Source: Pseudomonadota bacterium
Lineage (GTDB): Bacteria; Desulfobacterota; Binatia; Binatales; Binataceae
Assembly: GCA_021325355.1 (NCBI GenBank)
Contig: JAJPHI010000023.1
Span: 124,001 to 188,000 of the forward strand
Length of the DNA stretch: 64,000 nucleotides
Reading direction: 5' to 3'
The number at the start of each line of letters is the position of its first letter. The stretch's first letter is position 1. The position numbers and the translations under genes were made by a program. Below, in pieces: positions 1 through 64,000 of the stretch. Below the pieces are notes generated by a model. It did no database searches and was not told the origin of the DNA. It saw only the letters and a program-made list of their open reading frames with translations.

Positions 1-1181
1 CGCTCACGTGCCAAGCCCGCAACGCCGTTGCTGCCAATGACGCCTTTTCTTTCTGGAAGCTGGCCGAAGAATGGCAGCCCGCACTGAATGAGATCATCCT
101 CGAATCGGCCCGAATTGCGGAACATTACCTCTTTGAAAACTACCTGGCCGCGTGTCGGCGGCGACCCCCTTCTGGACTCGACACCTATTACCTTGTCAAG
201 AACTTGATACCGGACAAAATACGTTTCTCGATAAACTCGTTGGCGATTCGAGTGCGCCGCCGGCAAACCTTTCCCAATTGGCCTTGCGAAGGGACGCTCC
301 TGCGCCTTTGGCGACAATGGTTGCAACGCGCATTGCGGCAGGTCGGCGCCACTGACGGCTGGCACATCGGCTTTTGGCCGCGCGGCTTTCGCAGTTGCAT
401 CGTCATCACGCACGATGTCGAAAGCTCGCTTGGGCTCGATGCGATGAATGCGGTTGCCGACCTCGAAGAGAGATACGGTTTTCGTTCGGCATGGAATTTG
501 CCCCTCCAGCAGTACGCCATCGACTGGAAACAAGTAGACAATCTGCGTGAGCGCGGCTTCGAGTTCGGTGCTCACGGCCTGCGGCACGACGGCAAGCTCT
601 TTCGCAGCGCGGCAGACTTTGCCGCACTCAAGCCGAAACTCGAAAAGCTTGCGCGTGAGCATGGCTTGCACGGGTTTCGCGCACCCTCGACTCTGCGCCG
701 CGCGGAATGGATAGCGTCGATGACCTTCGACTTTGATTCGAGCTTCGCCGATACTGATCCCTGGGAACCACAGCCGGGAGGCACCTGCAGTATATTTCCA
801 TTTTTTCTCAGTTCGCAGATGGTCGAGCTTCCCTACACGCTCCCGCAGGATCATACCCTCATTCACCTGCTTCATCGCGATCCGTTGCAGGTGTGGATGC
901 TTAAGGCGGACTGGATTGCTTCCGTGGGCGGTCTCATCCTCACGCTAACCCATCCCGACTACAGCGGATCGGGGCGGTATCTGCAGAAGTACGAAGATCT
1001 CCTGAAGCATCTCGCGGCGATCGAAGGTGCCTGGCGTGCGCTGCCGTCGGAAGTCGCGCGATGGTGGCGGAACCGCGCCGCACTCACTCTTCGTGTAGGG
1101 GATTCCGGCATACGTATTGAAGGCGCTCAGGCAGGCGAAGCGGTGGCAGTCGCGCTCAGCAAGGAGCCGCTCGCCAATTGA
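1..1181 (+). CDS. Polysaccharide deacetylase-family protein, 5' end outside window
   Basis: The frame is open from base 3 with no stop, so the gene begins left of the window and the TTG at 204 is internal; about 392 codons are visible. A NodB-like fold is indicated by THDVE near bases 405-420 (catalytic and metal Asp), HGLRH near 570-590 (H-x3-H metal ligands), GFRAPS near 675-692 and a late THPDY. Proteins of this kind remove acetyl groups from cell-surface or capsular sugars. The next two genes (FemAB-like, glycosyltransferase) run the same way, so it is probably the tail of a polysaccharide locus. The substrate cannot be read from sequence. G+C is lower than in the rest of the window. Confidence 0.75.
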   Translation, partial: LTCQARNAVAANDAFSFWKLAEEWQPALNEIILESARIAEHYLFENYLAACRRRPPSGLDTYYLVKNLIPDKIRFSINSLAIRVRRRQTFPNWPCEGTLLRLWRQWLQRALRQVGATDGWHIGFWPRGFRSCIVITHDVESSLGLDAMNAVADLEERYGFRSAWNLPLQQYAIDWKQVDNLRERGFEFGAHGLRHDGKLFRSAADFAALKPKLEKLAREHGLHGFRAPSTLRRAEWIASMTFDFDSSFADTDPWEPQPGGTCSIFPFFLSSQMVELPYTLPQDHTLIHLLHRDPLQVWMLKADWIASVGGLILTLTHPDYSGSGRYLQKYEDLLKHLAAIEGAWRALPSEVARWWRNRAALTLRVGDSGIRIEGAQAGEAVAVALSKEPLAN

Positions 1182-1258
1182 TTGTCGGGTCCTGAGCGGA
1201 GAGGCCGACGAATCAAGGAAATAGGCAAAAACTGGCTAGCCGGATCGCAGGTGAGAGA

Positions 1259-2095
1259 TTGATCAAGACCAGACGCCGATTTGCGGGGATTCTTTCCTAC
1301 GTCACCGCATTCTTTCCCTCTTTGGTTGAGGCAGAGCGCCTGCGTGCCTCCATCAACGCTTTTTCCCTCGCCCGCCTATTCTGGCTCGACCGGCAGCTTC
1401 CGCCTGCGAATCGACTAGTCAGATGTGACGAATCGGCGACGGTATGCCTCAATTTGCAGCAACCGGCCGAAAAGCTATGGGAGGATATCAGCAAGAACGG
1501 CCGCCATGAGATCCGCTCGATGATGCGTGCGGGCGAGCGCGTGCGCATCGTGGCTAACACTCCCGAGGTGCGCCGCGATTTTCTTGTCTTGTACAACGCC
1601 TTCGCCCGCGCCAAAGCTGACATACGCCCGATTTCGCGGCATGTCCTGGCACGCTATGGCGCTTATGCCGACGTCACCGTTGCCTACCTCGACGATCTCC
1701 CGATGTGTACCCATGTTCATCTGCGCGATGCGTCTATCGGCCGGGCGAGACTCATTTACTCCGCCGGCCGTCGTCTCGAAGAACCCAAACTCGCGCAGCT
1801 CTGCGGTAAGCTTAACCGGATGCTCCACTGGCACTCGATCATGGCTTATCGCGATCGGGGGTTCAGCATTTATGATTTCGGCGGCATCAGCCGCGATCCC
1901 AACAATGGAATCGCGCGTTTTAAACAATCGTTTGGCGGCGACGTCGTGCGCGAGTTTACCTACTGGTGCGCTGGCTCCAGTCTGACAAAAGCCGCGCTTA
2001 GGGGTTATTTCGCACTGCGCAACGCTAAAGACTCGGCCTCATCTGATGCCGCAGACCCCGCCACAATCGACTCGGAAGCACATGATGCAGTGTGA
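1259..2095 (+). CDS. FemAB/GNAT-like acyltransferase-fold protein
   Basis: 278 residues from a TTG start, with GGTGAGAG just upstream as a possible ribosome site. The C-terminal half has the pattern of FemAB/BioF2-like GNAT proteins attached to exopolysaccharide loci: LIYSAGRR, then NRMLHWHSIMAYRDRGFSI, then YDFGGISRDPNNGIARFKQSFGGD, the last typical of the conserved FKxxFG region. Such proteins transfer an acyl or aminoacyl group to a sugar or lipid-linked precursor. It lies 77 bp after the deacetylase and 52 bp before a glycosyltransferase, consistent with one surface-glycan operon. The acceptor is unknown. The start is uncertain because no ATG fits. Confidence 0.6.
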   Translation: MIKTRRRFAGILSYVTAFFPSLVEAERLRASINAFSLARLFWLDRQLPPANRLVRCDESATVCLNLQQPAEKLWEDISKNGRHEIRSMMRAGERVRIVANTPEVRRDFLVLYNAFARAKADIRPISRHVLARYGAYADVTVAYLDDLPMCTHVHLRDASIGRARLIYSAGRRLEEPKLAQLCGKLNRMLHWHSIMAYRDRGFSIYDFGGISRDPNNGIARFKQSFGGDVVREFTYWCAGSSLTKAALRGYFALRNAKDSASSDAADPATIDSEAHDAV

Positions 2096-2147
2096 AGAAG
2101 AAACTAACTGACGGGCCAGACCGGTGATCTGAGTGCAGGGTAAGCGA

Positions 2148-3350
2148 ATGGCGCGAATACTGATGATTGCGTACACGCAGTACGTTCACGACGGACGCGT
2201 GAAACGTCATGCTCAAGCGCTGGCTGAGCGGGGCGATCACATCGATGTAATCTGTCTGGATAACCCTCAGACCGGCGCGCAAAATGGGGTCAACGTAATC
2301 GCGGTCCCGATGCCGCAGTATCGAGGCGGCAAATCAGTAAGTTACCTGGGTAGCTATTTGCGTTTCTTTGCCGCGGCCTTTGCTATCGCGGTCAAACGAT
2401 CGCGCCAACAGCCCTACGACCTCGCTATCGTCTGCACGATGCCCGACGCCGCGGTCTTCTGTGCACTGCCGCTGCGCGTCTTTGGAACCAAAATCCTCCT
2501 GGATATTCATGACACGATGCCCGAGCTCTATCGCGAGAAATTCCCCGGCAGACGCGGGGCGATCGGCGAACGCTGTCTGCGTGTGACCGAACGAATCAGC
2601 ACGTGGTGCGCCGACCGTGTGTTGGCGGTTCACGAACCACATCGGCGCCGTCTCGAGCTGGCTGGCGTCAACCCTGACAAGATTTTCGTGGTGCTCAACA
2701 CCCCCGATCAGCGCTTGTTTGGGTCGATACGCAACGCCGCGAGCATGCATAAACAGACTGATGAATTTACCATCATCTGCCACGGCACGATTGCTCGACG
2801 GCTGAGTCTGGATGTGGCTTTCGAGGCCTTGCGTCTGCTTAAGGCGCGACTGCCGCAGGTAAAGTTGCTGGTGCTCGGCGCCGGCGATTATCTGAGCGAA
2901 TGCCGCGCGCTCGCCTCGCGCCTTAATTTGGAAGAGACGGTGCAATTTCGCCCACCCGTCGCGCTCGAACAACTGCCCGAGGTTCTCCGTCAAGCGTCGG
3001 TCGGCCTTGTACCGAACCGCGCGAACAGCGTGACCGACCTGATGCTTCCAGTGAAGTTGCTCGAGTATGCCGCCGTCGGATTGCCGGTGATAGCCGCTCG
3101 CCTGAAAACTATCGAGCACTATTTCGACGACTCGGCAATTCGCTTCTTCCGACCCGGCGACGCCGCGGACCTCGCGGCGGCGATTGAGGATCTTTATAGC
3201 TCGCCCGAGCGGCGGCTGGCACTCGCCAGGAATGCTCGGCGAGTTATTGATCGCCTGAGCTGGCAGACGCAACGCGAAACTTACTATTCGGCTATCGATT
3301 CGATTCTCGGGCATCCGCATGGAGGAAATCTCGATCGGGTTGCAATGTAA
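2148..3350 (+). CDS. Glycosyltransferase, GT4 type (GT-B fold)
   Basis: About 400 residues. The ATG at 2148 is preceded by AGGG and fits better than the in-frame GTG at 2133. The N-terminal half starts with RILMIAYTQYVHDGRVKRH, a glycosyltransferase-4-like acceptor domain. The C-terminal half carries FTIICHGTIARRLSLDVA, a VGLVPNR segment, and LPVKLLEYAAVGLPVIAA, the family nucleotide-sugar binding region whose usual E-x7-E spacing is only partly kept. It should transfer a sugar from a nucleotide donor to a growing surface glycan on the inner face of the membrane. No transmembrane segment is obvious. Last gene of the left polysaccharide block. Confidence 0.8.
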   Translation: MARILMIAYTQYVHDGRVKRHAQALAERGDHIDVICLDNPQTGAQNGVNVIAVPMPQYRGGKSVSYLGSYLRFFAAAFAIAVKRSRQQPYDLAIVCTMPDAAVFCALPLRVFGTKILLDIHDTMPELYREKFPGRRGAIGERCLRVTERISTWCADRVLAVHEPHRRRLELAGVNPDKIFVVLNTPDQRLFGSIRNAASMHKQTDEFTIICHGTIARRLSLDVAFEALRLLKARLPQVKLLVLGAGDYLSECRALASRLNLEETVQFRPPVALEQLPEVLRQASVGLVPNRANSVTDLMLPVKLLEYAAVGLPVIAARLKTIEHYFDDSAIRFFRPGDAADLAAAIEDLYSSPERRLALARNARRVIDRLSWQTQRETYYSAIDSILGHPHGGNLDRVAM

Positions 3351-3693
3351 AGTGCGGACGCCGTAGTTGGCCTGCTGATCAGATCGGCACTCTCGTGGTC
3401 GGTTGGAAGGACTTTAATTTGGGGAAATCTTTGCCGGCTCCGTCCGGGTCAGCATGTAATTGCTACGCAAACGATGAGCGCCGCAAACCGCTATTTGATA
3501 GACACGGCGCGCGGCCACACGCTAAAGGGCGAGGCCCATCGCTTGCAAGCCAAGGGAGCCGTTGAAGCAAACATGAGTTGAATTGACTTTGGACCGGTTT
3601 TGACAATGGGGTTTTGCAGTTAGGCGCCTATCCGATGACTCCCGCGCGTTGCGGGTGGCTTCGGCACGCGCTGATGAAGCGGAAAGGAGCGCA
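3351..3693. other. Gene-free stretch after the polysaccharide block
   Basis: 343 bp without a convincing reading frame on either strand. It separates the lower-GC polysaccharide genes from the regulatory genes. A TTGACA hexamer occurs at 3600-3605 but has no acceptable -10 element 16-18 bp downstream. A short hairpin (CCCGC/GCGGG around 3641-3655) lies just before the HTH gene. AAAGGAG at 3683-3689 is the ribosome site of the next gene. Confidence 0.6.
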
Positions 3694-3909
3694 ATGGCTG
3701 TGGTTGTACAAGCGCGAGTCCTCACCGTCGGTGATGTTTCAGAATATCTGCGCGTGCATCGCTCGACCGTCTATCGGCTGTTGAAAAAAGGTCAGTTGCC
3801 CGGTTTCAAAATCGGCAGTGACTGGCGCTTCAACATCGAGGTCATCGATCAGTGGCGCCTGCGCCAGAATGCCGAGCACAAGGAAGAGCGGGGCTCTGAT
3901 CGCTCCTAG
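3694..3909 (+). CDS. Small MerR/excisionase-type helix-turn-helix protein
   Basis: 71 residues. The ATG at 3694 is chosen because AAAGGAG sits 4 nt before it; an upstream in-frame TTG at 3649 has no ribosome site. Almost the whole protein is one excisionase-family (HTH_17) domain: LTVGDVSEYLRVHRSTVYRLL is the winged-helix DNA-binding part, followed by KKGQLPGFKIGSDWRFN, the wing that usually ends in W-R-F. Such proteins act as small DNA-binding accessory regulators and, despite the name, most are not tied to phage excision. No integrase or attachment site is nearby. It converges on the kinase-like gene with 20 bp between them. Confidence 0.75.
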   Translation: MAVVVQARVLTVGDVSEYLRVHRSTVYRLLKKGQLPGFKIGSDWRFNIEVIDQWRLRQNAEHKEERGSDRS

Positions 3910-3929
3910 GCGGCGCCAACCCCGAGAAG

Positions 3930-4535
3930 CTAGCGCGGGGCGGAAGTCGGTTTCGCCCCCGCTTTGAATAATTGCAGGAGCGCGTCGATCGCTTGATCGA
4001 TACGGCCGACTTCGTCGCGCATCCGTGCGATATGACGCGTCGGGTCGCCGCCGGGCTCTGCCGACATCAGTTCAAGGCGGAACTTCATCGCCTGCAGCGG
4101 GCCGCGCATCTGATGCGTCATCTCCCGCAGGCGCGTCAGCAACTCGCTGGCGTCGTATCCGCTCCGCGCTTCGCCGAGCAGTTCCAGCGCCGGAGCAAGG
4201 TCGCGGACAACAACGACCAGACGTCGGTCGGTGGCCGTCGCCTCGTCGAAACGGCAGATGGTTAGCAGAAACGGACCCGCGTCACGATGCCAGACCGCTT
4301 CCGCTATCGGCGCGGCCGCGGCCGTGTGCGCGCTCAATTCTTCGACCAGCTTAATCAGCGGATGGTTTTTGCCGAGCGCGTCGCTGAATGTCCGGCCGGC
4401 GGGGTTGGGGCCGTCGGCAAACAGCATCTGTCGCGCGCTGGCGTTGGCTGACAGAATCAGGCCCGCCCCGTTCAGCACCACGACGCCCGCATCCGCGTGC
4501 GCCAGGCGTTCAATCAGCGATTCGAAAAGATTCAT
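3930..4535 (-). CDS. PAS-HisKA sensor protein lacking an ATPase domain
   Basis: 201 residues from the ATG at 4535 (MNLFESLIERL); a start at 4565 would add ten residues and cannot be excluded. Residues ~8-115 look like a PAS domain (GVVVLNGAGLILSANASARQ). Residues ~130-190 form a HisKA-type dimerisation helix pair, with His141 in EMTHQMRGPLQAM as the presumed phospho-acceptor. The protein then ends: the N, G1, F and G2 boxes of the HATPase_c domain are absent and no reading frame downstream supplies them. The NtrC-type regulator gene lies 137 bp upstream on the same strand, so the two are likely partners. It may be phosphorylated in trans or act as a phosphatase or adaptor; this is inference. 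Confidence 0.65.
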   Translation of the reverse strand: MNLFESLIERLAHADAGVVVLNGAGLILSANASARQMLFADGPNPAGRTFSDALGKNHPLIKLVEELSAHTAAAAPIAEAVWHRDAGPFLLTICRFDEATATDRRLVVVVRDLAPALELLGEARSGYDASELLTRLREMTHQMRGPLQAMKFRLELMSAEPGGDPTRHIARMRDEVGRIDQAIDALLQLFKAGAKPTSAPR

Positions 4536-4672
4536 ACGTCGAGGACCACCGATCGGCGGCGGCATCTGCCGGGTCCGGATCGCGCGGCTCCGGGATCACC
4601 AATGAAGCGTCGCGCGAACGCGAATGGGCGAGGTTCCGGACCGCGGCAGCCACCTGTCGTCCGGTTCTTGCC

Positions 4673-6037
<1,365 letters not shown>

Positions 6038-6069
6038 GGATTGCCCCCTTATGGCTGAGCGAGTAATCG

Positions 6070-6083
6070 GCAACTACCGTGCC
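6070..6083 (-). promoter_or_regulatory. Sigma-54 (-24/-12) promoter for the NtrC-type gene
   Basis: Read on the minus strand, CGGCACGGTAGTTGCC matches the sigma-54 consensus TGGCACR-N4-TTGCW at 14 of 16 positions or better, counting unspecified bases as matches, with the invariant GG and GC exactly 10 nt apart (GG at 6083-6082, GC at 6071-6070). A start about 12 nt downstream falls near 6058, giving a leader of roughly 20 nt that contains the AAGGGGGC ribosome site before ATG 6037. The element is partly palindromic, so a weaker match also exists on the plus strand. Confidence 0.6.
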
Positions 6084-6135
6084 GTGAAAAAACTCGGGTT
6101 TGCTGCGTAAATCTGAGTAATAATGTGAAAAAACT
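6084..6135. repeat. Paired direct repeats upstream of the sigma-54 promoter
   Basis: GTGAAAAAACT occurs at 6084-6094 and again at 6125-6135, identical over 11 bases and 41 bp apart start to start (about four helical turns). They lie directly upstream of the -24 element of the minus-strand sigma-54 promoter, one touching it and one near -70 to -77. This is where an activator site is expected. A third, weaker GCGAAAAATT lies at about 6144-6153. Confidence 0.45.
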
Positions 6136-6254
6136 ACTGCGACGCGAAAAATTTTCATAGCGCAGCACGCCGTGAAGGCGAATATCTGGCGGAAGGGAGT
6201 CCCCTTATGTCGATGGTCAGGCGGCCGCGCGACCGCCGATCAACGCGCGAGGGA

Positions 6255-6638
6255 TTAGTGCGCGCTCGACGGACGCGCCGACGGGGCTCCGTTCTTTCCC
6301 GCCTGGCTGGACCCGACCGGGTTCGACGAGGTCGCCCCGGTAGTTGCCTTCGCCGGCGCGCTGACCGGCACCCGCAGCCGCCGGCCCTCGAAGATGCTTC
6401 CATTGGTGCGGCGCGCCGAGGTATAGGCCAGAAACAACGAGGTCGAAAAGAAGACGATCGCGAGTGCCCACGTCGTCTTGGTCAGCAGATTTCCCGCACC
6501 GCTCGCCCCAAAGACGGTCTGGCTCGATCCGCCAAATACCGCGCCGACATCGGCGCCGCGACCCTGCTGCAGCAGGACCACCCCGACCAGCGTGATACAG
6601 ACCAGGATATGAACCGTGATTACGATACTTATCAGCAT
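6255..6638 (-). CDS. secG: Preprotein translocase subunit SecG
   Basis: 127 residues. Two hydrophobic segments (about 2-20 and 52-72) flank the conserved cytoplasmic loop VVLLQQGRGADVGAVFGGSSQTVFGASGAG, which is diagnostic of SecG. SecG assists SecYE/SecA in protein export across the inner membrane. The C-terminal ~45 residues are a low-complexity Ala/Ser/Pro tail, common in high-GC lineages. It is the last gene of gap-pgk-tpiA-secG, 10 bp after tpiA, a gene order seen in many bacteria. Confidence 0.93.
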   Translation of the reverse strand: MLISIVITVHILVCITLVGVVLLQQGRGADVGAVFGGSSQTVFGASGAGNLLTKTTWALAIVFFSTSLFLAYTSARRTNGSIFEGRRLRVPVSAPAKATTGATSSNPVGSSQAGKNGAPSARPSSAH

Positions 6639-6648
6639 TACGATTGAA

Positions 6649-7428
6649 CTATTCCGTGGGCCGACCGGCGCGCACGATCGCGGCGAATGACGCGGCTTTC
6701 AAGCTTGCCCCGCCGACTAGCGCACCGTCAATATCCGGTTTCGCGATCAGCGCCTCGACGTTCTCAGGCGTCACGCTGCCGCCGTAAAGCAGCGGAATTT
6801 CGTCGGCAGGCTGGCGACCGAAATGGTCGCGCAGCGATTCGCGCAGCGCCGCATGGACTTCCTGCGCCTGTTCGGGCGTGGCCGTTCGCCCCGTCCCGAT
6901 CGCCCACACCGGCTCGTAGGCGACGATCACGCGCTTGCTGTCTTCGGGTTTCACCGCGCTAAGACCGTTTTGCAACTGACGGAGCACCACTTCGAGAGTC
7001 GCGCCGCGGTCGCGTTCATTCAGCGTTTCGCCGACGCAGAGGATCGCATTGAGGCGCTTCGCGATCACTCCCGCAACTCGCTTGCCGATCAACTCGTCGC
7101 TCTCGCCGAAAATGTGCCGGCGCTCCGAATGGCCGAGGATGACGTGGCTCACCCCGAACGCCTTGAGCATCGTCGGTGCAATCTCGCCGGTGAACGCGCC
7201 CTGGTCCTCGAAGTGAGCGTTCTGCGCGCCAAGCAGGATCGATGATCCGGCCAACGCCTGCGCCGCCGCGGGAATACTGATGAAGGGCGGTGCGACCAGG
7301 ATATCGCGATCGCGACTCAGATGCGCCGCCTGCGGATCGAGCTCCCGGCGCAGCTCGGCGATTAACGCGCGCGCCTCGTTCGGCCCGAGGTTCATTTTCC
7401 AGTTCCCGGCAAAGAGTTTCCTCCTCAT
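6649..7428 (-). CDS. tpiA: Triosephosphate isomerase
   Basis: 259 residues, the normal length. NWKMN at residues 7-11 holds the substrate Asn and Lys, LGHSERR the catalytic His, AYEPVWAIGTG the catalytic Glu with the mobile loop 6, and LYGGSVTPENV the phosphate-binding segment. It interconverts dihydroxyacetone phosphate and glyceraldehyde 3-phosphate. It lies 99 bp downstream of pgk and 10 bp upstream of secG on the same strand. Confidence 0.96.
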   Translation of the reverse strand: MRRKLFAGNWKMNLGPNEARALIAELRRELDPQAAHLSRDRDILVAPPFISIPAAAQALAGSSILLGAQNAHFEDQGAFTGEIAPTMLKAFGVSHVILGHSERRHIFGESDELIGKRVAGVIAKRLNAILCVGETLNERDRGATLEVVLRQLQNGLSAVKPEDSKRVIVAYEPVWAIGTGRTATPEQAQEVHAALRESLRDHFGRQPADEIPLLYGGSVTPENVEALIAKPDIDGALVGGASLKAASFAAIVRAGRPTE

Positions 7429-7527
7429 GTGCGCTCCGCCTGGCGGCCGGCTGTACCCGCCGGCCCCACCTCCATCTTCATCGTTCCCGGATCCGAACCG
7501 GGCTGCGGCGCGTGGCCGCTCACCCGC

Positions 7528-8739
7528 TCAGCGATCCTCCAGGGCTTTCACGCCCGGCAATTCGATTCCTTCGAGATACTCGAGCGTCGCCCCGCCGCCC
7601 GTCGATATGTGGGTAAACCGGTTCGCCCATGGCTGTCCCGCGAGCGCCGCCGCCGTGTCGCCGCCGCCGATCAGACTGGTTACGCCGGTAAGCTCCGCGA
7701 TCGCCGCGCCGACCTGCAGCGTGCCCTTGGCGAAGGCCGGCAGCTCGAAAAAACCGAGCGGCCCGTTCCATACGATCGTCTTCGCGCGCCGTATCTGCTC
7801 GATAAACTCGGCCACGGTGCGCGGCCCGATATCCAGCGCCATCCGATTCATCGGGATCTCGTTGACGATCTCGGGCGTCGCGTCGGCCGTCGCCGTCGCC
7901 GCCACCACGTGATCGATCGGCAGCACCAGCGCGACGTTTTTCTGCAGCGCCAGCGCCTCGAGTTCGCGCGCCGTGGCCGAAGGCGAAACCTGCTTGTCGT
8001 TCTGCTTGATCGGTTTCTCCTCTTCGACCTTCGAGAGCCCGACCGGCAGCCCTCGCGCCTTCAGAAACGTATAGGCCATCGCTCCACCGATGAGGATCGC
8101 ATCCACCTTGCTCATCAGGTTGCGTATCACGCCGATTTTGTCGGTGACCTTGGCTCCGCCCAGGATCGCGACATACGGATGCGCCGGGTTTTCCGTCACC
8201 GCGCGCAGCGCTTCGAGCTCGCGCAGCATCAGGAAGCCCGCCGCGCGCTCCTGGATGAAGCGCGTCACCCCGACCGTCGACGCGTGCGCGCGATGCGCGC
8301 TGCCGAAGGCGTCGTTGACGTACTGGCTCTTGCCGCGCGCCAGCTCGTGCGCGAAATCGCGATCGTTCGCTTCCTCCTCCGGATGGAACCGCAGGTTCTC
8401 GAGCAGAATCGCTTCGCCCGGCCCGAGCGCCGCGACCATCCGCCCGGTCACTTCGCCGATACAGTCGGGCGCGAGCGTAACCTTGCGGCCGAGCGCGCCG
8501 CTAAGGTACTCCGCGACCGGCTTGAGACTCAGCTCGGGCGTGCGTTCCTTCGGCCGCCCCAGATGGGAGCAGAGCACCGCGCTTCCCTGATGGTCCAGGA
8601 TGTAGCGAATCGTCTCGAGGCTCGCGTCGATCCGCGCCGGATCGGTGATGCGGCCGCTGTCGAGCGGCACGTTGAAATCACAGCGCACCAGCACCTTCTT
8701 TGCGGTGAAGTCGAGACTCGTAATCGATCTAGCGGCCAT
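7528..8739 (-). CDS. pgk: Phosphoglycerate kinase
   Basis: 403 residues, typical for bacteria. VLVRCDFNVPLDSGRITD near the N-terminus is the phosphoglycerate-binding signature. SHLGRPK, LLENLRFHPEEEAND, GGAKVTDKIGVI and GPLGFFE mark the hinge and nucleotide domain, and GGGDTAAAL near the C-terminus binds the phosphate. It transfers phosphate from 1,3-bisphosphoglycerate to ADP. Middle of the glycolytic operon, 57 bp downstream of gap. Confidence 0.96.
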   Translation of the reverse strand: MAARSITSLDFTAKKVLVRCDFNVPLDSGRITDPARIDASLETIRYILDHQGSAVLCSHLGRPKERTPELSLKPVAEYLSGALGRKVTLAPDCIGEVTGRMVAALGPGEAILLENLRFHPEEEANDRDFAHELARGKSQYVNDAFGSAHRAHASTVGVTRFIQERAAGFLMLRELEALRAVTENPAHPYVAILGGAKVTDKIGVIRNLMSKVDAILIGGAMAYTFLKARGLPVGLSKVEEEKPIKQNDKQVSPSATARELEALALQKNVALVLPIDHVVAATATADATPEIVNEIPMNRMALDIGPRTVAEFIEQIRRAKTIVWNGPLGFFELPAFAKGTLQVGAAIAELTGVTSLIGGGDTAAALAGQPWANRFTHISTGGGATLEYLEGIELPGVKALEDR

Positions 8740-8796
8740 CGTGCTCGCGCTTCCTCGAGAACGTCATGAGCGGCGCCCAATCCACTCCGCCTTTAA

Positions 8797-9801
8797 TCAG
8801 AGCTTGGCGGCGACGAAAGCCGTCACGTCGGCCAGCCGGTTCGAGTAGCCCCATTCGTTGTCGTACCAGGAGAAGACCTTCACCAGGCGCTTGTTCAGCA
8901 CCTTGGTCAACGGCGCGTCGAAAATTGATGAGTGCGGATTGTCGTTAAGATCCACCGAGACGATCGGCTCGTCGCTGTACTCGAGAATTCCCTTGAGCGG
9001 ACCGCTGGCCGCCGCCTTCATCGCGGCGTTGACCGCCTTCTCGTCGCAGTCGTGTTCGACCGTCGCGGTCAAATCCACCAGCGAAACATTGGGCGTCGGC
9101 ACCCGGATCGCAATCCCGTCGAGCTTGCCGTTGAGCGCTGGCAGCACGAGCCCGATCGCTTTCGCCGCGCCGGTCGAGGTCGGCACCATCGAGAGTCCGG
9201 CCGCGCGCGCCCGCCGCAGGTCCTTGTGCGGCCCGTCCTGCAGCATCTGGTCCTGCGTGTACGCATGCACCGTGGTCATCAGGCCGTGCACGATGCCGAA
9301 CTCTTCGTGCAGCACCTTCGCCACCGGCGCCAGGCAGTTCGTCGTACACGACGCGTTCGAGATAACGTCGTGCTTGCGCACGTCATACGAATCCTGGTTG
9401 ACCCCCAGGCATAGCGTGATATCAGCCCCGTCGGCCGGCGCGCTGATCACCACCTTGCGCGCGCCCGCCCCGAGATGCAGCGCGGCCTTCTCGCGCGCGG
9501 TAAACAGCCCCGTCGATTCGACCACCACCTGCACCCCGAGCTCCTTCCACGGCAGCTTCGCCGGATCGCGCTCCGCCAGCACCCGGAGCGCGTGGCCGTC
9601 CAGCATGATCTGCCCGCCCTCGGCCTTGACCTGATACGGCAGATGCCCGTGAATCGAATCGTATTTCAGCAGATGAGCCAAAGTCGGCGCGTCCGTGATA
9701 TCGTTGACCGCGACTATCTCGATTTCCTTCTTGCCCAGCGCCGCTCGATAGAACATCCGCCCGATGCGGCCGAAGCCGTTGATTCCTACCTTGATCGCCA
9801 C
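8797..9801 (-). CDS. gap: Glyceraldehyde-3-phosphate dehydrogenase, type I
   Basis: 334 residues. [11 protein letters not shown] at the N-terminus binds [15 protein letters not shown] contains the catalytic Cys; the catalytic His lies in [20 protein letters not shown] is the usual C-terminal signature. It oxidises glyceraldehyde 3-phosphate to 1,3-bisphosphoglycerate. First gene of the minus-strand operon. Its promoter should lie in the 146 bp before the divergent hydrolase gene, where a TAGAAT hexamer is present on the minus strand at 9874-9879 without a clear -35 box. Confidence 0.96.
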
Positions 9802-9947
9802 GCGTTAGCCCTCCATCGGCAAGCTCTCCGCTGTGCCTCTGATGCGCCTCAGGTTAGCAACAAGTACCGCCGTATTCTATGCAATCTGTCCGTTCGCTTG
9901 ACCCTCGTCCGAATCCTGTGCGATGAGGCCCGATGGAGGAACCAGGC

Positions 9948-10841
9948 ATGCGCCGCGATATCGAAATCAATGCTGAAGGTGCCACGCTCCGCGGATGGCT
10001 CTACCTGCCGGACCGCGCCCCGGCGACGGTTCCCGCGGTCGTGATGGCCCATGGCTTCTCCGCGGTCAAGGAGATGTATCTCGACCGCTACGCCGAAGTG
10101 TTCGCGGCCGCCGGATTAGCCGTCGTGGTTTTCGATAATCGCAACTTCGGCGCGAGCAGCGGCGAACCCCGCTATGAAATCGATCCCTGGCAGCAGGTGC
10201 GCGATTACCGCCACGTCATCACCTGGGTCCGCCAACAGCCCGGCATCGATCGCGATCGGATCGGCGTCTGGGGCTCGAGTTACAGCGGTGGCCACGTGCT
10301 CGTCCTGGGAGCCATCGACCGCCGCATCAAATGCTTGGTCTCCCAGGTCCCGCTCGTCAGCGGATCGCGGAACCTGAAGCGACTGGTCCGCGCCGATATG
10401 TTCGCCGCGCTGCGCGAGCAGTTCGACGCCGACCGCGAGGCGCGCTTCAACGGCGCGCCGCCGACGATGATCCCGGTCGTCAGCGAAGATCCCCTGGGCC
10501 CCGCCGCGTTGCCCACCGCCGACTCCTGGTCATGGTTCACCGAGACCGGCCGCGCGCGCGCTCACGCCTGGCATAACCAGGTCACCCTGCGCACCGTCGA
10601 GATGCTCTCCGAGTACGAGCCAGGCTCCTATATCGACCGGATCAGTCCGACGCCGCTGCTCATGATCATCGCCGACGGCGATCATCTCGCGGTCGCCGAC
10701 GAAGCGTTTGCCGCCTATAATCGCGCGCTCGAACCGAAGCGCCTCCTGGTCCTGCGCGGCGGCCATTTCGACGCCTATATCCGCGACTTTGCCGCATCGA
10801 GCAACGCCGCCCGCGACTGGTTCGCGACGCACCTGCGCTGA
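9948..10841 (+). CDS. Alpha/beta hydrolase (S15/dienelactone-hydrolase-like)
   Basis: 297 residues from the ATG at 9948, which has GGAGGA seven nucleotides upstream; the ATG at 9933 would overlap that site. Fold markers: VVMAHGF (oxyanion region), VVFDNRNFGASSGEPR, the nucleophile elbow GSSYSGGH, an Asp in IADGDHLAVAD and the catalytic His in RGGHFDAY. The GxSYxG form of the elbow and the FGxSxG loop resemble X-Pro-dipeptidase-like and small-molecule hydrolases rather than lipases. No signal peptide, so cytoplasmic. Substrate not predictable. Confidence 0.8.
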   Translation: MRRDIEINAEGATLRGWLYLPDRAPATVPAVVMAHGFSAVKEMYLDRYAEVFAAAGLAVVVFDNRNFGASSGEPRYEIDPWQQVRDYRHVITWVRQQPGIDRDRIGVWGSSYSGGHVLVLGAIDRRIKCLVSQVPLVSGSRNLKRLVRADMFAALREQFDADREARFNGAPPTMIPVVSEDPLGPAALPTADSWSWFTETGRARAHAWHNQVTLRTVEMLSEYEPGSYIDRISPTPLLMIIADGDHLAVADEAFAAYNRALEPKRLLVLRGGHFDAYIRDFAASSNAARDWFATHLR

Positions 10842-10875
10842 GCTCGACGCCGGCCCGGGCGCAGAGGCGTCGGCG

Positions 10876-12015
10876 CTATTTCTTCCCGACCGTGGCCGGG
10901 TCGATCGCGACTGCACTCGGGCCGAAGACCATCCCGTGCGGCGCCGCGAGTCCCGTCACCACCGGCGTGACGGTTCCGCTGTTCAGATCGTCAAGCACCA
11001 CGTCACCCACGTTCACCGCGTTCGAATAAACTTCATTCGCCGCGAAGTACGGCTTGGTGATCACGTAAATTACGTTCGCGCTGGTGTCGGTTACGTAGAG
11101 ATTGCCCGCGGTCGAGAACGTTCCGGACGTCAAGGAATAGGTAAAGACCGTATCGTCCACTTCGACCGGAGCGCCGTCCAGCGTCAGCGGCACCCGCAGA
11201 ATCGGATTCGTCGCACCGGCGTTGCGCACGATATAGAGCGAATCGTCGCTGCGATTATCCAGCACCAGCTCGCCGGCCGGATCGATAGTCTGCGAATCCG
11301 GATCACCGATCGTGTCGGTGGTCTCAGCCGCGTTCGTCACTACGTTCCACACGCTAGCCGGCGCCCCCGGCACGACCGAAGTGAACACCGTGTCCTTCTT
11401 CTTCGGCTTGCCGACTAGCTCGAGGATAACCGGCGTGGTCGTGTCGGTCTGCGATGACGCTGTGATGAAGAGATCCTTGTCCTTCGGCCCGGCGAAGACG
11501 ATATCGTCGAAACCGCCCGTGATGAGCGACGACGTGAACGGCCCATACTGCTTGGTCTTGCCGCTCTTGCTCTTCGTAATCGCGATCATTGGATTGCCGT
11601 CTTCGTCCTGCGTGGTCCACACATCACCCGTCTCGGGATTGATTTTGAGGCCGTCCAGGTGGCCCGGGATGGTGATGTTCTGCTTGACGCTCGGCGGCGT
11701 CGTCGTGATGTCGTACTCGACCAGGTTGCTGTCCGCTGGCGTCCCCGTCGGACAGTTCGTCGTGCCAATTTCAGAAGGACCGAAGGTACACGCGCCATTG
11801 CCGTAGCCGACCCACAACGCCGTGCCGTCCGCGGAGAGTGCAATATCGTCAGGTTGAGATGCGCCGGTCGGCGGCACCCCGGCGAAAGTTGTAATCGAGT
11901 ATGGCGCCACTGCCACCGGCTGAGCCTTCACGGCGACGGGTCGCAGCGCCATCGCGGCTGCGCCCCCTGCGGCGATAAGCAGTGACCCCACTCTTGAATT
12001 TGCCTTCAGCATCAT
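10876..12015 (-). CDS. Secreted beta-propeller-like protein of unknown function
   Basis: 379 residues starting at the ATG pair 12015/12012 behind GGGAGGAA; an upstream start at 12072 would bury the signal peptide. Residues 1-32 form a signal peptide ending near KAQ. The rest has repeated blade-like segments (DDIALSADGTALWVGYG, LDGLKINPETGDVWTTQDEDG, GGFDDIVFAGPKDKDLFITAS, GTFSTAGNLYVTDTSANVIYVI, APHGMVFGP) typical of SMP-30/NHL-like six-bladed propellers, many with Asp-rich turns that could hold calcium. Thr and Asp are frequent, as in exported proteins. Binding or lactonase activity is possible but no active site is evident. It converges on the hydrolase gene. Confidence 0.6.
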   Translation of the reverse strand: MMLKANSRVGSLLIAAGGAAAMALRPVAVKAQPVAVAPYSITTFAGVPPTGASQPDDIALSADGTALWVGYGNGACTFGPSEIGTTNCPTGTPADSNLVEYDITTTPPSVKQNITIPGHLDGLKINPETGDVWTTQDEDGNPMIAITKSKSGKTKQYGPFTSSLITGGFDDIVFAGPKDKDLFITASSQTDTTTPVILELVGKPKKKDTVFTSVVPGAPASVWNVVTNAAETTDTIGDPDSQTIDPAGELVLDNRSDDSLYIVRNAGATNPILRVPLTLDGAPVEVDDTVFTYSLTSGTFSTAGNLYVTDTSANVIYVITKPYFAANEVYSNAVNVGDVVLDDLNSGTVTPVVTGLAAPHGMVFGPSAVAIDPATVGKK

Positions 12016-12123
12016 GGTTCCTCCCGGGACGACGCAGCCGACGCGCTCGTGTTTGTCCGCTGCGATGCCCATATGTACGCCAGATGCCGAAGCGCCGTTG
12101 TTACGCGCCGGTTGCCTTCAGGC

Positions 12124-12148
12124 GAAATCAGGGTGAACCCCTGATTTC
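12124..12148. repeat. Perfect 10-bp inverted repeat in a divergent intergenic region
   Basis: Arms GAAATCAGGG and CCCTGATTTC flank the 5-nt spacer TGAAC. It lies 109 bp upstream of the start of the secreted-protein gene and 159 bp before rlpA, within a divergent promoter region. No T-tract follows on either strand, so it looks more like an operator or a leader hairpin than a terminator. Confidence 0.4.
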
Positions 12149-12306
12149 CCTCGGCGCCGTACCTCTGTCTAAGGCCTATGCCCCAGGCTTACAGGCAATA
12201 ATTACTCAGCGATAAGCACGAAAAATCTATTCTTCGCGTTTTAATTCACGCATTTGCTATCTAATGCTCCACCCACGATGGCGTGGTCGTTGCTTGCCCT
12301 TGCGCT

Positions 12307-12774
12307 ATGCCGCGTTTCTTCGACCTGTCTATCGCGATCCTCGCACTCACCGTCGTCACTCTGCCGGTTGCGTCCGCCCCCTGCGCTGAGTCGAGCACCG
12401 CCGCCGCTTCATCCGCCGCTGTGCCCGGCAAGACCCTCAAGGCCAAGGCGACGCTTTATCCCAACGCCTGCGAAGGCCACGAAACCGCTGCCGGCACGAC
12501 GTTTCATCAGGCGGACCACGTCGCTGCGTCGAACAAGCTGCCGCTCGGGACCACCGTCAAGGTCACGAATCTCACCAACGGCAAAAGCACCAAGGTGACC
12601 GTCCTTGATCACGGTCCCGCGCTCGGTGCGCATCGTATCGACCTCTCGCAAAAGGCTGCAAAAGAGATCGGCCTCACCCATCAGAAGGGCATCACGCCGG
12701 TCAAAGTTAAAATTACGAGTACACCCGCGCCGGACCAGGCGAACCCGCCCGGCGACGCGCAGGTTTCACGGTAA
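12307..12774 (+). CDS. rlpA: RlpA-like double-psi beta-barrel protein, secreted
   Basis: 155 residues from ATG 12307; a GTG at 12283 would add eight residues. Signal peptide about 1-28 (LSIAILALTVVTLPVASA). The remainder is one DPBB domain: KAKATLYPNACEGHETAAGTTFHQADHVAASNKLP as two short blocks, then LGTTVKVTNL, VTVLDHGPA and HRIDLSQKAAKEIGL. RlpA proteins bind or cleave denuded peptidoglycan at septa. Here the usual DRGP motif reads DHGP, and the SPOR domain is missing, so it is a short form. Lytic activity is not assured. Confidence 0.75.
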   Translation: MPRFFDLSIAILALTVVTLPVASAPCAESSTAAASSAAVPGKTLKAKATLYPNACEGHETAAGTTFHQADHVAASNKLPLGTTVKVTNLTNGKSTKVTVLDHGPALGAHRIDLSQKAAKEIGLTHQKGITPVKVKITSTPAPDQANPPGDAQVSR

Positions 12775-12845
12775 ACGCCGCCCGCTTAACGCCCGCCCGC
12801 GCCGTGATGTCGGCGCAGCCGGACGGCGGTCCTTCGCGCTTTCGC

Positions 12846-14000
12846 TTAAGCGACCCGCGGCAGCACCCGGGTCCAGAACAGCTCCATCATCCGCATCAGT
12901 CGATCGCTCGGAATCAGTCCGTTGTACATCCACGCGAAGATCCAGCGGACTGGCAGCCGCTTGACGAGACCCTCGAGCTGCCGCGTTACCGTGTCGACGG
13001 ATCCGACCAGGGCGAGCCCGTTCTCGAACAGGTCGGGGTTCTTGCCGGTCTTCGGATCGACCAGCCCCTGCGAGAAACCGAATGGCTCGAACCATTCCTT
13101 GCCGCAGAAATAGCCGCTGTCCCGCCAGATCGCCTTGGCCTCCTCGTCGGTGTCGGCGATGACGAGATCGCGCAACACTCCCATCCCTTCCCCGAGCGGC
13201 TTGCCCGAGGCCTCAGCGTAAATCTCGCACAACTGATGCTCGTAGGCGGGGAAGAGCGGCGGCAGCACGGCGGTGGCGTTCTCGGCCGCGCACCAGCGGA
13301 TGCTCCGTTCCGACGAGGCAAAGGGCTGAAAGACCGGCGGATGGGGCTTCTGCAGCGGCTTCGGCACGACGCTCACCGCCTTGACGATGCCGTTTTCGAC
13401 GCCGCGTCCCCACTTGCGCGTCGCTTCGAGCGGCCATGGCGTTTCGCCCGGCGGGACGCGCCAGTATTTGCCCTGGTAGCTCAGGGTATCCTCGGTCCAC
13501 GCGCGTTTGATGATCCGGTAGCACTCTTCGAACGCCGCGCGATTGGCCTCGTCGATGGCGTCGTGCTGATGCGGTTGCGCGCCATGAATCCCGTGCGTCT
13601 GCTGCGCCATGATATCGACCCAGCGCCGCTGATAGCCGCGCGCGAAGCCGGCGTTGGCGCGTCCACCCGTCATATGGTCGAGCATCGCGATATCTTCGGC
13701 GACGCGCAGCGGATTGTTGGCCGGCAGCACCACGCCGAGCTGTCCCACCCGGATTCGCCGCGTCTGCATCCCGACGAACAGATCGAGCATCACCGGATTG
13801 TTCGAAAGCTCGAAACCCTCGCCGTGAAAATGATGCTCGGTGAAGGAAATCGAGTCATAACCGAGATCGTCGGCGAGTTTTGCCTGCTCGGACAGCTCCG
13901 ACAGCATCCGGCGATAGAGATCGCCGCGCAGCCCCACCATCCCGCGCTCGATTTCGGCGCGGGTGCCGACCGTCGGCAGATAGAACAGGGATACCTTCAT
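12846..14000 (-). CDS. LLM-class flavin-dependent oxidoreductase
   Basis: 384 residues, luciferase-like TIM barrel. SFTEHHFHGEGF, RIRVGQLGVVLPANNPLRVAEDIAMLDHMTGGRANAGFARGY (in two conserved blocks) and GSVDTVTRQLEGL are typical of bacterial-luciferase-family monooxygenases that use F420 or reduced FMN. Cofactor choice cannot be told from sequence alone. These enzymes often attack aromatic, heterocyclic or long-chain substrates and are expanded in soil lineages. Stand-alone gene converging on rlpA across 71 bp, which hold a small hairpin at 12799-12816. Confidence 0.85.
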   Translation of the reverse strand: MKVSLFYLPTVGTRAEIERGMVGLRGDLYRRMLSELSEQAKLADDLGYDSISFTEHHFHGEGFELSNNPVMLDLFVGMQTRRIRVGQLGVVLPANNPLRVAEDIAMLDHMTGGRANAGFARGYQRRWVDIMAQQTHGIHGAQPHQHDAIDEANRAAFEECYRIIKRAWTEDTLSYQGKYWRVPPGETPWPLEATRKWGRGVENGIVKAVSVVPKPLQKPHPPVFQPFASSERSIRWCAAENATAVLPPLFPAYEHQLCEIYAEASGKPLGEGMGVLRDLVIADTDEEAKAIWRDSGYFCGKEWFEPFGFSQGLVDPKTGKNPDLFENGLALVGSVDTVTRQLEGLVKRLPVRWIFAWMYNGLIPSDRLMRMMELFWTRVLPRVA

Positions 14001-14160
14001 ATCAACTCCAGCATCGTCAGGCGGATGGCCATGTGTTCAGCGAATCATATAGGGCGGCGGCGACTACGGCGAATAGGGCAGCGGCGAACCCTGCCGGGTT
14101 GAGCGCGCCGTCCGCGCCGCTTAATCTGCGCTGGCATAGCAAAGGGCGAGGGGTGCGAAC

Positions 14161-14592
14161 ATGCTCAAAGAGTTTCGGGAATTCGCGATGCGCGGCAACG
14201 TCGTCGATATGGCGATCGGCATTGTCATCGGCGCCGCCTTCGGCAGAGTCATATCGTCGCTGGTTAACGATATCATCATGCCGCCCATCGGCCTGGCGCT
14301 CGGGCGCGTGAACTTCTCCGATCTATTCATCGCGTTGAACGGCAATCACTACGCCAATCTCGCTGCGGCCAAGGCCGCCGGCGCGCCGACCATCAGTTAC
14401 GGCATCTTTATCAACAATATCCTCGATTTCCTGATCGTCGCCTTCGCGATGTTCCTCGTCGTCCGGCGGATGAATCGTCTGTTCCCCCCGCCGCCGGTCG
14501 AAGTGACGACGCGGGAATGCCCGTTCTGCCTCTCGACGATTCCGCTGAAGGCCTCGCGCTGCCCCAACTGCACGTCGCAAATCGCGGCCTGA
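14161..14592 (+). CDS. mscL: Large-conductance mechanosensitive channel MscL
   Basis: 143 residues. The first transmembrane helix region [24 protein letters not shown] is diagnostic; the second is [19 protein letters not shown]. The channel opens on membrane stretch to release solutes after osmotic downshock. The C-terminus replaces the plain helix bundle with a four-Cys knuckle, [18 protein letters not shown], a zinc-ribbon tail present in many but not all MscL proteins. Confidence 0.96.
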
Positions 14593-14604
14593 AGTGAAAC
14601 ACGA

Positions 14605-14635
14605 GGCCGGCTTGCTCGAAGCGCGGCCCCGTTTT
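14605..14635 (+). terminator. Intrinsic terminator after mscL
   Basis: GGCCG-GCTT pairs with AAGC-(G)-CGGCC around a GCTCG loop, one bulged G, and is followed by CCGTTTT. It starts 13 nt after the mscL stop and separates it from the convergent thiolase gene. Confidence 0.6.
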
Positions 14636-14649
14636 GATCAGGACGAAGC

Positions 14650-15882
14650 TTAGCGACCGACGACGAAGGCGCAGCTCGTGGTGCCGCTGCCACCGATATT
14701 CAGCATCGCGAAGCGCTTTGCGCCTTCCACCTGGTACTCGCCGGCGCGCTGCGTCACCTGGCGATAACAGTCGAGCATCTGGCGTACGCCGGTCGCGCCC
14801 ACCGGATGACCGGCGCCGATAAGACCGCCGCTCGGATTGATCGGCAGTTTGCCGCCCATCTCGATGACGCCTTCCTCGATCGCCTTCCACGATTCGCCGG
14901 GCCCGGTCAGCCCGAAATGATCAATCGCCATGTATTCCGAGGTCGTGAAGCAGTCGTGGGTCTCGATGCCGTCGACGTCGAAGACCGAGGCCACACCGGC
15001 GCGCCGGAAGGCGTCGAGGATCGCCTGCCGCGTATGCGGCAGCACGTAGGGGTTGTCCTTGCTCTCGGCCACCTTGGCGTCGAATTCCATCCGCGCCGTA
15101 TGATGACCCCAGCCGAGGATGCGCGGCAGATCGTCGAGCTTGATGCCGCGTCGCCGGGCATAGTCGGCCGCGAACTTCTCGGCGGCGAGGAACAGCACGG
15201 TGCAGCCATCGGTCACCTGTGAACAATCGCCGACGCGGATTCTTCCCGCGAGCACCTGCTGAAACTTGCTCTTCTGGTTCGGATCGCTCTCCGCCCGCGG
15301 CCATCCGCGGGTCTGGGCCAGCGGATTGCGGCGCGCGTTCGAATAATTGATCGACGAGATGTGGGCGAGATGCTCGTCCTTCAGGCCGAAGCGCTTGTCA
15401 TACTCATCGCCGAGCCGGCCGAACAGCCGCGGGAACGGATAGTCCTTGCCCTTGCACTCCCGCTCGTACCATCCCGCGGTGCCGAGAAAATCGCCGCCGG
15501 TCGCGGTATCGACCGTCTTCATCTGCTCGAGTCCGATGACGGCGGCGCAGTCGTAGCGGCCGGCTTCGAGATCGGCCGAAGCCGCCAGAATCGCTATCGA
15601 CCCCGAGGCGCAGGCGGCTTCGTGGCGGCTGGTCGGGAGACCGGCGAAAGCGGGATCCAGTTCGAGGAAAAAGGCGCCGAGCTGGCCCTGCTTCGCGTAC
15701 AGTTCGGCGGCGAAGTTGCCGAAATGAGCGGTGCCGATATCGCGGGGTTCGAGCCCGGTGGCGGTCAATGCCTCCGTGGTGGTCTCGCGCAAGACCTCGA
15801 CGAAGTGCTTGCCCTCCTTGTTCCAGTTGCGGGCGAAGTCGCTCTGCGCGCCACCGAGGATATAAACGGGTCCTTGTGCCAT
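14650..15882 (-). CDS. Thiolase-family acetyl-CoA acyltransferase (SCP-x type)
   Basis: 410 residues from ATG 15882, preceded by AAGGAGC; a start at 15939 lacks a ribosome site. Active-site Cys lies in HEAACASGS, the His in IGAGHPVGATG, and the third catalytic region is HDCFTTSE with a C-terminal GGSGTTSCAFV. The pattern fits thiolases related to sterol-carrier-protein X, which cleave 3-oxoacyl-CoA in fatty-acid or sterol side-chain breakdown. The DUF35 partner that often follows such genes is not adjacent. Other acyl-CoA genes lie at 38-41 kb. Confidence 0.85.
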   Translation of the reverse strand: MAQGPVYILGGAQSDFARNWNKEGKHFVEVLRETTTEALTATGLEPRDIGTAHFGNFAAELYAKQGQLGAFFLELDPAFAGLPTSRHEAACASGSIAILAASADLEAGRYDCAAVIGLEQMKTVDTATGGDFLGTAGWYERECKGKDYPFPRLFGRLGDEYDKRFGLKDEHLAHISSINYSNARRNPLAQTRGWPRAESDPNQKSKFQQVLAGRIRVGDCSQVTDGCTVLFLAAEKFAADYARRRGIKLDDLPRILGWGHHTARMEFDAKVAESKDNPYVLPHTRQAILDAFRRAGVASVFDVDGIETHDCFTTSEYMAIDHFGLTGPGESWKAIEEGVIEMGGKLPINPSGGLIGAGHPVGATGVRQMLDCYRQVTQRAGEYQVEGAKRFAMLNIGGSGTTSCAFVVGR

Positions 15883-16050
15883 GTCCGACGCTCCTTGAAT
15901 GAGGCCAATGCGCCGGCTCGAGCATCGCGCCGCCGGCACTGAAGGTTTCTAATTAACGATATAGCACAAGCGCCATCTATCGAAACTGTGGCCGCCCGGG
16001 CGACCGCGGCGTCGAATCAAGGGGCGCTCGCGGCGTTCGCGGGCGGCGGC

Positions 16051-18345
16051 CTATGCGGCCGCGAGCGGCACGCGCGCAAGATGGCCGTCGAGCTCGACGA
16101 GAAGCTGACTTAGGCGCTGCCAGGATTCGATTTCCGCGAGGATTGCGCGGCGCGGCGCGATCTTCCATTCGCCAATCTGGGCGAAGCCATCGGCCGCGAT
16201 CTGGTCGGCAAAGCTCGCCACCTGCTGGACGAGCTCCTCGGCGGAGTGACTCGCGGTGAGCGCCACGGCGGCAGTGCTCGAGAGGTAGTCGGGGCCTTCA
16301 AAGTGATCGAGCCAACCCTGCAGGTGTTCCCGGACGGCGCCTTCGGCGGCGCGGCGCGCCGCCCGTGCTGCTGCCGCCAGCGGCGGCGTCGGGACCTCGA
16401 GGCGATCGCGATCAATCGATCCGAGCCGATACGCGATCCGGCGCAGGGTGCCGACCGCATCGACCATCGCGGCGGGATCGACCCTGGCGGCTGAGCCTTC
16501 CAATGCCGCATCGTCGGCCACCGAGAGCATCTCGGCCTGCGCCGTGGTGATCGCGGTCAGTTCGGCATTCATCCGCGCGGCGTCGGCGGCGGCGGCCGAT
16601 CCGGGGACGAGTTCGAGGGTTGCGCGCAGAATTTTGCGCAGCCGCGGCGCCAGCGCTTCGTGCGCGTATTCGGGAGTGATGACCGTCGCCGCAACCGTCG
16701 CGATGAGGGTGCCGAGAGCCACCGCCCACAGGCGCCAGAGCGGTTCTTCGATCCTGAGCGCCGGACCGAGGCCGATGAAAATCAACAGGAAAGTGGTGCC
16801 GATCTGTTTGCCCGCATAGGCCGTGCGCCCGCTGCCGAGCCCGCTGTAGCCGGAAACCAGCAGCACCGCGAAGATCGCGATCAGGTACGAGGGCAGGGAG
16901 GTGAAGTTCGGCGCGACGACAATAATCGCGGCGATGGTCAGGGCGCCGCCGACGATCACTCCTGCCAGCCTGAGGATCATCTTGCGCAGCGAGGCGCCAT
17001 AGGTCGGCATCACGGTGACAATGATCGTGGTCAGGATTGAAGAGAGGTCGGCGCGATGGGCGGTCAGGCCGGTGATGAACCCGGCGATGGTCGCGACGGC
17101 CACCTTTGCGCTGTAGCGCACCGCTTCGTAATCGAGCGGGAGCAGCGGTCGCGGCGGCGTCGCCGCGGGCAGCGCGAGGTCGGGATCGCCCAGCGTCGCC
17201 TGCAGCGGACGTTCGACCAGGCTCGCGATCGCGCGAAGGCTCTGATGATACGCAGCGAGGTTGGCGACTTCGGCCGCGCCGCGCGACGCATAGTCGGGCC
17301 GGGCGGCGACGATTCGAGCCTGGAGCGCGGCAAGAGGCGGATCGACGAGCGCGATGACCGCCGGCGGTGCCGTCAAATCCCCCGCCTGCAGCCGCGGCAC
17401 TACCGACTTCCTGAGCTCATCCAGGGCCTGAGCGAGAGCCGCGACGGCCTGCGCGAATTCCGGCCGCAACTCGGTTCGTAATTCGCGCGGAACGGCCGCG
17501 ACGGCCAGGATTATCATCCGGTCGATCGCGTTGTGGAGACGAGCCTCGCGGGTGATGGCGGCGAGCAGGAAGGCCCGACGTTGCGGACTCAGCCCCTCGA
17601 GCGTGGCCCGCGTCAGCAGCTCGAGCCGCGTGGGGAGGTCGGACGTAAGGGGCACGATTCGCGACACGGGCGTCGGCGCAAAGTAGAGCCGGTCGGCTTC
17701 GCGGATACGACCGGCGGAGCGTCCGAGGCTTTCGGCCAAAGACGCGATCAGCACGGCTTCGGCCGGGTCGGGCCAGAGCACTTGGTCGAAGACGATGACC
17801 GTCAGCACCGCGACCACGGCGCCGGCGAAAAGCTCAGCGGAGGCCCAACCGAAATTTGCCGGATCAAAAACCGCTCCGTAGCAGGTGTCGAGCACTACGA
17901 CCTGCACGATCAGGACGAGGCCGCCGAGGTTGCGCAGTCGGTTGAGATAGCTGGTCAAGCCGACGAAGCTCGCGATAAACGCGAGCATCAGCCATGGTGC
18001 TTCGACCAGCATCCCGGCCAGCGGAAAGGCCAGCGCGACGGTCGCGCCGAGCGCGCCGAGGAAGGCGAGGCCCTTGCGCAGCGAGAGCATCGCCTGCGGC
18101 GTGCCGACGAGGATCCAGATAATGTAAACGCCGAGCACCGAATCGATGTGCATCGCGGCTTCGAAACCGGCGCAGAGGGTTGCAATGGTCGCCATCCGCA
18201 GCGACAGCCGGGCGCGGCGCGGATTCCAGGCGAGCTCGGATTGGAGCAGCGCCGGGAGCGAGTCGAAGCCCAGCGCGAAGCGTCGAGCCACGACCGGGTG
18301 AGGGCGGCGCAGGCGCGACGCGAAGGTGGGGGCGGCGGAGGCCAC
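16051..18345 (-). CDS. FUSC-family inner-membrane transporter (MdtO/AaeB-like)
   Basis: 764 residues from a GTG start at 18345 with no clear ribosome site, so the first residues are tentative. Two hydrophobic blocks (about 55-190 and 405-555), each followed by a long soluble region, give the duplicated FUSC layout; the C-terminal ~200 residues are helical and Ala-rich. FUSC proteins pair with HlyD-type adaptors and outer membrane factors to export aromatic acids or drugs. Its likely partners (HlyD/YtcA and outer membrane factor genes) sit at 49-52 kb rather than next to it. Confidence 0.85.
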   Translation of the reverse strand: MASAAPTFASRLRRPHPVVARRFALGFDSLPALLQSELAWNPRRARLSLRMATIATLCAGFEAAMHIDSVLGVYIIWILVGTPQAMLSLRKGLAFLGALGATVALAFPLAGMLVEAPWLMLAFIASFVGLTSYLNRLRNLGGLVLIVQVVVLDTCYGAVFDPANFGWASAELFAGAVVAVLTVIVFDQVLWPDPAEAVLIASLAESLGRSAGRIREADRLYFAPTPVSRIVPLTSDLPTRLELLTRATLEGLSPQRRAFLLAAITREARLHNAIDRMIILAVAAVPRELRTELRPEFAQAVAALAQALDELRKSVVPRLQAGDLTAPPAVIALVDPPLAALQARIVAARPDYASRGAAEVANLAAYHQSLRAIASLVERPLQATLGDPDLALPAATPPRPLLPLDYEAVRYSAKVAVATIAGFITGLTAHRADLSSILTTIIVTVMPTYGASLRKMILRLAGVIVGGALTIAAIIVVAPNFTSLPSYLIAIFAVLLVSGYSGLGSGRTAYAGKQIGTTFLLIFIGLGPALRIEEPLWRLWAVALGTLIATVAATVITPEYAHEALAPRLRKILRATLELVPGSAAAADAARMNAELTAITTAQAEMLSVADDAALEGSAARVDPAAMVDAVGTLRRIAYRLGSIDRDRLEVPTPPLAAAARAARRAAEGAVREHLQGWLDHFEGPDYLSSTAAVALTASHSAEELVQQVASFADQIAADGFAQIGEWKIAPRRAILAEIESWQRLSQLLVELDGHLARVPLAAA

Positions 18346-18461
18346 GGCTAGCGAGGGCAGCCGATCATGGTTGAGCGGCCGACGTGTCCAGGTCGGGCGG
18401 AGTGGGGCGGCGCAGCGAGAGTAGACAACGGCGCCGAGGAAGTGTAACGCCGAAGATACAA

Positions 18462-18477
18462 TGTTTCACGTGAAACC
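18462..18477. promoter_or_regulatory. parS: parS site 1 (ParB centromere sequence)
   Basis: TGTTTCACGTGAAACC matches the near-universal bacterial chromosomal parS consensus TGTTTCACGTGAAACA at 15 of 16 positions. ParB binds this palindrome and spreads to organise origin segregation with ParA and SMC. The second copy starts exactly 30 bp further on. Confidence 0.85.
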
Positions 18478-18487
18478 TTCGAAGCAA

Positions 18488-18511
18488 CTGATGTTTCACG
18501 TGAAACATCAG
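18488..18511. promoter_or_regulatory. parS: parS site 2, perfect and extended to 24 bp
   Basis: The core 18492-18507 is TGTTTCACGTGAAACA, an exact match to the parS consensus. The dyad continues perfectly for four more bases on each side (CTGA...TCAG), a 24-bp palindrome. Two adjacent parS sites are expected close to a chromosome origin. Confidence 0.9.
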
Positions 18512-18533
18512 AGTAGGTTTTGGTAATCGATAG

Positions 18534-18562
18534 ATATCCACAGGAAATTTCCGCTATGCACA
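18534..18562 (+). promoter_or_regulatory. Two near-consensus DnaA boxes
   Basis: ATATCCACA at 18534-18542 and CTATGCACA at 18554-18562 each match the DnaA box TTATNCACA at all but the first base, same orientation, 20 bp (two helical turns) apart, each followed by GG. They lie 23 bp right of the second parS in the AT-rich patch. Two boxes are few for a complete origin. Confidence 0.5.
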
Positions 18563-18858
18563 GGTATTTTTGATGCGTGGCCGCGACGACGGTTGACACG
18601 CCGGTAGCGGCGATGATCGGGTGAGCGAGGTGCGCGGTCAAGCCGTGGCGACATTCCGGTGGAGTCGCGGCCGGCGATGCCGATTCGGCGCGGGTGCGCG
18701 GCAGGGCGGCGGGTCGTGACGGTTCGGGCGCGGCGGCGGGGTGGCGCGCGGCGGAGGACGGTCGCGAGCATTTTGCAGAATCCGGGTGGGTTGACTGAGG
18801 CGAGTCGGCAGGCCAAACTGAATCAAACGCCCGAGTGGGCCCAAGGCTGCATTGTAGG

Positions 18859-18897
18859 TCTGGCGCCTCGCGTTAAGCGGGGACCAGGCTTTTTTTT
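18859..18897 (+). terminator. Rho-independent terminator with no upstream gene
   Basis: TCTGG and CCTCGC pair with GCGGGG and CCAGG around a GTTAA loop (small internal bulge, G-T pairs tolerated), followed directly by eight T residues at 18890-18897. It points rightward and stops 43 nt before the aminotransferase start. As no plus-strand protein gene precedes it, it may end a small RNA or act as an attenuator in the leader of the serine operon. Confidence 0.6.
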
Positions 18898-18940
18898 GGC
18901 ATCGCGGCCGCATCGTAACGAAAGATAGGACGTGCCTCCC

Positions 18941-20083
18941 GTGAAGAAATACCTTTTTACTCCGGGGCCGGCGCCGGTACCGCCCGAGGTTTTGCTCGAG
19001 ATGGCGCAGCCGCTGATCCATCATCGCACGCCGGAGTTCAGCGTGGTGCTGGATAGCGCGCGGGAGCGGATGAAGCCGCTGTACGGCACGCGCCAGGAAG
19101 TGATTCTGCTGACGGCGAGCGGTACCGGGGCGATGGAGGCAGCGGTGACCAACCTCCTGCAGCCCGGTGAGGAGGCGATTTTCGTCAACGGCGGGAAGTT
19201 TGGCGAGCGCTGGGGCAAGCTGATCGAGGCGCACGGCGGGGTGGCGCGCGAAATCAAGGTCGAATGGGGCCGCGCGGTGCGGGTCGAACAGGTCGCCGAG
19301 GCGTTGCGGGCGTATCCTCGGGCGCGGGCGCTCTTCGTGCAGGCCAGCGAGACTTCGAGCTGCGCGCTGCATCCGATTGAGCCGTTGGGCGCGCTCACGC
19401 GCGAGCGCGACGTGATGCTGGTGGTGGACGGTATCACGTCGGTTGGCGTGATCGAGCAGAAGATGGACGCGTGGGGTATCGACGCGCTGGTGACGGGAAG
19501 TCAGAAGGCGCTGATGCTGCCGCCGGGGCTCGCGATGATCGCGCTATCGGAGCGGGCGCTGGAGCGGATGAAGAAGAATCGCGCGCCGCGCTACTACTTT
19601 GATCTGAGACGCGAGCTCAAGGCGCAGTGCGAGGAGCATATCACGGCCTACACGCCGGCGGTCGGCCTGGTGTTCGGTCTGCGCAAGTCGCTCGAACTGA
19701 TTCTCGCCGAAGGTCTGCCGCAGGTGTTCGCGCGCCACGAGCTGATGGCGCGGGCGACGCGGGCGGCGGGGGTTGCGCTCGGGCTCGGGCTGATCGCGCC
19801 GGACAATCCGGCGCCGGGGGTGACCGGTCTGCTGGCGCCGGAGGGACTCGATACCGGCAAGGTGGTGCGCGCGATGCGTGATCGGCTGGGGGTATCGGTC
19901 CAGGGCGGGCAGGATCAGATGAAAGGGCGGCTGATCCGGATTGGCCATATGGGTCACATGGGGCCGCTCGATGTGCTGGTGGTGATCGGCGCCCTGGAGA
20001 TCGCGCTGAAGCAACTCGGCCATCGCTTTGCGAGCGGGGCGGGGGTGGCGGCGGCGCAGGCTGTAATCGAGAGCTGGAACTGA
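18941..20083 (+). CDS. Class V PLP aminotransferase (phosphoserine/alanine-glyoxylate type)
   Basis: 380 residues from GTG 18941 (AGGA 10 nt upstream); GTG 18932 would add three residues. KYLFTPGPAPVPPEVL is the class V N-terminal signature, HHRTPEF the substrate region, and the PLP Lys lies in GSQKALMLPPG. TASGTGAMEAAV binds the cofactor phosphate. The gene lies 5 bp before serA, so conversion of 3-phosphohydroxypyruvate to phosphoserine is the best guess; the sequence is of the branch that also contains alanine-glyoxylate aminotransferases, not the enterobacterial SerC form. Confidence 0.8.
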   Translation: MKKYLFTPGPAPVPPEVLLEMAQPLIHHRTPEFSVVLDSARERMKPLYGTRQEVILLTASGTGAMEAAVTNLLQPGEEAIFVNGGKFGERWGKLIEAHGGVAREIKVEWGRAVRVEQVAEALRAYPRARALFVQASETSSCALHPIEPLGALTRERDVMLVVDGITSVGVIEQKMDAWGIDALVTGSQKALMLPPGLAMIALSERALERMKKNRAPRYYFDLRRELKAQCEEHITAYTPAVGLVFGLRKSLELILAEGLPQVFARHELMARATRAAGVALGLGLIAPDNPAPGVTGLLAPEGLDTGKVVRAMRDRLGVSVQGGQDQMKGRLIRIGHMGHMGPLDVLVVIGALEIALKQLGHRFASGAGVAAAQAVIESWN

Positions 20084-20088
20084 AGACG

Positions 20089-21681
20089 ATGCCGCACTAT
20101 CGGGTGTTGTTGAGCGACGCGCTCGCGCCGCAGGGGATGGAGGTGCTGCAGCGGCAGGCGGAGCTCAGTGTCGAGGTACGGACGGGGCTCAAGCCGAGTG
20201 AGCTGGCCGAGGTGATCGGGGCTTACGACGCGCTGATCATCCGGAGCGCGACGCGGGTGACGCGCGAGGTGATTGAGCGCGCGGACAAGCTGCGGGTGAT
20301 TGGTCGCGCCGGGGTCGGGGTGGACAACGTCGACCTCGATGCGGCGACGCGCCGGGGGATCGTGGTGATGAACAGTCCGCTGGGCAACAGCGTGACGACG
20401 GCGGAGCATACGCTGACCATGATGATGGCGCTGGCGCGGCATATTCCGCAGGCGGTGGCGGCGCTGCGGGCGGGTCGCTGGGAGCGCGGCAAGTTCGTCG
20501 GCACGGAGGTCTGCAACAAGACGCTGGGGGTGGTCGGGCTGGGCAATATCGGGCGGATCGTGGCGGAGCGGGCGCTCGGGCTGAAGATGAACGTGATCGG
20601 TTACGATCCGATCTTGACGGAAGAGGCGGCGGCGCGGCTGTCGATCGAGCGGATCGGCCTGCCGGAGCTGTTGCGGCGCGCGGACTTTATCACGGTGCAC
20701 ACGCCGCTCACCGCCGAGACGCGCGGGCTTATCGACGATGCGGCCTTCGCGCTGATGAAGCCGGGCGTGCGGATCATCAACTGCGCGCGCGGCGGGATCA
20801 TTGACGAGGCGGCGCTGCTGCGGGCGCTCGAGTCGGGGAAGGTGGCGGGAGCGGCGCTGGACGTGTTCGTCGAGGAGCCGCCGGCGCCGGACCATCCGCT
20901 GCTGCATCATCCGCATGTGATTGCGACGCCCCATCTGGGGGCGGCGACGGACGAGGCGCAGTTGCAGGTGGCGGTGGATATCGCCAATCAGATCGTCGAG
21001 TTTCTGAGCCAGGGCACGATTCGCTTTGCGGTGAATATGCCGGCGGTGAGCGTGAAGGAGCTGCAGACGCTCGGTCCGCATCTCCATCTGGGGGAGAAGC
21101 TGGGGGTGCTGGTGGCGCAGTTGATTCAGGATACGCCGTCGCGGGTGACGGTGGGTCTGGCGGGGGAAGCGGCGAATCTGCGCGCCGAACCGATCGTGGC
21201 GGCGGCGCTCAAAGGTCTGATGAGCGGGTTTCTCGATCAGGAGCTCAATTATGTCAGCGCACCGTTCATCGCGCGCGAGCGCGGGATCACGATTACCGAG
21301 ACCAGGTCGCGGGAGACCACGGACTATATCAACACGCTGACGGTCAGGGTCGAGACGCCGGGGGCGGTGCATGAAGTGGCCGGCGCGGTCTTCGGCGCAA
21401 GCGTCGTGCGGATCGTGCGGATCGACAACTATCGTATCGAGGTGCCGCCGGAGGGTCACTTCCTGATGCTGCACAATCGCGACGTGCCGGGCGTGGTGGG
21501 CGCGGTCGGGACGATTCTGGGGCAGGCGGGAATCAATATCGCGGGACTCGAACTCGGGCGCGATCGCGCGGGAGGGATGGCGCTCAGCCTGCTGCAGGTC
21601 GATGGACCGGTGGCGGCTGCGGTGCTCGACCGTCTGAAGACCCATCCGGCGATCGTTTCGGCCGCCACCCTGCGCCTGTGA
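20089..21681 (+). CDS. serA: D-3-phosphoglycerate dehydrogenase
   Basis: 530 residues, the long form. NAD site VVGLGNIGRIVAERA, catalytic Arg in NCARGGIIDE, a Glu in FVEEPPAPDHPL, and catalytic His in TPHLGAATDEAQ. Residues ~320-450 are the allosteric substrate-binding domain and the last ~75 an ACT domain (NRDVPGVVGAVGTILGQAGINIAG), which normally binds serine for feedback inhibition. First step of serine synthesis from 3-phosphoglycerate. It follows the aminotransferase by 5 bp. Confidence 0.95.
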   Translation: MPHYRVLLSDALAPQGMEVLQRQAELSVEVRTGLKPSELAEVIGAYDALIIRSATRVTREVIERADKLRVIGRAGVGVDNVDLDAATRRGIVVMNSPLGNSVTTAEHTLTMMMALARHIPQAVAALRAGRWERGKFVGTEVCNKTLGVVGLGNIGRIVAERALGLKMNVIGYDPILTEEAAARLSIERIGLPELLRRADFITVHTPLTAETRGLIDDAAFALMKPGVRIINCARGGIIDEAALLRALESGKVAGAALDVFVEEPPAPDHPLLHHPHVIATPHLGAATDEAQLQVAVDIANQIVEFLSQGTIRFAVNMPAVSVKELQTLGPHLHLGEKLGVLVAQLIQDTPSRVTVGLAGEAANLRAEPIVAAALKGLMSGFLDQELNYVSAPFIARERGITITETRSRETTDYINTLTVRVETPGAVHEVAGAVFGASVVRIVRIDNYRIEVPPEGHFLMLHNRDVPGVVGAVGTILGQAGINIAGLELGRDRAGGMALSLLQVDGPVAAAVLDRLKTHPAIVSAATLRL

Positions 21682-21834
21682 TCGCGGGGTGGGTCGAGAC
21701 GGAGCGCGGGGGCGCGGGCGATCGAGCGCGCGACGATGAGCCGGGGCGCCGCGGATAAATGTCCGCCGCGGGCGCGCCGCCGGCTGGTCGGTGATCGGGA
21801 AGCGCGCGGGAGCGGGGGAGCGAAAGCAGCTTAG

Positions 21835-23127
21835 ATGAAGACAGTAGCAGTCGTAGGCGTTCAATGGGGCGATGAGGGCAAGGGCAAGATCGTTGATCTG
21901 CTGGCGGCCGATGCCGATGTCGTGGTGCGTTTTCAGGGCGGCAATAATGCCGCGCATACGCTGGTGGTGGACGGCGAGAAGTTCATCCTGCGGATGATCC
22001 CGGCCGGCGCGCTGCAGGGCAAGGTCTGCGTGATCGGCAACGGGATGGTGGTCGATCCGCTGGCGCTGGTCGAAGAGATCGACGGGCTCAAGCGGCGCGG
22101 GCGCGCGCTCAGTCCGGCCGACCTCAAGATCAGTTACGACGCCCATCTGATCCTGCCGTACCATGGGGCGATTGACCGCGCGCGCGAGGCGCGGCTGGGC
22201 GGGCGCGCGATCGGTACCACGGGTTTCGGGATCGGTCCGGCGTACGAGGACAAGATGGCGCGGGTCGGGCTGCGCTTCGAGGACATGAACGAACGCGCGG
22301 CGTTTGCCGAACGGCTCGAGCGCAACGCGCGCGAGAAGAACGCGTTGCTCAAGGGGGTCCTGAAGGCGGCGCCGCTCAAGGTGACGGAACTGGTCGAGCA
22401 GGTGCTGCGGGCGCGTAATCGGCTGCGGCCCTATCTTTGTGATACGGCGGCCTATGTGCGCGAGGCGATCGGCGCGGGCCGGCGGGTGCTGTTCGAGGGC
22501 GCGCACGGCGTGATGCTCGATATCGATCACGGCACCTATCCGTACGTGACGTCGTCGAATTGCGGGGCCAGCGCGGTGTTCGGCGGCGCCGGGGTGGCGC
22601 CGGGCCAGCTCGACGGCGTCCTCGGGATCAGCAAGGCCTACGCCACGCGGGTTGGCGGCGGGCCGTTTCCGTCAGAGATGAGCGGCGCGCTGGCGGACAG
22701 TCTGCGCGACGAGGGAGCGGAATTCGGCAGCGCGACCGGACGGCCGCGGCGAATCGGATGGTTCGACGCAGTGCTGGCGCGCCATGCCGTCAGGCTCAAC
22801 GGGATGGTCGGACTGGCAGTGACCAAGCTTGACGTGCTGACGGGGATCGACCCGCTGAAGATCTGCGTCGGTTACGAGAGCGGCAAGACGCGCTTCGACG
22901 AGGTTCCGGCGAGCCGGCGGCTGCTCGCGAAAGTAAAGCCGGTCTATGAGACGCTGCCGGGCTGGAGCGATGACGTCAGCGGCGCGCGCAATCTCGGCGA
23001 TTTGCCGGTGAACGCGCGGCGCTATCTGGCGCGGATCGCGGAGCTTAGCGGCACGCGGCTCATGATGGTCGGCGTGGGCGCGGGCCGCGAGGCCGCGATC
23101 GTGATCGAGAATCCGTTCGCCGACTGA
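21835..23127 (+). CDS. purA: Adenylosuccinate synthetase
   Basis: 430 residues, the normal length. GVQWGDEGKGKIVDLL is the GTP-binding and catalytic signature with the Asp general base; GIGPAYEDKMAR contains the IMP-binding stretch, and YVTSSNCGASAV and RVGGGPFPSEM are conserved. It joins IMP and aspartate in AMP synthesis. The 153 bp after serA contain a GC-rich imperfect hairpin without a T-tract. It ends two bases before the convergent serine hydrolase. Confidence 0.96.
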   Translation: MKTVAVVGVQWGDEGKGKIVDLLAADADVVVRFQGGNNAAHTLVVDGEKFILRMIPAGALQGKVCVIGNGMVVDPLALVEEIDGLKRRGRALSPADLKISYDAHLILPYHGAIDRAREARLGGRAIGTTGFGIGPAYEDKMARVGLRFEDMNERAAFAERLERNAREKNALLKGVLKAAPLKVTELVEQVLRARNRLRPYLCDTAAYVREAIGAGRRVLFEGAHGVMLDIDHGTYPYVTSSNCGASAVFGGAGVAPGQLDGVLGISKAYATRVGGGPFPSEMSGALADSLRDEGAEFGSATGRPRRIGWFDAVLARHAVRLNGMVGLAVTKLDVLTGIDPLKICVGYESGKTRFDEVPASRRLLAKVKPVYETLPGWSDDVSGARNLGDLPVNARRYLARIAELSGTRLMMVGVGAGREAAIVIENPFAD

Positions 23128-23129
23128 GC

Positions 23130-24323
23130 TCAGGCGCAGCAGACGGCGGCGAGGCTCGAGAGCGCGACGCCGCGGCGGCCCTGGCGGACGTCGTTACGGT
23201 CGTAGCCGTTGGTGCAGTAGCCGAGCGAGATGCCGCTTACGGGATCGGCCCAGGCTATTTGGCCACCAGCGCCGGGATGGCCGAAGGCGAGCGGCGATGT
23301 GGTCCGGCCGAAGCCGCGGAAATTGGCGAAGCCGTCGTCGCCCGCGACAATCACGCCGAGGGCGCGGTTGCACTTATACTTGAAGACCGGATCGAAGTAG
23401 TCGCCGGAGCGAACCTTGAGGGCCTCGCGCAGCGTCTCCGGCTGCCAGATAGGCGCGCCATCGGTGACGGGCGGATTGTGCAGGAGCGCCTGATAGAACA
23501 GCGCGAGTTCGGCCGCGGTCATGATACCGCCACCACCGGGCACGCCCGATTCGCGGGCGACGGGATGATTGAAGCCGACGATGGCGTCTTCGGTGACTTC
23601 GGTTTCGGGCGGCGGCGGCAAGCCCATCTTGCGATAGTCGTCGGCGGTGAGGGCCTCGCCGACGCAGACGATATCGGCGATGCGCGCCTGTTCGTGTGGC
23701 GGACGGCCGAGGCGCAGTTCGGGCAGGCCGAGGGGTTCGGCGATGCGGGTGCGGACGAAATCGCGGAAATCGAGGCCGGAGCGGCGGCGGATGATCTCGC
23801 CGAGGACCCAGAAGCCGGAGGTGGCGTGATAGACGAAGCGCTGACCGGCGGGAAACTGCAGGCGCCAGGCGGCAAACCGCTCGAGCATCCGAGTGCGATC
23901 GAGCCATTCATGCTGGGCGTAGGGGGCGAAGGGGAAACCGCCGGTATGGAGCAGCAGATGCTCGACGGTGACGGCAGTTTTGTCGTTGGGGGCGAACTCG
24001 GGAATGATGTCGGCGGCGCGTTCGGTGAGCTCGAGCTTGCGTTCGCCGAGCAGGATCCAGATGGCGGAGGCGATGATCGCCTTGGTGCAACTGAAAACGC
24101 AATAGAGCGTGTCGTCGGTCGCGGGTTTATCGACGCCGCCCTGAACGGCGTGGCCGAAGGTGCGCATCGCGGCGATTTTGCCGTTGCGGGCGATGGCGAC
24201 CTGACAGGACGGGAGGAGTCCTTCGGCGACTTCGCGTTCGGCGCGGGCGAGGAGGGCTTCGACCTTGGCGGGGTCGAGGCCGACTTCGCGGGGATTTTCG
24301 GCGAACCAGCGCGCATCAAGCAT
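23130..24323 (-). CDS. Serine hydrolase, class C beta-lactamase/esterase family
   Basis: 397 residues without a signal peptide. The SxxK motif is SCTK (about residue 79), the Tyr motif is YHAT (Y-x-A/S rather than the strict YxN), and the third motif is HPGAGG. Long conserved blocks such as VEHLLLHTGGFPF and RTRIAEPLGLPEL are usual for esterase/EstB-like members. These mostly hydrolyse esters rather than beta-lactams, and the altered YxN motif argues against penicillinase activity. It follows the arn-type operon by 45 bp on the same strand and may be co-transcribed. Confidence 0.85.
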   Translation of the reverse strand: MLDARWFAENPREVGLDPAKVEALLARAEREVAEGLLPSCQVAIARNGKIAAMRTFGHAVQGGVDKPATDDTLYCVFSCTKAIIASAIWILLGERKLELTERAADIIPEFAPNDKTAVTVEHLLLHTGGFPFAPYAQHEWLDRTRMLERFAAWRLQFPAGQRFVYHATSGFWVLGEIIRRRSGLDFRDFVRTRIAEPLGLPELRLGRPPHEQARIADIVCVGEALTADDYRKMGLPPPPETEVTEDAIVGFNHPVARESGVPGGGGIMTAAELALFYQALLHNPPVTDGAPIWQPETLREALKVRSGDYFDPVFKYKCNRALGVIVAGDDGFANFRGFGRTTSPLAFGHPGAGGQIAWADPVSGISLGYCTNGYDRNDVRQGRRGVALSSLAAVCCA

Positions 24324-24368
24324 GGGTTTCCTCCGACGGGTAGCGCCCCACTGATAACACGGCGAGGG

Positions 24369-25286
24369 CTATATGGAACAGGGTTGAAGGGGGTCGGGGG
24401 CCTGGGCGGAGATCCAGCCGGCGCGGCCGGGGAGGGTGGCGCGCACGACCTCGGCGAGCGGCAGCTCGGCGGCGTGCAGGCCGGCGGCGACCTGGTCGAG
24501 GCGGAGAAACTCGACGCCGCGCGCGCGGAGCGTCGCGAGGCATTCGGCGAAGGCGTCGAAGTGCGCGAGGCCTTCGGTTTCGGCGTGGATGGTATGAACG
24601 TTGAGCAGATCTTCGCTCATCCGGCGGAGGTAGAAATCGGCGAGTGAGGGTGCGGCGGCAAGCTCGGGGGTGCCGAGGACTTCATCGAGGGTGGGGAGAG
24701 TGGTGGGGATTTCCGGGGTGCGCAGCACTTCGCCGTCGACGCGGCATCGGTAGGGGCAGCGGCCGCGGGTATCGCTGCGATAATCGAGACCGAGGCGCTC
24801 GAGGGCGCGCATCGCGGCCGGGCTGACGCGCCATCCGGGGGCGGCGAAACTGCGCGGCGAGGTGGCGAAGATGGCGCGGTAGGCTTCGGCGGCCTCGGCG
24901 AGTTCGGCGCGCAAATCCGCGTCGCTCAGATCATCGATGTGGTCCTGCCAGAGGACGTGATCGTAGCCATGGATGCCGACCTCGAAGGTCGCGGCGAGGT
25001 CACGCAGGAGGTCGGGGAAGGCGAGGGCGATGGGCCGTGCTGGGAGGAGGGTGCCGGAGAGGATGGTGCGCCAGCCGTACATCGAGACGGCGCGCGTGCG
25101 ACGCATCTTGGTCAGGAAGCCGGGATTGCGGAAGGCGCGCATCACGGCCCGGCCGGAATTGTCGGGCCCCATCGCGATGAAGAAAGTGGCGGGGAGCTGG
25201 TGATCGCGCAAAAGGCGCATCAGGCGCGGCACGCCGTCGCGCAGGCCCTGATGGGTATCGACGTCGATTTTGAGCGCGAGGCGCAT
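24369..25286 (-). CDS. arnD: ArnD-like 4-deoxy-4-formamido-Ara4N-undecaprenyl deformylase
   Basis: 305 residues from ATG 25286; its start overlaps the stop of the upstream gene (TGATG), so translation is coupled. It is a polysaccharide deacetylase: KIDVDTHQG gives the Asp pair, FEVGIHGYDHVLWQD the His pair, SFAAPGWRVS the Pro motif, and NVHTIHAE the late His. ArnD removes the formyl group so that ArnT can use the lipid-linked sugar. The position after the decarboxylase and formyltransferase genes supports this. A frame open further upstream is only antisense-like extension. Confidence 0.88.
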   Translation of the reverse strand: MRLALKIDVDTHQGLRDGVPRLMRLLRDHQLPATFFIAMGPDNSGRAVMRAFRNPGFLTKMRRTRAVSMYGWRTILSGTLLPARPIALAFPDLLRDLAATFEVGIHGYDHVLWQDHIDDLSDADLRAELAEAAEAYRAIFATSPRSFAAPGWRVSPAAMRALERLGLDYRSDTRGRCPYRCRVDGEVLRTPEIPTTLPTLDEVLGTPELAAAPSLADFYLRRMSEDLLNVHTIHAETEGLAHFDAFAECLATLRARGVEFLRLDQVAAGLHAAELPLAEVVRATLPGRAGWISAQAPDPLQPCSI

Positions 25287-26251
25287 CAGGAGTTGGCTTC
25301 CTCGCGAAACCATTTCATGGCGAGGGCGGTGCCGTCGCGGAGCGAGACTTTGGGTTCGATGCCAAGCAGGGTGCGCATCTTGGTGTTGTCGGGGACGCGG
25401 CGGGGGATATCCTCGTAGCTTTTGCCGTAGACTTCCTCCTGGGTGACGAAGCGGATGCGCGACTTGGTCGGGCCGTTCAGTTCGAGCATCAGGTGGGCGA
25501 ACTCGAGGACCGAGGTTTCGACGTCGACGCCGATATTGATGGCGTGGCCGTCGGCGGCGGGGTTGAGGCCGGCGGCGACGGTGGCGGCAACCGCGTCGGT
25601 GACATAGGTGAAGCATCGGGTCTGCGAGCCATCGCCGATGACGGTGAGGTCGGCGCCGCGCAGCAACTGGCCCATGAAGATGGTGAAGAGGCGGCCGACG
25701 TCAACCTTGTCGAGGCGGGGGCCGTAAACGTTGAAATAGCGCACGACGGTAACCGGCAGACCGAGCTTGTGGTAGGCGAAGCAGAAGTGTTCGCCGACCG
25801 CCTTCGAGGTGGAATAGCACCAGCGATCGATGGTGGTGGCGCCGAGGACGCGGTCGTCGTCCTCTTTCCAGGGGACCTTGGGATTGCGTCCGTAGACTTC
25901 GGAAGTGGAGCTGAAGACCACCTTTTTGCCGTACTTGTAGGCGGCCTTCAGCACGTTCTGCGTGCCGTTCACATTGACGTTGAGGGTTTCGTAGGGATCG
26001 GCGACATAGTGTTCGACGCCGACGACGGCGGCGAGGTGGTAGATGAGATCGACGCGCGCGGCGAGGCTGTCGAGGAGTTCGAGGTTGAAGATGGTATCGT
26101 GGATATAGTGGAAGCGGGGTTGCTCGAGGAGATGGCGGACTTTGCCGATCGCGCCGGTATCGAGCACGAAGACCTCGTCGCCGCGCGCGATGAACGCATC
26201 GCTCAGGTGAGAGCCTAAAAAGCCGGCGCCGCCGGTAATCAAGATACGCAT
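25286..26251 (-). CDS. UDP-glucuronate decarboxylase, stand-alone ArnA C-terminal half
   Basis: 321 residues. Short-chain epimerase fold: GGAGFLGSHLS binds NAD, Ser in SSTSEVYG, and Tyr/Lys in YSTSKAVGEH. The run RWCYSTSKAVGEHFCFAYHK and the later NIGVDVETSVLEF resemble the decarboxylase domain of ArnA, which oxidises and decarboxylates UDP-GlcA to UDP-4-keto-pentose. In enterobacteria this is fused to the formyltransferase; here the two are separate neighbouring genes 9 bp apart. A general NAD epimerase is the alternative. Confidence 0.8.
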   Translation of the reverse strand: MRILITGGAGFLGSHLSDAFIARGDEVFVLDTGAIGKVRHLLEQPRFHYIHDTIFNLELLDSLAARVDLIYHLAAVVGVEHYVADPYETLNVNVNGTQNVLKAAYKYGKKVVFSSTSEVYGRNPKVPWKEDDDRVLGATTIDRWCYSTSKAVGEHFCFAYHKLGLPVTVVRYFNVYGPRLDKVDVGRLFTIFMGQLLRGADLTVIGDGSQTRCFTYVTDAVAATVAAGLNPAADGHAINIGVDVETSVLEFAHLMLELNGPTKSRIRFVTQEEVYGKSYEDIPRRVPDNTKMRTLLGIEPKVSLRDGTALAMKWFREEANS

Positions 26252-26260
26252 AGGGATTCC

Positions 26261-27220
26261 TCAATCAAGCCGCGCGCCGGGGTATTTGGCGAGCAGGGTC
26301 GGCGCCGGCGCGGCGGGTTCACCGTCGAGTTGCACGTCTTCGAGGAGCAGGGTGCCGGCGCCGGTCGCGACTTCGAGACCCTCGGGGGACGCGTCAAGGA
26401 TGGCGCCGGGAGCGGCTCCCGGAGCGGCGTCGCGGCCGAGACGCGCGGACCAGACGAGCAGCCGCCGCCCGTCGAGCATCGCGAAGGCGCCGGGATACGG
26501 ATGGGTCAGGGCGCGCACGAGATTGTAGATGCGCCGCGCCGGCCAGTTCCAGTCGATGCGGCCGTCGGCGGGGGTGCGCCGGCCAAAGTAGCTGCCGGCC
26601 GCAAGATCCTGCGGGAAGCGCGGCGCGCGGCCGGCGACGATGAGCGGATGGAGGTCGCGGATGAGGGCGGCAGCTTCGGGCAGCAGTTTGCGATAGAGGC
26701 TCAGCGCGGTATCGCTTTCCGTGATGGGCACGGCGCGCTGCCCGACGATATCGCCGGCGTCGGCGCGCGCCACCATGTGATGGAGGGTCACGCCGCCCTC
26801 GGTTTCACCATTGATGATCATCCAGTTGACGGGGGCGCGGCCGCGATATCTGGGCAGCAGCGAGCCATGCAAGTTGTAAGCGCCTCTGGGCGCGAGCCGC
26901 AGAACCTCTTCGGGCAGCAGATTGCGATAATAGAACGAGTAGATAATCGCCGGGCGGAGGCTGCGGAGGCGCTCGAGTTCGGCAGCTCCCCAGTGCTCGT
27001 CGAAAAAGACCGGGATGCGATGGCGGGCAGCGAGGTCGGCGCAGGACGACCACCAGACTTCCTCGTCGGGGCGATCGGGATGGGTGTAGAGGGCGACGAT
27101 CGGCGCGCCCATCGCGAGCAGCTCGCGCATGCAGACGTAGCCGATCTCGTGGTAGGCGAAGAGCAGGCAGGGGGCCGCGCCGAGGTCAACGCCGCCGGCG
27201 GTCACGGGGGGCGGGTTCAT
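26261..27220 (-). CDS. Formyltransferase, stand-alone ArnA N-terminal half
   Basis: 319 residues. It has the methionyl-tRNA-formyltransferase fold: LLFAYHEIGYVCMRELL, then NLHGSLLPRYRGRAPVNW with the catalytic Asn and His, then MVARADAGDIVGQ with the Asp. The AYHEIG start and THPDRPDE are typical of the ArnA formyltransferase domain, which N-formylates UDP-L-Ara4N. Followed by the decarboxylase 9 bp later and preceded by arnC 3 bp earlier. FMT for tRNA is less likely given this setting. Confidence 0.82.
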   Translation of the reverse strand: MNPPPVTAGGVDLGAAPCLLFAYHEIGYVCMRELLAMGAPIVALYTHPDRPDEEVWWSSCADLAARHRIPVFFDEHWGAAELERLRSLRPAIIYSFYYRNLLPEEVLRLAPRGAYNLHGSLLPRYRGRAPVNWMIINGETEGGVTLHHMVARADAGDIVGQRAVPITESDTALSLYRKLLPEAAALIRDLHPLIVAGRAPRFPQDLAAGSYFGRRTPADGRIDWNWPARRIYNLVRALTHPYPGAFAMLDGRRLLVWSARLGRDAAPGAAPGAILDASPEGLEVATGAGTLLLEDVQLDGEPAAPAPTLLAKYPGARLD

Positions 27221-27223
27221 CGC

Positions 27224-28237
27224 TCAGCGCGGCGCGGGCTCAGCGGCGACGGCGTCATCGGGCGGCGCGCCGTGGACCGCGCGAACGATATAGGTCGGTC
27301 GGCGTCGCACCTCGAGATAGATGCGCCCGATATATTCGCCGATGAGACCGATGGCGAGAAACACCAGGCCGAAGAAGAAGAAGGCCACGGCGAAGAGCGT
27401 CCAGAGCGCGCCTTCCTGCTGCGGTCCATAAATGATGCGGTGGCCGACGAGCACCAGCGCCATCAGGGTGGCGAGGACGGAGATGCCGATACCGATGAGG
27501 CTCATGGCCTGAATCGGCAGGTTGGAGAAGCCGGTCACGAGGTTGAGGCTCAGGTGAGCAAGCTTGAAGAGGCTGTATTTTGACTGGCCGGCGGCGCGTT
27601 CGGCGTGGGCAACAGGGATTTCGGCGATACGCTTGGCGAAGGAATTGGCCAGGGCCGGGACGAAGGCGGCCTTTTCGTCACAGGCGACGATGGTATCGGT
27701 GATGTGGCGCCGGTAGGCCCGCAGCATGCATCCATAGTCATGCATCGCGACGCCGACGATGGCCGAGGTCAGGCGATTGTGCAGGCGCGAGGCGAGGCGG
27801 CGATAACCGCTGTCATGGCGCGTTTGACGCCATCCGCCGACGACGTCGTTGCCGGCCTCGATGGCGGCGACGAGGCGCGGGATTTCCTCGGGTGGATTCT
27901 GCAGGTCGGCATCGAGCGTGACCACAATCTCGCCGCGACAGTTGCGGAAACCCGCGAGCAGCGCCGAATGCTGACCGAAATTGCGCGCCAGTTCGACCAC
28001 GCGGACGCGGCGGTCACGTCGCGCGAGGTCGCGCAGAATCGTCAACGAGGCGTCGGTCGAGCCGTCATCGACGAAGATCACTTCACATGGACGGTCGAGC
28101 TTCGCGAGCGCGGGTGCGAGCCGGTTCCATAGCGCGGCGAGATTGGCCGCCTCGTTGTAGACCGGAATCACCAGGGAGACGAGCTCGGCAGAGGCGGCGG
28201 CGCTGAAGAGCGGAGAGATTTTCCCTGACGCGGTCAC
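27224..28237 (-). CDS. arnC: ArnC-like undecaprenyl-phosphate glycosyltransferase
   Basis: 337 residues. GT2 domain with LVIPVYNEAANLAALW, VDDGSTDAS, TLDADLQNPPEEIP (the metal-binding DxD-like part) and GWRQTRHDSGYRRLASR, then two C-terminal transmembrane helices (about 235-260 and 275-300). This is the DPM1/ArnC/GtrB type that loads a sugar onto undecaprenyl phosphate on the cytoplasmic face. First gene of the operon arnC-formyltransferase-decarboxylase-arnD, divergent from arnT. Confidence 0.9.
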   Translation of the reverse strand: MTASGKISPLFSAAASAELVSLVIPVYNEAANLAALWNRLAPALAKLDRPCEVIFVDDGSTDASLTILRDLARRDRRVRVVELARNFGQHSALLAGFRNCRGEIVVTLDADLQNPPEEIPRLVAAIEAGNDVVGGWRQTRHDSGYRRLASRLHNRLTSAIVGVAMHDYGCMLRAYRRHITDTIVACDEKAAFVPALANSFAKRIAEIPVAHAERAAGQSKYSLFKLAHLSLNLVTGFSNLPIQAMSLIGIGISVLATLMALVLVGHRIIYGPQQEGALWTLFAVAFFFFGLVFLAIGLIGEYIGRIYLEVRRRPTYIVRAVHGAPPDDAVAAEPAPR

Positions 28238-28286
28238 CTGTTAGCCTGCCATGTTTGCTTTACCCGAGCCTGCAACTGGCGATGCA

Positions 28287-28314
28287 TTGTGACAAACCGA
28301 TGTCGCTCGATAAA
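28287..28314 (+). promoter_or_regulatory. Possible sigma-70-type promoter for arnT
   Basis: TTGTGA at 28287-28292 and GATAAA at 28309-28314 with a 16-bp spacer each match the -35 and -10 consensus at four of six bases. The pair lies in the divergent arnC/arnT gap, 66 bp before the GTG start of arnT. Confidence 0.3.
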
Positions 28315-28379
28315 GATGGCGGTGGCCGTGTGGTCGTGCGCCAGGCGCAACGCCGAGGCATGAATCGCGGGGCGCACTG

Positions 28380-30182
28380 GTGGACGTTGCGCGGTCGATG
28401 GCGAAGCTGAAACGAGGGCCGCGGCTGGCGCTCTGCGCGCTGCTCGCGGCGCTGGCCTATGGCGTCGGACTGGGTCGGGCGGGATTGTGGGAGCCGGACG
28501 AAGGGCGCTACGGCGAAATCGCGCGGGAGATGGTCGCGAGCGGCGACTATGTCACGCCGCGCAATGACTGGGTGCCCTATTTTGAAAAACCGCCGCTGGT
28601 TTACTGGACGACCGCGGCGGCGCTCGAGACGGTGGGCGACGATGAATTCGCGGTGCGGCTGCAGGCCGCGCTGGCCAGTATCGGCACCGTCGTCGTGACG
28701 GCGATGCTCGGCGAGGCGATGTTCGGCGCGGCGGTTGGGATGCTGGCGGCGGCGGCGCTCGGTCTGAGTCCGCTGTTTTTCATCTTTGCACGGTTTGCCA
28801 CGCCCGATCCGCTGCTCGCGTTCTGCTTCACGGCGGCGCTGGCGGCCTTTTACGGCGCCGCGACGAGCGGGGATTTTCATGAGGGCCGGAGTCGGCGGCT
28901 GATGCTCGCCGCTGCCGGATTGACCGCCCTTGGCACGCTCACGAAGGGCCTGGTTGCCCTGGCGCTGGCGGGAATGATCGGCGCGACGTGGCTTTTATGG
29001 GAGCGGCGCGGACGCGACCTGCTGCGGATCCGCTGGCTTGAATGCGCGGCGCTCTACCTGGTGATCGTCGCGCCGTGGTTCGCGCTGGCCGAGGCGCGAA
29101 ATCCCGGGTTTCTGCGTTTCTTTATCGTGCACGAACACGTACAACGCTTTCTCGCGGATACGGAACACGGCTGGGGGCCGTGGTTCTTTGTGCCGATCGT
29201 TATCGCCGGGACGTGGCCGTGGATCCTCTTCGCGCCGTTGGGGATGGGTTGCGGCCAAGGTGGATCGGCCGCCGGCGAAGATGAAGCCGCCGCCGTTGAC
29301 GGCGAATCGGCCGCGGAAGTTCGCGGTCGGAGGCGCTTTCTTGCGGTCTGGTTCGCCGCGGTGCTGGTCTTCTTTTCGATTCCGCGCTCGAAGCTCGGCG
29401 AGTATATCCTGCCGGGGCTGCCGCCGCTCGCGATCCTTGCCGCCTATGGTCTCGAGGGTTGGCGGCGTCGGCCGCCACGGCGCGCGGAACGCGTCGCGAA
29501 TTGGTATGCGGGCTTGAACCTCGCGGTCGGAATCGCTGCTGCCGTCGCCGGGATTGCCTTCGGCTCGTGGTCGCGCAACGGCGGGCCGGCGATGGCGACG
29601 GATCTCAGGCGGACGTTTGCCAATGACGCGGTGCTTCTGGGCCTCGTGCTGGGAGTGGGCGGCGCGGCGTTCTGGGGAGCGGCGCGACGCTGCGGGCGAC
29701 GCGCGGCGGCGGTCGTCGTGGCGGCGACGGCGGCAGCGTTAGCGGGGGTGATCGCGCAGGCGCAAATCGCGCTCTCCGAGGGGTTTTCTTATCGTTCCCT
29801 GGCCCGCACGATTGAGCCGTATCTCGACGAGGGCTGCGGTCTCGCGTCGTACCATCACTATACGCAGGCGCTACCGTTTTACACGGCGCGGCGCGAACAA
29901 CTGGTCGGCTACCGGGGCGAGCTGGCGCCGTTCGCCGACACTGCGGGCGCGGCCGCGAGCTTTATCGGTGGCGACCGGCCGCTGCGGGCAAAGTGGTCGG
30001 GCGCGGGTTGCACGGTGCTGATCGTCAATCGGCAGGACTGGGCGCGGCTGCAGGGGCTGCTCGAACCCGCGGCGGTGGTCGGGTGCGAGGGCAAGAAACT
30101 CGCGGTGATCAATCGCGGGGCGCGCGACGCGAGCGTGGCAACCGGCTGCGATCAAGCCCAAACACGCAGTCAAAAGCCATAG
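28380..30182 (+). CDS. arnT: ArnT-like aminoarabinose/pentose transferase (GT39/GT83 family)
   Basis: 600 residues from GTG 28380; ATG 28398 is an alternative. About 10-12 transmembrane helices. The first periplasmic loop holds the GT-C signature: WEPDEGRYGEIAREM with the catalytic Asp-Glu and NDWVPYFEKPPLVYW. Later FFSIPRSKLGEYILPGLPPLA matches ArnT. ArnT moves L-Ara4N from undecaprenyl phosphate to lipid A phosphate in the periplasm, raising resistance to cationic peptides. Divergent from the arnC operon, and the C-terminal periplasmic region is intact. Confidence 0.88.
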   Translation: MDVARSMAKLKRGPRLALCALLAALAYGVGLGRAGLWEPDEGRYGEIAREMVASGDYVTPRNDWVPYFEKPPLVYWTTAAALETVGDDEFAVRLQAALASIGTVVVTAMLGEAMFGAAVGMLAAAALGLSPLFFIFARFATPDPLLAFCFTAALAAFYGAATSGDFHEGRSRRLMLAAAGLTALGTLTKGLVALALAGMIGATWLLWERRGRDLLRIRWLECAALYLVIVAPWFALAEARNPGFLRFFIVHEHVQRFLADTEHGWGPWFFVPIVIAGTWPWILFAPLGMGCGQGGSAAGEDEAAAVDGESAAEVRGRRRFLAVWFAAVLVFFSIPRSKLGEYILPGLPPLAILAAYGLEGWRRRPPRRAERVANWYAGLNLAVGIAAAVAGIAFGSWSRNGGPAMATDLRRTFANDAVLLGLVLGVGGAAFWGAARRCGRRAAAVVVAATAAALAGVIAQAQIALSEGFSYRSLARTIEPYLDEGCGLASYHHYTQALPFYTARREQLVGYRGELAPFADTAGAAASFIGGDRPLRAKWSGAGCTVLIVNRQDWARLQGLLEPAAVVGCEGKKLAVINRGARDASVATGCDQAQTRSQKP

Positions 30183-30237
30183 ACGGCCCAGACGAAGCCG
30201 CTTGGTTTACCGCTATCTTGCGGATAGGATTTCAAGC

Positions 30238-30771
30238 ATGGATGCGGCAGAAGTGGCGGGGGCGGGTAGCGAGCCCGGCGAGCGGGCCGAGTCAAAGCCG
30301 GCATTCGGCGAGGCGCAGGCGGCGAGCGCCGAGGGCCAGTCGCTGGGCGTCTATCTCGCCCGGATGCGCGAGAAGCGGCGCGCCACGGTGGACGAGGTGG
30401 TGAGTCAGACGCGGATCCCGCGGCATTACGTGGCGATGATCGAGAGCAACGACTATTCGGCGATCGCCGATCAACTGTACGTGCTGCCTTTCCTGCGCCG
30501 TTACGCGGTTTTTCTCGAGCTTGATCCGGAAGAGATCGCAAGCCGCTTCGTGCGCGAAGTGCAGCGGGCCGACGGCGCGCCGCTGGCGCGCTCGATCGAA
30601 CCCTACGAGATGGATCGGATCGTTGAGCGCAAGTGGCTGCGGCCGGCGCTGCTGGTCGGCGGCCTGCTCATCGTGATGATCGTCGCCTGGGTGGTGCAGT
30701 CACGCCATCATCGGCACGAGGCGATGGCCCATCTGGCGGGCGACCTTTCCCCGCATCCCGACGTGCATTAG
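30238..30771 (+). CDS. RodZ-like membrane-anchored helix-turn-helix protein
   Basis: 177 residues from ATG 30238, with AGGA about 8 nt upstream; an upstream in-frame start at 30202 lacks this. An acidic N-terminal tail is followed by an HTH_25 domain (SLGVYLARMREKRRATVDEVV, then IPRHYVAMIESNDYSAI and LPFLRRYAVFLELDPEEI) and one transmembrane helix around 140-160. This layout is that of RodZ/YfgA-type proteins, which link MreB to the membrane; the periplasmic DUF4115 part is almost missing (about 20 residues). It precedes folP by 45 bp. Confidence 0.7.
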   Translation: MDAAEVAGAGSEPGERAESKPAFGEAQAASAEGQSLGVYLARMREKRRATVDEVVSQTRIPRHYVAMIESNDYSAIADQLYVLPFLRRYAVFLELDPEEIASRFVREVQRADGAPLARSIEPYEMDRIVERKWLRPALLVGGLLIVMIVAWVVQSRHHRHEAMAHLAGDLSPHPDVH

Positions 30772-30816
30772 CGGCCGCGGCGAGGGCGGCGGCCGTCGCG
30801 GACGAGCGGAAGCTGG

Positions 30817-31674
30817 ATGCCCCCAATGATCCCGCCAAAGCGACTGCGGCTCGGTGATGGTCGGGTGATTCAACTGCCCGCGGTGATGGGGATCCTGAAT
30901 GTGACGCCGGATTCCTTCTCCGACGGCGGCCAGTATCTGGAGCCGGCGCGCGCGCTCGAACATGCGCTCGCGATGGAAGCGGAGGGCGCGGCGATTATCG
31001 ACGTCGGCGGTGAATCGAGTCGACCGCATGGCGCGCGCGCGATCACGGCGGCGGAAGAGCTCGAGCGGGTGGTGCCGGTGCTGCGGCTGCTCGGGCGCCA
31101 TCTGCGGGTGCCGATCTCGATTGATACGCGCAAGGCGAGCGTGGCCCGCCAGGCGCTCGACCTGGGGGCGGCAATGGTCAACGACACCAGTGCGATGACC
31201 GCCGATCCAGAGATGATCGCGACGGTGGCGGCGGCGCGCTGCGCGGTGGTGCTGATGCATATGCGGGGCGGCCTTGAAGACCACGTCAAGTGGGCCCACT
31301 ATAGTGATGTGGTGGCGGAGGTGCGGCGGTACTTGCAGGGCCGGGTGGCGGCGGCCGTCGCCGGGGGCGTCGCAGCGAAGCGCATCGTGCTCGATCCGGG
31401 GATCGGGTTTGCGAAGACGGCGCGGCACAATCTCGCTCTGTTGCATAATCTAAAGCGGCTGGTGAAGTTGGGTTTTCCGCTGCTCGTCGGCGCGTCGCGC
31501 AAGCGCTTCGTGCGCGAGCTGGCGGGGAGCGATCCGTGCATGGTCGAATGGGGTAACGCGGGGGTCAATGCGGCGGCGATTCTGAGCGGCGCGGCGATTG
31601 TGCGGGTGCACGCCGTCGCGCCGGCAGTGGCGGTGGTGAAACTTGCCGCGGCGATCCGCGACAACTGTATCTGA
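30817..31674 (+). CDS. folP: Dihydropteroate synthase
   Basis: 285 residues, TIM barrel. VMGILNVTPDSFSDGG is the first pterin/pyrophosphate signature, DVGGESSRPHGAR the second, ISIDTRKASVA, VLDPGIGFAKTARHN and GASRKRFVREL complete the set. It condenses p-aminobenzoate with hydroxymethyl-dihydropterin pyrophosphate and is the sulfonamide target. The gene lies 11 bp before cdaA; the pair folP-cdaA-ybbR-glmM is a common arrangement. Confidence 0.95.
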   Translation: MPPMIPPKRLRLGDGRVIQLPAVMGILNVTPDSFSDGGQYLEPARALEHALAMEAEGAAIIDVGGESSRPHGARAITAAEELERVVPVLRLLGRHLRVPISIDTRKASVARQALDLGAAMVNDTSAMTADPEMIATVAAARCAVVLMHMRGGLEDHVKWAHYSDVVAEVRRYLQGRVAAAVAGGVAAKRIVLDPGIGFAKTARHNLALLHNLKRLVKLGFPLLVGASRKRFVRELAGSDPCMVEWGNAGVNAAAILSGAAIVRVHAVAPAVAVVKLAAAIRDNCI

Positions 31675-31685
31675 GTGTACGCTGA

Positions 31686-32438
31686 ATGCACGGGATTCTC
31701 GGCGTAGTACCGCGACCGCGATGGCAGGATGCCGTCGATGTCCTGATCGTCGCCTACGTCATCTATCGGATCGCGCTGCTGATTCGCGGGACGCGGACCA
31801 TGCAGATGGTGGCGGGTCTGGGGATCCTGGCGGCCGCCTTTCTGGCGTCGCAGACGCTCGGACTGTTCACCGTCAACTGGCTCTTGAGCAACTTTCTCGG
31901 CTCGCTGATTGTCATTCTGGTGGTGATTTTTCAGGCCGATATCCGGCGCGCGCTGATGGGCGTCGGCGCGCGGTCGTTTTTTACCGGGCGGCCGCCGCTG
32001 GCGGGGATGGCGCAGGAGCTGGCCGATGCGGCGGCGTGGCTTTCGGCGCGGCGTATCGGGGCCTTGATCGTGCTTGAACGCGACGTCGGCCTGCAGGACA
32101 TTGTGGACACCGGGCGGGTGGTCGATGCGCGGCTGTCGCCGGAGTTGATTGAAACCATCTTCATGCGCGGATCGCCGCTGCATGACGGTGCGGTGATCGT
32201 CAAGGGTGGGCAGATTCTCGCGGCAGCCTGCCTGCTGCCGCTGTCGACGAATCCGAACGTGAGCCTCGCGCTCGGCACGCGCCATCGGGCGGCGATCGGG
32301 ATCACCGAGGAGAGCGACGCGGTGGTGATCGTGGTTTCGGAAGAGACCGGGGCGGTTTCGCTGGCGCACGACGGCGAGCTCACGCGCGGGCTCGAAGTTG
32401 AACAACTGGTTGAGGTTCTGAGCGAATTACCGTCCTGA
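31686..32438 (+). CDS. cdaA: Diadenylate cyclase CdaA
   Basis: 250 residues. Three N-terminal transmembrane helices (about 18-35, 40-58 and 65-85) precede a DAC domain with both catalytic motifs intact: DGAVI around residue 165 and RHRAA around 200. It makes cyclic di-AMP from two ATP at the membrane. Neighbours ybbR/cdaR and glmM are the usual regulators encoded with it, linking the signal to cell-wall precursor supply. Confidence 0.94.
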   Translation: MHGILGVVPRPRWQDAVDVLIVAYVIYRIALLIRGTRTMQMVAGLGILAAAFLASQTLGLFTVNWLLSNFLGSLIVILVVIFQADIRRALMGVGARSFFTGRPPLAGMAQELADAAAWLSARRIGALIVLERDVGLQDIVDTGRVVDARLSPELIETIFMRGSPLHDGAVIVKGGQILAAACLLPLSTNPNVSLALGTRHRAAIGITEESDAVVIVVSEETGAVSLAHDGELTRGLEVEQLVEVLSELPS

Positions 32439-32476
32439 GCGCGGAGTGGGGGGCAGCCGGCGACGGTGCGCCGGAA

Positions 32477-33514
32477 GTGAGCCAAGCGATGTTGCCATCG
32501 AACCTGCCGAAGATCTCGCCCCAGGCGGAGTTGCGGCCGCCGGCTTCGCGGGTGCGGCGCGCGCCGACGATCGGCGCGCGGGTCTGGGCGATCGCGCGGC
32601 GCAATCTGGGTCTGCGGATCATTTCGATTCTGCTCGCGATCGCGCTCTGGCTGTTCGTCAATGCCGGGGAGCATGGTTCGATTCAGTCCTACTCGGTGCC
32701 GATCAGCTATCATCATCTGCCGCCCCATCTGGTGATCACCAATCCCCATCCGGAGACCGTGCGGGTGGTGCTGTCGGGGCCGCGCACGCTGCTATCGATC
32801 ATTCAGCCGTCGCGGCTGACGGTGCGGCTGGATCTGAGCGGGGTCGGAATTGGCCAGGCGTCATTCCGGATCGAGCCGGATTCGTTCAGTAATCTGCCGC
32901 GGACGACGACGGTGACGAGTATCGCGCCGTCGCAGATCGTGCTGGATATCGACCGGATTGTCAGCGTCGATCTGCCGGTCCATGTGGTGACCAGCGGCAG
33001 TCCGGCGCCGGGGTATCGGATGGTCGGGTTGGCGGCGGACCCGCTGAAGGTGCGGGTGAGGGGGCCGAGCCGGGTGCTCGCGCGCTTCGATGACGTCGAT
33101 ACGGACCCGGTCAACCTGAGCGGACTCAACAATAATCTGACCGAGACGGTGGCGATTCCGACGCCGGCCCCGGGTGTGCGGATCGAGTCGCCGGCGGTGA
33201 CGGTGACGGCGACGATCGCGCCGATTATCAAGGAGAAGGAGTTTCGGGCGGTGCCGGTGCAGGTGCGCAACAGCGTCAATGTGACGCGGACGTGGCCGGC
33301 GCGCGTGAGTCTCGTCCTGCGCGGACCGCAATTGACGCTCGACCATCTGGATCTCGCCAAGGCGGCTTACGTTGACGCCGACGGCCTGGGCCCGGGCTAT
33401 TACGATGCGTCGCTGGAGCTGGATCTGCCGGACGGCGTGGAATTGGTGCACGAGACCCCCGGGCGCGTTAAACTGCGCATCTATCGCAGCAAGGCCTCGG
33501 GACAGGTGGGATAG
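32477..33514 (+). CDS. YbbR-domain protein (CdaR-like)
   Basis: 345 residues. One transmembrane helix near 45-62 (LRIISILLAIALWLFVNAGE), then an extracytoplasmic part with about three YbbR repeats, each opening like VRVVLSGPRTLLSII and VRVRGPSRVLARF and carrying VDLSG-type strands. CdaR proteins bind CdaA at the membrane and tune its activity. 38 bp after cdaA and 6 bp before glmM. Confidence 0.88.
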   Translation: MSQAMLPSNLPKISPQAELRPPASRVRRAPTIGARVWAIARRNLGLRIISILLAIALWLFVNAGEHGSIQSYSVPISYHHLPPHLVITNPHPETVRVVLSGPRTLLSIIQPSRLTVRLDLSGVGIGQASFRIEPDSFSNLPRTTTVTSIAPSQIVLDIDRIVSVDLPVHVVTSGSPAPGYRMVGLAADPLKVRVRGPSRVLARFDDVDTDPVNLSGLNNNLTETVAIPTPAPGVRIESPAVTVTATIAPIIKEKEFRAVPVQVRNSVNVTRTWPARVSLVLRGPQLTLDHLDLAKAAYVDADGLGPGYYDASLELDLPDGVELVHETPGRVKLRIYRSKASGQVG

Positions 33515-33520
33515 GCGCGC

Positions 33521-34915
33521 ATGAACGGTGAGGGTCAGAGCCTGTTCGGCACCGACGGTGTGCGGGGCACTGCCAATGTTGAGCCGATTACCTCGGAGAC
33601 GGCGCTGAAGCTCGGGCGCGCGCTGGCGCATGTCTTCAAACCGCGCAGCGGGGCTCATCGGCGGATTCTTATCGGCAAGGACACGCGGCTGTCGGGCTAT
33701 ATGCTCGAGACCGCGATGGCCTCGGGGATCTGCTCGATGGGCGCGGACGTATGGCTGGTGGGGCCGCTGCCCACCCCGGGTATTGCGTTTTTGACGCGCA
33801 GCATGCGGGCCGACGCCGGCGTGGTGATCTCGGCCTCGCACAATCCGTTCGCCGATAACGGGATCAAGTTTTTTTCGCGCGACGGCTTCAAGCTCGATGA
33901 CGCCACCGAGGCGCGGATCGAGCGGCTCGTGTTCGATGACGGTCTGCTCGCGGGGGCGCGGGCGGCGGCCGGCGATATCGGCAAGGCCAAGCGGATCGAT
34001 GATGCGATCGGCCGCTACCTGGTCTTTTTGAAGAACTGCGTGCCGCGCACGGTGAGTCTCGAAGATCTCAAGATCGTCATCGACTGCGCCAACGGCGCGG
34101 GCTACAAGGTCGGTCCCGAGGTCCTGAGCGAGCTCGGCGCACAGGTGATCGCGATCGGCGACGCGCCGGACGGCGTCAATATCAATGCCGGATGCGGAGC
34201 GACCCATCTCGAGGCCTTGCGCCGGGCGGTGCTCGAGGCGGGGGCGGACGTCGGGGTCGCGCTCGACGGCGACGGCGACCGCGCGATCCTGGTCGATGAG
34301 CGCGGCGAGATTTTCGATGGCGACGACGTCATGGCGCTGATGGGCGCGCGGCTGGTGCGCGAGGGGCGCCTGAAGGACAACACGGTCGTCGCCACCGTGA
34401 TGAGCAACTATGGGCTCGAGCGCGCGCTGAGCGAGGCGGGGGCGCGACTGGTGCGGACCGACGTCGGCGACCCGGCGGTATCCCGCGAGATGCGCGCGCA
34501 CGGCTATACGCTGGGCGGCGAGCCGTCGGGCCACGTCATCTTCATGGACCATTCGACCACCGGCGACGGCCTTATCACGGCGCTGCTGGTGCTCACGCAC
34601 ATGGTCGAGACGCGCCGTCCGCTGAGCGCCTTGCGGCTGATGCGGCGGATGCCGCAGGTGCTCGAAAACGTGCGGGTACGCGAGCGGCGCGCGTTCAGCG
34701 AGCTCGGGGAGGTGCAGCGCGCGATCACCGCGGCGGAAAGTCAGCTACGCGGGCGCGGGCGCCTGCTGGTGCGCTACTCGGGGACCGAATTGCTGGCGCG
34801 CGTGATGGTCGAAGGGGAGCGCGACGAGGAGATAAGGGCGATCGCGCGAACGATCGCGCAGGCGATCCAGGCGCGAATCGGCGCGCCGATGGCGTCGGCG
34901 CCGCAGAAGGGCTAG
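33521..34915 (+). CDS. glmM: Phosphoglucosamine mutase
   Basis: 464 residues. [12 protein letters not shown] opens the protein; the active-site phosphoserine lies in [17 protein letters not shown] at about residue 105; [12 protein letters not shown] is the magnesium loop; [10 protein letters not shown] the sugar loop; [15 protein letters not shown] the phosphate loop. It turns glucosamine 6-phosphate into the 1-phosphate for peptidoglycan and LPS. Known from other bacteria to be inhibited by CdaA contact. End of the folP-cdaA-ybbR-glmM run. Confidence 0.96.
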
Positions 34916-35007
34916 ATCATCACGCCGATGCGCAAACCGTTGCCGTTGAAGGCGCGCGGGCAGCCGGACGGAAGGGCCGCGGCCTGTCCGCAACGATCGG
35001 ACCGCGG

Positions 35008-35835
35008 GTGTTAAGGCTCGGCGTCAATATCGACCACGTCGCCACGCTGCGGCAGGCGCGCCGTGCAACCTATCCCGATCCGCTCGAAGCGGCGCTCGCC
35101 GCCGAACGGGCGGGCGCGGACGCGATCACCATGCATCTGCGGGAGGATCGGCGGCATATCCAGGATGAAGACCTGTTTCGCGTGCGCCGCGCGGTCAGGA
35201 TTCATGTCAATCAGGAGATGGCGCCGACCGACGAGATGCTCGAGATTGCGCTCGAGCTGCGTCCGCATGAGGTGTGTCTGGTTCCCGAACGGCGTGAGGA
35301 GCTGACCACCGAGGGCGGACTCGATGCCGCCGGTTTGCGCGAGCGGCTCGCGCCGCTTATCGACCGCCTGCAGATGAGCGGTATCGCGGTCAGTCTGTTT
35401 ATCGAGCCGGAACCCCATCAGGTGGAAGCGGCAGCCTTGCTGAAGGCGCAATTTATCGAGTTGCATACGGGGCGGTATGCCAATCTCGTGGATGCGGACC
35501 GGAGCGGGCGCGCGATGGCGGCAAATAATCGCGGTGGCCGGGACGCCGCGCGCCGGGCGCCGCGGCCGGTCGGCAGCGCCGATCTGAGCGAGGCGACGCG
35601 CGAGGAGCTCGGACGGATCCGCGCGGCGGTCAGGCTCGCGCGCGCCCATCGGCTAAGGCCCAACGTCGGGCACGGTCTCAATTACGGCAACGTGCAGCCC
35701 CTGATCGGCATTCCCGGCCTCGTCTGGGCGCATATCGGTCATGCGATCGTGGCGCGGGCGGTGATGGTCGGGATGGGCCGCGCGGTGCGCGAGATGAAGC
35801 AGGCGCTGACCCGGGCGACGGTGAAATCGCGATGA
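35008..35835 (+). CDS. pdxJ: Pyridoxine 5'-phosphate synthase
   Basis: 275 residues from GTG 35008. [66 protein letters not shown] and GHGLNYGNV are all conserved active-site stretches. It makes pyridoxine phosphate from deoxyxylulose phosphate and amino-acetone phosphate. It is about 30 residues longer than usual because of an Arg/Ala-rich insertion after HTGRYAN (about residues 163-195). Its end overlaps the next gene by 4 bp. Confidence 0.94.
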
Positions 35836-37448
35836 TTCTGCTCAGCGCGGCGGAGAGTCGCGAGCTCGACCGGCTGACTCAGAGCTCCGGCGTACCCTCG
35901 TATCGGCTGATGACGCGGGCGGGCGAGGAGGTGGCCGCGGCGGTGACCCGCCATTGGGCCGACCGCCTGGCGCACGGCGTGGTGGTGGTCTGCGGCAAAG
36001 GCAACAATGGCGGCGACGGACTGGTCGCGGCCCGCAAGCTGCATCAGGAGGGCGTCGCGCTGCGGGTGCTGCTGACCGGACGGCGGGACGAATTCAAGGG
36101 AGATGCGGCGCGGGCGCGGGCGGATTATGAAGCGGTCGGCGGCACGCTGATTGAAGACGCCGGCGCCGAGCATCTGCCGACCGACGACGGCGTCATTATC
36201 GATGCCATCTTCGGCACCGGTCTGAACGCCATCGTGGGCGGCCGGACGGCTGATCTGATCGAGCGCATGAACGGCGCCGGCGCGCCGATCGTCGCCGTGG
36301 ATATCGCTTCCGGGGTCAACGCCGACACCGGCGCAGTGATGGGCAGGGCGGTCAGGGCCGCGCTGACCGTCACCTTCGGCTATGCCAAATACGGCCACGT
36401 CTCCTATCCGGGAGCCGAGTATTGCGGTTCGCTCGAAGTGGTCGATATCGGCTTTGCGCCTTCGGCGATGGCGCAGATCGCGCCGGCGGGACGACTGGTT
36501 GAAGCCGCCGAAGCGCGCGCATGGATCCCGTGGCGGCGCGAGAACACGCATAAGGGCACCTACGGTCATCTGCTGATTATCGGCGGGAGTCGCGGCAAGA
36601 GCGGGGCAGTATTGCTGGCGGCGCGCGGTGCGTTGCATAGCGGTGCCGGACTGGTTACCGCGGCGATCCCCGAATCGATTCTCGCCAGTGTCGCGGCGGG
36701 GCAGGCCGAGCTGATGACCGCGCCGTTGCCGGAACGCGCGGGCGGCCTCGCGGCGCCGGACGCGATCGCGCGGCTCCGTGAACTGCTGAATGGCAAGGAT
36801 GCGACGGCGCTCGGCCCCGGCCTCGGGGTGACGCCGGATACGATCGCGGTGGTGGCGTGGCTGGTCGAGGAGGGCGCCAATCCGCAACGCCCGCTGCTGA
36901 TCGACGCCGACGGTTTGAACGCCGTCGCCGAACTCGGCGCGGAGAGGTTGAAGACCGCGCCCGGGCCGGTGGTCCTGACGCCCCATCCGGGGGAGATGGC
37001 GCGACTGCTCAAGAGCAGTATCGCCGAGGTCAACGCCGATCGGATCGGCGCGGCGCGCCGGCTTGCCGAGCTGAGCGGCGCGGCGGTGCTGCTGAAGGGC
37101 GCCCGCTCGGTGGTAGCGGCGGCGAATCGCGTGTCGATCAACGGCAGCGGCAATCCCGGGATGGCGACGCCCGGGATGGGTGACGTGCTGTCGGGGATCG
37201 TCGGTGCGCTGATGGGGCAGGGAATCGAACCGGCGACGGCGCTGCGGCTTGGCGTGTTCGTGCACGGCTATGCCGCCGACCGGATCGCGCAGCGGGGGGC
37301 GGCGTTCGGCTATCTGGCGAGTGAGGTGGCGGCGGAATTACCGGCGGCCTTCGGCGCCCTCGCTGAAGGCGGTCCGGGACGGCGCGGCGAGAGCCTTGAG
37401 GGCCGGGCCAGCGAAGACTTGCGAACGGGCGGGAACCAAAGCGGGTGA
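35832..37448 (+). CDS. nnr: Bifunctional NAD(P)H-hydrate epimerase/dehydratase
   Basis: 538 residues with both repair domains. N-terminal YjeF epimerase domain (about 1-215): [20 protein letters not shown] and [10 protein letters not shown]-terminal ribokinase-like dehydratase (about 225-510): [58 protein letters not shown]. It repairs hydrated NADH and NADPH. The coupling to pdxJ (overlap ATGA) recalls the frequent placement of this gene among vitamin B6 and tsaE genes. Confidence 0.94.
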
Positions 37449-37508
37449 ATGTTCGTTCAGTCGTCGGGACAGTAGTCATTTTCGTCTCGCGGAGGAAGGG
37501 GACCCGAC

Positions 37509-37946
37509 GTGAGCGCGAGGCTTTGCGCGATATCGACGACACCAACGACAGGCTATGGACAGGAGCTGATCCGGCTTTGTCGCTATCATGACCTTTCTGC
37601 CACTTACAGGCTTTCCGGCGAGCAGAAGCTGATGCTGGCGCTGCTGGTAGACGCGCTTAACGTCTATCAGCGCGGCGCGCTCTCGCCGGTCGGCAGCGTG
37701 CGCCGGCTCTATGTGGATGCGGAACGATGGATTATGCAGGGCCGGGCCCATCCGGAGGCGCTCAGTTTCGAGACCGTGTGCGAGGCGCTGGGGATCAATC
37801 CGACGCTATTGCGGCGGCGGGTGCTCGAGTGGAAGCACGAAGCGCGGGCGCGTTCGATGGCGGCCAATGCGCGGCTGACGGTGATGCCGCGCCAATATCA
37901 TTCGAACCATCGCCGGGGCCGTCCGCGTCTTTCGCAATCCGCCTGA
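37509..37946 (+). CDS. Conserved-looking small protein with an HTH-like C-terminus
   Basis: 145 residues from GTG 37509 behind a very strong GGAGGAAGGGG. I do not recognise a named family. The middle (SGEQKLMLALLVDALNVYQRG) is helical. Residues ~90-120 (SFETVCEALGINPTLLRRRVLEWK) have the spacing of a helix-turn-helix, and the tail is basic (PRQYHSNHRRGRPRLS), including an AT-hook-like RGRPR. A small DNA-binding regulator is the best guess. It stands alone between nnr and the acyl-CoA genes. Confidence 0.6.
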   Translation: MSARLCAISTTPTTGYGQELIRLCRYHDLSATYRLSGEQKLMLALLVDALNVYQRGALSPVGSVRRLYVDAERWIMQGRAHPEALSFETVCEALGINPTLLRRRVLEWKHEARARSMAANARLTVMPRQYHSNHRRGRPRLSQSA

Positions 37947-38044
37947 AGATCGGCTGAAGCGGTCCGCGTCGGGCAGCGCCGGGTTGGCTGGCGCCGGCGC
38001 GGCGACTGCGCTACACGGTGGACATCGGAGCAGGGAGTGACACC

Positions 38045-38836
38045 GTGAAAGACGTCTTCAGCGTGGCAGGAAAGGCGACGATCGTGACCGGCGGCGGCAC
38101 CGGAATCGGGATCGCAATCGCGCGCGAGTTCGCGCTGCGCGAGGCGCCGGTGCTAATTGCCAGTCGCAACGCGGCTCATCTGGAGCCGGTGCGCGATGAA
38201 ATTCGCCAGCTCGGCGGGCGTTGCGAGATGTTCGTCGTGGACGTGCGGGAGGCGGCGAGATGCGACGAGATGGTGGCCGCCGCCGTGAAACATTTCGGGC
38301 GTCTCGACGTGATGATCAACAATCATGGCGGCAGTATCACGACGCCGAGCCTGAACCTGTCGCAAAACGGCTGGCGGGCGGTGGTCGCGATCAATCTCGA
38401 CGGCACCTTTTTCTGTTCGAAGGCGGCGGCGCGGCAGTTTATCGCGCAGGGCGGCGGCGGCTGCATCATCAACCTGTCGTCGACCTCGGGTGTGCATGGT
38501 TCGGCGACGATGCTGCCGTATGCGGCGTCGAAGGCGGGCATTATCAAGCTGACGGAGTCGCATGCGGCGGAATGGGGCCGCCATGGAATCCGGGTCAACT
38601 GTATCGCGCCGGGACCGGTCGATACGGCCAATGCCGCGGAGCGGATCTGGCCGAATGACGACGTGCGCAACATGATGCTGCGATCGCGCGCGCTGGGTCG
38701 TTTCGGCGTGGTCGAGGATATCGCCTGGCCGTGCATTTTTTTGGCGTCGGAGGCGGCGCGCTGGATGTCCGGGGCGACGATGGTAATCGACGGCGGCAAT
38801 ATCCGTCCGGCCGATATCGTGAGCCTGGGCCTCTGA
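38045..38836 (+). CDS. Short-chain dehydrogenase/reductase
   Basis: 263 residues from GTG 38045, with AGGGAG 7 nt upstream; GTG 38018 is less likely. Rossmann motif TGGGTGIG, NNHGG, catalytic Ser in INLSSTSG, Tyr and Lys in YAASKAG, and a PGPVDT stretch. It is a classical SDR that could reduce or oxidise a 3-hydroxyacyl or other alcohol with NAD(P). The acyl-CoA dehydrogenase and two MaoC genes downstream make a beta-oxidation-like role attractive but unproven. Confidence 0.88.
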   Translation: MKDVFSVAGKATIVTGGGTGIGIAIAREFALREAPVLIASRNAAHLEPVRDEIRQLGGRCEMFVVDVREAARCDEMVAAAVKHFGRLDVMINNHGGSITTPSLNLSQNGWRAVVAINLDGTFFCSKAAARQFIAQGGGGCIINLSSTSGVHGSATMLPYAASKAGIIKLTESHAAEWGRHGIRVNCIAPGPVDTANAAERIWPNDDVRNMMLRSRALGRFGVVEDIAWPCIFLASEAARWMSGATMVIDGGNIRPADIVSLGL

Positions 38837-38962
38837 GGCGTTGCGGCCGGCGCGACCGTCGCGGCGCTGCGCAGCGCGTCGAGCCGCTTGTGGAGCGGGC
38901 GGCGTGCGTGATATCCGAACATCCCAAAGCCGTCGCCGACGCGCCGCGGGAGGACTCAGAGC

Positions 38963-40093
38963 GTGGATTTCGGATTCAGCGAGGAGCAGGAGATGCTGCG
39001 CGCGAGCGCGCGCAATCTTCTCGAAAAGGAATGTCCGACCACCGTGGTCCGGCGCCTGATGGAAGACGAGCGCGGTTACGACGCCGCGCTCTGGCGGAAG
39101 ATGGCCGAGCTGGGCTGGACCGGCCTCGTGATTCCCGAAGAACTGGGCGGTAGTGGGCTGTCCTACGTCGATCTGGTTCTGGTGATGGAGGAGATGGGGC
39201 GGGTGGTGCTGCCCGCGCCGTTTATCTGGACGGTGATGGTCGCCGAAGCGCTGAAGCGGGCGGGCAGCGCGGCGCAGCAGCAGGCGCTCCTGCCGAAGAT
39301 CGCCGCGGGCGAGCTTATCGCGACGCTGGCGTGGCTCGAGCCGTCCGGCGGCTGGGATGCCGGATCGATCAAGATGGCGGCGCGGCCGGACGGCAGCGGC
39401 TTTACTCTTGACGGGGTGAAGCTGTTCGTCAACGACGCGCATCTGGCGGAGTGCCTCCTGGTGGCGGCGCGCAGCGGCGGCGTCGGTGAGGACGGCGTGA
39501 CGCTGTTCGCGATCGAAAAGACGCGGCCGGGAATCACCGTCACGCCGCTCAAGACCATGGACCAGACGCGCAAGCTCTCGGCGGTTAACTTCAGCGGCGT
39601 GCGGGTGAACGCCGCCGACGTCGTCGGTCAGGCTGGAGGCGGCTGGCAGGTGCTCGCGCCGGTGCTCGATCGCGGCAAGGTGATGCTCGCGGCGGAGATG
39701 ATCGGCGGCGCTCAGCGGGTGCTCGACATGACGGTCGAGTATGCGAAAGTGCGGGTGCAGTTCGGACGGCCGATCGGCAGTTTCCAGGCGATCCAGCACA
39801 AGTGCGCCAACATGATGGTGGATGTCGAAGGCGCCCGTTCGGCGATCTACTATGCGGCGTGGGCGGTGAGCAACGAGGTGCCGGAAGCGCCGGTGGCGGC
39901 CGCGGTGGCGAAGGCTGCGGCCTCGGACGCGTATCGGCGGGTCGCGGCCGAAGGTATCCAGTGTCACGGCGGGATCGGCTTCACCTGGGACCACGATTTA
40001 CATCTTTATTTCAAGCGGGCGAAGGCGTCGGAGTTCACCTTCGGCGACGCGACGTATAATCGGGAGCTGATCGCGCAGGGGATCAATCTGTGA
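38963..40093 (+). CDS. Acyl-CoA dehydrogenase
   Basis: 376 residues from GTG 38963 behind GGGAGGA. FGFSEEQEMLRASARNLLEKE opens the helical domain; GWTGLVIPEELGGSGL, the beta-domain segment LAWLEPSG, RVQFGRPIGSFQAIQHK and IQCHGGIGFTWDHDLHLYFKRAK are family hallmarks. It binds FAD and removes hydrogen from C2-C3 of acyl-CoA. The C-terminal pattern (GGIGFTWDHD) is that of the divergent sub-group often found in sterol or atypical acyl catabolism, where the catalytic base can be lost; I could not place the Glu with confidence. Confidence 0.88.
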   Translation: MDFGFSEEQEMLRASARNLLEKECPTTVVRRLMEDERGYDAALWRKMAELGWTGLVIPEELGGSGLSYVDLVLVMEEMGRVVLPAPFIWTVMVAEALKRAGSAAQQQALLPKIAAGELIATLAWLEPSGGWDAGSIKMAARPDGSGFTLDGVKLFVNDAHLAECLLVAARSGGVGEDGVTLFAIEKTRPGITVTPLKTMDQTRKLSAVNFSGVRVNAADVVGQAGGGWQVLAPVLDRGKVMLAAEMIGGAQRVLDMTVEYAKVRVQFGRPIGSFQAIQHKCANMMVDVEGARSAIYYAAWAVSNEVPEAPVAAAVAKAAASDAYRRVAAEGIQCHGGIGFTWDHDLHLYFKRAKASEFTFGDATYNRELIAQGINL

Positions 40094-40167
40094 TCGCGAG
40101 CGGATTGCGCAGCCGGCCGCGCAGGGGCGGGGCGCCCGCGGGTCGCGTTTCGGAAAGGGGCTAGCAG

Positions 40168-40629
40168 ATGGCGATTGACAAGAGTGTGGTCGGCAAGACC
40201 GGCAAGCCGTTCACGATGCCGATCGAATGGAGCAAGGTGCGCGAGTTTGCGCGCGCCATCCGCGATCCGAATCCGATCTGGTTCGAGCCGGAGCTGGCGA
40301 AGAAGGAGTGCGGCGGCATCCCGGTGCCGCCGACGTTTCTGCAGGTCGCGGCGTTCTGGCAGGACGGCGGGGCGATTCCAATGGCGGGCGGCTTCGATAT
40401 GCGGCGGATCCTGCACGGCGAACAGGAATTCGAACTGTACCGGCCGATCCTGGTGGGCGACGTGCTGACCGGCGTCGCGCGCATCGCCGACGTCTACGAG
40501 CGCGAGGGCGGACGCGGCGGCAAGATGACCTTCATGGTCACGGAAATCGAGTACACCAATCAAAAAGGCGAGAAAGTGGCGGTGGCGCGCTCGACCCTGA
40601 TCGAAACCGGGCAAGCCGTCAGCGGTTGA
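40168..40629 (+). CDS. MaoC-like hydratase subunit, N-terminal type (HadA/HadC-like)
   Basis: 153 residues. FARAIRDPNPIWFEPELAKK and GIPVPPTFLQVAAFWQ fit the MaoC_dehydrat_N hot-dog domain; HGEQEFELYRPILVGDVLTGVARIADVYERE is its central helix-strand region. In HadAB-type dehydratases this half binds the acyl chain and the partner half carries the catalytic residues. The partner follows 71 bp later. Preceded by GGAAAGGGG as ribosome site. Confidence 0.85.
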   Translation: MAIDKSVVGKTGKPFTMPIEWSKVREFARAIRDPNPIWFEPELAKKECGGIPVPPTFLQVAAFWQDGGAIPMAGGFDMRRILHGEQEFELYRPILVGDVLTGVARIADVYEREGGRGGKMTFMVTEIEYTNQKGEKVAVARSTLIETGQAVSG

Positions 40630-40700
40630 GCGGGTTCATCGGGATTGGTGATCCGGGCGGATATCGCACCAGTTGCATCGACAACCATCGAGGGATGGCC

Positions 40701-41123
40701 ATGGGATTAAAGCTCAATTACGAGACGACCAAAGTCGGCGACGCGCTGCCGACGATCACGATTGAAAATGTGGCGCGGCCCGATTTCGTGCGCTACGCCG
40801 GCGCCTCGGGCGACTTCGTACCGCTGCACTACGATCAGACTTTTGTCGAGGCGGCGGGTATCCCGACGGTTTTTGCGCAGGGCATGTGGACGGCGGGATG
40901 TCTCGGGCGGTGCCTGACCGACTATGCTGGTCCGGGGAATGTGCGCCGTTATCGCGTGCGCTTCTCGCGCCAGGTCTGGCCCGGCGACACGCTGACCTGT
41001 CGCGGCAAGGTCACCGGCAAAAGTATCAAGGATGGCGACAAGCTGGTCGAGGGCGAGGTCGAAGTGATCAATCAGAAAGGGGAAGCGACGGTCAAGGGCA
41101 ACTTCGTCGTGCTCGCCGGCTAG
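40701..41123 (+). CDS. MaoC-like hydratase subunit, catalytic (HadB-like)
   Basis: 140 residues from ATG 40701 with GAGGG 6 nt upstream; ATG 40695 adds two residues. The hydratase-2 catalytic motif is present: YAGASGDFVPLHYDQTFV carries the Asp and His, followed by GIPTVFAQGMWTAGCLGR. With the preceding gene it should form a heterodimer that hydrates trans-2-enoyl-CoA or dehydrates 3-hydroxyacyl-CoA. It completes an acyl-CoA dehydrogenase plus hydratase pair. Confidence 0.87.
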   Translation: MGLKLNYETTKVGDALPTITIENVARPDFVRYAGASGDFVPLHYDQTFVEAAGIPTVFAQGMWTAGCLGRCLTDYAGPGNVRRYRVRFSRQVWPGDTLTCRGKVTGKSIKDGDKLVEGEVEVINQKGEATVKGNFVVLAG

Positions 41124-41223
41124 ACCGCGCAAGGCGCGCCACCTCAACTGACCTGGTTCCCGCGGGATCGAGCTGCCGGCGGGCGGCTGGGTTTTCGCAT
41201 GATCGGGAACTAGTCTGATAGCG

Positions 41224-42669
41224 ATGGCTGAACCGCGTTATATCATTGTTCATGGACACTTCTACCAGCCGCCGCGGCAGAGTCCGTGGACGGGGTTGAT
41301 CGCGGCGGAGCCGAGTGCGGCGCCGTTTCCGAACTGGAACGAACGGATTCTCAGCGAATGTTACAACGCCAACGCCCACGCCCATATCATGGAGGGGCGC
41401 GTCGCGTATATCCGCAATAATTACGAAAGTCTCAATTTTGACTTCGGGCCGACGCTGCACGCCTGGCTGGAAAGCCATGGTCGGGCGGCCGACCGCGCGA
41501 TCAAGCGCGCCGACAAGGCGAGCGGGGAACGCCTTGGGGGACACGGCAATGCGATCGCGCAGGGCTACAATCATTCGATCCTGCCGCTGCTCGACGACGA
41601 GGCTCGCGAGGTGCAGATCGCCTGGGCGATCGCGGATTTCAGGTATCGCTTCGGCCGCGATCCGGAAGGCTTCTGGCTGCCGGAGTGCGCGGTCGATGAG
41701 CCGACGCTGGCGGCGGTTGCGCGCCGCGGCTTGAAATTCGTCATCGTCGGCGCCGACCAGGGACATTTCAGCAGCGAGGGGCGCGAAGCCGGCCCTTTTG
41801 TGTGGCAGGGCGAGGGGCTCAGCCTGGCGATCTTCAGGTTTGATCGCGCGCTGGCGGGGGCGGTGGCCTTCAGCGATCTGCTGAGCGACGGCGAACGCTT
41901 CGCCGCGGCGCTCGCCGAGGCGGCGCTCGCGCTGGCGCCCGGCGCCGCGCTGCTGGTCGCGACGGACGGCGAGACGTTCGGCCATCATAAGCGCGCCGGC
42001 GCTGCGGAGTTGGCGCGGGCGCTGTTTCTGCTCGAACCACGGGACGACGTCGTCGTGACGAACTGTGCGGCGTACCTGGCGGCGCATCCGGCAAGCGGCG
42101 TCTATCGTGTCGATCGGCCCTCGTCATGGAGCTGTCCGCATGGTCTCGAGCGCTGGCGCGCCGATTGCGGATGTCGCGGCGACGAACGCACCCGTCAGGA
42201 ATGGCGCGCGCCGCTGCGCGCGGCAATGGAGTTCGTGCTCCATCATGCGGAGGCGGTCTACGAGCGGTTCGCAGCGGGGCTCTGCGCGGAGCCGCGCCGC
42301 GCGCTGCTCGAGGCGGCCACGCTCTTTGCCGATGCGAGTCCGGCGGTGGTCGAGGAGTTCGCGCGGCGGCACAAGATCCGGGACGAGACGGCGACGGGTC
42401 AGCTTCTGCGGCTGTTCGAGATGATGCGCGCGGCGCACGCCTCGTTGACGAGCTGCGCGTGGTTCTTCGACGATTTCGCGGGTCTCGAAGGGCGAATCGC
42501 GCTGCGCTGGGCGGCGCGGGCGGTCGAGCTTGCCGCCGAGGTGGCGCCCTCGGTCGACGGCGAGCTGGTCCAGCGGCTCCGCGAGATCCACTCGAATCGG
42601 CGCGAGAGCGGTGACGCCGCGACGCTTTACTTAAGTATCAAGACGCGCGAGGCACGCGGGAGAGTGTGA
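41224..42669 (+). CDS. Glycoside hydrolase family 57 protein (DUF3536 type)
   Basis: 481 residues. [16 protein letters not shown] at the N-terminus is the first GH57 region; [31 protein letters not shown] (with a likely catalytic Glu) and [15 protein letters not shown] (with a likely acid Asp) are the other conserved blocks; [19 protein letters not shown] marks the DUF3536 group. Members are alpha-glucan-active enzymes such as branching enzyme or 4-alpha-glucanotransferase; the exact reaction is unclear. It lies one base before acs, a tight arrangement without an obvious shared pathway. Confidence 0.82.
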
Positions 42670-42670
42670 C

Positions 42671-44629
<1,959 letters not shown>

Positions 44630-44696
44630 GCCATCGGCGCAGGGCGCGCGCCGGCGGAGGACGAAGGGCAGCGAAGATCAGGTCGGAGAGCGGATC

Positions 44697-45554
44697 ATGA
44701 ATCGATGGGAAATCGGCCGCGTCAGAATCACCCGCGTTGTCGAGATGGAGACCGTCTCGAAAGGGACTTTCGTGCTGCCCGACGCGACGCTCGAAAATAT
44801 CCAGCGCGAGGCGTGGCTGCAGCCCTGCTTTGCCGAACCGAGCGGGCGGGTGCGGATGAGTATCCACGCGCTGGTGCTCGAATCGGAAGGGCGGCGGATC
44901 GTGGTCGACACCTGTCTCGGCAACGACAAACCGCGCATGAATCCGCCGTGGAACATGCTGCAGACCGCGTTCCTGCGCGATCTGGAGCAGGCCGGGTTCC
45001 CGCGCGATTCGATCACCCACGTGCTCTGTACCCATCTGCACGTCGATCACGTCGGCTGGAATACGATGCTGGTCGAGGGACGCTGGGTGCCGACGTTCGC
45101 GCGGGCGCGTTACCTGATCGGGCGCAAGGAATGGGCGCACTGGTCGCAGGCGACCGACAAGTTCACCAAGGATCCGATTGACGATTCGGTGCGTCCGGTG
45201 GTTGACGCGGGTTTGGCCGACCTGGTCGAGGACACCCATCGCCTGACTTCCGAAGTGTGGCTCGAACCGACGCCGGGTCACACGCCCGGACACTTCAGCG
45301 TGCGGATTGCCTCGCAGGGTCAGGACGCGGTTATCACCGGCGATCTGATGCATCATCCGGTACAGTGCGCGCATCCGGAGTGGAACTGCGGTTTCGATTC
45401 CTTTCCGGACGAGGCGCGGGCGACGCGACGCGCGTTTCTGGAGCGCTACGGCGACCGCCCGGTGCTGGTGTTCGGGACGCATTTTGCGACGCCCAGCGTC
45501 GGCCATATCGTGACGCATGCGGGCGGTTACCGCTTTCGCGCTTTCGAGGGTTAA
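44697..45554 (+). CDS. Metallo-beta-lactamase-fold hydrolase
   Basis: 285 residues from ATG 44697 (GGAGAG 8 nt upstream). HLHVDHVGW at about 115 is the HxHxDH zinc motif, PTPGHTPGHFS gives the third His, TGDLMHHP the bridging Asp, and GTHFATPSVGHI the last His. No signal peptide. The family includes lactonases and thioester or phosphate-ester hydrolases, so an N-acyl lactone or thioester substrate is possible but not shown. It ends 3 bp before mobA on the other strand. Confidence 0.85.
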   Translation: MNRWEIGRVRITRVVEMETVSKGTFVLPDATLENIQREAWLQPCFAEPSGRVRMSIHALVLESEGRRIVVDTCLGNDKPRMNPPWNMLQTAFLRDLEQAGFPRDSITHVLCTHLHVDHVGWNTMLVEGRWVPTFARARYLIGRKEWAHWSQATDKFTKDPIDDSVRPVVDAGLADLVEDTHRLTSEVWLEPTPGHTPGHFSVRIASQGQDAVITGDLMHHPVQCAHPEWNCGFDSFPDEARATRRAFLERYGDRPVLVFGTHFATPSVGHIVTHAGGYRFRAFEG

Positions 45555-45557
45555 GAG

Positions 45558-46205
45558 TCAGGGCTGACCAGCGATCTGCAGAGCGCGGGCGTAGTCGGCG
45601 GGCGTGTTGATGTTAACGAAGCTCGGCAGGTCCGGCTCGATTTGGCGCATCTCGGTTTCCGGCAGCCATCGGGTGGCGAGCCGCGCGACGATCACGGTGA
45701 GCCGCGCTTCCTGGGCGGCTGCGGTCTCCAGTCTGCCGAGCGCCTTGCGCGCATAGGCGGCGCATAGCGGTTGGCGTTGTCGGTCGACGATCGGGACCGC
45801 GGCGTCATGGTCGCCGAGGGCGTCGACGATGGCGCGCGCCGTCGCGGCGCGGAGCAGCGGAAGATCGCACGAGCAGGCGAAAACCGCTTCGTGGCGGCTT
45901 CGGCGGAGGCCGGCTATCAGCGCTGGCAACGGACCGGGGAAGGGCAGGGTATCGCGCACCACAACGACGCGCGACGGAGATTTGGCCAGCGCCGCGTCGA
46001 GGCTATAGGGCTCAACCGCGGCAGGCGCCGCGACGATAATCACTTCATCGAAGGCGTCGGCGAGTTCATCGACGATACGTTCGAGCACCGTGGTTTTGCC
46101 GAACGGCAGCGTGGCCTTGGGCTGACCCATGCGGCGGCTTTGGCCGCCCGCCAGGATAATTGCGCCAGCGCGAGGGGTTGCCACGGTCCTCGTTGCCAAG
46201 GTCAT
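45558..46205 (-). CDS. mobA: Molybdenum cofactor guanylyltransferase
   Basis: 215 residues from ATG 46205; longer starts overlap the transporter leader. ILAGGQSRRMGQPKATLPFG is the nucleotidyltransferase signature, CSCDLPLL carries the metal Asp, and VNINTPADYARA the C-terminal strand. MobA attaches GMP to molybdopterin; some members attach CMP (MocA), which the motif does not settle. No molybdoenzyme gene is in the window. Confidence 0.85.
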   Translation of the reverse strand: MTLATRTVATPRAGAIILAGGQSRRMGQPKATLPFGKTTVLERIVDELADAFDEVIIVAAPAAVEPYSLDAALAKSPSRVVVVRDTLPFPGPLPALIAGLRRSRHEAVFACSCDLPLLRAATARAIVDALGDHDAAVPIVDRQRQPLCAAYARKALGRLETAAAQEARLTVIVARLATRWLPETEMRQIEPDLPSFVNINTPADYARALQIAGQP

Positions 46206-46342
46206 CGCTGTTAGTTTGTGCCTTGCTGTTTGCGGCGCAGGATGATACGCAAGTTTGCTTGCCTCAGGGGGCAGGTCGCCGTCGTCGGGGGGAACCAGAC
46301 GCGGCCGCTCCACTGGGGCCTGAGCCGACGGAGCATCGATGC

Positions 46343-48763
46343 ATGGCCGGTGATGGCAAAAAATCGTTGAGCCTGGGACGGATCATTCTGCGTTATCGCC
46401 TGTCGCTGGGGCTCATCCTGATCGCGATAACGATCTTCATGTTGTACTGGGCGGTCAACGTGCAGATCGCCACCAAGTTCGAGAATTTCTTTCCGAGCAA
46501 TCACGAGAATACCCTGCTCTATCGCAAGTATTCGTATCGTTACGGCGGCGCGCAAACGTTGGTGATGCTGCTGCGGGTGAAGCACGGCGATATCTACAAT
46601 TATTCGACGCTGGGCAAGATTCGCGATCTGCAGAACGAAATGAACCGACTGCCGGGCGTCGATCACAACGAGATCTTCTCCCTCGCGTCGTACCGGGTGT
46701 CGTTCGCCCGGGCGGAGCCGGGCGCGATTATTACCACCAACTTCATGTACCCGACGATTCCGAATACGCAGGCGCAGCTCGACGAACTGCGCCGGCTGAT
46801 CCGCGCCCATCGCGAGGCCGTGGCCGGGGTGGTGACGCCGGATGACAAGGGCGCGGTGATTCGCGCCAGCTTCAACGAGGAAGGGCTCGACTACGACAAG
46901 CTCTTCCACGATATCAATAACCTCGTCGCCCGCTATTCCGATTCGAACACCGAGATCTATGTCGCCGGCCAGCCGGTAATCTCGGGATGGGGCTACTACT
47001 ATCTGCCGCGGATCACCGCGATCTTTGTCATCTCGATCGTCTCGATGCTTACGCTGCTGTACCTGAGTCTCGGCCAGCGCAGCAGTTGGTGGGCGCCGAT
47101 CCTGACCGGGTCTTTTTCGGCGATCTGGGGCCTCGGGTTCGTGAGCCTGATGGGCTACAACTTCGATCCGGTGATGCTGGTGATTCCGTTCATCCTCACC
47201 GCGCGCGACCTGAGTCATGGTATCCAGTGGCAGGGGCGCTACTACGACGAGCTCGATCGCCTCGACGACAAGCTGCTCGCCTGCGTGGCGACGACCGACG
47301 AGATGCTGCCGCCGGGGCTGCTGTCAATTCTGGCGGATATCGCGGGGATCATCTTTATCGCCCTGGGCGGGATTCCGGTGCTGAAGCAGATCGGGCTCGG
47401 CGGGGCGGTGTGGCTGGCGTCGAGTCTCACTATGGTCTTCGTGTTTCAGCCGATCTTCATGAGCTATCTGCCGCGTCCGCGGATCCGGGACAACTGGCTG
47501 AGCCGGCTGAAGCGCAGTCGCGGGGATAATGCGTTAAGCCGCTTTATTCATGCGATCACGCGGATTCCGGTGACGCCGGGGCCGCTGCGCGCGGGCCTGC
47601 TGGCGTTTGGCGCGCTCTTCATCGCGTGGGGAATCGGTTCGGGGCTGCGCGCGCGAATCGGCTACGACGCCCCCGGCACGCCGCTCTACCGTCCGGACTC
47701 GAAGGTGAATCAGGATATGGCCGAGATCGGCAAGTTTCTGCCGATGGACGAGGGCTGGATCGTGCTCGATACGCCGGATTATCCCGATCCGCAGTCGAGC
47801 CTCGGCCCGAACGTGTTGCGGATGACCAACGATCTCGGTCCGTATCTGCTGGCGAAGGGTGACGTGGCGGGGGTGATAGGTTTCGACGGCGTGGCGATAG
47901 CGCCGCTCAACCAGATGTTCCACAACGGCTTTCCCAAGTTCCGCAAGGTGCCCGACGGCACCGAACTCGGCGGGAATCTCTGGTACATGTTCCTCGGCGG
48001 CACCGCGCCGGGAGAAATCGAGCGCTTCTTCGCCTACTCGCCGCACATGACCAATTCCTGTATCCGCGTGCTGCTGCCCGATCATACCTACGATCGGCTG
48101 AACCGCCTGCGCGCCGATCTCGATACTTTTGTGGCCGAACGGGTCAGACCGGATCCCAAGCTGAGCAAGGTCCGCGTGCACTATCTCGGCGGCGAAGCGG
48201 GTCTCTTCGCTGCGGCTAACGACGTGCTGAAGAAACTCGACCTGATCAATATCACCTTCGTCCTCGCGGTGATCTATCTCTGCTGCGCCTTCACCTTCCG
48301 CTCGCCGGTTGCCGGTCTGCTCTTTATCGTCTCGTGCGTGATGGCGAATTTCGGCGCGTTCGTGTACATGAACGCGCGCGATATCGGACTGACGATCGAC
48401 ACGATCCCGGTGATTTCGCTGGGAATCGGCCTCGGCGTTGACTACGGAATCTATACGGTCGCGCGTATCCGCGACGAGGTGATGCACGGGTCGTCGATCG
48501 ATGAGGCGGTGGTGACGGCGCTGCGCACGACCGGCGCGGCGGTGTTCAGCACGTTCGCGGTGATGGTCGGGGGTATCGTGCCGTGGACCTTCTCGCCGCT
48601 GCTGTTTCACAACGAGATGAGCGTGTTGCTGATCTTCCTGATGGGCACCAACATGATCGCGGGGGTGCTGATTCTGCCGGCCTATATCGCCTGGCGGCGG
48701 CCTCGCTTTATCGCGCGCTACGCCGCGAAGTCGACGATGCAGGTGGCGGCCGCCGGCGCGTAG
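46343..48763 (+). CDS. RND/MMPL-family transporter
   Basis: 806 residues from ATG 46343 (GGAG 9 nt upstream); the open frame upstream overlaps mobA and is not coding. Two repeats, each with one helix, a large periplasmic loop and about five helices: SLGLILIAITIFMLYWAVN, PRITAIFVISIVSMLTLLYL, LDLINITFVLAVIYLCC and GIGLGVDYGIYTVARIRDE (the helix with the proton-relay Asp). Close in layout to HpnN-type and other lipid exporters that lack a matching adaptor. Substrate unknown; lipid export is a guess. No other efflux gene is on its strand. Confidence 0.85.
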   Translation: MAGDGKKSLSLGRIILRYRLSLGLILIAITIFMLYWAVNVQIATKFENFFPSNHENTLLYRKYSYRYGGAQTLVMLLRVKHGDIYNYSTLGKIRDLQNEMNRLPGVDHNEIFSLASYRVSFARAEPGAIITTNFMYPTIPNTQAQLDELRRLIRAHREAVAGVVTPDDKGAVIRASFNEEGLDYDKLFHDINNLVARYSDSNTEIYVAGQPVISGWGYYYLPRITAIFVISIVSMLTLLYLSLGQRSSWWAPILTGSFSAIWGLGFVSLMGYNFDPVMLVIPFILTARDLSHGIQWQGRYYDELDRLDDKLLACVATTDEMLPPGLLSILADIAGIIFIALGGIPVLKQIGLGGAVWLASSLTMVFVFQPIFMSYLPRPRIRDNWLSRLKRSRGDNALSRFIHAITRIPVTPGPLRAGLLAFGALFIAWGIGSGLRARIGYDAPGTPLYRPDSKVNQDMAEIGKFLPMDEGWIVLDTPDYPDPQSSLGPNVLRMTNDLGPYLLAKGDVAGVIGFDGVAIAPLNQMFHNGFPKFRKVPDGTELGGNLWYMFLGGTAPGEIERFFAYSPHMTNSCIRVLLPDHTYDRLNRLRADLDTFVAERVRPDPKLSKVRVHYLGGEAGLFAAANDVLKKLDLINITFVLAVIYLCCAFTFRSPVAGLLFIVSCVMANFGAFVYMNARDIGLTIDTIPVISLGIGLGVDYGIYTVARIRDEVMHGSSIDEAVVTALRTTGAAVFSTFAVMVGGIVPWTFSPLLFHNEMSVLLIFLMGTNMIAGVLILPAYIAWRRPRFIARYAAKSTMQVAAAGA

Positions 48764-48793
48764 CGTCGGCGCCGGAGGTTGCGGTGCCAAGCC

Positions 48794-48840
48794 GGTTGGC
48801 GGGGCGCGGCGCGCGAACCGCGCGCCGCGCCCCGCCAACC
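48794..48840. repeat. Perfect 22-bp inverted repeat, first of three
   Basis: Arms 48794-48815 and 48819-48840 are exact complements around an AAC loop and are 20 of 22 G or C. It lies 30 bp past the RND transporter stop, between convergent genes. There is no T-tract on either side. Confidence 0.75.
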
Positions 48841-48882
48841 AAGGATTACGGCCGTGAGCGGGAGGCCGCGGGCCGACCAGGG

Positions 48883-48927
48883 CCGCAGGACCGGCGGGCA
48901 AGCGTCGCTTGCCCGCCGGTCCTGCGG
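48883..48927. repeat. Perfect 22-bp inverted repeat, second of three
   Basis: Arms 48883-48904 and 48906-48927 are exact complements with a single central T, so an RNA hairpin would open to a loop such as CGTCG. Unrelated in sequence to the first palindrome. Confidence 0.75.
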
Positions 48928-48931
48928 CGAG

Positions 48932-48974
48932 CGCGGGCGAGCGCCCGCGACGGAGTCGCGGGCGCTCGCCCGCG
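48932..48974. repeat. Perfect 20-bp inverted repeat, third of three
   Basis: Arms 48932-48951 and 48955-48974 are exact complements around GGA. It ends 5 bp before the stop of the hlyD-type gene on the opposite strand, so the three palindromes fill the whole convergent gap. Confidence 0.75.
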
Positions 48975-48979
48975 GCGCC

Positions 48980-50023
48980 CTAACGATCATCCCGGGAACG
49001 GAAACCCTGGATGGTCACGACCGCCGTCGCACCCATCCGGAAGGGCCGCTCGGGGTCGCGATCGTCGAGCATGATCCGCACCGGAAAACGTTGCGACAGC
49101 CGCACCCAGTTGAGCGTCGGCTCGACCTGCGGCAGCCCCTCCACCGTGGCGCCGTTGGGCTGATAAAGCGCCCAGCCCACACCCTGGACGCGTCCGCGAA
49201 AACGATGGCCGGGGTAGGCGAGCAGGAAGACCTCGGCAGTCATCCCGGGTTTGATCGAGCCGATAAAATCCTCGCGGAAGTTGGCGAGCACGTACCAGGC
49301 GCGATTGTCCACCAGCGCGACCACCTGATGACCCTCGTTGGCGTACTGGCCGACGGCGATATTGAGGTTGGTCACGTAACCGTCGAACGGAGCGCGCACG
49401 TAGCAGTAGTTAACGTTGAGCCGCGCATCTTCGAGGGCGGCCTCGGCGGCCTTGCGTCGCGCATTGATATCGCCGAGTTGCCCGAGCTCGTTCTGCGCCC
49501 GCTCAGCTTCCGATTCGGCATTATCCACCGCCGCTTCGGCCGCGCTCACCCTGGCGCGCGCGTCGAAAACGTCGTTGGCCGTGACGAAGCGCTGATCGAG
49601 CAGCGGCTTGATGCGCTCGAGATACTGGCGATTGTAGGCGAGGTCGGCGGCGCGACGGCTGCGTTCGGCGTGCGCGGCGGCGATCGCATTTTCCAGCGCC
49701 TTGATCTGGAGATTGGTCAGATCGAGATTGGCCGTCGCTCGCTCGAGCGCGGCCTGGTAGGGACGCGGGTCAACCACGAACAGCATCTCGCCGCGCCGCA
49801 CGTGCTGATTATCGACAATCGGCAGTGTGACGATAGGTCCGCTGACATGGGGCGCGATACCGACCAGGTTGGCCCTCACGTAAGCGTCGTCGGTGCGCGG
49901 ATAATGATAGTACTCGCGCGTGACCGCGACGGCCGCGCCGCCCGCCGCGACGATGATGATCGCGCTGAGGAGCCGTGCGATGAGGCGGCGCACGCGTGGA
50001 GGGTTAGCGGCGGCGGTTGCCAT
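48980..50023 (-). CDS. HlyD/MdtN-type membrane-fusion adaptor
   Basis: 347 residues. One N-terminal transmembrane helix (about 15-35), then barrel-sandwich halves TDDAYVRANLVGIAPHVSGPIV and VNYCYVRAPFDGYVTNLNIAVGQYANEG flanking a long helical hairpin (about 85-200). The pattern is EmrA/MdtN-like. Such adaptors join an inner membrane pump, here probably a FUSC protein, to a TolC-type exit duct. Downstream of the ytcA-like gene by 9 bp and divergent from the outer membrane factor gene. Confidence 0.9.
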   Translation of the reverse strand: MATAAANPPRVRRLIARLLSAIIIVAAGGAAVAVTREYYHYPRTDDAYVRANLVGIAPHVSGPIVTLPIVDNQHVRRGEMLFVVDPRPYQAALERATANLDLTNLQIKALENAIAAAHAERSRRAADLAYNRQYLERIKPLLDQRFVTANDVFDARARVSAAEAAVDNAESEAERAQNELGQLGDINARRKAAEAALEDARLNVNYCYVRAPFDGYVTNLNIAVGQYANEGHQVVALVDNRAWYVLANFREDFIGSIKPGMTAEVFLLAYPGHRFRGRVQGVGWALYQPNGATVEGLPQVEPTLNWVRLSQRFPVRIMLDDRDPERPFRMGATAVVTIQGFRSRDDR

Positions 50024-50032
50024 CGGGCGGAC

Positions 50033-50338
50033 CTAGATGCGGTTGAAAAAGATTAGATACACGACGCATCCGAGGAGCACGGCCAGGCTCGCATAAACCA
50101 GCGGCAGGAAAATGAAATAAGGCTCGAGATCGACGACGACAAAAAGCTGGCGCAGGGCGAGCGTCAGGAAAACGCCGGCGATGGCGCAGAGGAGCCACGC
50201 GGGAAAATGCGCCCCAGCGACATTTATCACCGGATCGCATCCGGGTAGCGCGACCGTCGCCGCGAGCACCAGGGCCGCGCGACGGCCCGTCGCGGCGACT
50301 CGCTGGCCCGGGCAAAAAACGGTTAGATTGTGCCTCAC
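50033..50338 (-). CDS. YtcA-like small membrane lipoprotein
   Basis: 101 residues from GTG 50338 (AAAGGTGG 7 nt upstream). Signal region LVLAATVALPGC with a lipobox ending at Cys34, then CDPVINVAGAHFPAWLLCAIAG, LTLALRQLFVV and two transmembrane segments, which match the YtcA family of small proteins encoded with mdtN-mdtO-mdtP. Its job in those efflux systems is unknown. First gene of the ytcA-hlyD pair. Confidence 0.72.
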   Translation of the reverse strand: MRHNLTVFCPGQRVAATGRRAALVLAATVALPGCDPVINVAGAHFPAWLLCAIAGVFLTLALRQLFVVVDLEPYFIFLPLVYASLAVLLGCVVYLIFFNRI

Positions 50339-50416
50339 GGGTTGCCACCTTTCATTTTACCAGCCCTGAGCAGCCTGGCCGCGCAAATTCCGGAGTCTAA
50401 TCGCTGGGAGGAAACA

Positions 50417-51916
50417 ATGCATCATTGGTCGGGGCTGCGGCAGGGTGGGGGCCGTGCGGTGAGGATTTCACTCGTGTTCGTCGCGCTCGCGGTCGGCGGA
50501 TTTGCCGGTGCCGGATGCGGCGAGTTCGCCGACCGTCCCGAGATTGCGCCGTCCCGCGCGGCCGCCGCCGGACCCGATCGCTACTGGGAGGCGCCCTCGC
50601 CGGAGGCGGCGCGCGACGCCGCGCTGGTTGCCGATTACCGTTCGACGGCGACGGTCAGCGGACGGACGTCACTGGCGGAACTTATCGATATCGCGCTCCG
50701 CAACAATCCCGATACGCGGCGTTCGTGGGAGGCAGCACGGGCGGCCGCGGCGGCTTATGGCCAGGCCCAGGCGGCATATTACCCCAAGGTCGCTTTTGCG
50801 AACACGGCCGGCTATACGCGCTTTCCCTTCCAGACCGACCCCGGTCCGAGCATCGTACGGCAATGGCAAACGCTGCCGACGTTCGAGGCAACCTATACGC
50901 TGATTGATTTCGGCCGCCGCGCCGCCGACTCGACGATCGCGGAGGAGGAGTCGGCGGCGGCGAATTTCGCGATGAATCGCACGATTCAGACGGTGGTCTT
51001 CGCGGTGCAACGCGGTTACTACGGGCTTGCCGCCGCCGAAGCCGCGGTCGCCGCCGCGCAGCAGAACGTTGCACTGGCGGCGTCCGATCTGGAATCCGTC
51101 GACAAGCGCGTCAATCTCGGTCTCGCCACGCGCCCGGCGCTGCTGCTGGCGCGCGAACGCCGGGCGCAGGCCGAGTACGAACTCGAGAATGCGCGAACCA
51201 TGGTCAACGATGCGCGCGCGGCGCTCGCGACGGCCGCCGGTATCGCCGCCGACCGGCCGTTTGAAATCGCCGATTTATCGCACGAAGCGCTGCCGACCAC
51301 GCTCGGCGCCGAGGTTGACGATCTGATCCGGCAGGCGCTCGGTCAGCGCCCCGATCTGGCGGCGGCCGCCGCACGGCTGCACGAAGCCGAGGCCGCTGAA
51401 CAACGCTCCCACGCCGAATGGTATCCGACCGTCGGGATCGATAGCCGCTGGGGCGAAGACTACTGGCAGTACAACTTCAATGGATCGCCGACGATTACCA
51501 GCGGCGCTCCTGACGCGGCGGCCCTGGTGACGCTCCGGTGGGATATCTTCACGGGATTTTATCGGCTGAACGACGATCGGCGCGCGGCGGCCGAGCGCGC
51601 GGCGCAGGGCGAAGCCGTGCGGGCGTTGGAATTGGCGACGATAGCGCAGGTGTGGAGCAGCTACTACGATTTCCAGGACGGGCTCAAGCGCAATGGTTAC
51701 GCGCAGGCGCTGCTGGCGGCGGCGCGCGCGTCCTACGCGGACAACGCGCTGACCTATCGCCGCGGTCTCAGTACGATCGTGGAACTGTTGACGGCTCAGC
51801 GCGATCTGGCGGATGCGCGGTACACGGTGATCCAGGCGCGCGCCGAGCTCTTGAGCGAGGCGGCAGCGGTGGTCTATGCGGTGGGCGGCTTGCGCCTGCC
51901 TGGCGCGAGCCATTGA
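50417..51916 (+). CDS. TolC/NodT-family outer membrane efflux lipoprotein (MdtP-like)
   Basis: 499 residues from ATG 50417 behind GGGAGGA. Signal peptide with a lipobox VGGFAGAGCGE, so the mature protein is likely acylated. Two repeats of the outer-membrane-factor fold follow, each opening with helices like LAELIDIALRNNPDTRRSWEAARAAA and LIRQALGQRPDLAAAAARLHEAE. It forms the trimeric duct of a tripartite pump. Divergent from ytcA-hlyD, 78 bp apart, the expected partner arrangement. Confidence 0.88.
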   Translation: MHHWSGLRQGGGRAVRISLVFVALAVGGFAGAGCGEFADRPEIAPSRAAAAGPDRYWEAPSPEAARDAALVADYRSTATVSGRTSLAELIDIALRNNPDTRRSWEAARAAAAAYGQAQAAYYPKVAFANTAGYTRFPFQTDPGPSIVRQWQTLPTFEATYTLIDFGRRAADSTIAEEESAAANFAMNRTIQTVVFAVQRGYYGLAAAEAAVAAAQQNVALAASDLESVDKRVNLGLATRPALLLARERRAQAEYELENARTMVNDARAALATAAGIAADRPFEIADLSHEALPTTLGAEVDDLIRQALGQRPDLAAAAARLHEAEAAEQRSHAEWYPTVGIDSRWGEDYWQYNFNGSPTITSGAPDAAALVTLRWDIFTGFYRLNDDRRAAAERAAQGEAVRALELATIAQVWSSYYDFQDGLKRNGYAQALLAAARASYADNALTYRRGLSTIVELLTAQRDLADARYTVIQARAELLSEAAAVVYAVGGLRLPGASH

Positions 51917-51925
51917 GGGGGCGGG

Positions 51926-51976
51926 GCGGATGGCGGGTGGCTGCGCGCGATCCGCGCGCCGCCACCCGCCATCCGC
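51926..51976. repeat. 23-bp inverted repeat with one mismatch
   Basis: Arms 51926-51948 and 51954-51976 pair except for one T/C position, with a GATCC centre. It starts 9 bp after the outer-membrane-factor stop, in the convergent gap before the OmpA gene. GC-rich and without a T-tract. Confidence 0.7.
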
Positions 51977-52008
51977 GGAGGGCTGCGGCCAGGGCGGGGG
52001 GCGCAAGG

Positions 52009-52050
52009 GCGGGGGCGCGTGCGCGACGAAAGTCGCGCTCGCGCCCCCGC
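52009..52050. repeat. 19-bp inverted repeat with one mismatch
   Basis: Arms 52009-52027 and 52032-52050 pair except for one T/T position around a GAAA tetraloop. It lies 25 bp from the OmpA stop. GAAA is a GNRA-type loop, favourable for a stable RNA hairpin. Confidence 0.7.
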
Positions 52051-52075
52051 GCGGCGCGTGCGGCGCTAAACCAGC

Positions 52076-52753
52076 TTACTGCGTATCGACCGGCACCAAC
52101 TCGACCCGCCGGTTCTGCGCGCGTCCTTCCGCCGTCGCATTGGTCGCGACAAAATCCGTCTTGCCGAACCCTTGCGGCATCAGCCGATCCGCCGCCACTC
52201 CCTGTTCTTCGAGATAGTTCGCAACCGCTTCCGCCCGTCGCTGCGAGAGCTTCAGGTTATAGGCTACGCTGCCGACCGCGTCGCAGTAGCCGTTGACGTC
52301 GATCTTGAGGTTGGGATTCTGCTTCAACGTCTCGGCCGCTTCGTCGAGCACCGGCTTATCGACCTCGCGGATAAAGTACTTGTCGAAGTCAAAGTGGACG
52401 CCGCGCAGGACGATCTTCTGCGGCGCCGGGGCGGGGGCGGGCGGCGGGGGAGGAGGCGGTGGAGGCGGCGGAGGGGCGGGCGCGGCCGGCTTCGGCGCCC
52501 CGTAGAGGCATCCCAGCACGCCGCCAATCAGCGCCCCGCCGACAAAACCGGCCGGTACGCCGATCTCATAGGCTTTGCCCGTATTATGTCCGGCGCTCGC
52601 TGCCGCGATCGCACCGACGCCGGCACCCGAGACGGCGCCCACCCCGGCGCCGACGAGGCACGATTTCTCCTGCTCCGGGGTTATCGAGCCGCAGCCCGCG
52701 ACTAGCGCTGCAACTCCCATCCACATCGCACACTGCCTAAGTCGCCGTCTCAT
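52076..52753 (-). CDS. OmpA/Pal-family peptidoglycan-binding lipoprotein
   Basis: 225 residues. Signal peptide with lipobox ALVAGC at the Cys near residue 21. Next come a Gly-rich stretch with glycine-zipper character (GAGVGAVSGAGVGAIAAASA), a run of Pro and Ala as a spacer, and an OmpA C-terminal domain from about 115: VHFDFDKYFIREV, VNGYCDAVGSVAYNLKLSQRRAEAV and RVELVP, with the peptidoglycan-contact Asp and Arg present. It should tether the outer membrane to the wall. A weak AAAGGAG lies 18 nt before ATG 52753; ATG 52726 is an alternative start. Confidence 0.88.
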   Translation of the reverse strand: MRRRLRQCAMWMGVAALVAGCGSITPEQEKSCLVGAGVGAVSGAGVGAIAAASAGHNTGKAYEIGVPAGFVGGALIGGVLGCLYGAPKPAAPAPPPPPPPPPPPPAPAPAPQKIVLRGVHFDFDKYFIREVDKPVLDEAAETLKQNPNLKIDVNGYCDAVGSVAYNLKLSQRRAEAVANYLEEQGVAADRLMPQGFGKTDFVATNATAEGRAQNRRVELVPVDTQ

Positions 52754-52791
52754 AAATGATATTTCACGAGCTCCTTTCGTGTCGGATCAGG

Positions 52792-52874
52792 CGGCGCGGC
52801 CGCCACAGAAAAGCGTTTTATAGTTAACTGACGGCGCGGCCGCTCGAAACGGGAGCGCGATTAAGCTTCTGTGG
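52792..52874. repeat. Direct and inverted repeats between ompA and ogt
   Basis: CGGCGCGGCCGC occurs at 52792-52803 and 52832-52843, 40 bp apart. CCACAGAA at 52803-52810 is inverted as TTCTGTGG at 52867-52874, and a short AT-rich TTTTATAGTTAACT lies between. The region lies between divergent genes and probably holds their promoters. Confidence 0.35.
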
Positions 52875-52964
52875 TGATTTGGTTACGGCTTGGTAAACGA
52901 ACGCGCAGGCGCGCTTCACCAGTCGGCTCGGACGGGGTTTTACGATGACAGCGAGGACCATCTG

Positions 52965-53657
52965 ATGCATAGCGAGGCTTCGATTTTTACCGGGCGACTC
53001 AGTATCGCGGCTGACGGGAGAGCGGAGATGGCGGCGGGTCGGGCCGGTTGCGGCGGCGTTCCATCGGCGGCGTTGGCATACGCCGACGCCGCATCGCGCT
53101 GCGGCCGTATTCTGCTTGCGGCGACGGCGGAGGGCGTTGCCTGGATCGGCGTTCATGAATCGGTCGAATATCTTGAAAGCGAGCTCCGCAGCGATTACCG
53201 GCACGCGTCTTTGCGACCGCAGGATCCCGTGGCGGAGGGGTTTCTGGCCGAACTGGTGGCTTATCTGGAAAATTCGCGACGCGGCTTGCGGTTGCCGATC
53301 GCGCTGCGCGCAACGCCCTTTCAACTCGCCGTCTGGCGCGAGCTCTGCGCGATACCGCGCGGGCGGACGCGCTCCTACGGTGAAATCGCGTCGCGGCTGG
53401 GTCGCCCCGCGGCGGTCCGCGCCGTGGGCCGCGCCAACGGCGCCAATCCGCTCGCGATCGCGATCCCGTGCCATCGCGTGATCGGCAACAATGGCGGCTT
53501 GACCGGTTACCGGTGGGGGATCGAGATCAAGCGCCGGCTGCTCGCGCATGAAGGCGCGTTGAGCGCTGCGGCGGCGCCCGCGGCGACTCGACGATCTGCC
53601 GGGGATGGCCTAGAATCGAGCAAATTTCCGCAGGAGCCACGCTTACGAAAGTCGTAG
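52965..53657 (+). CDS. ogt: Methylated-DNA-[protein]-cysteine S-methyltransferase
   Basis: 230 residues from ATG 52965 (GAGG 9 nt upstream). The C-terminal active domain has VWRELCAIPRGRTRSYGEIA, the HTH region VRAVGRANGANPLAIAI and the acceptor Cys169 in IPCHRVIGNNGGLTGYRWG. It repairs O6-methylguanine by suicide transfer. The N-terminal part resembles the non-catalytic Ogt/Ada domain (GVAWIGVHESVEYLESEL). The last 13 bp overlap the ferredoxin gene. Confidence 0.9.
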   Translation: MHSEASIFTGRLSIAADGRAEMAAGRAGCGGVPSAALAYADAASRCGRILLAATAEGVAWIGVHESVEYLESELRSDYRHASLRPQDPVAEGFLAELVAYLENSRRGLRLPIALRATPFQLAVWRELCAIPRGRTRSYGEIASRLGRPAAVRAVGRANGANPLAIAIPCHRVIGNNGGLTGYRWGIEIKRRLLAHEGALSAAAAPAATRRSAGDGLESSKFPQEPRLRKS

Positions 53658-53836
53658 TTGATTGGGACAGATGCGAGAGCAATGCGCGATGCGCCGAAGT
53701 GGCGCCGGACATCTTTCACGTGGGCGACGATGACAAGCTCGAGATCCTCAATGAGAATCCGCCCGAATCCGCCCGCGAGCGGGTCTTGAAGGCGGTGCGG
53801 GTGTGTCCCAAGCAGGCGATCTCAATCGAAGACTGA
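53645..53836 (+). CDS. Single-cluster [3Fe-4S]-type ferredoxin, apparent ACG start
   Basis: 63 residues. The frame has no ATG, GTG or TTG at its head; the first codon matching the family start is ACG at 53645, placed 8 nt after AGGAG (53632-53636). From there it reads KVVVDWDRCESNARC, APDIFHVGDDDKLEIL, NENPPESARERVLKAVRVCPKQAISIED. Cys10, Cys16 and Cys54 give the C-x5-C...CP pattern of three-cysteine ferredoxins that feed cytochromes P450. ACG initiation, or an ATG-to-ACG error in the assembly, is inferred. No P450 gene is in the window. Confidence 0.75.
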   Translation, partial: TKVVVDWDRCESNARCAEVAPDIFHVGDDDKLEILNENPPESARERVLKAVRVCPKQAISIED

Positions 53837-53876
53837 GCTTGACCGCCGGCAAAACCGGGACCGGATCGCGCCGCTG

Positions 53877-54875
53877 ATGGTTGCGGTATCGGTAATTATT
53901 CCGGTCTTCAACGGCGCGACGGTGGTCGGGGGCGCGCTCGAAAGCGTCTTCGCCCAGACCTATCGCGACTTCGAAGTTATCGTCGTTGACGATGGTTCGA
54001 CCGATGACACGCGCGCCGCCGTCGCCGCCTTCGGTGACCGACTGCGGCTGCTGACGCAGGCGAATCGGGGGCCGTCCGCCGCGCGCAACGCCGGCGCGCG
54101 AATCGCCCAGGGGCGCTATCTCGCCTTCCTCGACGCCGATGACCGATGGGAGCGCCGGATGCTCGCAGCGACGGTGCCGATCCTCGACCGCGAGCCGGCG
54201 ACGGTGCTGGTTTTCACCGACGCGCAGCCGGTGGACGAATGCGGCAAGCCGCGGGCCGAGAGTTACGTCGGCCGGCTCGGTTATGCGCCCGCGATGGCCG
54301 ATCTGTTATCCCGCTACTGGCCGATTCTGCCGAGCGCGGCCGTCGTGCGCGGCGCGGCCTTCGCGCGCTGTGGCGGTTTTGCCGAAGAGCTGCGGACCTA
54401 CGAGGATTCGCTCTTATGGCTGAAGCTGCGCGAGCAGGGCGCGTTCGCCTATGTCGCCGAGCGCCTGGTTGCTTACCGGGCAGAGCCCGCGGCCGCCCGG
54501 ATGGGCAGATATCTCGAGCATCAGCAGCGATTCCTCACCCTCGTGCGTGAACGGTATGGCGACGCGGCGCGCCGGCTTGACCGCACCACGCGCGAGGCCT
54601 ATCCAGCGGCGCTCAGTCATGAAGGTCTGATCGCGCTCGGGCGCGGTGATCGCGCGGCGGCCCGCAGATGGTTCGTCGCGGCCTGGCGCGCGCGTCCGAC
54701 GCGCCTCCGCTACGGCGCGCGGCTCTTGCGCACCTTTCTGCCGCTGCGTCTCGCGCAGCGGCTGAGCGGAGCCGCCGTGACGCGGGCCGCGAAGCGCGGC
54801 GACGGCGCGCCGCCGGCGGATGCCGCGATGCTTGTCACGGCCGGCGATCTTCGCCACGATCAGCGCCATTCCTAG
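53877..54875 (+). CDS. Glycosyltransferase family 2
   Basis: 332 residues. GT-A fold: SVIIPVFNGATVVGGALESV, VVDDGSTDDT, ARNAGARIAQGRYLAFLDADDRWE with the DxD-type metal site, and EDSLLWLKL. The C-terminal third is basic and helical. It probably adds a sugar to a surface glycan. Closely similar in plan to the protein at 55767-56726. First of the glycosyltransferase/sulfotransferase cluster, and 2 bp before a sulfotransferase. Confidence 0.88.
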   Translation: MVAVSVIIPVFNGATVVGGALESVFAQTYRDFEVIVVDDGSTDDTRAAVAAFGDRLRLLTQANRGPSAARNAGARIAQGRYLAFLDADDRWERRMLAATVPILDREPATVLVFTDAQPVDECGKPRAESYVGRLGYAPAMADLLSRYWPILPSAAVVRGAAFARCGGFAEELRTYEDSLLWLKLREQGAFAYVAERLVAYRAEPAAARMGRYLEHQQRFLTLVRERYGDAARRLDRTTREAYPAALSHEGLIALGRGDRAAARRWFVAAWRARPTRLRYGARLLRTFLPLRLAQRLSGAAVTRAAKRGDGAPPADAAMLVTAGDLRHDQRHS

Positions 54876-54877
54876 CG

Positions 54878-55756
54878 ATGGCCGAGAGAGCGTATCAGGC
54901 GAGCGGGCGGCTGCCCGATTTTCTTGGTGTGGGACCGCCGCGCACGGGGACGACCTGGCTCGACATGGTGCTGCGCGGCCATGTCGGGCTGCCGCGCGCG
55001 GTCAAGGAAGTGGATTTTTTCGTCAAGCACTACGCCCGCGGTATCGATTGGTATCGGCGTTATTTCGCCGACTGCGATCCCGGGTTGCCGGCCGGCGAGA
55101 TTTGCCCGAGCTACTACGGGTCCGACGCGGCACGCGCGCGGATCGCCGAACATATCCCGCGCTGCCGGATCATCTGCACCTTTCGCGATCCGATCCAGGT
55201 GCTGTTTTCGTTCTGGAAGCTGGCGCGGCGCAATGCCTGGACGCAACTCGACTTCGCCGCCTATGCGCGTAAAGGATGGGAGACGCGCGGCGAGGGACTC
55301 GCTGGCTGGATTGCGACTTTCGGCCGCGACCGCGTGCTCACCTTGATCTACGATGAACTCACGCAGGATCCGCAGCGCTATCTCGATCGGGTCTGCGATT
55401 TTCTCGGCGTCGCGCGGATTCAGCTTGCCGATCCGGCGCTGCTGCGCGTCAGGGTGAACGGCTTCAGCCGCCAGCCGCGCAGCGCCTACCTCGCGCGCAA
55501 GGGGCGCAAGCTGCGCGATCGCCTGCAGTCGCGCGAGCATTACGGCCTCATCAATCTGTTGACCCGCGCCGGTTTCTGGCGGCTATGCTTCGACGGGGGT
55601 CCCGCGTTTCCGCCGCTCGATCCGGCGCTCGAAGCCGAGCTGCGCGTCAAGTTCCGACCGCAGGTCGAAATGCTCGAACGGCTGACGGGATACGACCTTG
55701 GCGCGTGGAAGGGCGTGGCGGCGAAGTCCGCCGGCGCGCGGGCGGCGGTCGGCTGA
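54878..55756 (+). CDS. Sulfotransferase, first of three
   Basis: 292 residues from ATG 54878. PPRTGTTWLDMVL (from residue 20) is the 5'-phosphosulfate loop that binds PAPS; CRIICTFRDPIQVLFSFWKL is the 3'-phosphate loop with the conserved Arg. It moves sulfate from PAPS to a hydroxyl or amine, most likely on a glycan given the adjacent glycosyltransferases. C-terminal VKFRPQVEMLERLTGYDLGAWKG recurs in the other two sulfotransferases, so they are paralogues. No PAPS-making gene is in the window. Confidence 0.88.
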   Translation: MAERAYQASGRLPDFLGVGPPRTGTTWLDMVLRGHVGLPRAVKEVDFFVKHYARGIDWYRRYFADCDPGLPAGEICPSYYGSDAARARIAEHIPRCRIICTFRDPIQVLFSFWKLARRNAWTQLDFAAYARKGWETRGEGLAGWIATFGRDRVLTLIYDELTQDPQRYLDRVCDFLGVARIQLADPALLRVRVNGFSRQPRSAYLARKGRKLRDRLQSREHYGLINLLTRAGFWRLCFDGGPAFPPLDPALEAELRVKFRPQVEMLERLTGYDLGAWKGVAAKSAGARAAVG

Positions 55757-55766
55757 GCGAGGCGAC

Positions 55767-56726
55767 ATGCCGCGCGTCTCCGTCGTGATCCCTGTCTATA
55801 ACGGCCGCGCCACGGTCGCCGCCGCGATCGCAAGCGTGCTCGCGCAGTCGTTTCGCGACTTCGAGCTGATCGCCGTGGACGATGGATCGACCGACGATTC
55901 CGCGCGCGAGCTCGAACGCTACGCCGACCATATCCGTGTTATCAGGCAGGCCAACGGCGGGATCGCGAAGGCGCGCAATGCCGGCCTGCGCGTCGCGCAG
56001 GGCGAATACGTCGGGCTGCTCGATTGCGACGACGCCTGGGAGCCGGCGATGCTGGAGGAAACGGTGCGCGCGCTCGATGCCGATCCGCACGCCGTGCTCG
56101 CCTATACGAACGTTGCCGTGACCGACAGCACCGGCCGTCCGCTGGCCTCTGCCTTGATCGGCCCTGAAACGGCGCACGCGCCGAGTCTCGACGAGATGCT
56201 CGGGCGGCTGTGGCCGATTATGCCGAGCGCGGTGGTGGCGCGACGCCGCGCGCTCGAGACGGTCGGGGGCTTCTGCGAGGAGTTTCGCGGGCTCGGTTAC
56301 GAAGACGCGTACTGCTGGATGCGGCTGCGGGAGCTCGGTCCGTTCCACTATATCGCGGCGCCGCTGGTGCGCTGGCGCTTCTCGCCCTATCCGCAGCCGC
56401 TCAAGAAGTTCGGGGCCCATCCGGAGGCCGCGCGGACCTTCGCGCGGCTGCTGCGCGAGCGCTGGGGCCGGGATGCGACGCCGTTGCTGAGGGCGCGGGC
56501 GCGGGCTTCGCGCAGTATTCTCGCGTATATCGGGCTCCGCGAACTGCGCGACGGCAATCGCGACGCGGCGCGAGCGGCTTTCCGCCGCGCGCTCTGGCAT
56601 GATCCGTGGCGTGTCAAAAACTATCTGCGCCTGGCCCGCACCTATCTGCCGTCGGCGGTCGCGCGCGCGCTCGGTGGTCGGACGGCGGGGGCGGCCCGCG
56701 GGGGCGCCTCGGTCGGGGGTACGTGA
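55767..56726 (+). CDS. Glycosyltransferase family 2, paralogue of the first
   Basis: 319 residues from ATG 55767. SVVIPVYNGRATVAAAIASVLAQSF, AVDDGSTDDSA, KARNAGLRVAQGEYVGLLDCDDAWE (DxD-type site in LLDCDDAW) and EDAYCWMRL follow the same order as in the upstream GT2. The C-terminus includes GNRDAARAAFRRALWHDP, a TPR-like helix pair. Ten bp after the first sulfotransferase and 2 bp before the GT4 gene, so one transcript is likely. Confidence 0.88.
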   Translation: MPRVSVVIPVYNGRATVAAAIASVLAQSFRDFELIAVDDGSTDDSARELERYADHIRVIRQANGGIAKARNAGLRVAQGEYVGLLDCDDAWEPAMLEETVRALDADPHAVLAYTNVAVTDSTGRPLASALIGPETAHAPSLDEMLGRLWPIMPSAVVARRRALETVGGFCEEFRGLGYEDAYCWMRLRELGPFHYIAAPLVRWRFSPYPQPLKKFGAHPEAARTFARLLRERWGRDATPLLRARARASRSILAYIGLRELRDGNRDAARAAFRRALWHDPWRVKNYLRLARTYLPSAVARALGGRTAGAARGGASVGGT

Positions 56727-56728
56727 CC

Positions 56729-57886
56729 ATGCGAATCGCCTTGATCCTTGAGGACTTCGGCGCGATTGGCGGGATTCAGGAGGTGGTGGATAATCTCGCC
56801 GTCGAGTTCGCCCGCGCCGGCCATACCACGACGATCATCTCGACGCCGCACGTGACCGCCGGATGCGCGCGCGAACCGCGCTCGACGGCCGAGCGGTTTC
56901 TCGTCGAACTGCCGGGACAGAAGGCCCTGACGCTGCGTCATCCGGAGCGGCTGTGGCGGCAACCGCGCGTGCCCGCATTGGCCGAGTATCTGGCGCGATG
57001 GCGCCCGGCGATCGTCAACAGCCACGTCTGGACCTGGGACAAACTGCTCACAGTGGCGCGAGAGGTCCGGCGCAGCGGTATCCCCTTCGTGCAAACCCTG
57101 CACGATTCGTGGGGCCGCGGCACCCTGGGCAACAAGGCCCTCACGATGCTCGGCAATGCGGACGCGCTGACTGCGGTATCGGCGGCGACGCGCGAGTTCT
57201 TCTGCCGCCAGAGCCCGGCCGCTCGTTCTACGGTGGTGATCCGCAACGGCGTTGACCTCGAAGCGGCGGGGGCGGCCGCGCCGGCGAGCTTCGCGCGGCC
57301 CTATATCTTCTGCACCGCGCAACTGAATCTGCGCTTCAAGGCGGTCGATATCCTGATCGACGGCTTTGCGCTGTTGGCGCAGCGGCTCGGCGACGTTGAT
57401 CTCGTGCTGGCCGGCGACGGCGTTGACCGCGCGCGCCTCGAACAGCAGGCGGAGCGGCGCGGGATTGGCCAGCGGGTTCGCTTCTGCGGCGTCGTGCCGC
57501 GCGATCGGCTGTGGCAGCTTTACAAGGGTGCAAGGGTCTTCGCGATGCCGAGTCGCGAGCCCGAAGGACTGGGCATGGTGTTCCTCGAAGCGCTCGCCTG
57601 CGGCACGCCCGCTATCGGTACTGGCAGCGGCGGCACCCCGGAGGTGATCGCCGACGGCGTCACCGGCTTTCTGCTGCGGCGGAACGATCCGGAGGAGCTG
57701 GCAGCGCGGCTCGAACAATTGCTTACCGATGCCGAGCTGCGGGCACGGATGGGACGGGCGGGTCAGGAAACCGTGGCGCGGGCCTTCGGCTGGCGGGCAA
57801 TCGCCGCGCAGTATCTGCGCGTTTATGAAAGCTGTCTCGAGGGACGCGCGGCGTCGCCACGCGCGGCAGGGATGGTCGCGCGATGA
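56729..57886 (+). CDS. Glycosyltransferase, GT4 type
   Basis: 385 residues from ATG 56729; a GTG two codons earlier is possible. GAIGGIQEVVDNLAVEFARAGH is the glycine-rich loop typical of GT4; RNGVDLE; GDGVDRARLEQQA; and the donor site MPSREPEGLGMVFLEALACGTPAIGTGSGGTPE (in blocks) with the E-x7-E pair. It adds a sugar from a nucleotide donor. The stop overlaps the start of the second sulfotransferase by 4 bp (ATGA), so translation is coupled. Confidence 0.92.
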   Translation: MRIALILEDFGAIGGIQEVVDNLAVEFARAGHTTTIISTPHVTAGCAREPRSTAERFLVELPGQKALTLRHPERLWRQPRVPALAEYLARWRPAIVNSHVWTWDKLLTVAREVRRSGIPFVQTLHDSWGRGTLGNKALTMLGNADALTAVSAATREFFCRQSPAARSTVVIRNGVDLEAAGAAAPASFARPYIFCTAQLNLRFKAVDILIDGFALLAQRLGDVDLVLAGDGVDRARLEQQAERRGIGQRVRFCGVVPRDRLWQLYKGARVFAMPSREPEGLGMVFLEALACGTPAIGTGSGGTPEVIADGVTGFLLRRNDPEELAARLEQLLTDAELRARMGRAGQETVARAFGWRAIAAQYLRVYESCLEGRAASPRAAGMVAR

Positions 57887-58788
57887 GTGCCGCCCATCAA
57901 TTGCCCGATGTGATCGTTGCCGGCGTGCCGCGCAGCGGCACCACCTGGCTGCACGAGGTTCTGCAGGGGCACGTCGGTCTGCCCTACGGGATCAAGGAAA
58001 CGCACTTCTTCACGGTCAACTACGATCTCGGCCTGGATTGGTACAGGCGGCATTTTGCCGACTGCCCGCCGGATCGGCCGGTCGTCGAGGTGGCGCCCAT
58101 CTATTTCGATTCGAGCGAGGCCGCCGAGCGGATCCGTCGCGATATTCCGCACTGTCGCATCGTCTGCTCCTTCCGCGATCCGATTGACCGCATGTATTCG
58201 CATTATCGCTACCTGCGGCGCGCCGGCTTTATCGGTAAGCGCACCTTCGAGCAGGCGATGGCGGCGCAGGAGCAGTGGGCCGATCAGCCCGGCAATATCC
58301 TGAACTATACGCGCTACGGCACGCACTTCCGGCGATGGCTCGAGCTCTTCGGCCGCGAGCGGGTGCTGGCGGTGGTCTACGAAGACCTCGTCGCCGATCC
58401 GCAGACCTACCTGAATACGGTAACGGATTTTATCGGCGCCGCGCGGATCGACCTCGCGTCCTCGAAGGTGAGCGGCGTGGATCGGATCAACGCGGCGGAC
58501 CATGCGCTCGGCAAGCCGCATCTGCTGCGCCGCGCGCGCCGGCTCGAACGCTGGCTGAATCGGCGGCAGATGTATCGTACTCTGAAACCGCTGTGGCCCG
58601 TGGTGCGCTTCATTGCCGGACGCGCGGGCGATTTCGAGCCGCCGTCCCCGGAAACTATCGCGATGCTGCGCGAGCGCTTCCGGCCGGAAGTCGAGATGCT
58701 CGAGGAGCTGACGGGCCGCGATTTTACCGCCTGGAAAGGTACGGCGGCGCCACCCGCCGCGGCCTTGACCGCGCGCGGCGCATCATGA
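57883..58788 (+). CDS. Sulfotransferase, second of three
   Basis: 301 residues. GVPRSGTTWLHEVLQGH binds the PAPS 5'-phosphosulfate, and CRIVCSFRDPIDRMYSHYRYL carries the 3'-phosphate Arg and Ser. ETHFF and LDWYRRHFADCPP follow the same order as in the other two. FRPEVEMLEELTGRDFTAWKG ends the domain. Its coupling to the GT4 gene by a 4-bp overlap argues for a matched glycan-building step. Confidence 0.9.
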   Translation: MSAAHQLPDVIVAGVPRSGTTWLHEVLQGHVGLPYGIKETHFFTVNYDLGLDWYRRHFADCPPDRPVVEVAPIYFDSSEAAERIRRDIPHCRIVCSFRDPIDRMYSHYRYLRRAGFIGKRTFEQAMAAQEQWADQPGNILNYTRYGTHFRRWLELFGRERVLAVVYEDLVADPQTYLNTVTDFIGAARIDLASSKVSGVDRINAADHALGKPHLLRRARRLERWLNRRQMYRTLKPLWPVVRFIAGRAGDFEPPSPETIAMLRERFRPEVEMLEELTGRDFTAWKGTAAPPAAALTARGAS

Positions 58789-58801
58789 TCATAGCCGACC
58801 G

Positions 58802-59656
58802 ATGAGCGCCGTCACCCAACTGCCGGATTTTATCTATGCCGGGCCGCCGCGCAGCGGTTCGACGTGGCTCGATCAGGTGCTGCGCGGCCATGCCGGCCTG
58901 CCCCGCCGGATCAAGGAGACCCGGTTTTTTACCACCAATTACCATCGCGGAATCGACTGGTATCGCGCGCATTTTGCCGGTTACCCGCCGGGGCTGCCCC
59001 TCGGCGAGGTCACGACCTACTTCGATCATCAGGAAGTTCGCGAACGGATTCACGCCCATATTCCGGAGTGCCGGATTATCTGCACGCTGCGCGATCCGGT
59101 TAAGCGGATCTGGTCGCACTACTGTCAGCTTCGGCACGAAGGATGGATTGGCCGGCGGACGCTGGCCGAAGCGCTGGCCGCGCACGAAAAGTGGATCGAC
59201 ACCGCCGGCAATCTGATCGGTTTGAACCGCTACGCCTACCATCTTGGTGAATGGCAGCGGTATTTCGGCGAGCAGCGCGTGATGGTGACCATTTTCGACG
59301 ATCTGGAGGCCGATCCGCAGCAGTTTCTCGACCATATCTGCGACTTTATCGGGCTCGCGCGGATCGACCTCGAGCGGTCGCCGGTAGGAGGCGCGGCGGT
59401 CAACAAGATGACCCATGCGCCGCGCAGTCCCCATCTGGCGCGCCGCGTGCGCCGCCTGCGCCAGAAGATGCAGCGGCGCGGGATGTATCGCCTGGTCGAG
59501 TTATGCGAGCCGCTCTTCGAGTTCTGCTTCAGTGGCGGCGAGCCCTTCGGGCGGATCGATCCGGCGACCGAAAAGGCCCTGCGCGCGCGGTTTCGCCCCG
59601 AGGTGGAGGCGCTCGAACGCCTGATCGGGCGCGATTTGACGGCGTGGAAGGGCTGA
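58802..59656 (+). CDS. Sulfotransferase, third of three
   Basis: 284 residues. GPPRSGSTWLDQVLRGH and CRIICTLRDPVKRIWSHYCQL are the PAPS-binding loops. ETRFFTTNYHRGIDWYRAHFAGYPP matches the second sulfotransferase, and FRPEVEALERLIGRDLTAWKG closes it. Most similar by eye to the 57883 protein, pointing to tandem duplication. It lies 13 bp downstream and 110 bp before the dehydrogenase E1alpha gene, where the cluster seems to end. Confidence 0.9.
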   Translation: MSAVTQLPDFIYAGPPRSGSTWLDQVLRGHAGLPRRIKETRFFTTNYHRGIDWYRAHFAGYPPGLPLGEVTTYFDHQEVRERIHAHIPECRIICTLRDPVKRIWSHYCQLRHEGWIGRRTLAEALAAHEKWIDTAGNLIGLNRYAYHLGEWQRYFGEQRVMVTIFDDLEADPQQFLDHICDFIGLARIDLERSPVGGAAVNKMTHAPRSPHLARRVRRLRQKMQRRGMYRLVELCEPLFEFCFSGGEPFGRIDPATEKALRARFRPEVEALERLIGRDLTAWKG

Positions 59657-59766
59657 GCCGATCGCGCACCGCCGGTCCTGCGCGGCGGCGGCGGCTGGAA
59701 AAGGACAACGATCGGCGTGTAGATTTGATCGCGGGACAGCAGCAACCCCGGCGGAGCTTGAAGTTG

Positions 59767-60804
59767 ATGGACGATGTTAACGGCGCGCCGACCCCGGCCG
59801 GCCCGGAGCTCAATGCGCGGCTCGAGTTCGAGCTCAATCTCTACTACCAGATGAAGCTCATCCGCGCCTTCGAGGATCGCGTCTCGCGGCTCCATCGGCA
59901 GAACAAGATTCTGGGCGGGGTGTATTCCGGCGCGGGACAGGAAGCGATCGTCACCGGGATCTGTTCCGCTCTCCGGCCGGGCGACTTCGTCGCCCCGCTA
60001 CATCGCGACCTCGGGGTGTTTCTGATGATGGGCGTGGACCCGGGCCGGCTGATGGCGCAGCTCATGGGCAAGGAGAACGGGCTTTCGCGCGGCAAGGACT
60101 CGTTTCTGCACGGCGGGGATCTCGAACACGGGATCTTCGGTTCGACCTCGATGCTCGGGTCGTCGCTGCCGATCGCGGTCGGCGCGGCGCTCAAGTTCCA
60201 GATCAAACGAGAGAAGCAGGTCGCGGTCGCCTTCTTCGGCGAAGGCGCGGCGTCGCGCGGCGACGTTCACGAAGCGATGAATTTCGCCGGGGTGCGCCGC
60301 CTGCCGGTCATTTTCGTCTGCGAAAACAATCGCTTCGCCTATTCCACGCCGCTCGAAAAGCAGATGGCGATCGAGGACGTGGCGGCGCGCGCCGAAGCCT
60401 ACGGGTTCAAGGGCCACGTCGTTTCCGGCAATGATCTGCTGGCCGTCGTGCAGATCGCCGAACGGGTGATTGGCCGCACCCGCGACGGCGGCGGCCCGGC
60501 GCTTATCGAATGCAAGACCTATCGCTATCGGGGCCACAGCGAGCACGATCCGGCGCTCTATCGCGACAAGGAGGAACTGCTCGAATGGCAGAGCCGCGAT
60601 CCGATTCCGCGCTACGAGTTCTATCTCGAGAAACGGGGCCATGACGTGCGCCACGTGCGCGAGCAGATCGACGAGCGCACGCGCCAGGTGGTGCAGGCCG
60701 CGGTGGACTTCGCCGAGAACGACGCTTTTCCGGAACCTCAAGAAGCGCTTGAGGATCTTTACGCGCCGCCCGCCGGGCCGGCCAACCTCAACGGACGGTC
60801 GTAG
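59767..60804 (+). CDS. pdhA: Pyruvate/2-oxoacid dehydrogenase E1 alpha
   Basis: 345 residues from ATG 59767. SRLHRQNKILGGVYSGAGQEAIV starts the E1 domain, and the thiamine diphosphate motif reads FFGEGAASRGDVHEAMNFAGVRRLPVIFVCENN (in blocks). YRYRGHSEHDPALYRDKEEL is the phosphorylation-loop region. With E1 beta it decarboxylates a 2-oxoacid and loads lipoate on E2. Start of E1alpha-E1beta-E2. Whether pyruvate, a branched-chain acid or acetoin is used is not decided by sequence. Confidence 0.9.
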   Translation: MDDVNGAPTPAGPELNARLEFELNLYYQMKLIRAFEDRVSRLHRQNKILGGVYSGAGQEAIVTGICSALRPGDFVAPLHRDLGVFLMMGVDPGRLMAQLMGKENGLSRGKDSFLHGGDLEHGIFGSTSMLGSSLPIAVGAALKFQIKREKQVAVAFFGEGAASRGDVHEAMNFAGVRRLPVIFVCENNRFAYSTPLEKQMAIEDVAARAEAYGFKGHVVSGNDLLAVVQIAERVIGRTRDGGGPALIECKTYRYRGHSEHDPALYRDKEELLEWQSRDPIPRYEFYLEKRGHDVRHVREQIDERTRQVVQAAVDFAENDAFPEPQEALEDLYAPPAGPANLNGRS

Positions 60805-60810
60805 CTCGCG

Positions 60811-61791
60811 ATGGAAGTCACCTATCTTGCGGCAATCAACCAGGCTCTCCACGAGGAGATGCGCCGCGACGAAAACGTCTTCGTGATGGGCGAGGACGTC
60901 GCCGAGCTCGGCGGCGCCTTCAAGGTTACCGAGGGTCTGCTCGAAGCCTTTGGCGAGGATCGGGTGATCGATACGCCGATTTCGGAAGCCCTGATTGTCG
61001 GCGCGGGCGTCGGCGCCGCGGTGCTCGGCATGCGCCCGGTGGTCGAGATGCAGTTCAGCGACTTCATCTCGTGCGCCTTCGATCAAATCGTCAACTCGGC
61101 CGCCACGCTGCGCTATCGCCACGGTGGGCGGGCGGCGTGTCCGCTGGTAATCCGCGCGCCATCGGGCGCGGGGATCCACGGCGCCCTGTTCCATTCGCAG
61201 AATCCCGAGGCGTGGTTCACGCGGGTGCCGGGATTAAAGGTGGTCGCCCCCGCGACCGCCTACGACGCCAAGGGCCTGCTCAAGGCGGCGATTCGCGACA
61301 ACAATCCGGTGGTGTACTTCGAGCACAAGCGGCTTTATCGGAGTGTCAGGGAAGATCTGCCGGAGGGTGAGTTCGTGGTGCCGATCGGCGTCGCCGAGCT
61401 GCGTCAGGAGGGTCGCGACCTGTCGGTAATCACCTATGGCGGCACGGTCCATCAGGTGCTCGACGCGGCGCGGATTCTCGACAAAGAAGATAAAGTATCA
61501 GTTGAAGTGTTGGATCTGCGCACGCTCCTGCCGCTCGACCGCGAGGCGATCCTCGCGACCGCGCGCAAAACCGGCAAGGTGCTGGTGGTGCACGAGGACC
61601 GCCTGACCGGCGGGATCGGCGGTGAGATTGCGGCGCTTATCGCCGAGCACGCCTTCGACGCGCTCGACGCTCCGGTACGGCGGCTCGCGGCGCTCGATAC
61701 CCATACCGCCTTCAGCCCGCCGCTCGAGGAGTATATCCTGCCGAATACCAACAAAATCGTCGAGGCGCTGCGGTCGCTCGCCGCCTACTGA
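60811..61791 (+). CDS. pdhB: Pyruvate/2-oxoacid dehydrogenase E1 beta
   Basis: 326 residues. MGEDVAELGGAFKVTEGLLEAFG, DTPISEALIVGAGVGAAVLGMRPVVEMQFSDF, RAPSGAGIHGALFHSQNPEAWF and SVEVLDLRTLLPLD are the usual E1 beta blocks, with GEDV and PISE close to the thiamine site. It follows E1 alpha by 6 bp. The C-terminal transketolase domain with DTHTAFSPPLEEYILP is intact. Confidence 0.92.
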   Translation: MEVTYLAAINQALHEEMRRDENVFVMGEDVAELGGAFKVTEGLLEAFGEDRVIDTPISEALIVGAGVGAAVLGMRPVVEMQFSDFISCAFDQIVNSAATLRYRHGGRAACPLVIRAPSGAGIHGALFHSQNPEAWFTRVPGLKVVAPATAYDAKGLLKAAIRDNNPVVYFEHKRLYRSVREDLPEGEFVVPIGVAELRQEGRDLSVITYGGTVHQVLDAARILDKEDKVSVEVLDLRTLLPLDREAILATARKTGKVLVVHEDRLTGGIGGEIAALIAEHAFDALDAPVRRLAALDTHTAFSPPLEEYILPNTNKIVEALRSLAAY

Positions 61792-61797
61792 AGCCTC

Positions 61798-63207
61798 ATG
61801 AGCCTCGAAGTAACCATGCCCCAGATGGGCGAAAGCGTCGTTGAGGGAACGGTCACCCGGTGGCTGGTGAAGGTCGGCGATCGCGTCACGGAAGACCAGC
61901 CGCTCTGCGAAATTTCGACCGATAAGGTGGATACCGAGATTCCGTCGCCGGCGAGCGGCGTGATCGCCGAACTGCTCGCCGCCGAAGGGCAGACGCTGCC
62001 TATAGGCAGCAAGATCGCGGTAATCGAAACCGCCGCCGCGGCGACCGCCGACGTGCGCGCCGCCGCGCCGGCTCCGGCGCCGCCGCCGCGCCGCACGACG
62101 GCGACTCCGCCGCAGACGGCGGCCGCGGAACCTCCACCGGCCGTTGACGCCGGGCCGGCGGCGCCGGTCGCAGCGCCGGTTCGTCCCTCGATGGGAGCGG
62201 CGGCGCGGGCGACGAATGGCGCTCCGCGACGTTACTCGCCGGTCGTGCTGCGGATGGCCGAGGAGCATGGAATCGACCTGAGCGCCGTCCCAGGAACGGG
62301 TATCGGCGGACGCGTGAGCAAGCGCGATGTCGAGCGTTACCTCGAGACGCTGCGCGCGGGCGGGCAGGCGGGTCGCGCGGGCCAGACCGCGCCGGCATCC
62401 GCGGTCAATGGTGCGGCGGGAGCGGCCGCCAGCGCGGCGCCCCCGGTTGCGAGCGTGCCGCCCGCGACGGGCGCGATTTTCCGGCCGCCGGTCTATCAGC
62501 CGCGTGAGGGCGATACCGTCGAACCCTTCACGCGGCGGCGCAAGCTTATCGCCGAGCACATGGTCTTTTCCAAGACCCACGCGCCGCATGTCGGGACGGT
62601 CGCCGAAGTCGATCTGACGCGGCTCAGCGCGCTGCGCGACCGACACAAGGCGGCCTTTCAGGCTCGCGAAGGTTTCGCGCTCACGCTGCTGCCGTTCGCC
62701 GTGATGGCGACGGTGCGCGCGCTCAAGGAATTTCCGCGAATGAACGCCGCGGTCGCGGGAGATGCGATGATTATCCGGCGCGAAATCAATCTCGGGGTGG
62801 CGATGGACGCGGCCGAGGGCCTGGTGGTGCCGGTAATCAAGGGCGCCGACACCTTTACCGTAACCGGCCTGGCGCGCGAGATCGAACGGCTGCGGCGCAA
62901 GGTGCAGGACGGCTCGCTGAGCGCCGACGATCTGGCGGGCGGCAGTTTCACGCTATCGAATCCCGGACGGGAAGGTAATCTCTACGGCTTCGCGATTATC
63001 AATCAGCCGCAGGTCGGAATCCTGCGCATGGGCGAGGTCAAACGCCGGCCGGTGGTGATCGAGGTCGATGGGGCCGAGGCGCTGGCGATTCGCACCATGA
63101 TGTATCTTGCCCTGTCGTACGACCATCGGGTGATTGACGGCGTGCTCGGCAATCGCTTCCTTTATCGCACGGCGCGTCTGCTGGAAGAGGCCGACTTCGA
63201 ACTCTAG
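61798..63207 (+). CDS. pdhC: 2-oxoacid dehydrogenase E2, dihydrolipoyl acyltransferase
   Basis: 469 residues. One lipoyl domain (1-76) with the lipoylated Lys43 in EISTDKVDTEI, an Ala/Pro linker (77-140), an E1/E3-binding domain (about 141-185: YSPVVLRMAEEHGIDLSAVPGTG and GGRVSKRDVERYL), another linker, and the catalytic domain (about 240-469) ending in LALSYDHRVIDG with the active His and Asp. Makes acyl-CoA from lipoyl-bound acyl. The E3 gene is not in the window. Confidence 0.93.
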   Translation: MSLEVTMPQMGESVVEGTVTRWLVKVGDRVTEDQPLCEISTDKVDTEIPSPASGVIAELLAAEGQTLPIGSKIAVIETAAAATADVRAAAPAPAPPPRRTTATPPQTAAAEPPPAVDAGPAAPVAAPVRPSMGAAARATNGAPRRYSPVVLRMAEEHGIDLSAVPGTGIGGRVSKRDVERYLETLRAGGQAGRAGQTAPASAVNGAAGAAASAAPPVASVPPATGAIFRPPVYQPREGDTVEPFTRRRKLIAEHMVFSKTHAPHVGTVAEVDLTRLSALRDRHKAAFQAREGFALTLLPFAVMATVRALKEFPRMNAAVAGDAMIIRREINLGVAMDAAEGLVVPVIKGADTFTVTGLAREIERLRRKVQDGSLSADDLAGGSFTLSNPGREGNLYGFAIINQPQVGILRMGEVKRRPVVIEVDGAEALAIRTMMYLALSYDHRVIDGVLGNRFLYRTARLLEEADFEL

Positions 63208-63226
63208 GCCCGTCTCGAGACACGCG

Positions 63227-63493
63227 ATGAAGATCGAGATCGATCTCAAGGCGGGCTTCCTGCAAAGTCTCAAGCGCGAGGTGCTGGCGACGCTGACGCC
63301 CGAGGAACGCGCGGTGGTCGAGGTCTCGACCGGTGAGATGGGCAACAAGCCGGATGCGGTCAAGCTCGGCTGGCTCAAGATGCGCACGAAGGAGAGCTGG
63401 ACGAAGCAGCGCTACAGCCGTGCGCTCAGCCAGGTGATGCAGAAGCTGCGCGCGGGAGTGGCGGCCGAGGCGCGCAAGCCGACCCGGGAGTGA
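63227..63493 (+). CDS. Small protein of unknown function downstream of E2
   Basis: 88 residues from ATG 63227, 19 bp after the E2 stop and likely in the same transcript. No named family is recognised. It is highly charged: EIDLKAGFLQSLKREVLATLTPEERAVVE, then MRTKESWTKQRYSRALSQVMQKLRAGVA. It is predicted to be mostly helical with no membrane segment. A role tied to the dehydrogenase complex is only suggested by position. Confidence 0.55.
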   Translation: MKIEIDLKAGFLQSLKREVLATLTPEERAVVEVSTGEMGNKPDAVKLGWLKMRTKESWTKQRYSRALSQVMQKLRAGVAAEARKPTRE

Positions 63494-63715
63494 GGTCGAA
63501 CGAGCGGGGCGCGGCGCGGTGGACCGTCCGCCGTGAGCGCGCTTATCCGGGTTCCGCGATCGCCCTCCGGGGCGGGCCGCGAAGGCGCAGCGGCACCAAC
63601 ACCGATGGGCGAGGCTTGACATCCGGGCGCGATGGCGCCTCGTCGCGGGCCGGCTGCGCATTGACGCCACGCCGCCTAATTTGCTTTACGAGTGGGCATC
63701 CAGGAGGAGACGAAC

Positions 63716-64000
63716 ATGGCGAAGCCGACCGAGCAGGAACTGCTGGGCATCTTTGAGAAGTGCAAGAACTGGGGCCGCTGGGGCAAGGACGACCAGAGCG
63801 GCGCGCTCAATTTTATCACGGCGAAAAAACGCGCCGAGGCGGCGAAACTGGTGCAGACGGGCGAAGTCGTGTCGCTCGCGCTGCCGCTGGCGACGATTCC
63901 GGCGGCCGACAATCCGACCCCGGTGATGCATCTGGTGCAGCAGGCGGGTCACGACGCCAAGGACATGCTGCCGCTGCCTTATGCGGCCGACTATTTCGCG
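63716..64000 (+). CDS. Cyclase-family (kynurenine formamidase-like) protein, 3' end outside window
   Basis: 95 codons visible from ATG 63716, with AGGAGGAG 6 nt upstream; the frame is open to the right edge. NWGRWGKDDQSGALNFITAKKRAEAAKLV is the opening typical of the Cyclase family (PF04199), metal-dependent hydrolases related to kynurenine formamidase. The HxGTHxD metal motif lies beyond the window. The substrate is unknown. A gap of 222 bp separates it from the small protein upstream, so it may have its own promoter. Confidence 0.75.
   Translation, partial: MAKPTEQELLGIFEKCKNWGRWGKDDQSGALNFITAKKRAEAAKLVQTGEVVSLALPLATIPAADNPTPVMHLVQQAGHDAKDMLPLPYAADYFA

Follow-up and report, generated by a model that had tools for sequence, protein, structure and literature searches.

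GC-skew shifts at scattered parS sites hint at multiple replication starts on one bacterial chromosome

Background

According to the textbook rule, a bacterial chromosome has one origin of replication. An exception has been described in the cyanobacteria Synechocystis 6803 and Nostoc 7120, for which the cited account reports asynchronous, DnaA-independent replication from multiple origins (PMC7198777). The single-origin view and the uses made of GC skew are laid out in the relevant parts of PMC4468827 and PMC7111523, and an account of putative double origins states that, as of 2015, evidence was lacking for any bacterial chromosome that makes use of two functional origins (PMC4403523). A search of titles and abstract openings in the open-access literature rendered no description of dispersed parS sites located at GC-skew switches.

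The locus reported here is a pair of parS sites next to two DnaA-box-like sequences, which an initial annotation had put forward as a candidate replication origin or centromere. It lies in the window, i.e. the whole stretch of 64,000 nucleotides analysed, corresponding to C32:124001-188000 of genome G000 (3.36 Mb in 35 contigs, C1 and so on).

Results

Architecture of the element and its surroundings

The perfect parS of the initial annotation, TGTTTCACGTGAAACA at 18492-18507, was recovered with 0 mismatches as the centre of a perfect palindrome of exactly 24 bp (18488-18511), and the second copy, TGTTTCACGTGAAACC at 18462-18477 on the forward strand, indeed matches at 15 of 16 positions (1 mismatch to TGTTTCACGTGAAACA). 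These are the only two matches in the window with up to 3 mismatches, for which the chance mean is 0.08, and two matches were reached in 0 of 100 shuffles. On one side of the pair, and on the forward strand, follow box 1 (ATATCCACAGGAAATT, 18534-18549, with TCCACAGG starting at 18537, 29 bp past parS), box 2 (CTATGCACAGGTAT, 18554-18567, 20 bp past box 1 and followed by a T run) and a TTGACA (18593-18598, 56 bp past box 1). Both boxes are DnaA-box-like. As annotated, ATATCCACA at 18534 and CTATGCACA at 18554 each match 8 of the 9 positions of the DnaA box consensus used for scoring, TTATNCACA, in the same orientation and 20 bp apart. Perfect copies of TTATNCACA are scarcely enriched in G000 (18 vs 13 in the control), and the chance expectation of box 1 in its flank is 0.0001 with a leave-one-out matrix. 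The AT-rich island also holds, with 37 of 60 positions A/T in the line 18481-18540; the best 120-bp stretch of the element reaches 62% A+T vs 34% for the window, a value equalled by 0 of the window's 120-mers sampled every 10 bp. A classical oriC carries at least three clustered DnaA boxes and a minus-to-plus GC-skew switch; the element has two boxes, each 8/9, and does lie at such a switch. As for a chromosomal parS centromere, the 16-bp parS palindrome is accompanied by a chromosomal parAB in G000.

The genes at both sides diverge from the element as described, with a FUSC-like transporter to the left (16051-18345, reverse strand) and a class-V aminotransferase, serC-like, to the right (18932-20083, forward strand), the latter followed by serA-like and purA-like genes (named by eye). 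The serC-like gene has a leader of its own, recognised by eye at 18791-18897 on the forward strand as TTGACT, a hairpin and a T8 run, which is located 3' of the parS element and is distinct from it. This arrangement is conserved in the family: a TTGAC promoter is followed by a hairpin (GGTCTGGCG...ACCAGG), and the hairpin by a T8 run. The last two were found by eye in 18 of 19 loci, and the leader could possibly be an attenuator or leader RNA; Rfam rendered no match within the window at gathering thresholds. In the comparison at serC, 38 relatives had a match and 29 of them yielded a locus, one (L120) unparsed; none of the 28 relatives read has a parS in the 600 bp that precede serC. The gene to the left of serC differs between G000 and its relative G001, as it does at other loci, and is too variable to inform on breakpoints.

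The main origin region lies elsewhere

Genes dnaA, dnaN, parA, parB and a gidA-like gene (the last identified by eye) are all located on contig C19, and G000 matches a single ParB_N and a single DnaA. The dnaA-dnaN gap contains three DnaA boxes with up to 1 mismatch, and a cluster of nine parS sites occupies C19:3737-7268 at parAB. The contigs being unordered, cumulative skew was followed within contigs; the minimum for the first 60 kb of C19 falls at 5958, within the parAB/parS cluster and away from dnaA. Because these replication and segregation genes and the nine clustered parS are on C19, the window site is not a classical oriC, and it can be discarded as the only or main oriC. The statement that no dnaA, dnaN, parA, parB or gidA adjoins the element was thus right, while the proposal that the element is the oriC fails, since the skew minimum, the DnaA boxes and the replication genes are on C19. 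The GC skew of the main cluster is gone by ca. 130 kb on C19. As a side observation, skew drops to about -0.20 towards the end of C20 on its right side (460-479 kb), and C19 begins with a skew of -0.15; the two contig ends may lie next to each other across the main origin cluster.

A module shared by dispersed parS loci

With up to 2 mismatches, G000 contains 24 parS sites, nine clustered at parAB and 15 in 12 dispersed loci on C1, C6, C14 (2), C19, C20 (3), C25 (2), C26 and C32. A spread of parS sites had been regarded beforehand as evidence against an origin in the window; the sites are indeed spread, over 8 of the 35 contigs, but the spread sites themselves show origin-like skew (see below). 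At 11 of the 12 dispersed loci, one side of parS carries, after 24-30 bp, a box 1 of sequence TCCMCARR, and TTGAC lies 56 bp from box 1 in nine copies and 57 bp in the other two. Box 2 (CACARG-like, by eye) is located 20-22 bp past box 1; its conservation is weaker than that of box 1, and in the copies at C20:407 kb and C14:375 kb it can scarcely be made out. The sequence between these motifs is unrelated among the copies. Each box 1 was placed correctly by a matrix made from the other ten, with a chance per flank of at most 0.0006 against a background that includes the elements themselves. When 1.53 Mb, or 46% of the genome, was searched with a profile built from the 11 copies, the same 11 places were recovered with E <= 1e-7, and no other hit had a better E than 0.25. 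The dispersed parS without the box module is C14:187420, ca. 200 bp upstream of smc, and the main C19 cluster is also devoid of it.

The dispersed loci occupy divergent, tandem and convergent intergenic gaps (gene calls were made with our own dicodon script, not with a published gene finder), and it is therefore not evident that the module belongs to a promoter. A sigma-70 promoter at TTGAC(A) was considered and is not supported: inspection of the 11 copies by eye showed no -10 following TTGAC. At four of the 11 (C19:175 kb, C1, C14:375 kb and C25:181 kb) TTGAC faces the 3' end of the next gene.

GC skew switches at parS

In the window, blind jump maxima were located at 15601, 16501, 16601 or 17001, depending on window size, and the local cumulative minimum at 15528, which together define a switch zone at 15500-18600. 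The change is thus spread over ca. 3 kb to the left of the element, largely beneath the FUSC gene, with skew values on C32 of -0.07 and -0.01 over the 12 kb to the left and +0.19 over the 6 kb to the right, and is among the largest upward jumps found. The initial proposal therefore gains support as an origin-like centromere element, in that the site has a skew switch and shares it with other dispersed parS, though not as the oriC. At each of the 12 dispersed parS loci, read over 10-13 kb or, in the case of the window, over 64 kb, skew is higher to the right of parS than to the left.

Contig-scale profiles were obtained for 1.48 Mb, comprising C19, C20 and parts of C14, C17, C25 and C32. The nine top upward jumps in this sequence correspond to the nine parS loci present in it, eight dispersed and the main cluster, with values of 0.116-0.255 followed by 0.093 for the next one (8-kb windows, 136 peaks; the start of C19 limits the jump measured at the main cluster). 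At the eight dispersed sites the jump averaged 0.175, and overlapping samples taken farther than 20 kb from them averaged -0.011 (sd 0.028); 0 of 200000 draws of eight positions reached the value of the sites. The largest jump, 0.255, is that of C14:187420, near smc (locus L009, ca. 6421), where parS is present and the DnaA-box module is absent. Falls are shallower than rises, the largest downward jump being 0.106 against 0.243 for the largest upward one on the same measure. On C20, for instance, skew goes from -0.116 (95-100 kb) through -0.032 to +0.108 in the parS bin and +0.159 at 110-115 kb, and is zero by ca. 165 kb; to the right of C20:265 kb it is lost within ca. 10 kb. Overall, the parS-linked skew decays over ca. 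10-130 kb. Contig C17, which is free of parS, has skew near zero (220 of 277 kb read). Several switches are found per replicon, as would be expected of multiple origins: three on C20, two on C25 and two on C19. At C20:407 kb the jump is small and four-fold-degenerate sites show no change of sign, their values being negative on both sides of parS, and the cumulative curve lacks a minimum at both C20:265 kb and C20:407 kb. A secondary rise of 0.077 was also noticed at ca. 193.4 kb of C32 (L165, near 5300), with no parS within 3 mismatches.

Gene orientation can be ruled out as the cause of the skew by four-fold-degenerate sites in both orientations. Within 20 kb, skew at these sites changes upward in forward-strand and in reverse-strand genes at eight of eight loci (16 of 16 comparisons). 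In six sites pooled, the strand departing from parS is G-rich in both gene orientations, with an excess of 0.24 and 0.28 at 5-10 kb, of which 0.01 and 0.04 are left by 60-75 kb. Co-directional sequence makes up 0.37-0.56 of the coding DNA, depending on the distance bin. The orientation of genes within 40 kb of the sites is unbiased, with 228 co-directional vs 237 head-on in a count that leaves out C14 and the final 79 kb of C20. For tRNA genes the count is one co-directional vs seven head-on, five of the seven in one cluster. A polar guiding motif was likewise discarded as the cause, there being no dominant oligomer and the bias being broad over sequence contexts. Both the sign of the skew and, by eye, the trinucleotide pattern are like those to the right of the parAB/dnaA cluster.

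Relatives

In 57 genomes, exact parS cores number 1-2 in most and 0 in ten; G001, G015, G021, G023, G026, G032 and G033 are rich in parS, with 8-19 cores, and G000 has 24. A composite pattern was matched in G000 only among the 57 genomes, and in one of the two of its genus; of the 11 matches in G000, C19:6119 is a site of the main cluster without the module, and the C6 copy was missed by one base. The module profile (R1) had no match at E <= 1 in 60 parS loci of relatives. In a named collection, which may leave out records very close to the genome of the window, the composite had one match, in a Clostridia MAG (L222), that we take as chance. By eye, many copies in G021 (L032-L047) share the surround GAAGGAGAGGCGAAGAT-parS-ATCTTCGCGGTCTGTTTGCCGTGAAA and many in G015/G026 (L052-L068) share parS-ATTTTTTAGTTCAGGAGAACAAATCACGAA, the surrounds differing by genus.

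Skew at the parS sites of relatives is mixed. In G021, two of four profiled parS show jumps (0.111 and 0.117) and the other two do not (-0.019 and -0.069); this genome also has a fall of 0.155, and its largest jump, a sharp one of 0.231 at C31:65.8 kb (L215, near 5800), is in a parS-free gap upstream of rpsO-/pnp-like genes and looks like an origin switch in spite of the missing parS. Of the three parS profiled in G001, one gives a clear rise (0.123) and two weak ones (0.045 and 0.039). The two dispersed parS profiled in G015 lack jumps (0.010 and 0.017). No skew switch was seen at the single parS by parA-like/gidA-like genes in the stretches sampled from G005 (16 stretches, 698 kb) and G014 (4 stretches). 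We note that skew is small throughout these stretches (L182-L201), from -0.06 to +0.05, even at parA-gidA. Regarding the direction of the change, the parS loci of relatives were positive in 13 of 16 cases in G021, 5 of 6 in G001, 3 of 3 in G007 and in G033, 6 of 10 in G015, 4 of 7 in G026 and in G023, and 1 of 2 in G017; these tallies include main-cluster loci and drop six of the 60 relatives' loci, which have an arm shorter than 1.2 kb. By position, the exact 14-mer core of parS is not found at smc in G001 or G021. Skew at parS thus behaves differently from one relative to another: G000 has the strongest signal, which does not amount to a rule of the family.

Discussion

Many start points as a reading of the skew

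The skew and the architecture together give good support to an origin-like, parS-centred element that recurs in this genome. Transcription, discarded here as the cause, and replication polarity are the known sources of strand-specific composition, and sharp rises with gradual falls fit stochastic initiation at fixed sites with variable termination; secondary initiation is for this reason the reading that we favour. We regard it as about as likely as not that the window site belongs to a numerous set of parS-coupled sites at which replication has secondary starts. As a wider and more tentative proposal, the chromosome might be replicated stochastically from at least a dozen dispersed fused centromere-origins, with dnaA, parAB and smc retained. 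It is possible also, though we would not go as far as calling it probable, that such a centromere-origin, made up of parS and usually a tandem DnaA-box module, couples initiation with the loading of ParB and condensin in a eukaryote-like manner.

Under such a scheme, replication forks would leave each parS-linked site bidirectionally, and would do so in an appreciable share of replication rounds, with ParB expected to load on parS and DnaA expected to bind the two tandem boxes. The fixed 56-bp module of box 1, box 2 and TTGAC would determine how an unwinding complex is arranged within the AT-rich stretch, TTGAC having a presumed role in it. Forks from adjacent sites would then meet at variable places, and this would leave a skew that climbs steeply at each site and, for the most part, declines gradually from one site to the next. 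The DnaA step is the weakest part of the proposal, and what happens at parS may count for more than the boxes. The skew does not require them, because both C14:187420 and the main cluster have it without the module. The flat profile of C17 also counts against multiple initiation, as efficient origins in small number would not by themselves be expected to leave it, and skew minima can occur without origins (PMC4403523). The unbiased orientation of the genes, the mixed behaviour of relatives, the weak signal at C20:265 kb and C20:407 kb and the imperfect (8/9) match of the boxes speak against it as well.

Alternative explanations

The chief rival, which we consider unlikely, is that the asymmetry spreads from parS through ParB and SMC, either by condensin translocation or by encounters of forks with condensin, the C19 origin being the sole start. 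In its favour, what the jumps have in common is parS and not the module, as C14:187420 and the main cluster illustrate, and replication alone gives no switch at the single-parS parA-gidA regions of G005 and G014. On the other hand, parS alone is insufficient for a switch in G005, G014 and G015, the sign and (by eye) the context pattern of the skew resemble those found beside dnaA, and the bias is broad over contexts instead of following a single polar motif. Moreover, we know of no mechanism by which condensin would make strand-specific mutations.

It could also be the case, albeit rather improbably, that the loci are ordinary dispersed centromere or DnaA-titration sites, of the kind of the Caulobacter parS or of datA/DARS, in a chromosome with a single origin and with a skew of unrelated cause, the module serving to recruit DnaA and ParB either for segregation or for the control of DnaA. 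Occurrence of the module only beside parS in the 1.53 Mb searched would agree with this, as would the DnaA boxes described next to parS in Caulobacter in the account consulted (PMC6399470), but it predicts neither a skew switch at each of the nine profiled parS loci nor the loss of polarity within ca. 130 kb of the main origin.

A very doubtful explanation is that parS is borne on lineage-specific dispersed intergenic repeats (MITE/REP-like) copied by transposition, of which the module would be a remnant. Dispersed copies share, by eye, a surround of their own in the parS-rich genera, and the parS of the window is missing upstream of serC in the 28 relatives. However, G000 keeps only the positions and spacings of the motifs, with unrelated spacers and no parS-less copy in 1.53 Mb, and transposition itself does not make a skew that fades across tens of kb. 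A repeat origin of parS would be compatible with secondary initiation from these sites, and does not exclude it.

Finally, an artefact of assembly or rearrangement, with joins or inversions at palindromes flipping the skew, is most improbable, for in spite of the skew flips that misassembly at inverted repeats can produce according to the cited text (PMC7111523), and of the different gene found left of serC in G000 and G001, the repeats are of merely 16-24 bp, the skew fades on both sides, and the equally sharp falls that inversions predict are absent from G000 (G021 has one, of 0.155).

Comparison with known systems

About a dozen short sites defined by sequence are provided here as candidates, each of them individually testable. 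The cyanobacterial exception is not tied to sequence elements in the account available. The same sites permit replication polarity, centromere function and condensin loading to be compared. Even if no initiation took place at them, a parS-centred gradient of strand-specific composition would constitute an unexplained effect.

The cyanobacteria named above and G000 have in common that skew is irregular along a bacterial chromosome and that start sites are numerous, the latter presumed in the case of G000. As far as the cited account goes, initiation in these cyanobacteria is tied to no sequence element, whereas the switches of G000 are marked by parS and mostly by DnaA-like boxes, and dnaA is present (PMC7198777). 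The Caulobacter parS-Cori region, as it is presented in PMC6399470, resembles G000 in its DnaA-box-like sites beside parS, but it is one locus near a single origin, while G000 has a dozen dispersed copies and a rigid module. Putative double origins, as treated in the pertinent part of Gao 2015 (PMC4403523), share with G000 the additional skew-switch sites with DnaA boxes; they are, however, two per chromosome, located by replication-related genes and provided with at least three boxes, and G000 has about a dozen sites with two boxes or none, the window site being without adjoining replication genes. The sharp rises in skew or polarity followed by gradual falls are a likeness to multi-origin archaea, for which PMC7111523 gives part of the picture, and to humans, the comparison resting largely on general knowledge. 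Archaea and humans use Orc1/Cdc6 or ORC, whereas the signals of G000, as judged from its sequence, are those of the bacterial ParB and DnaA.
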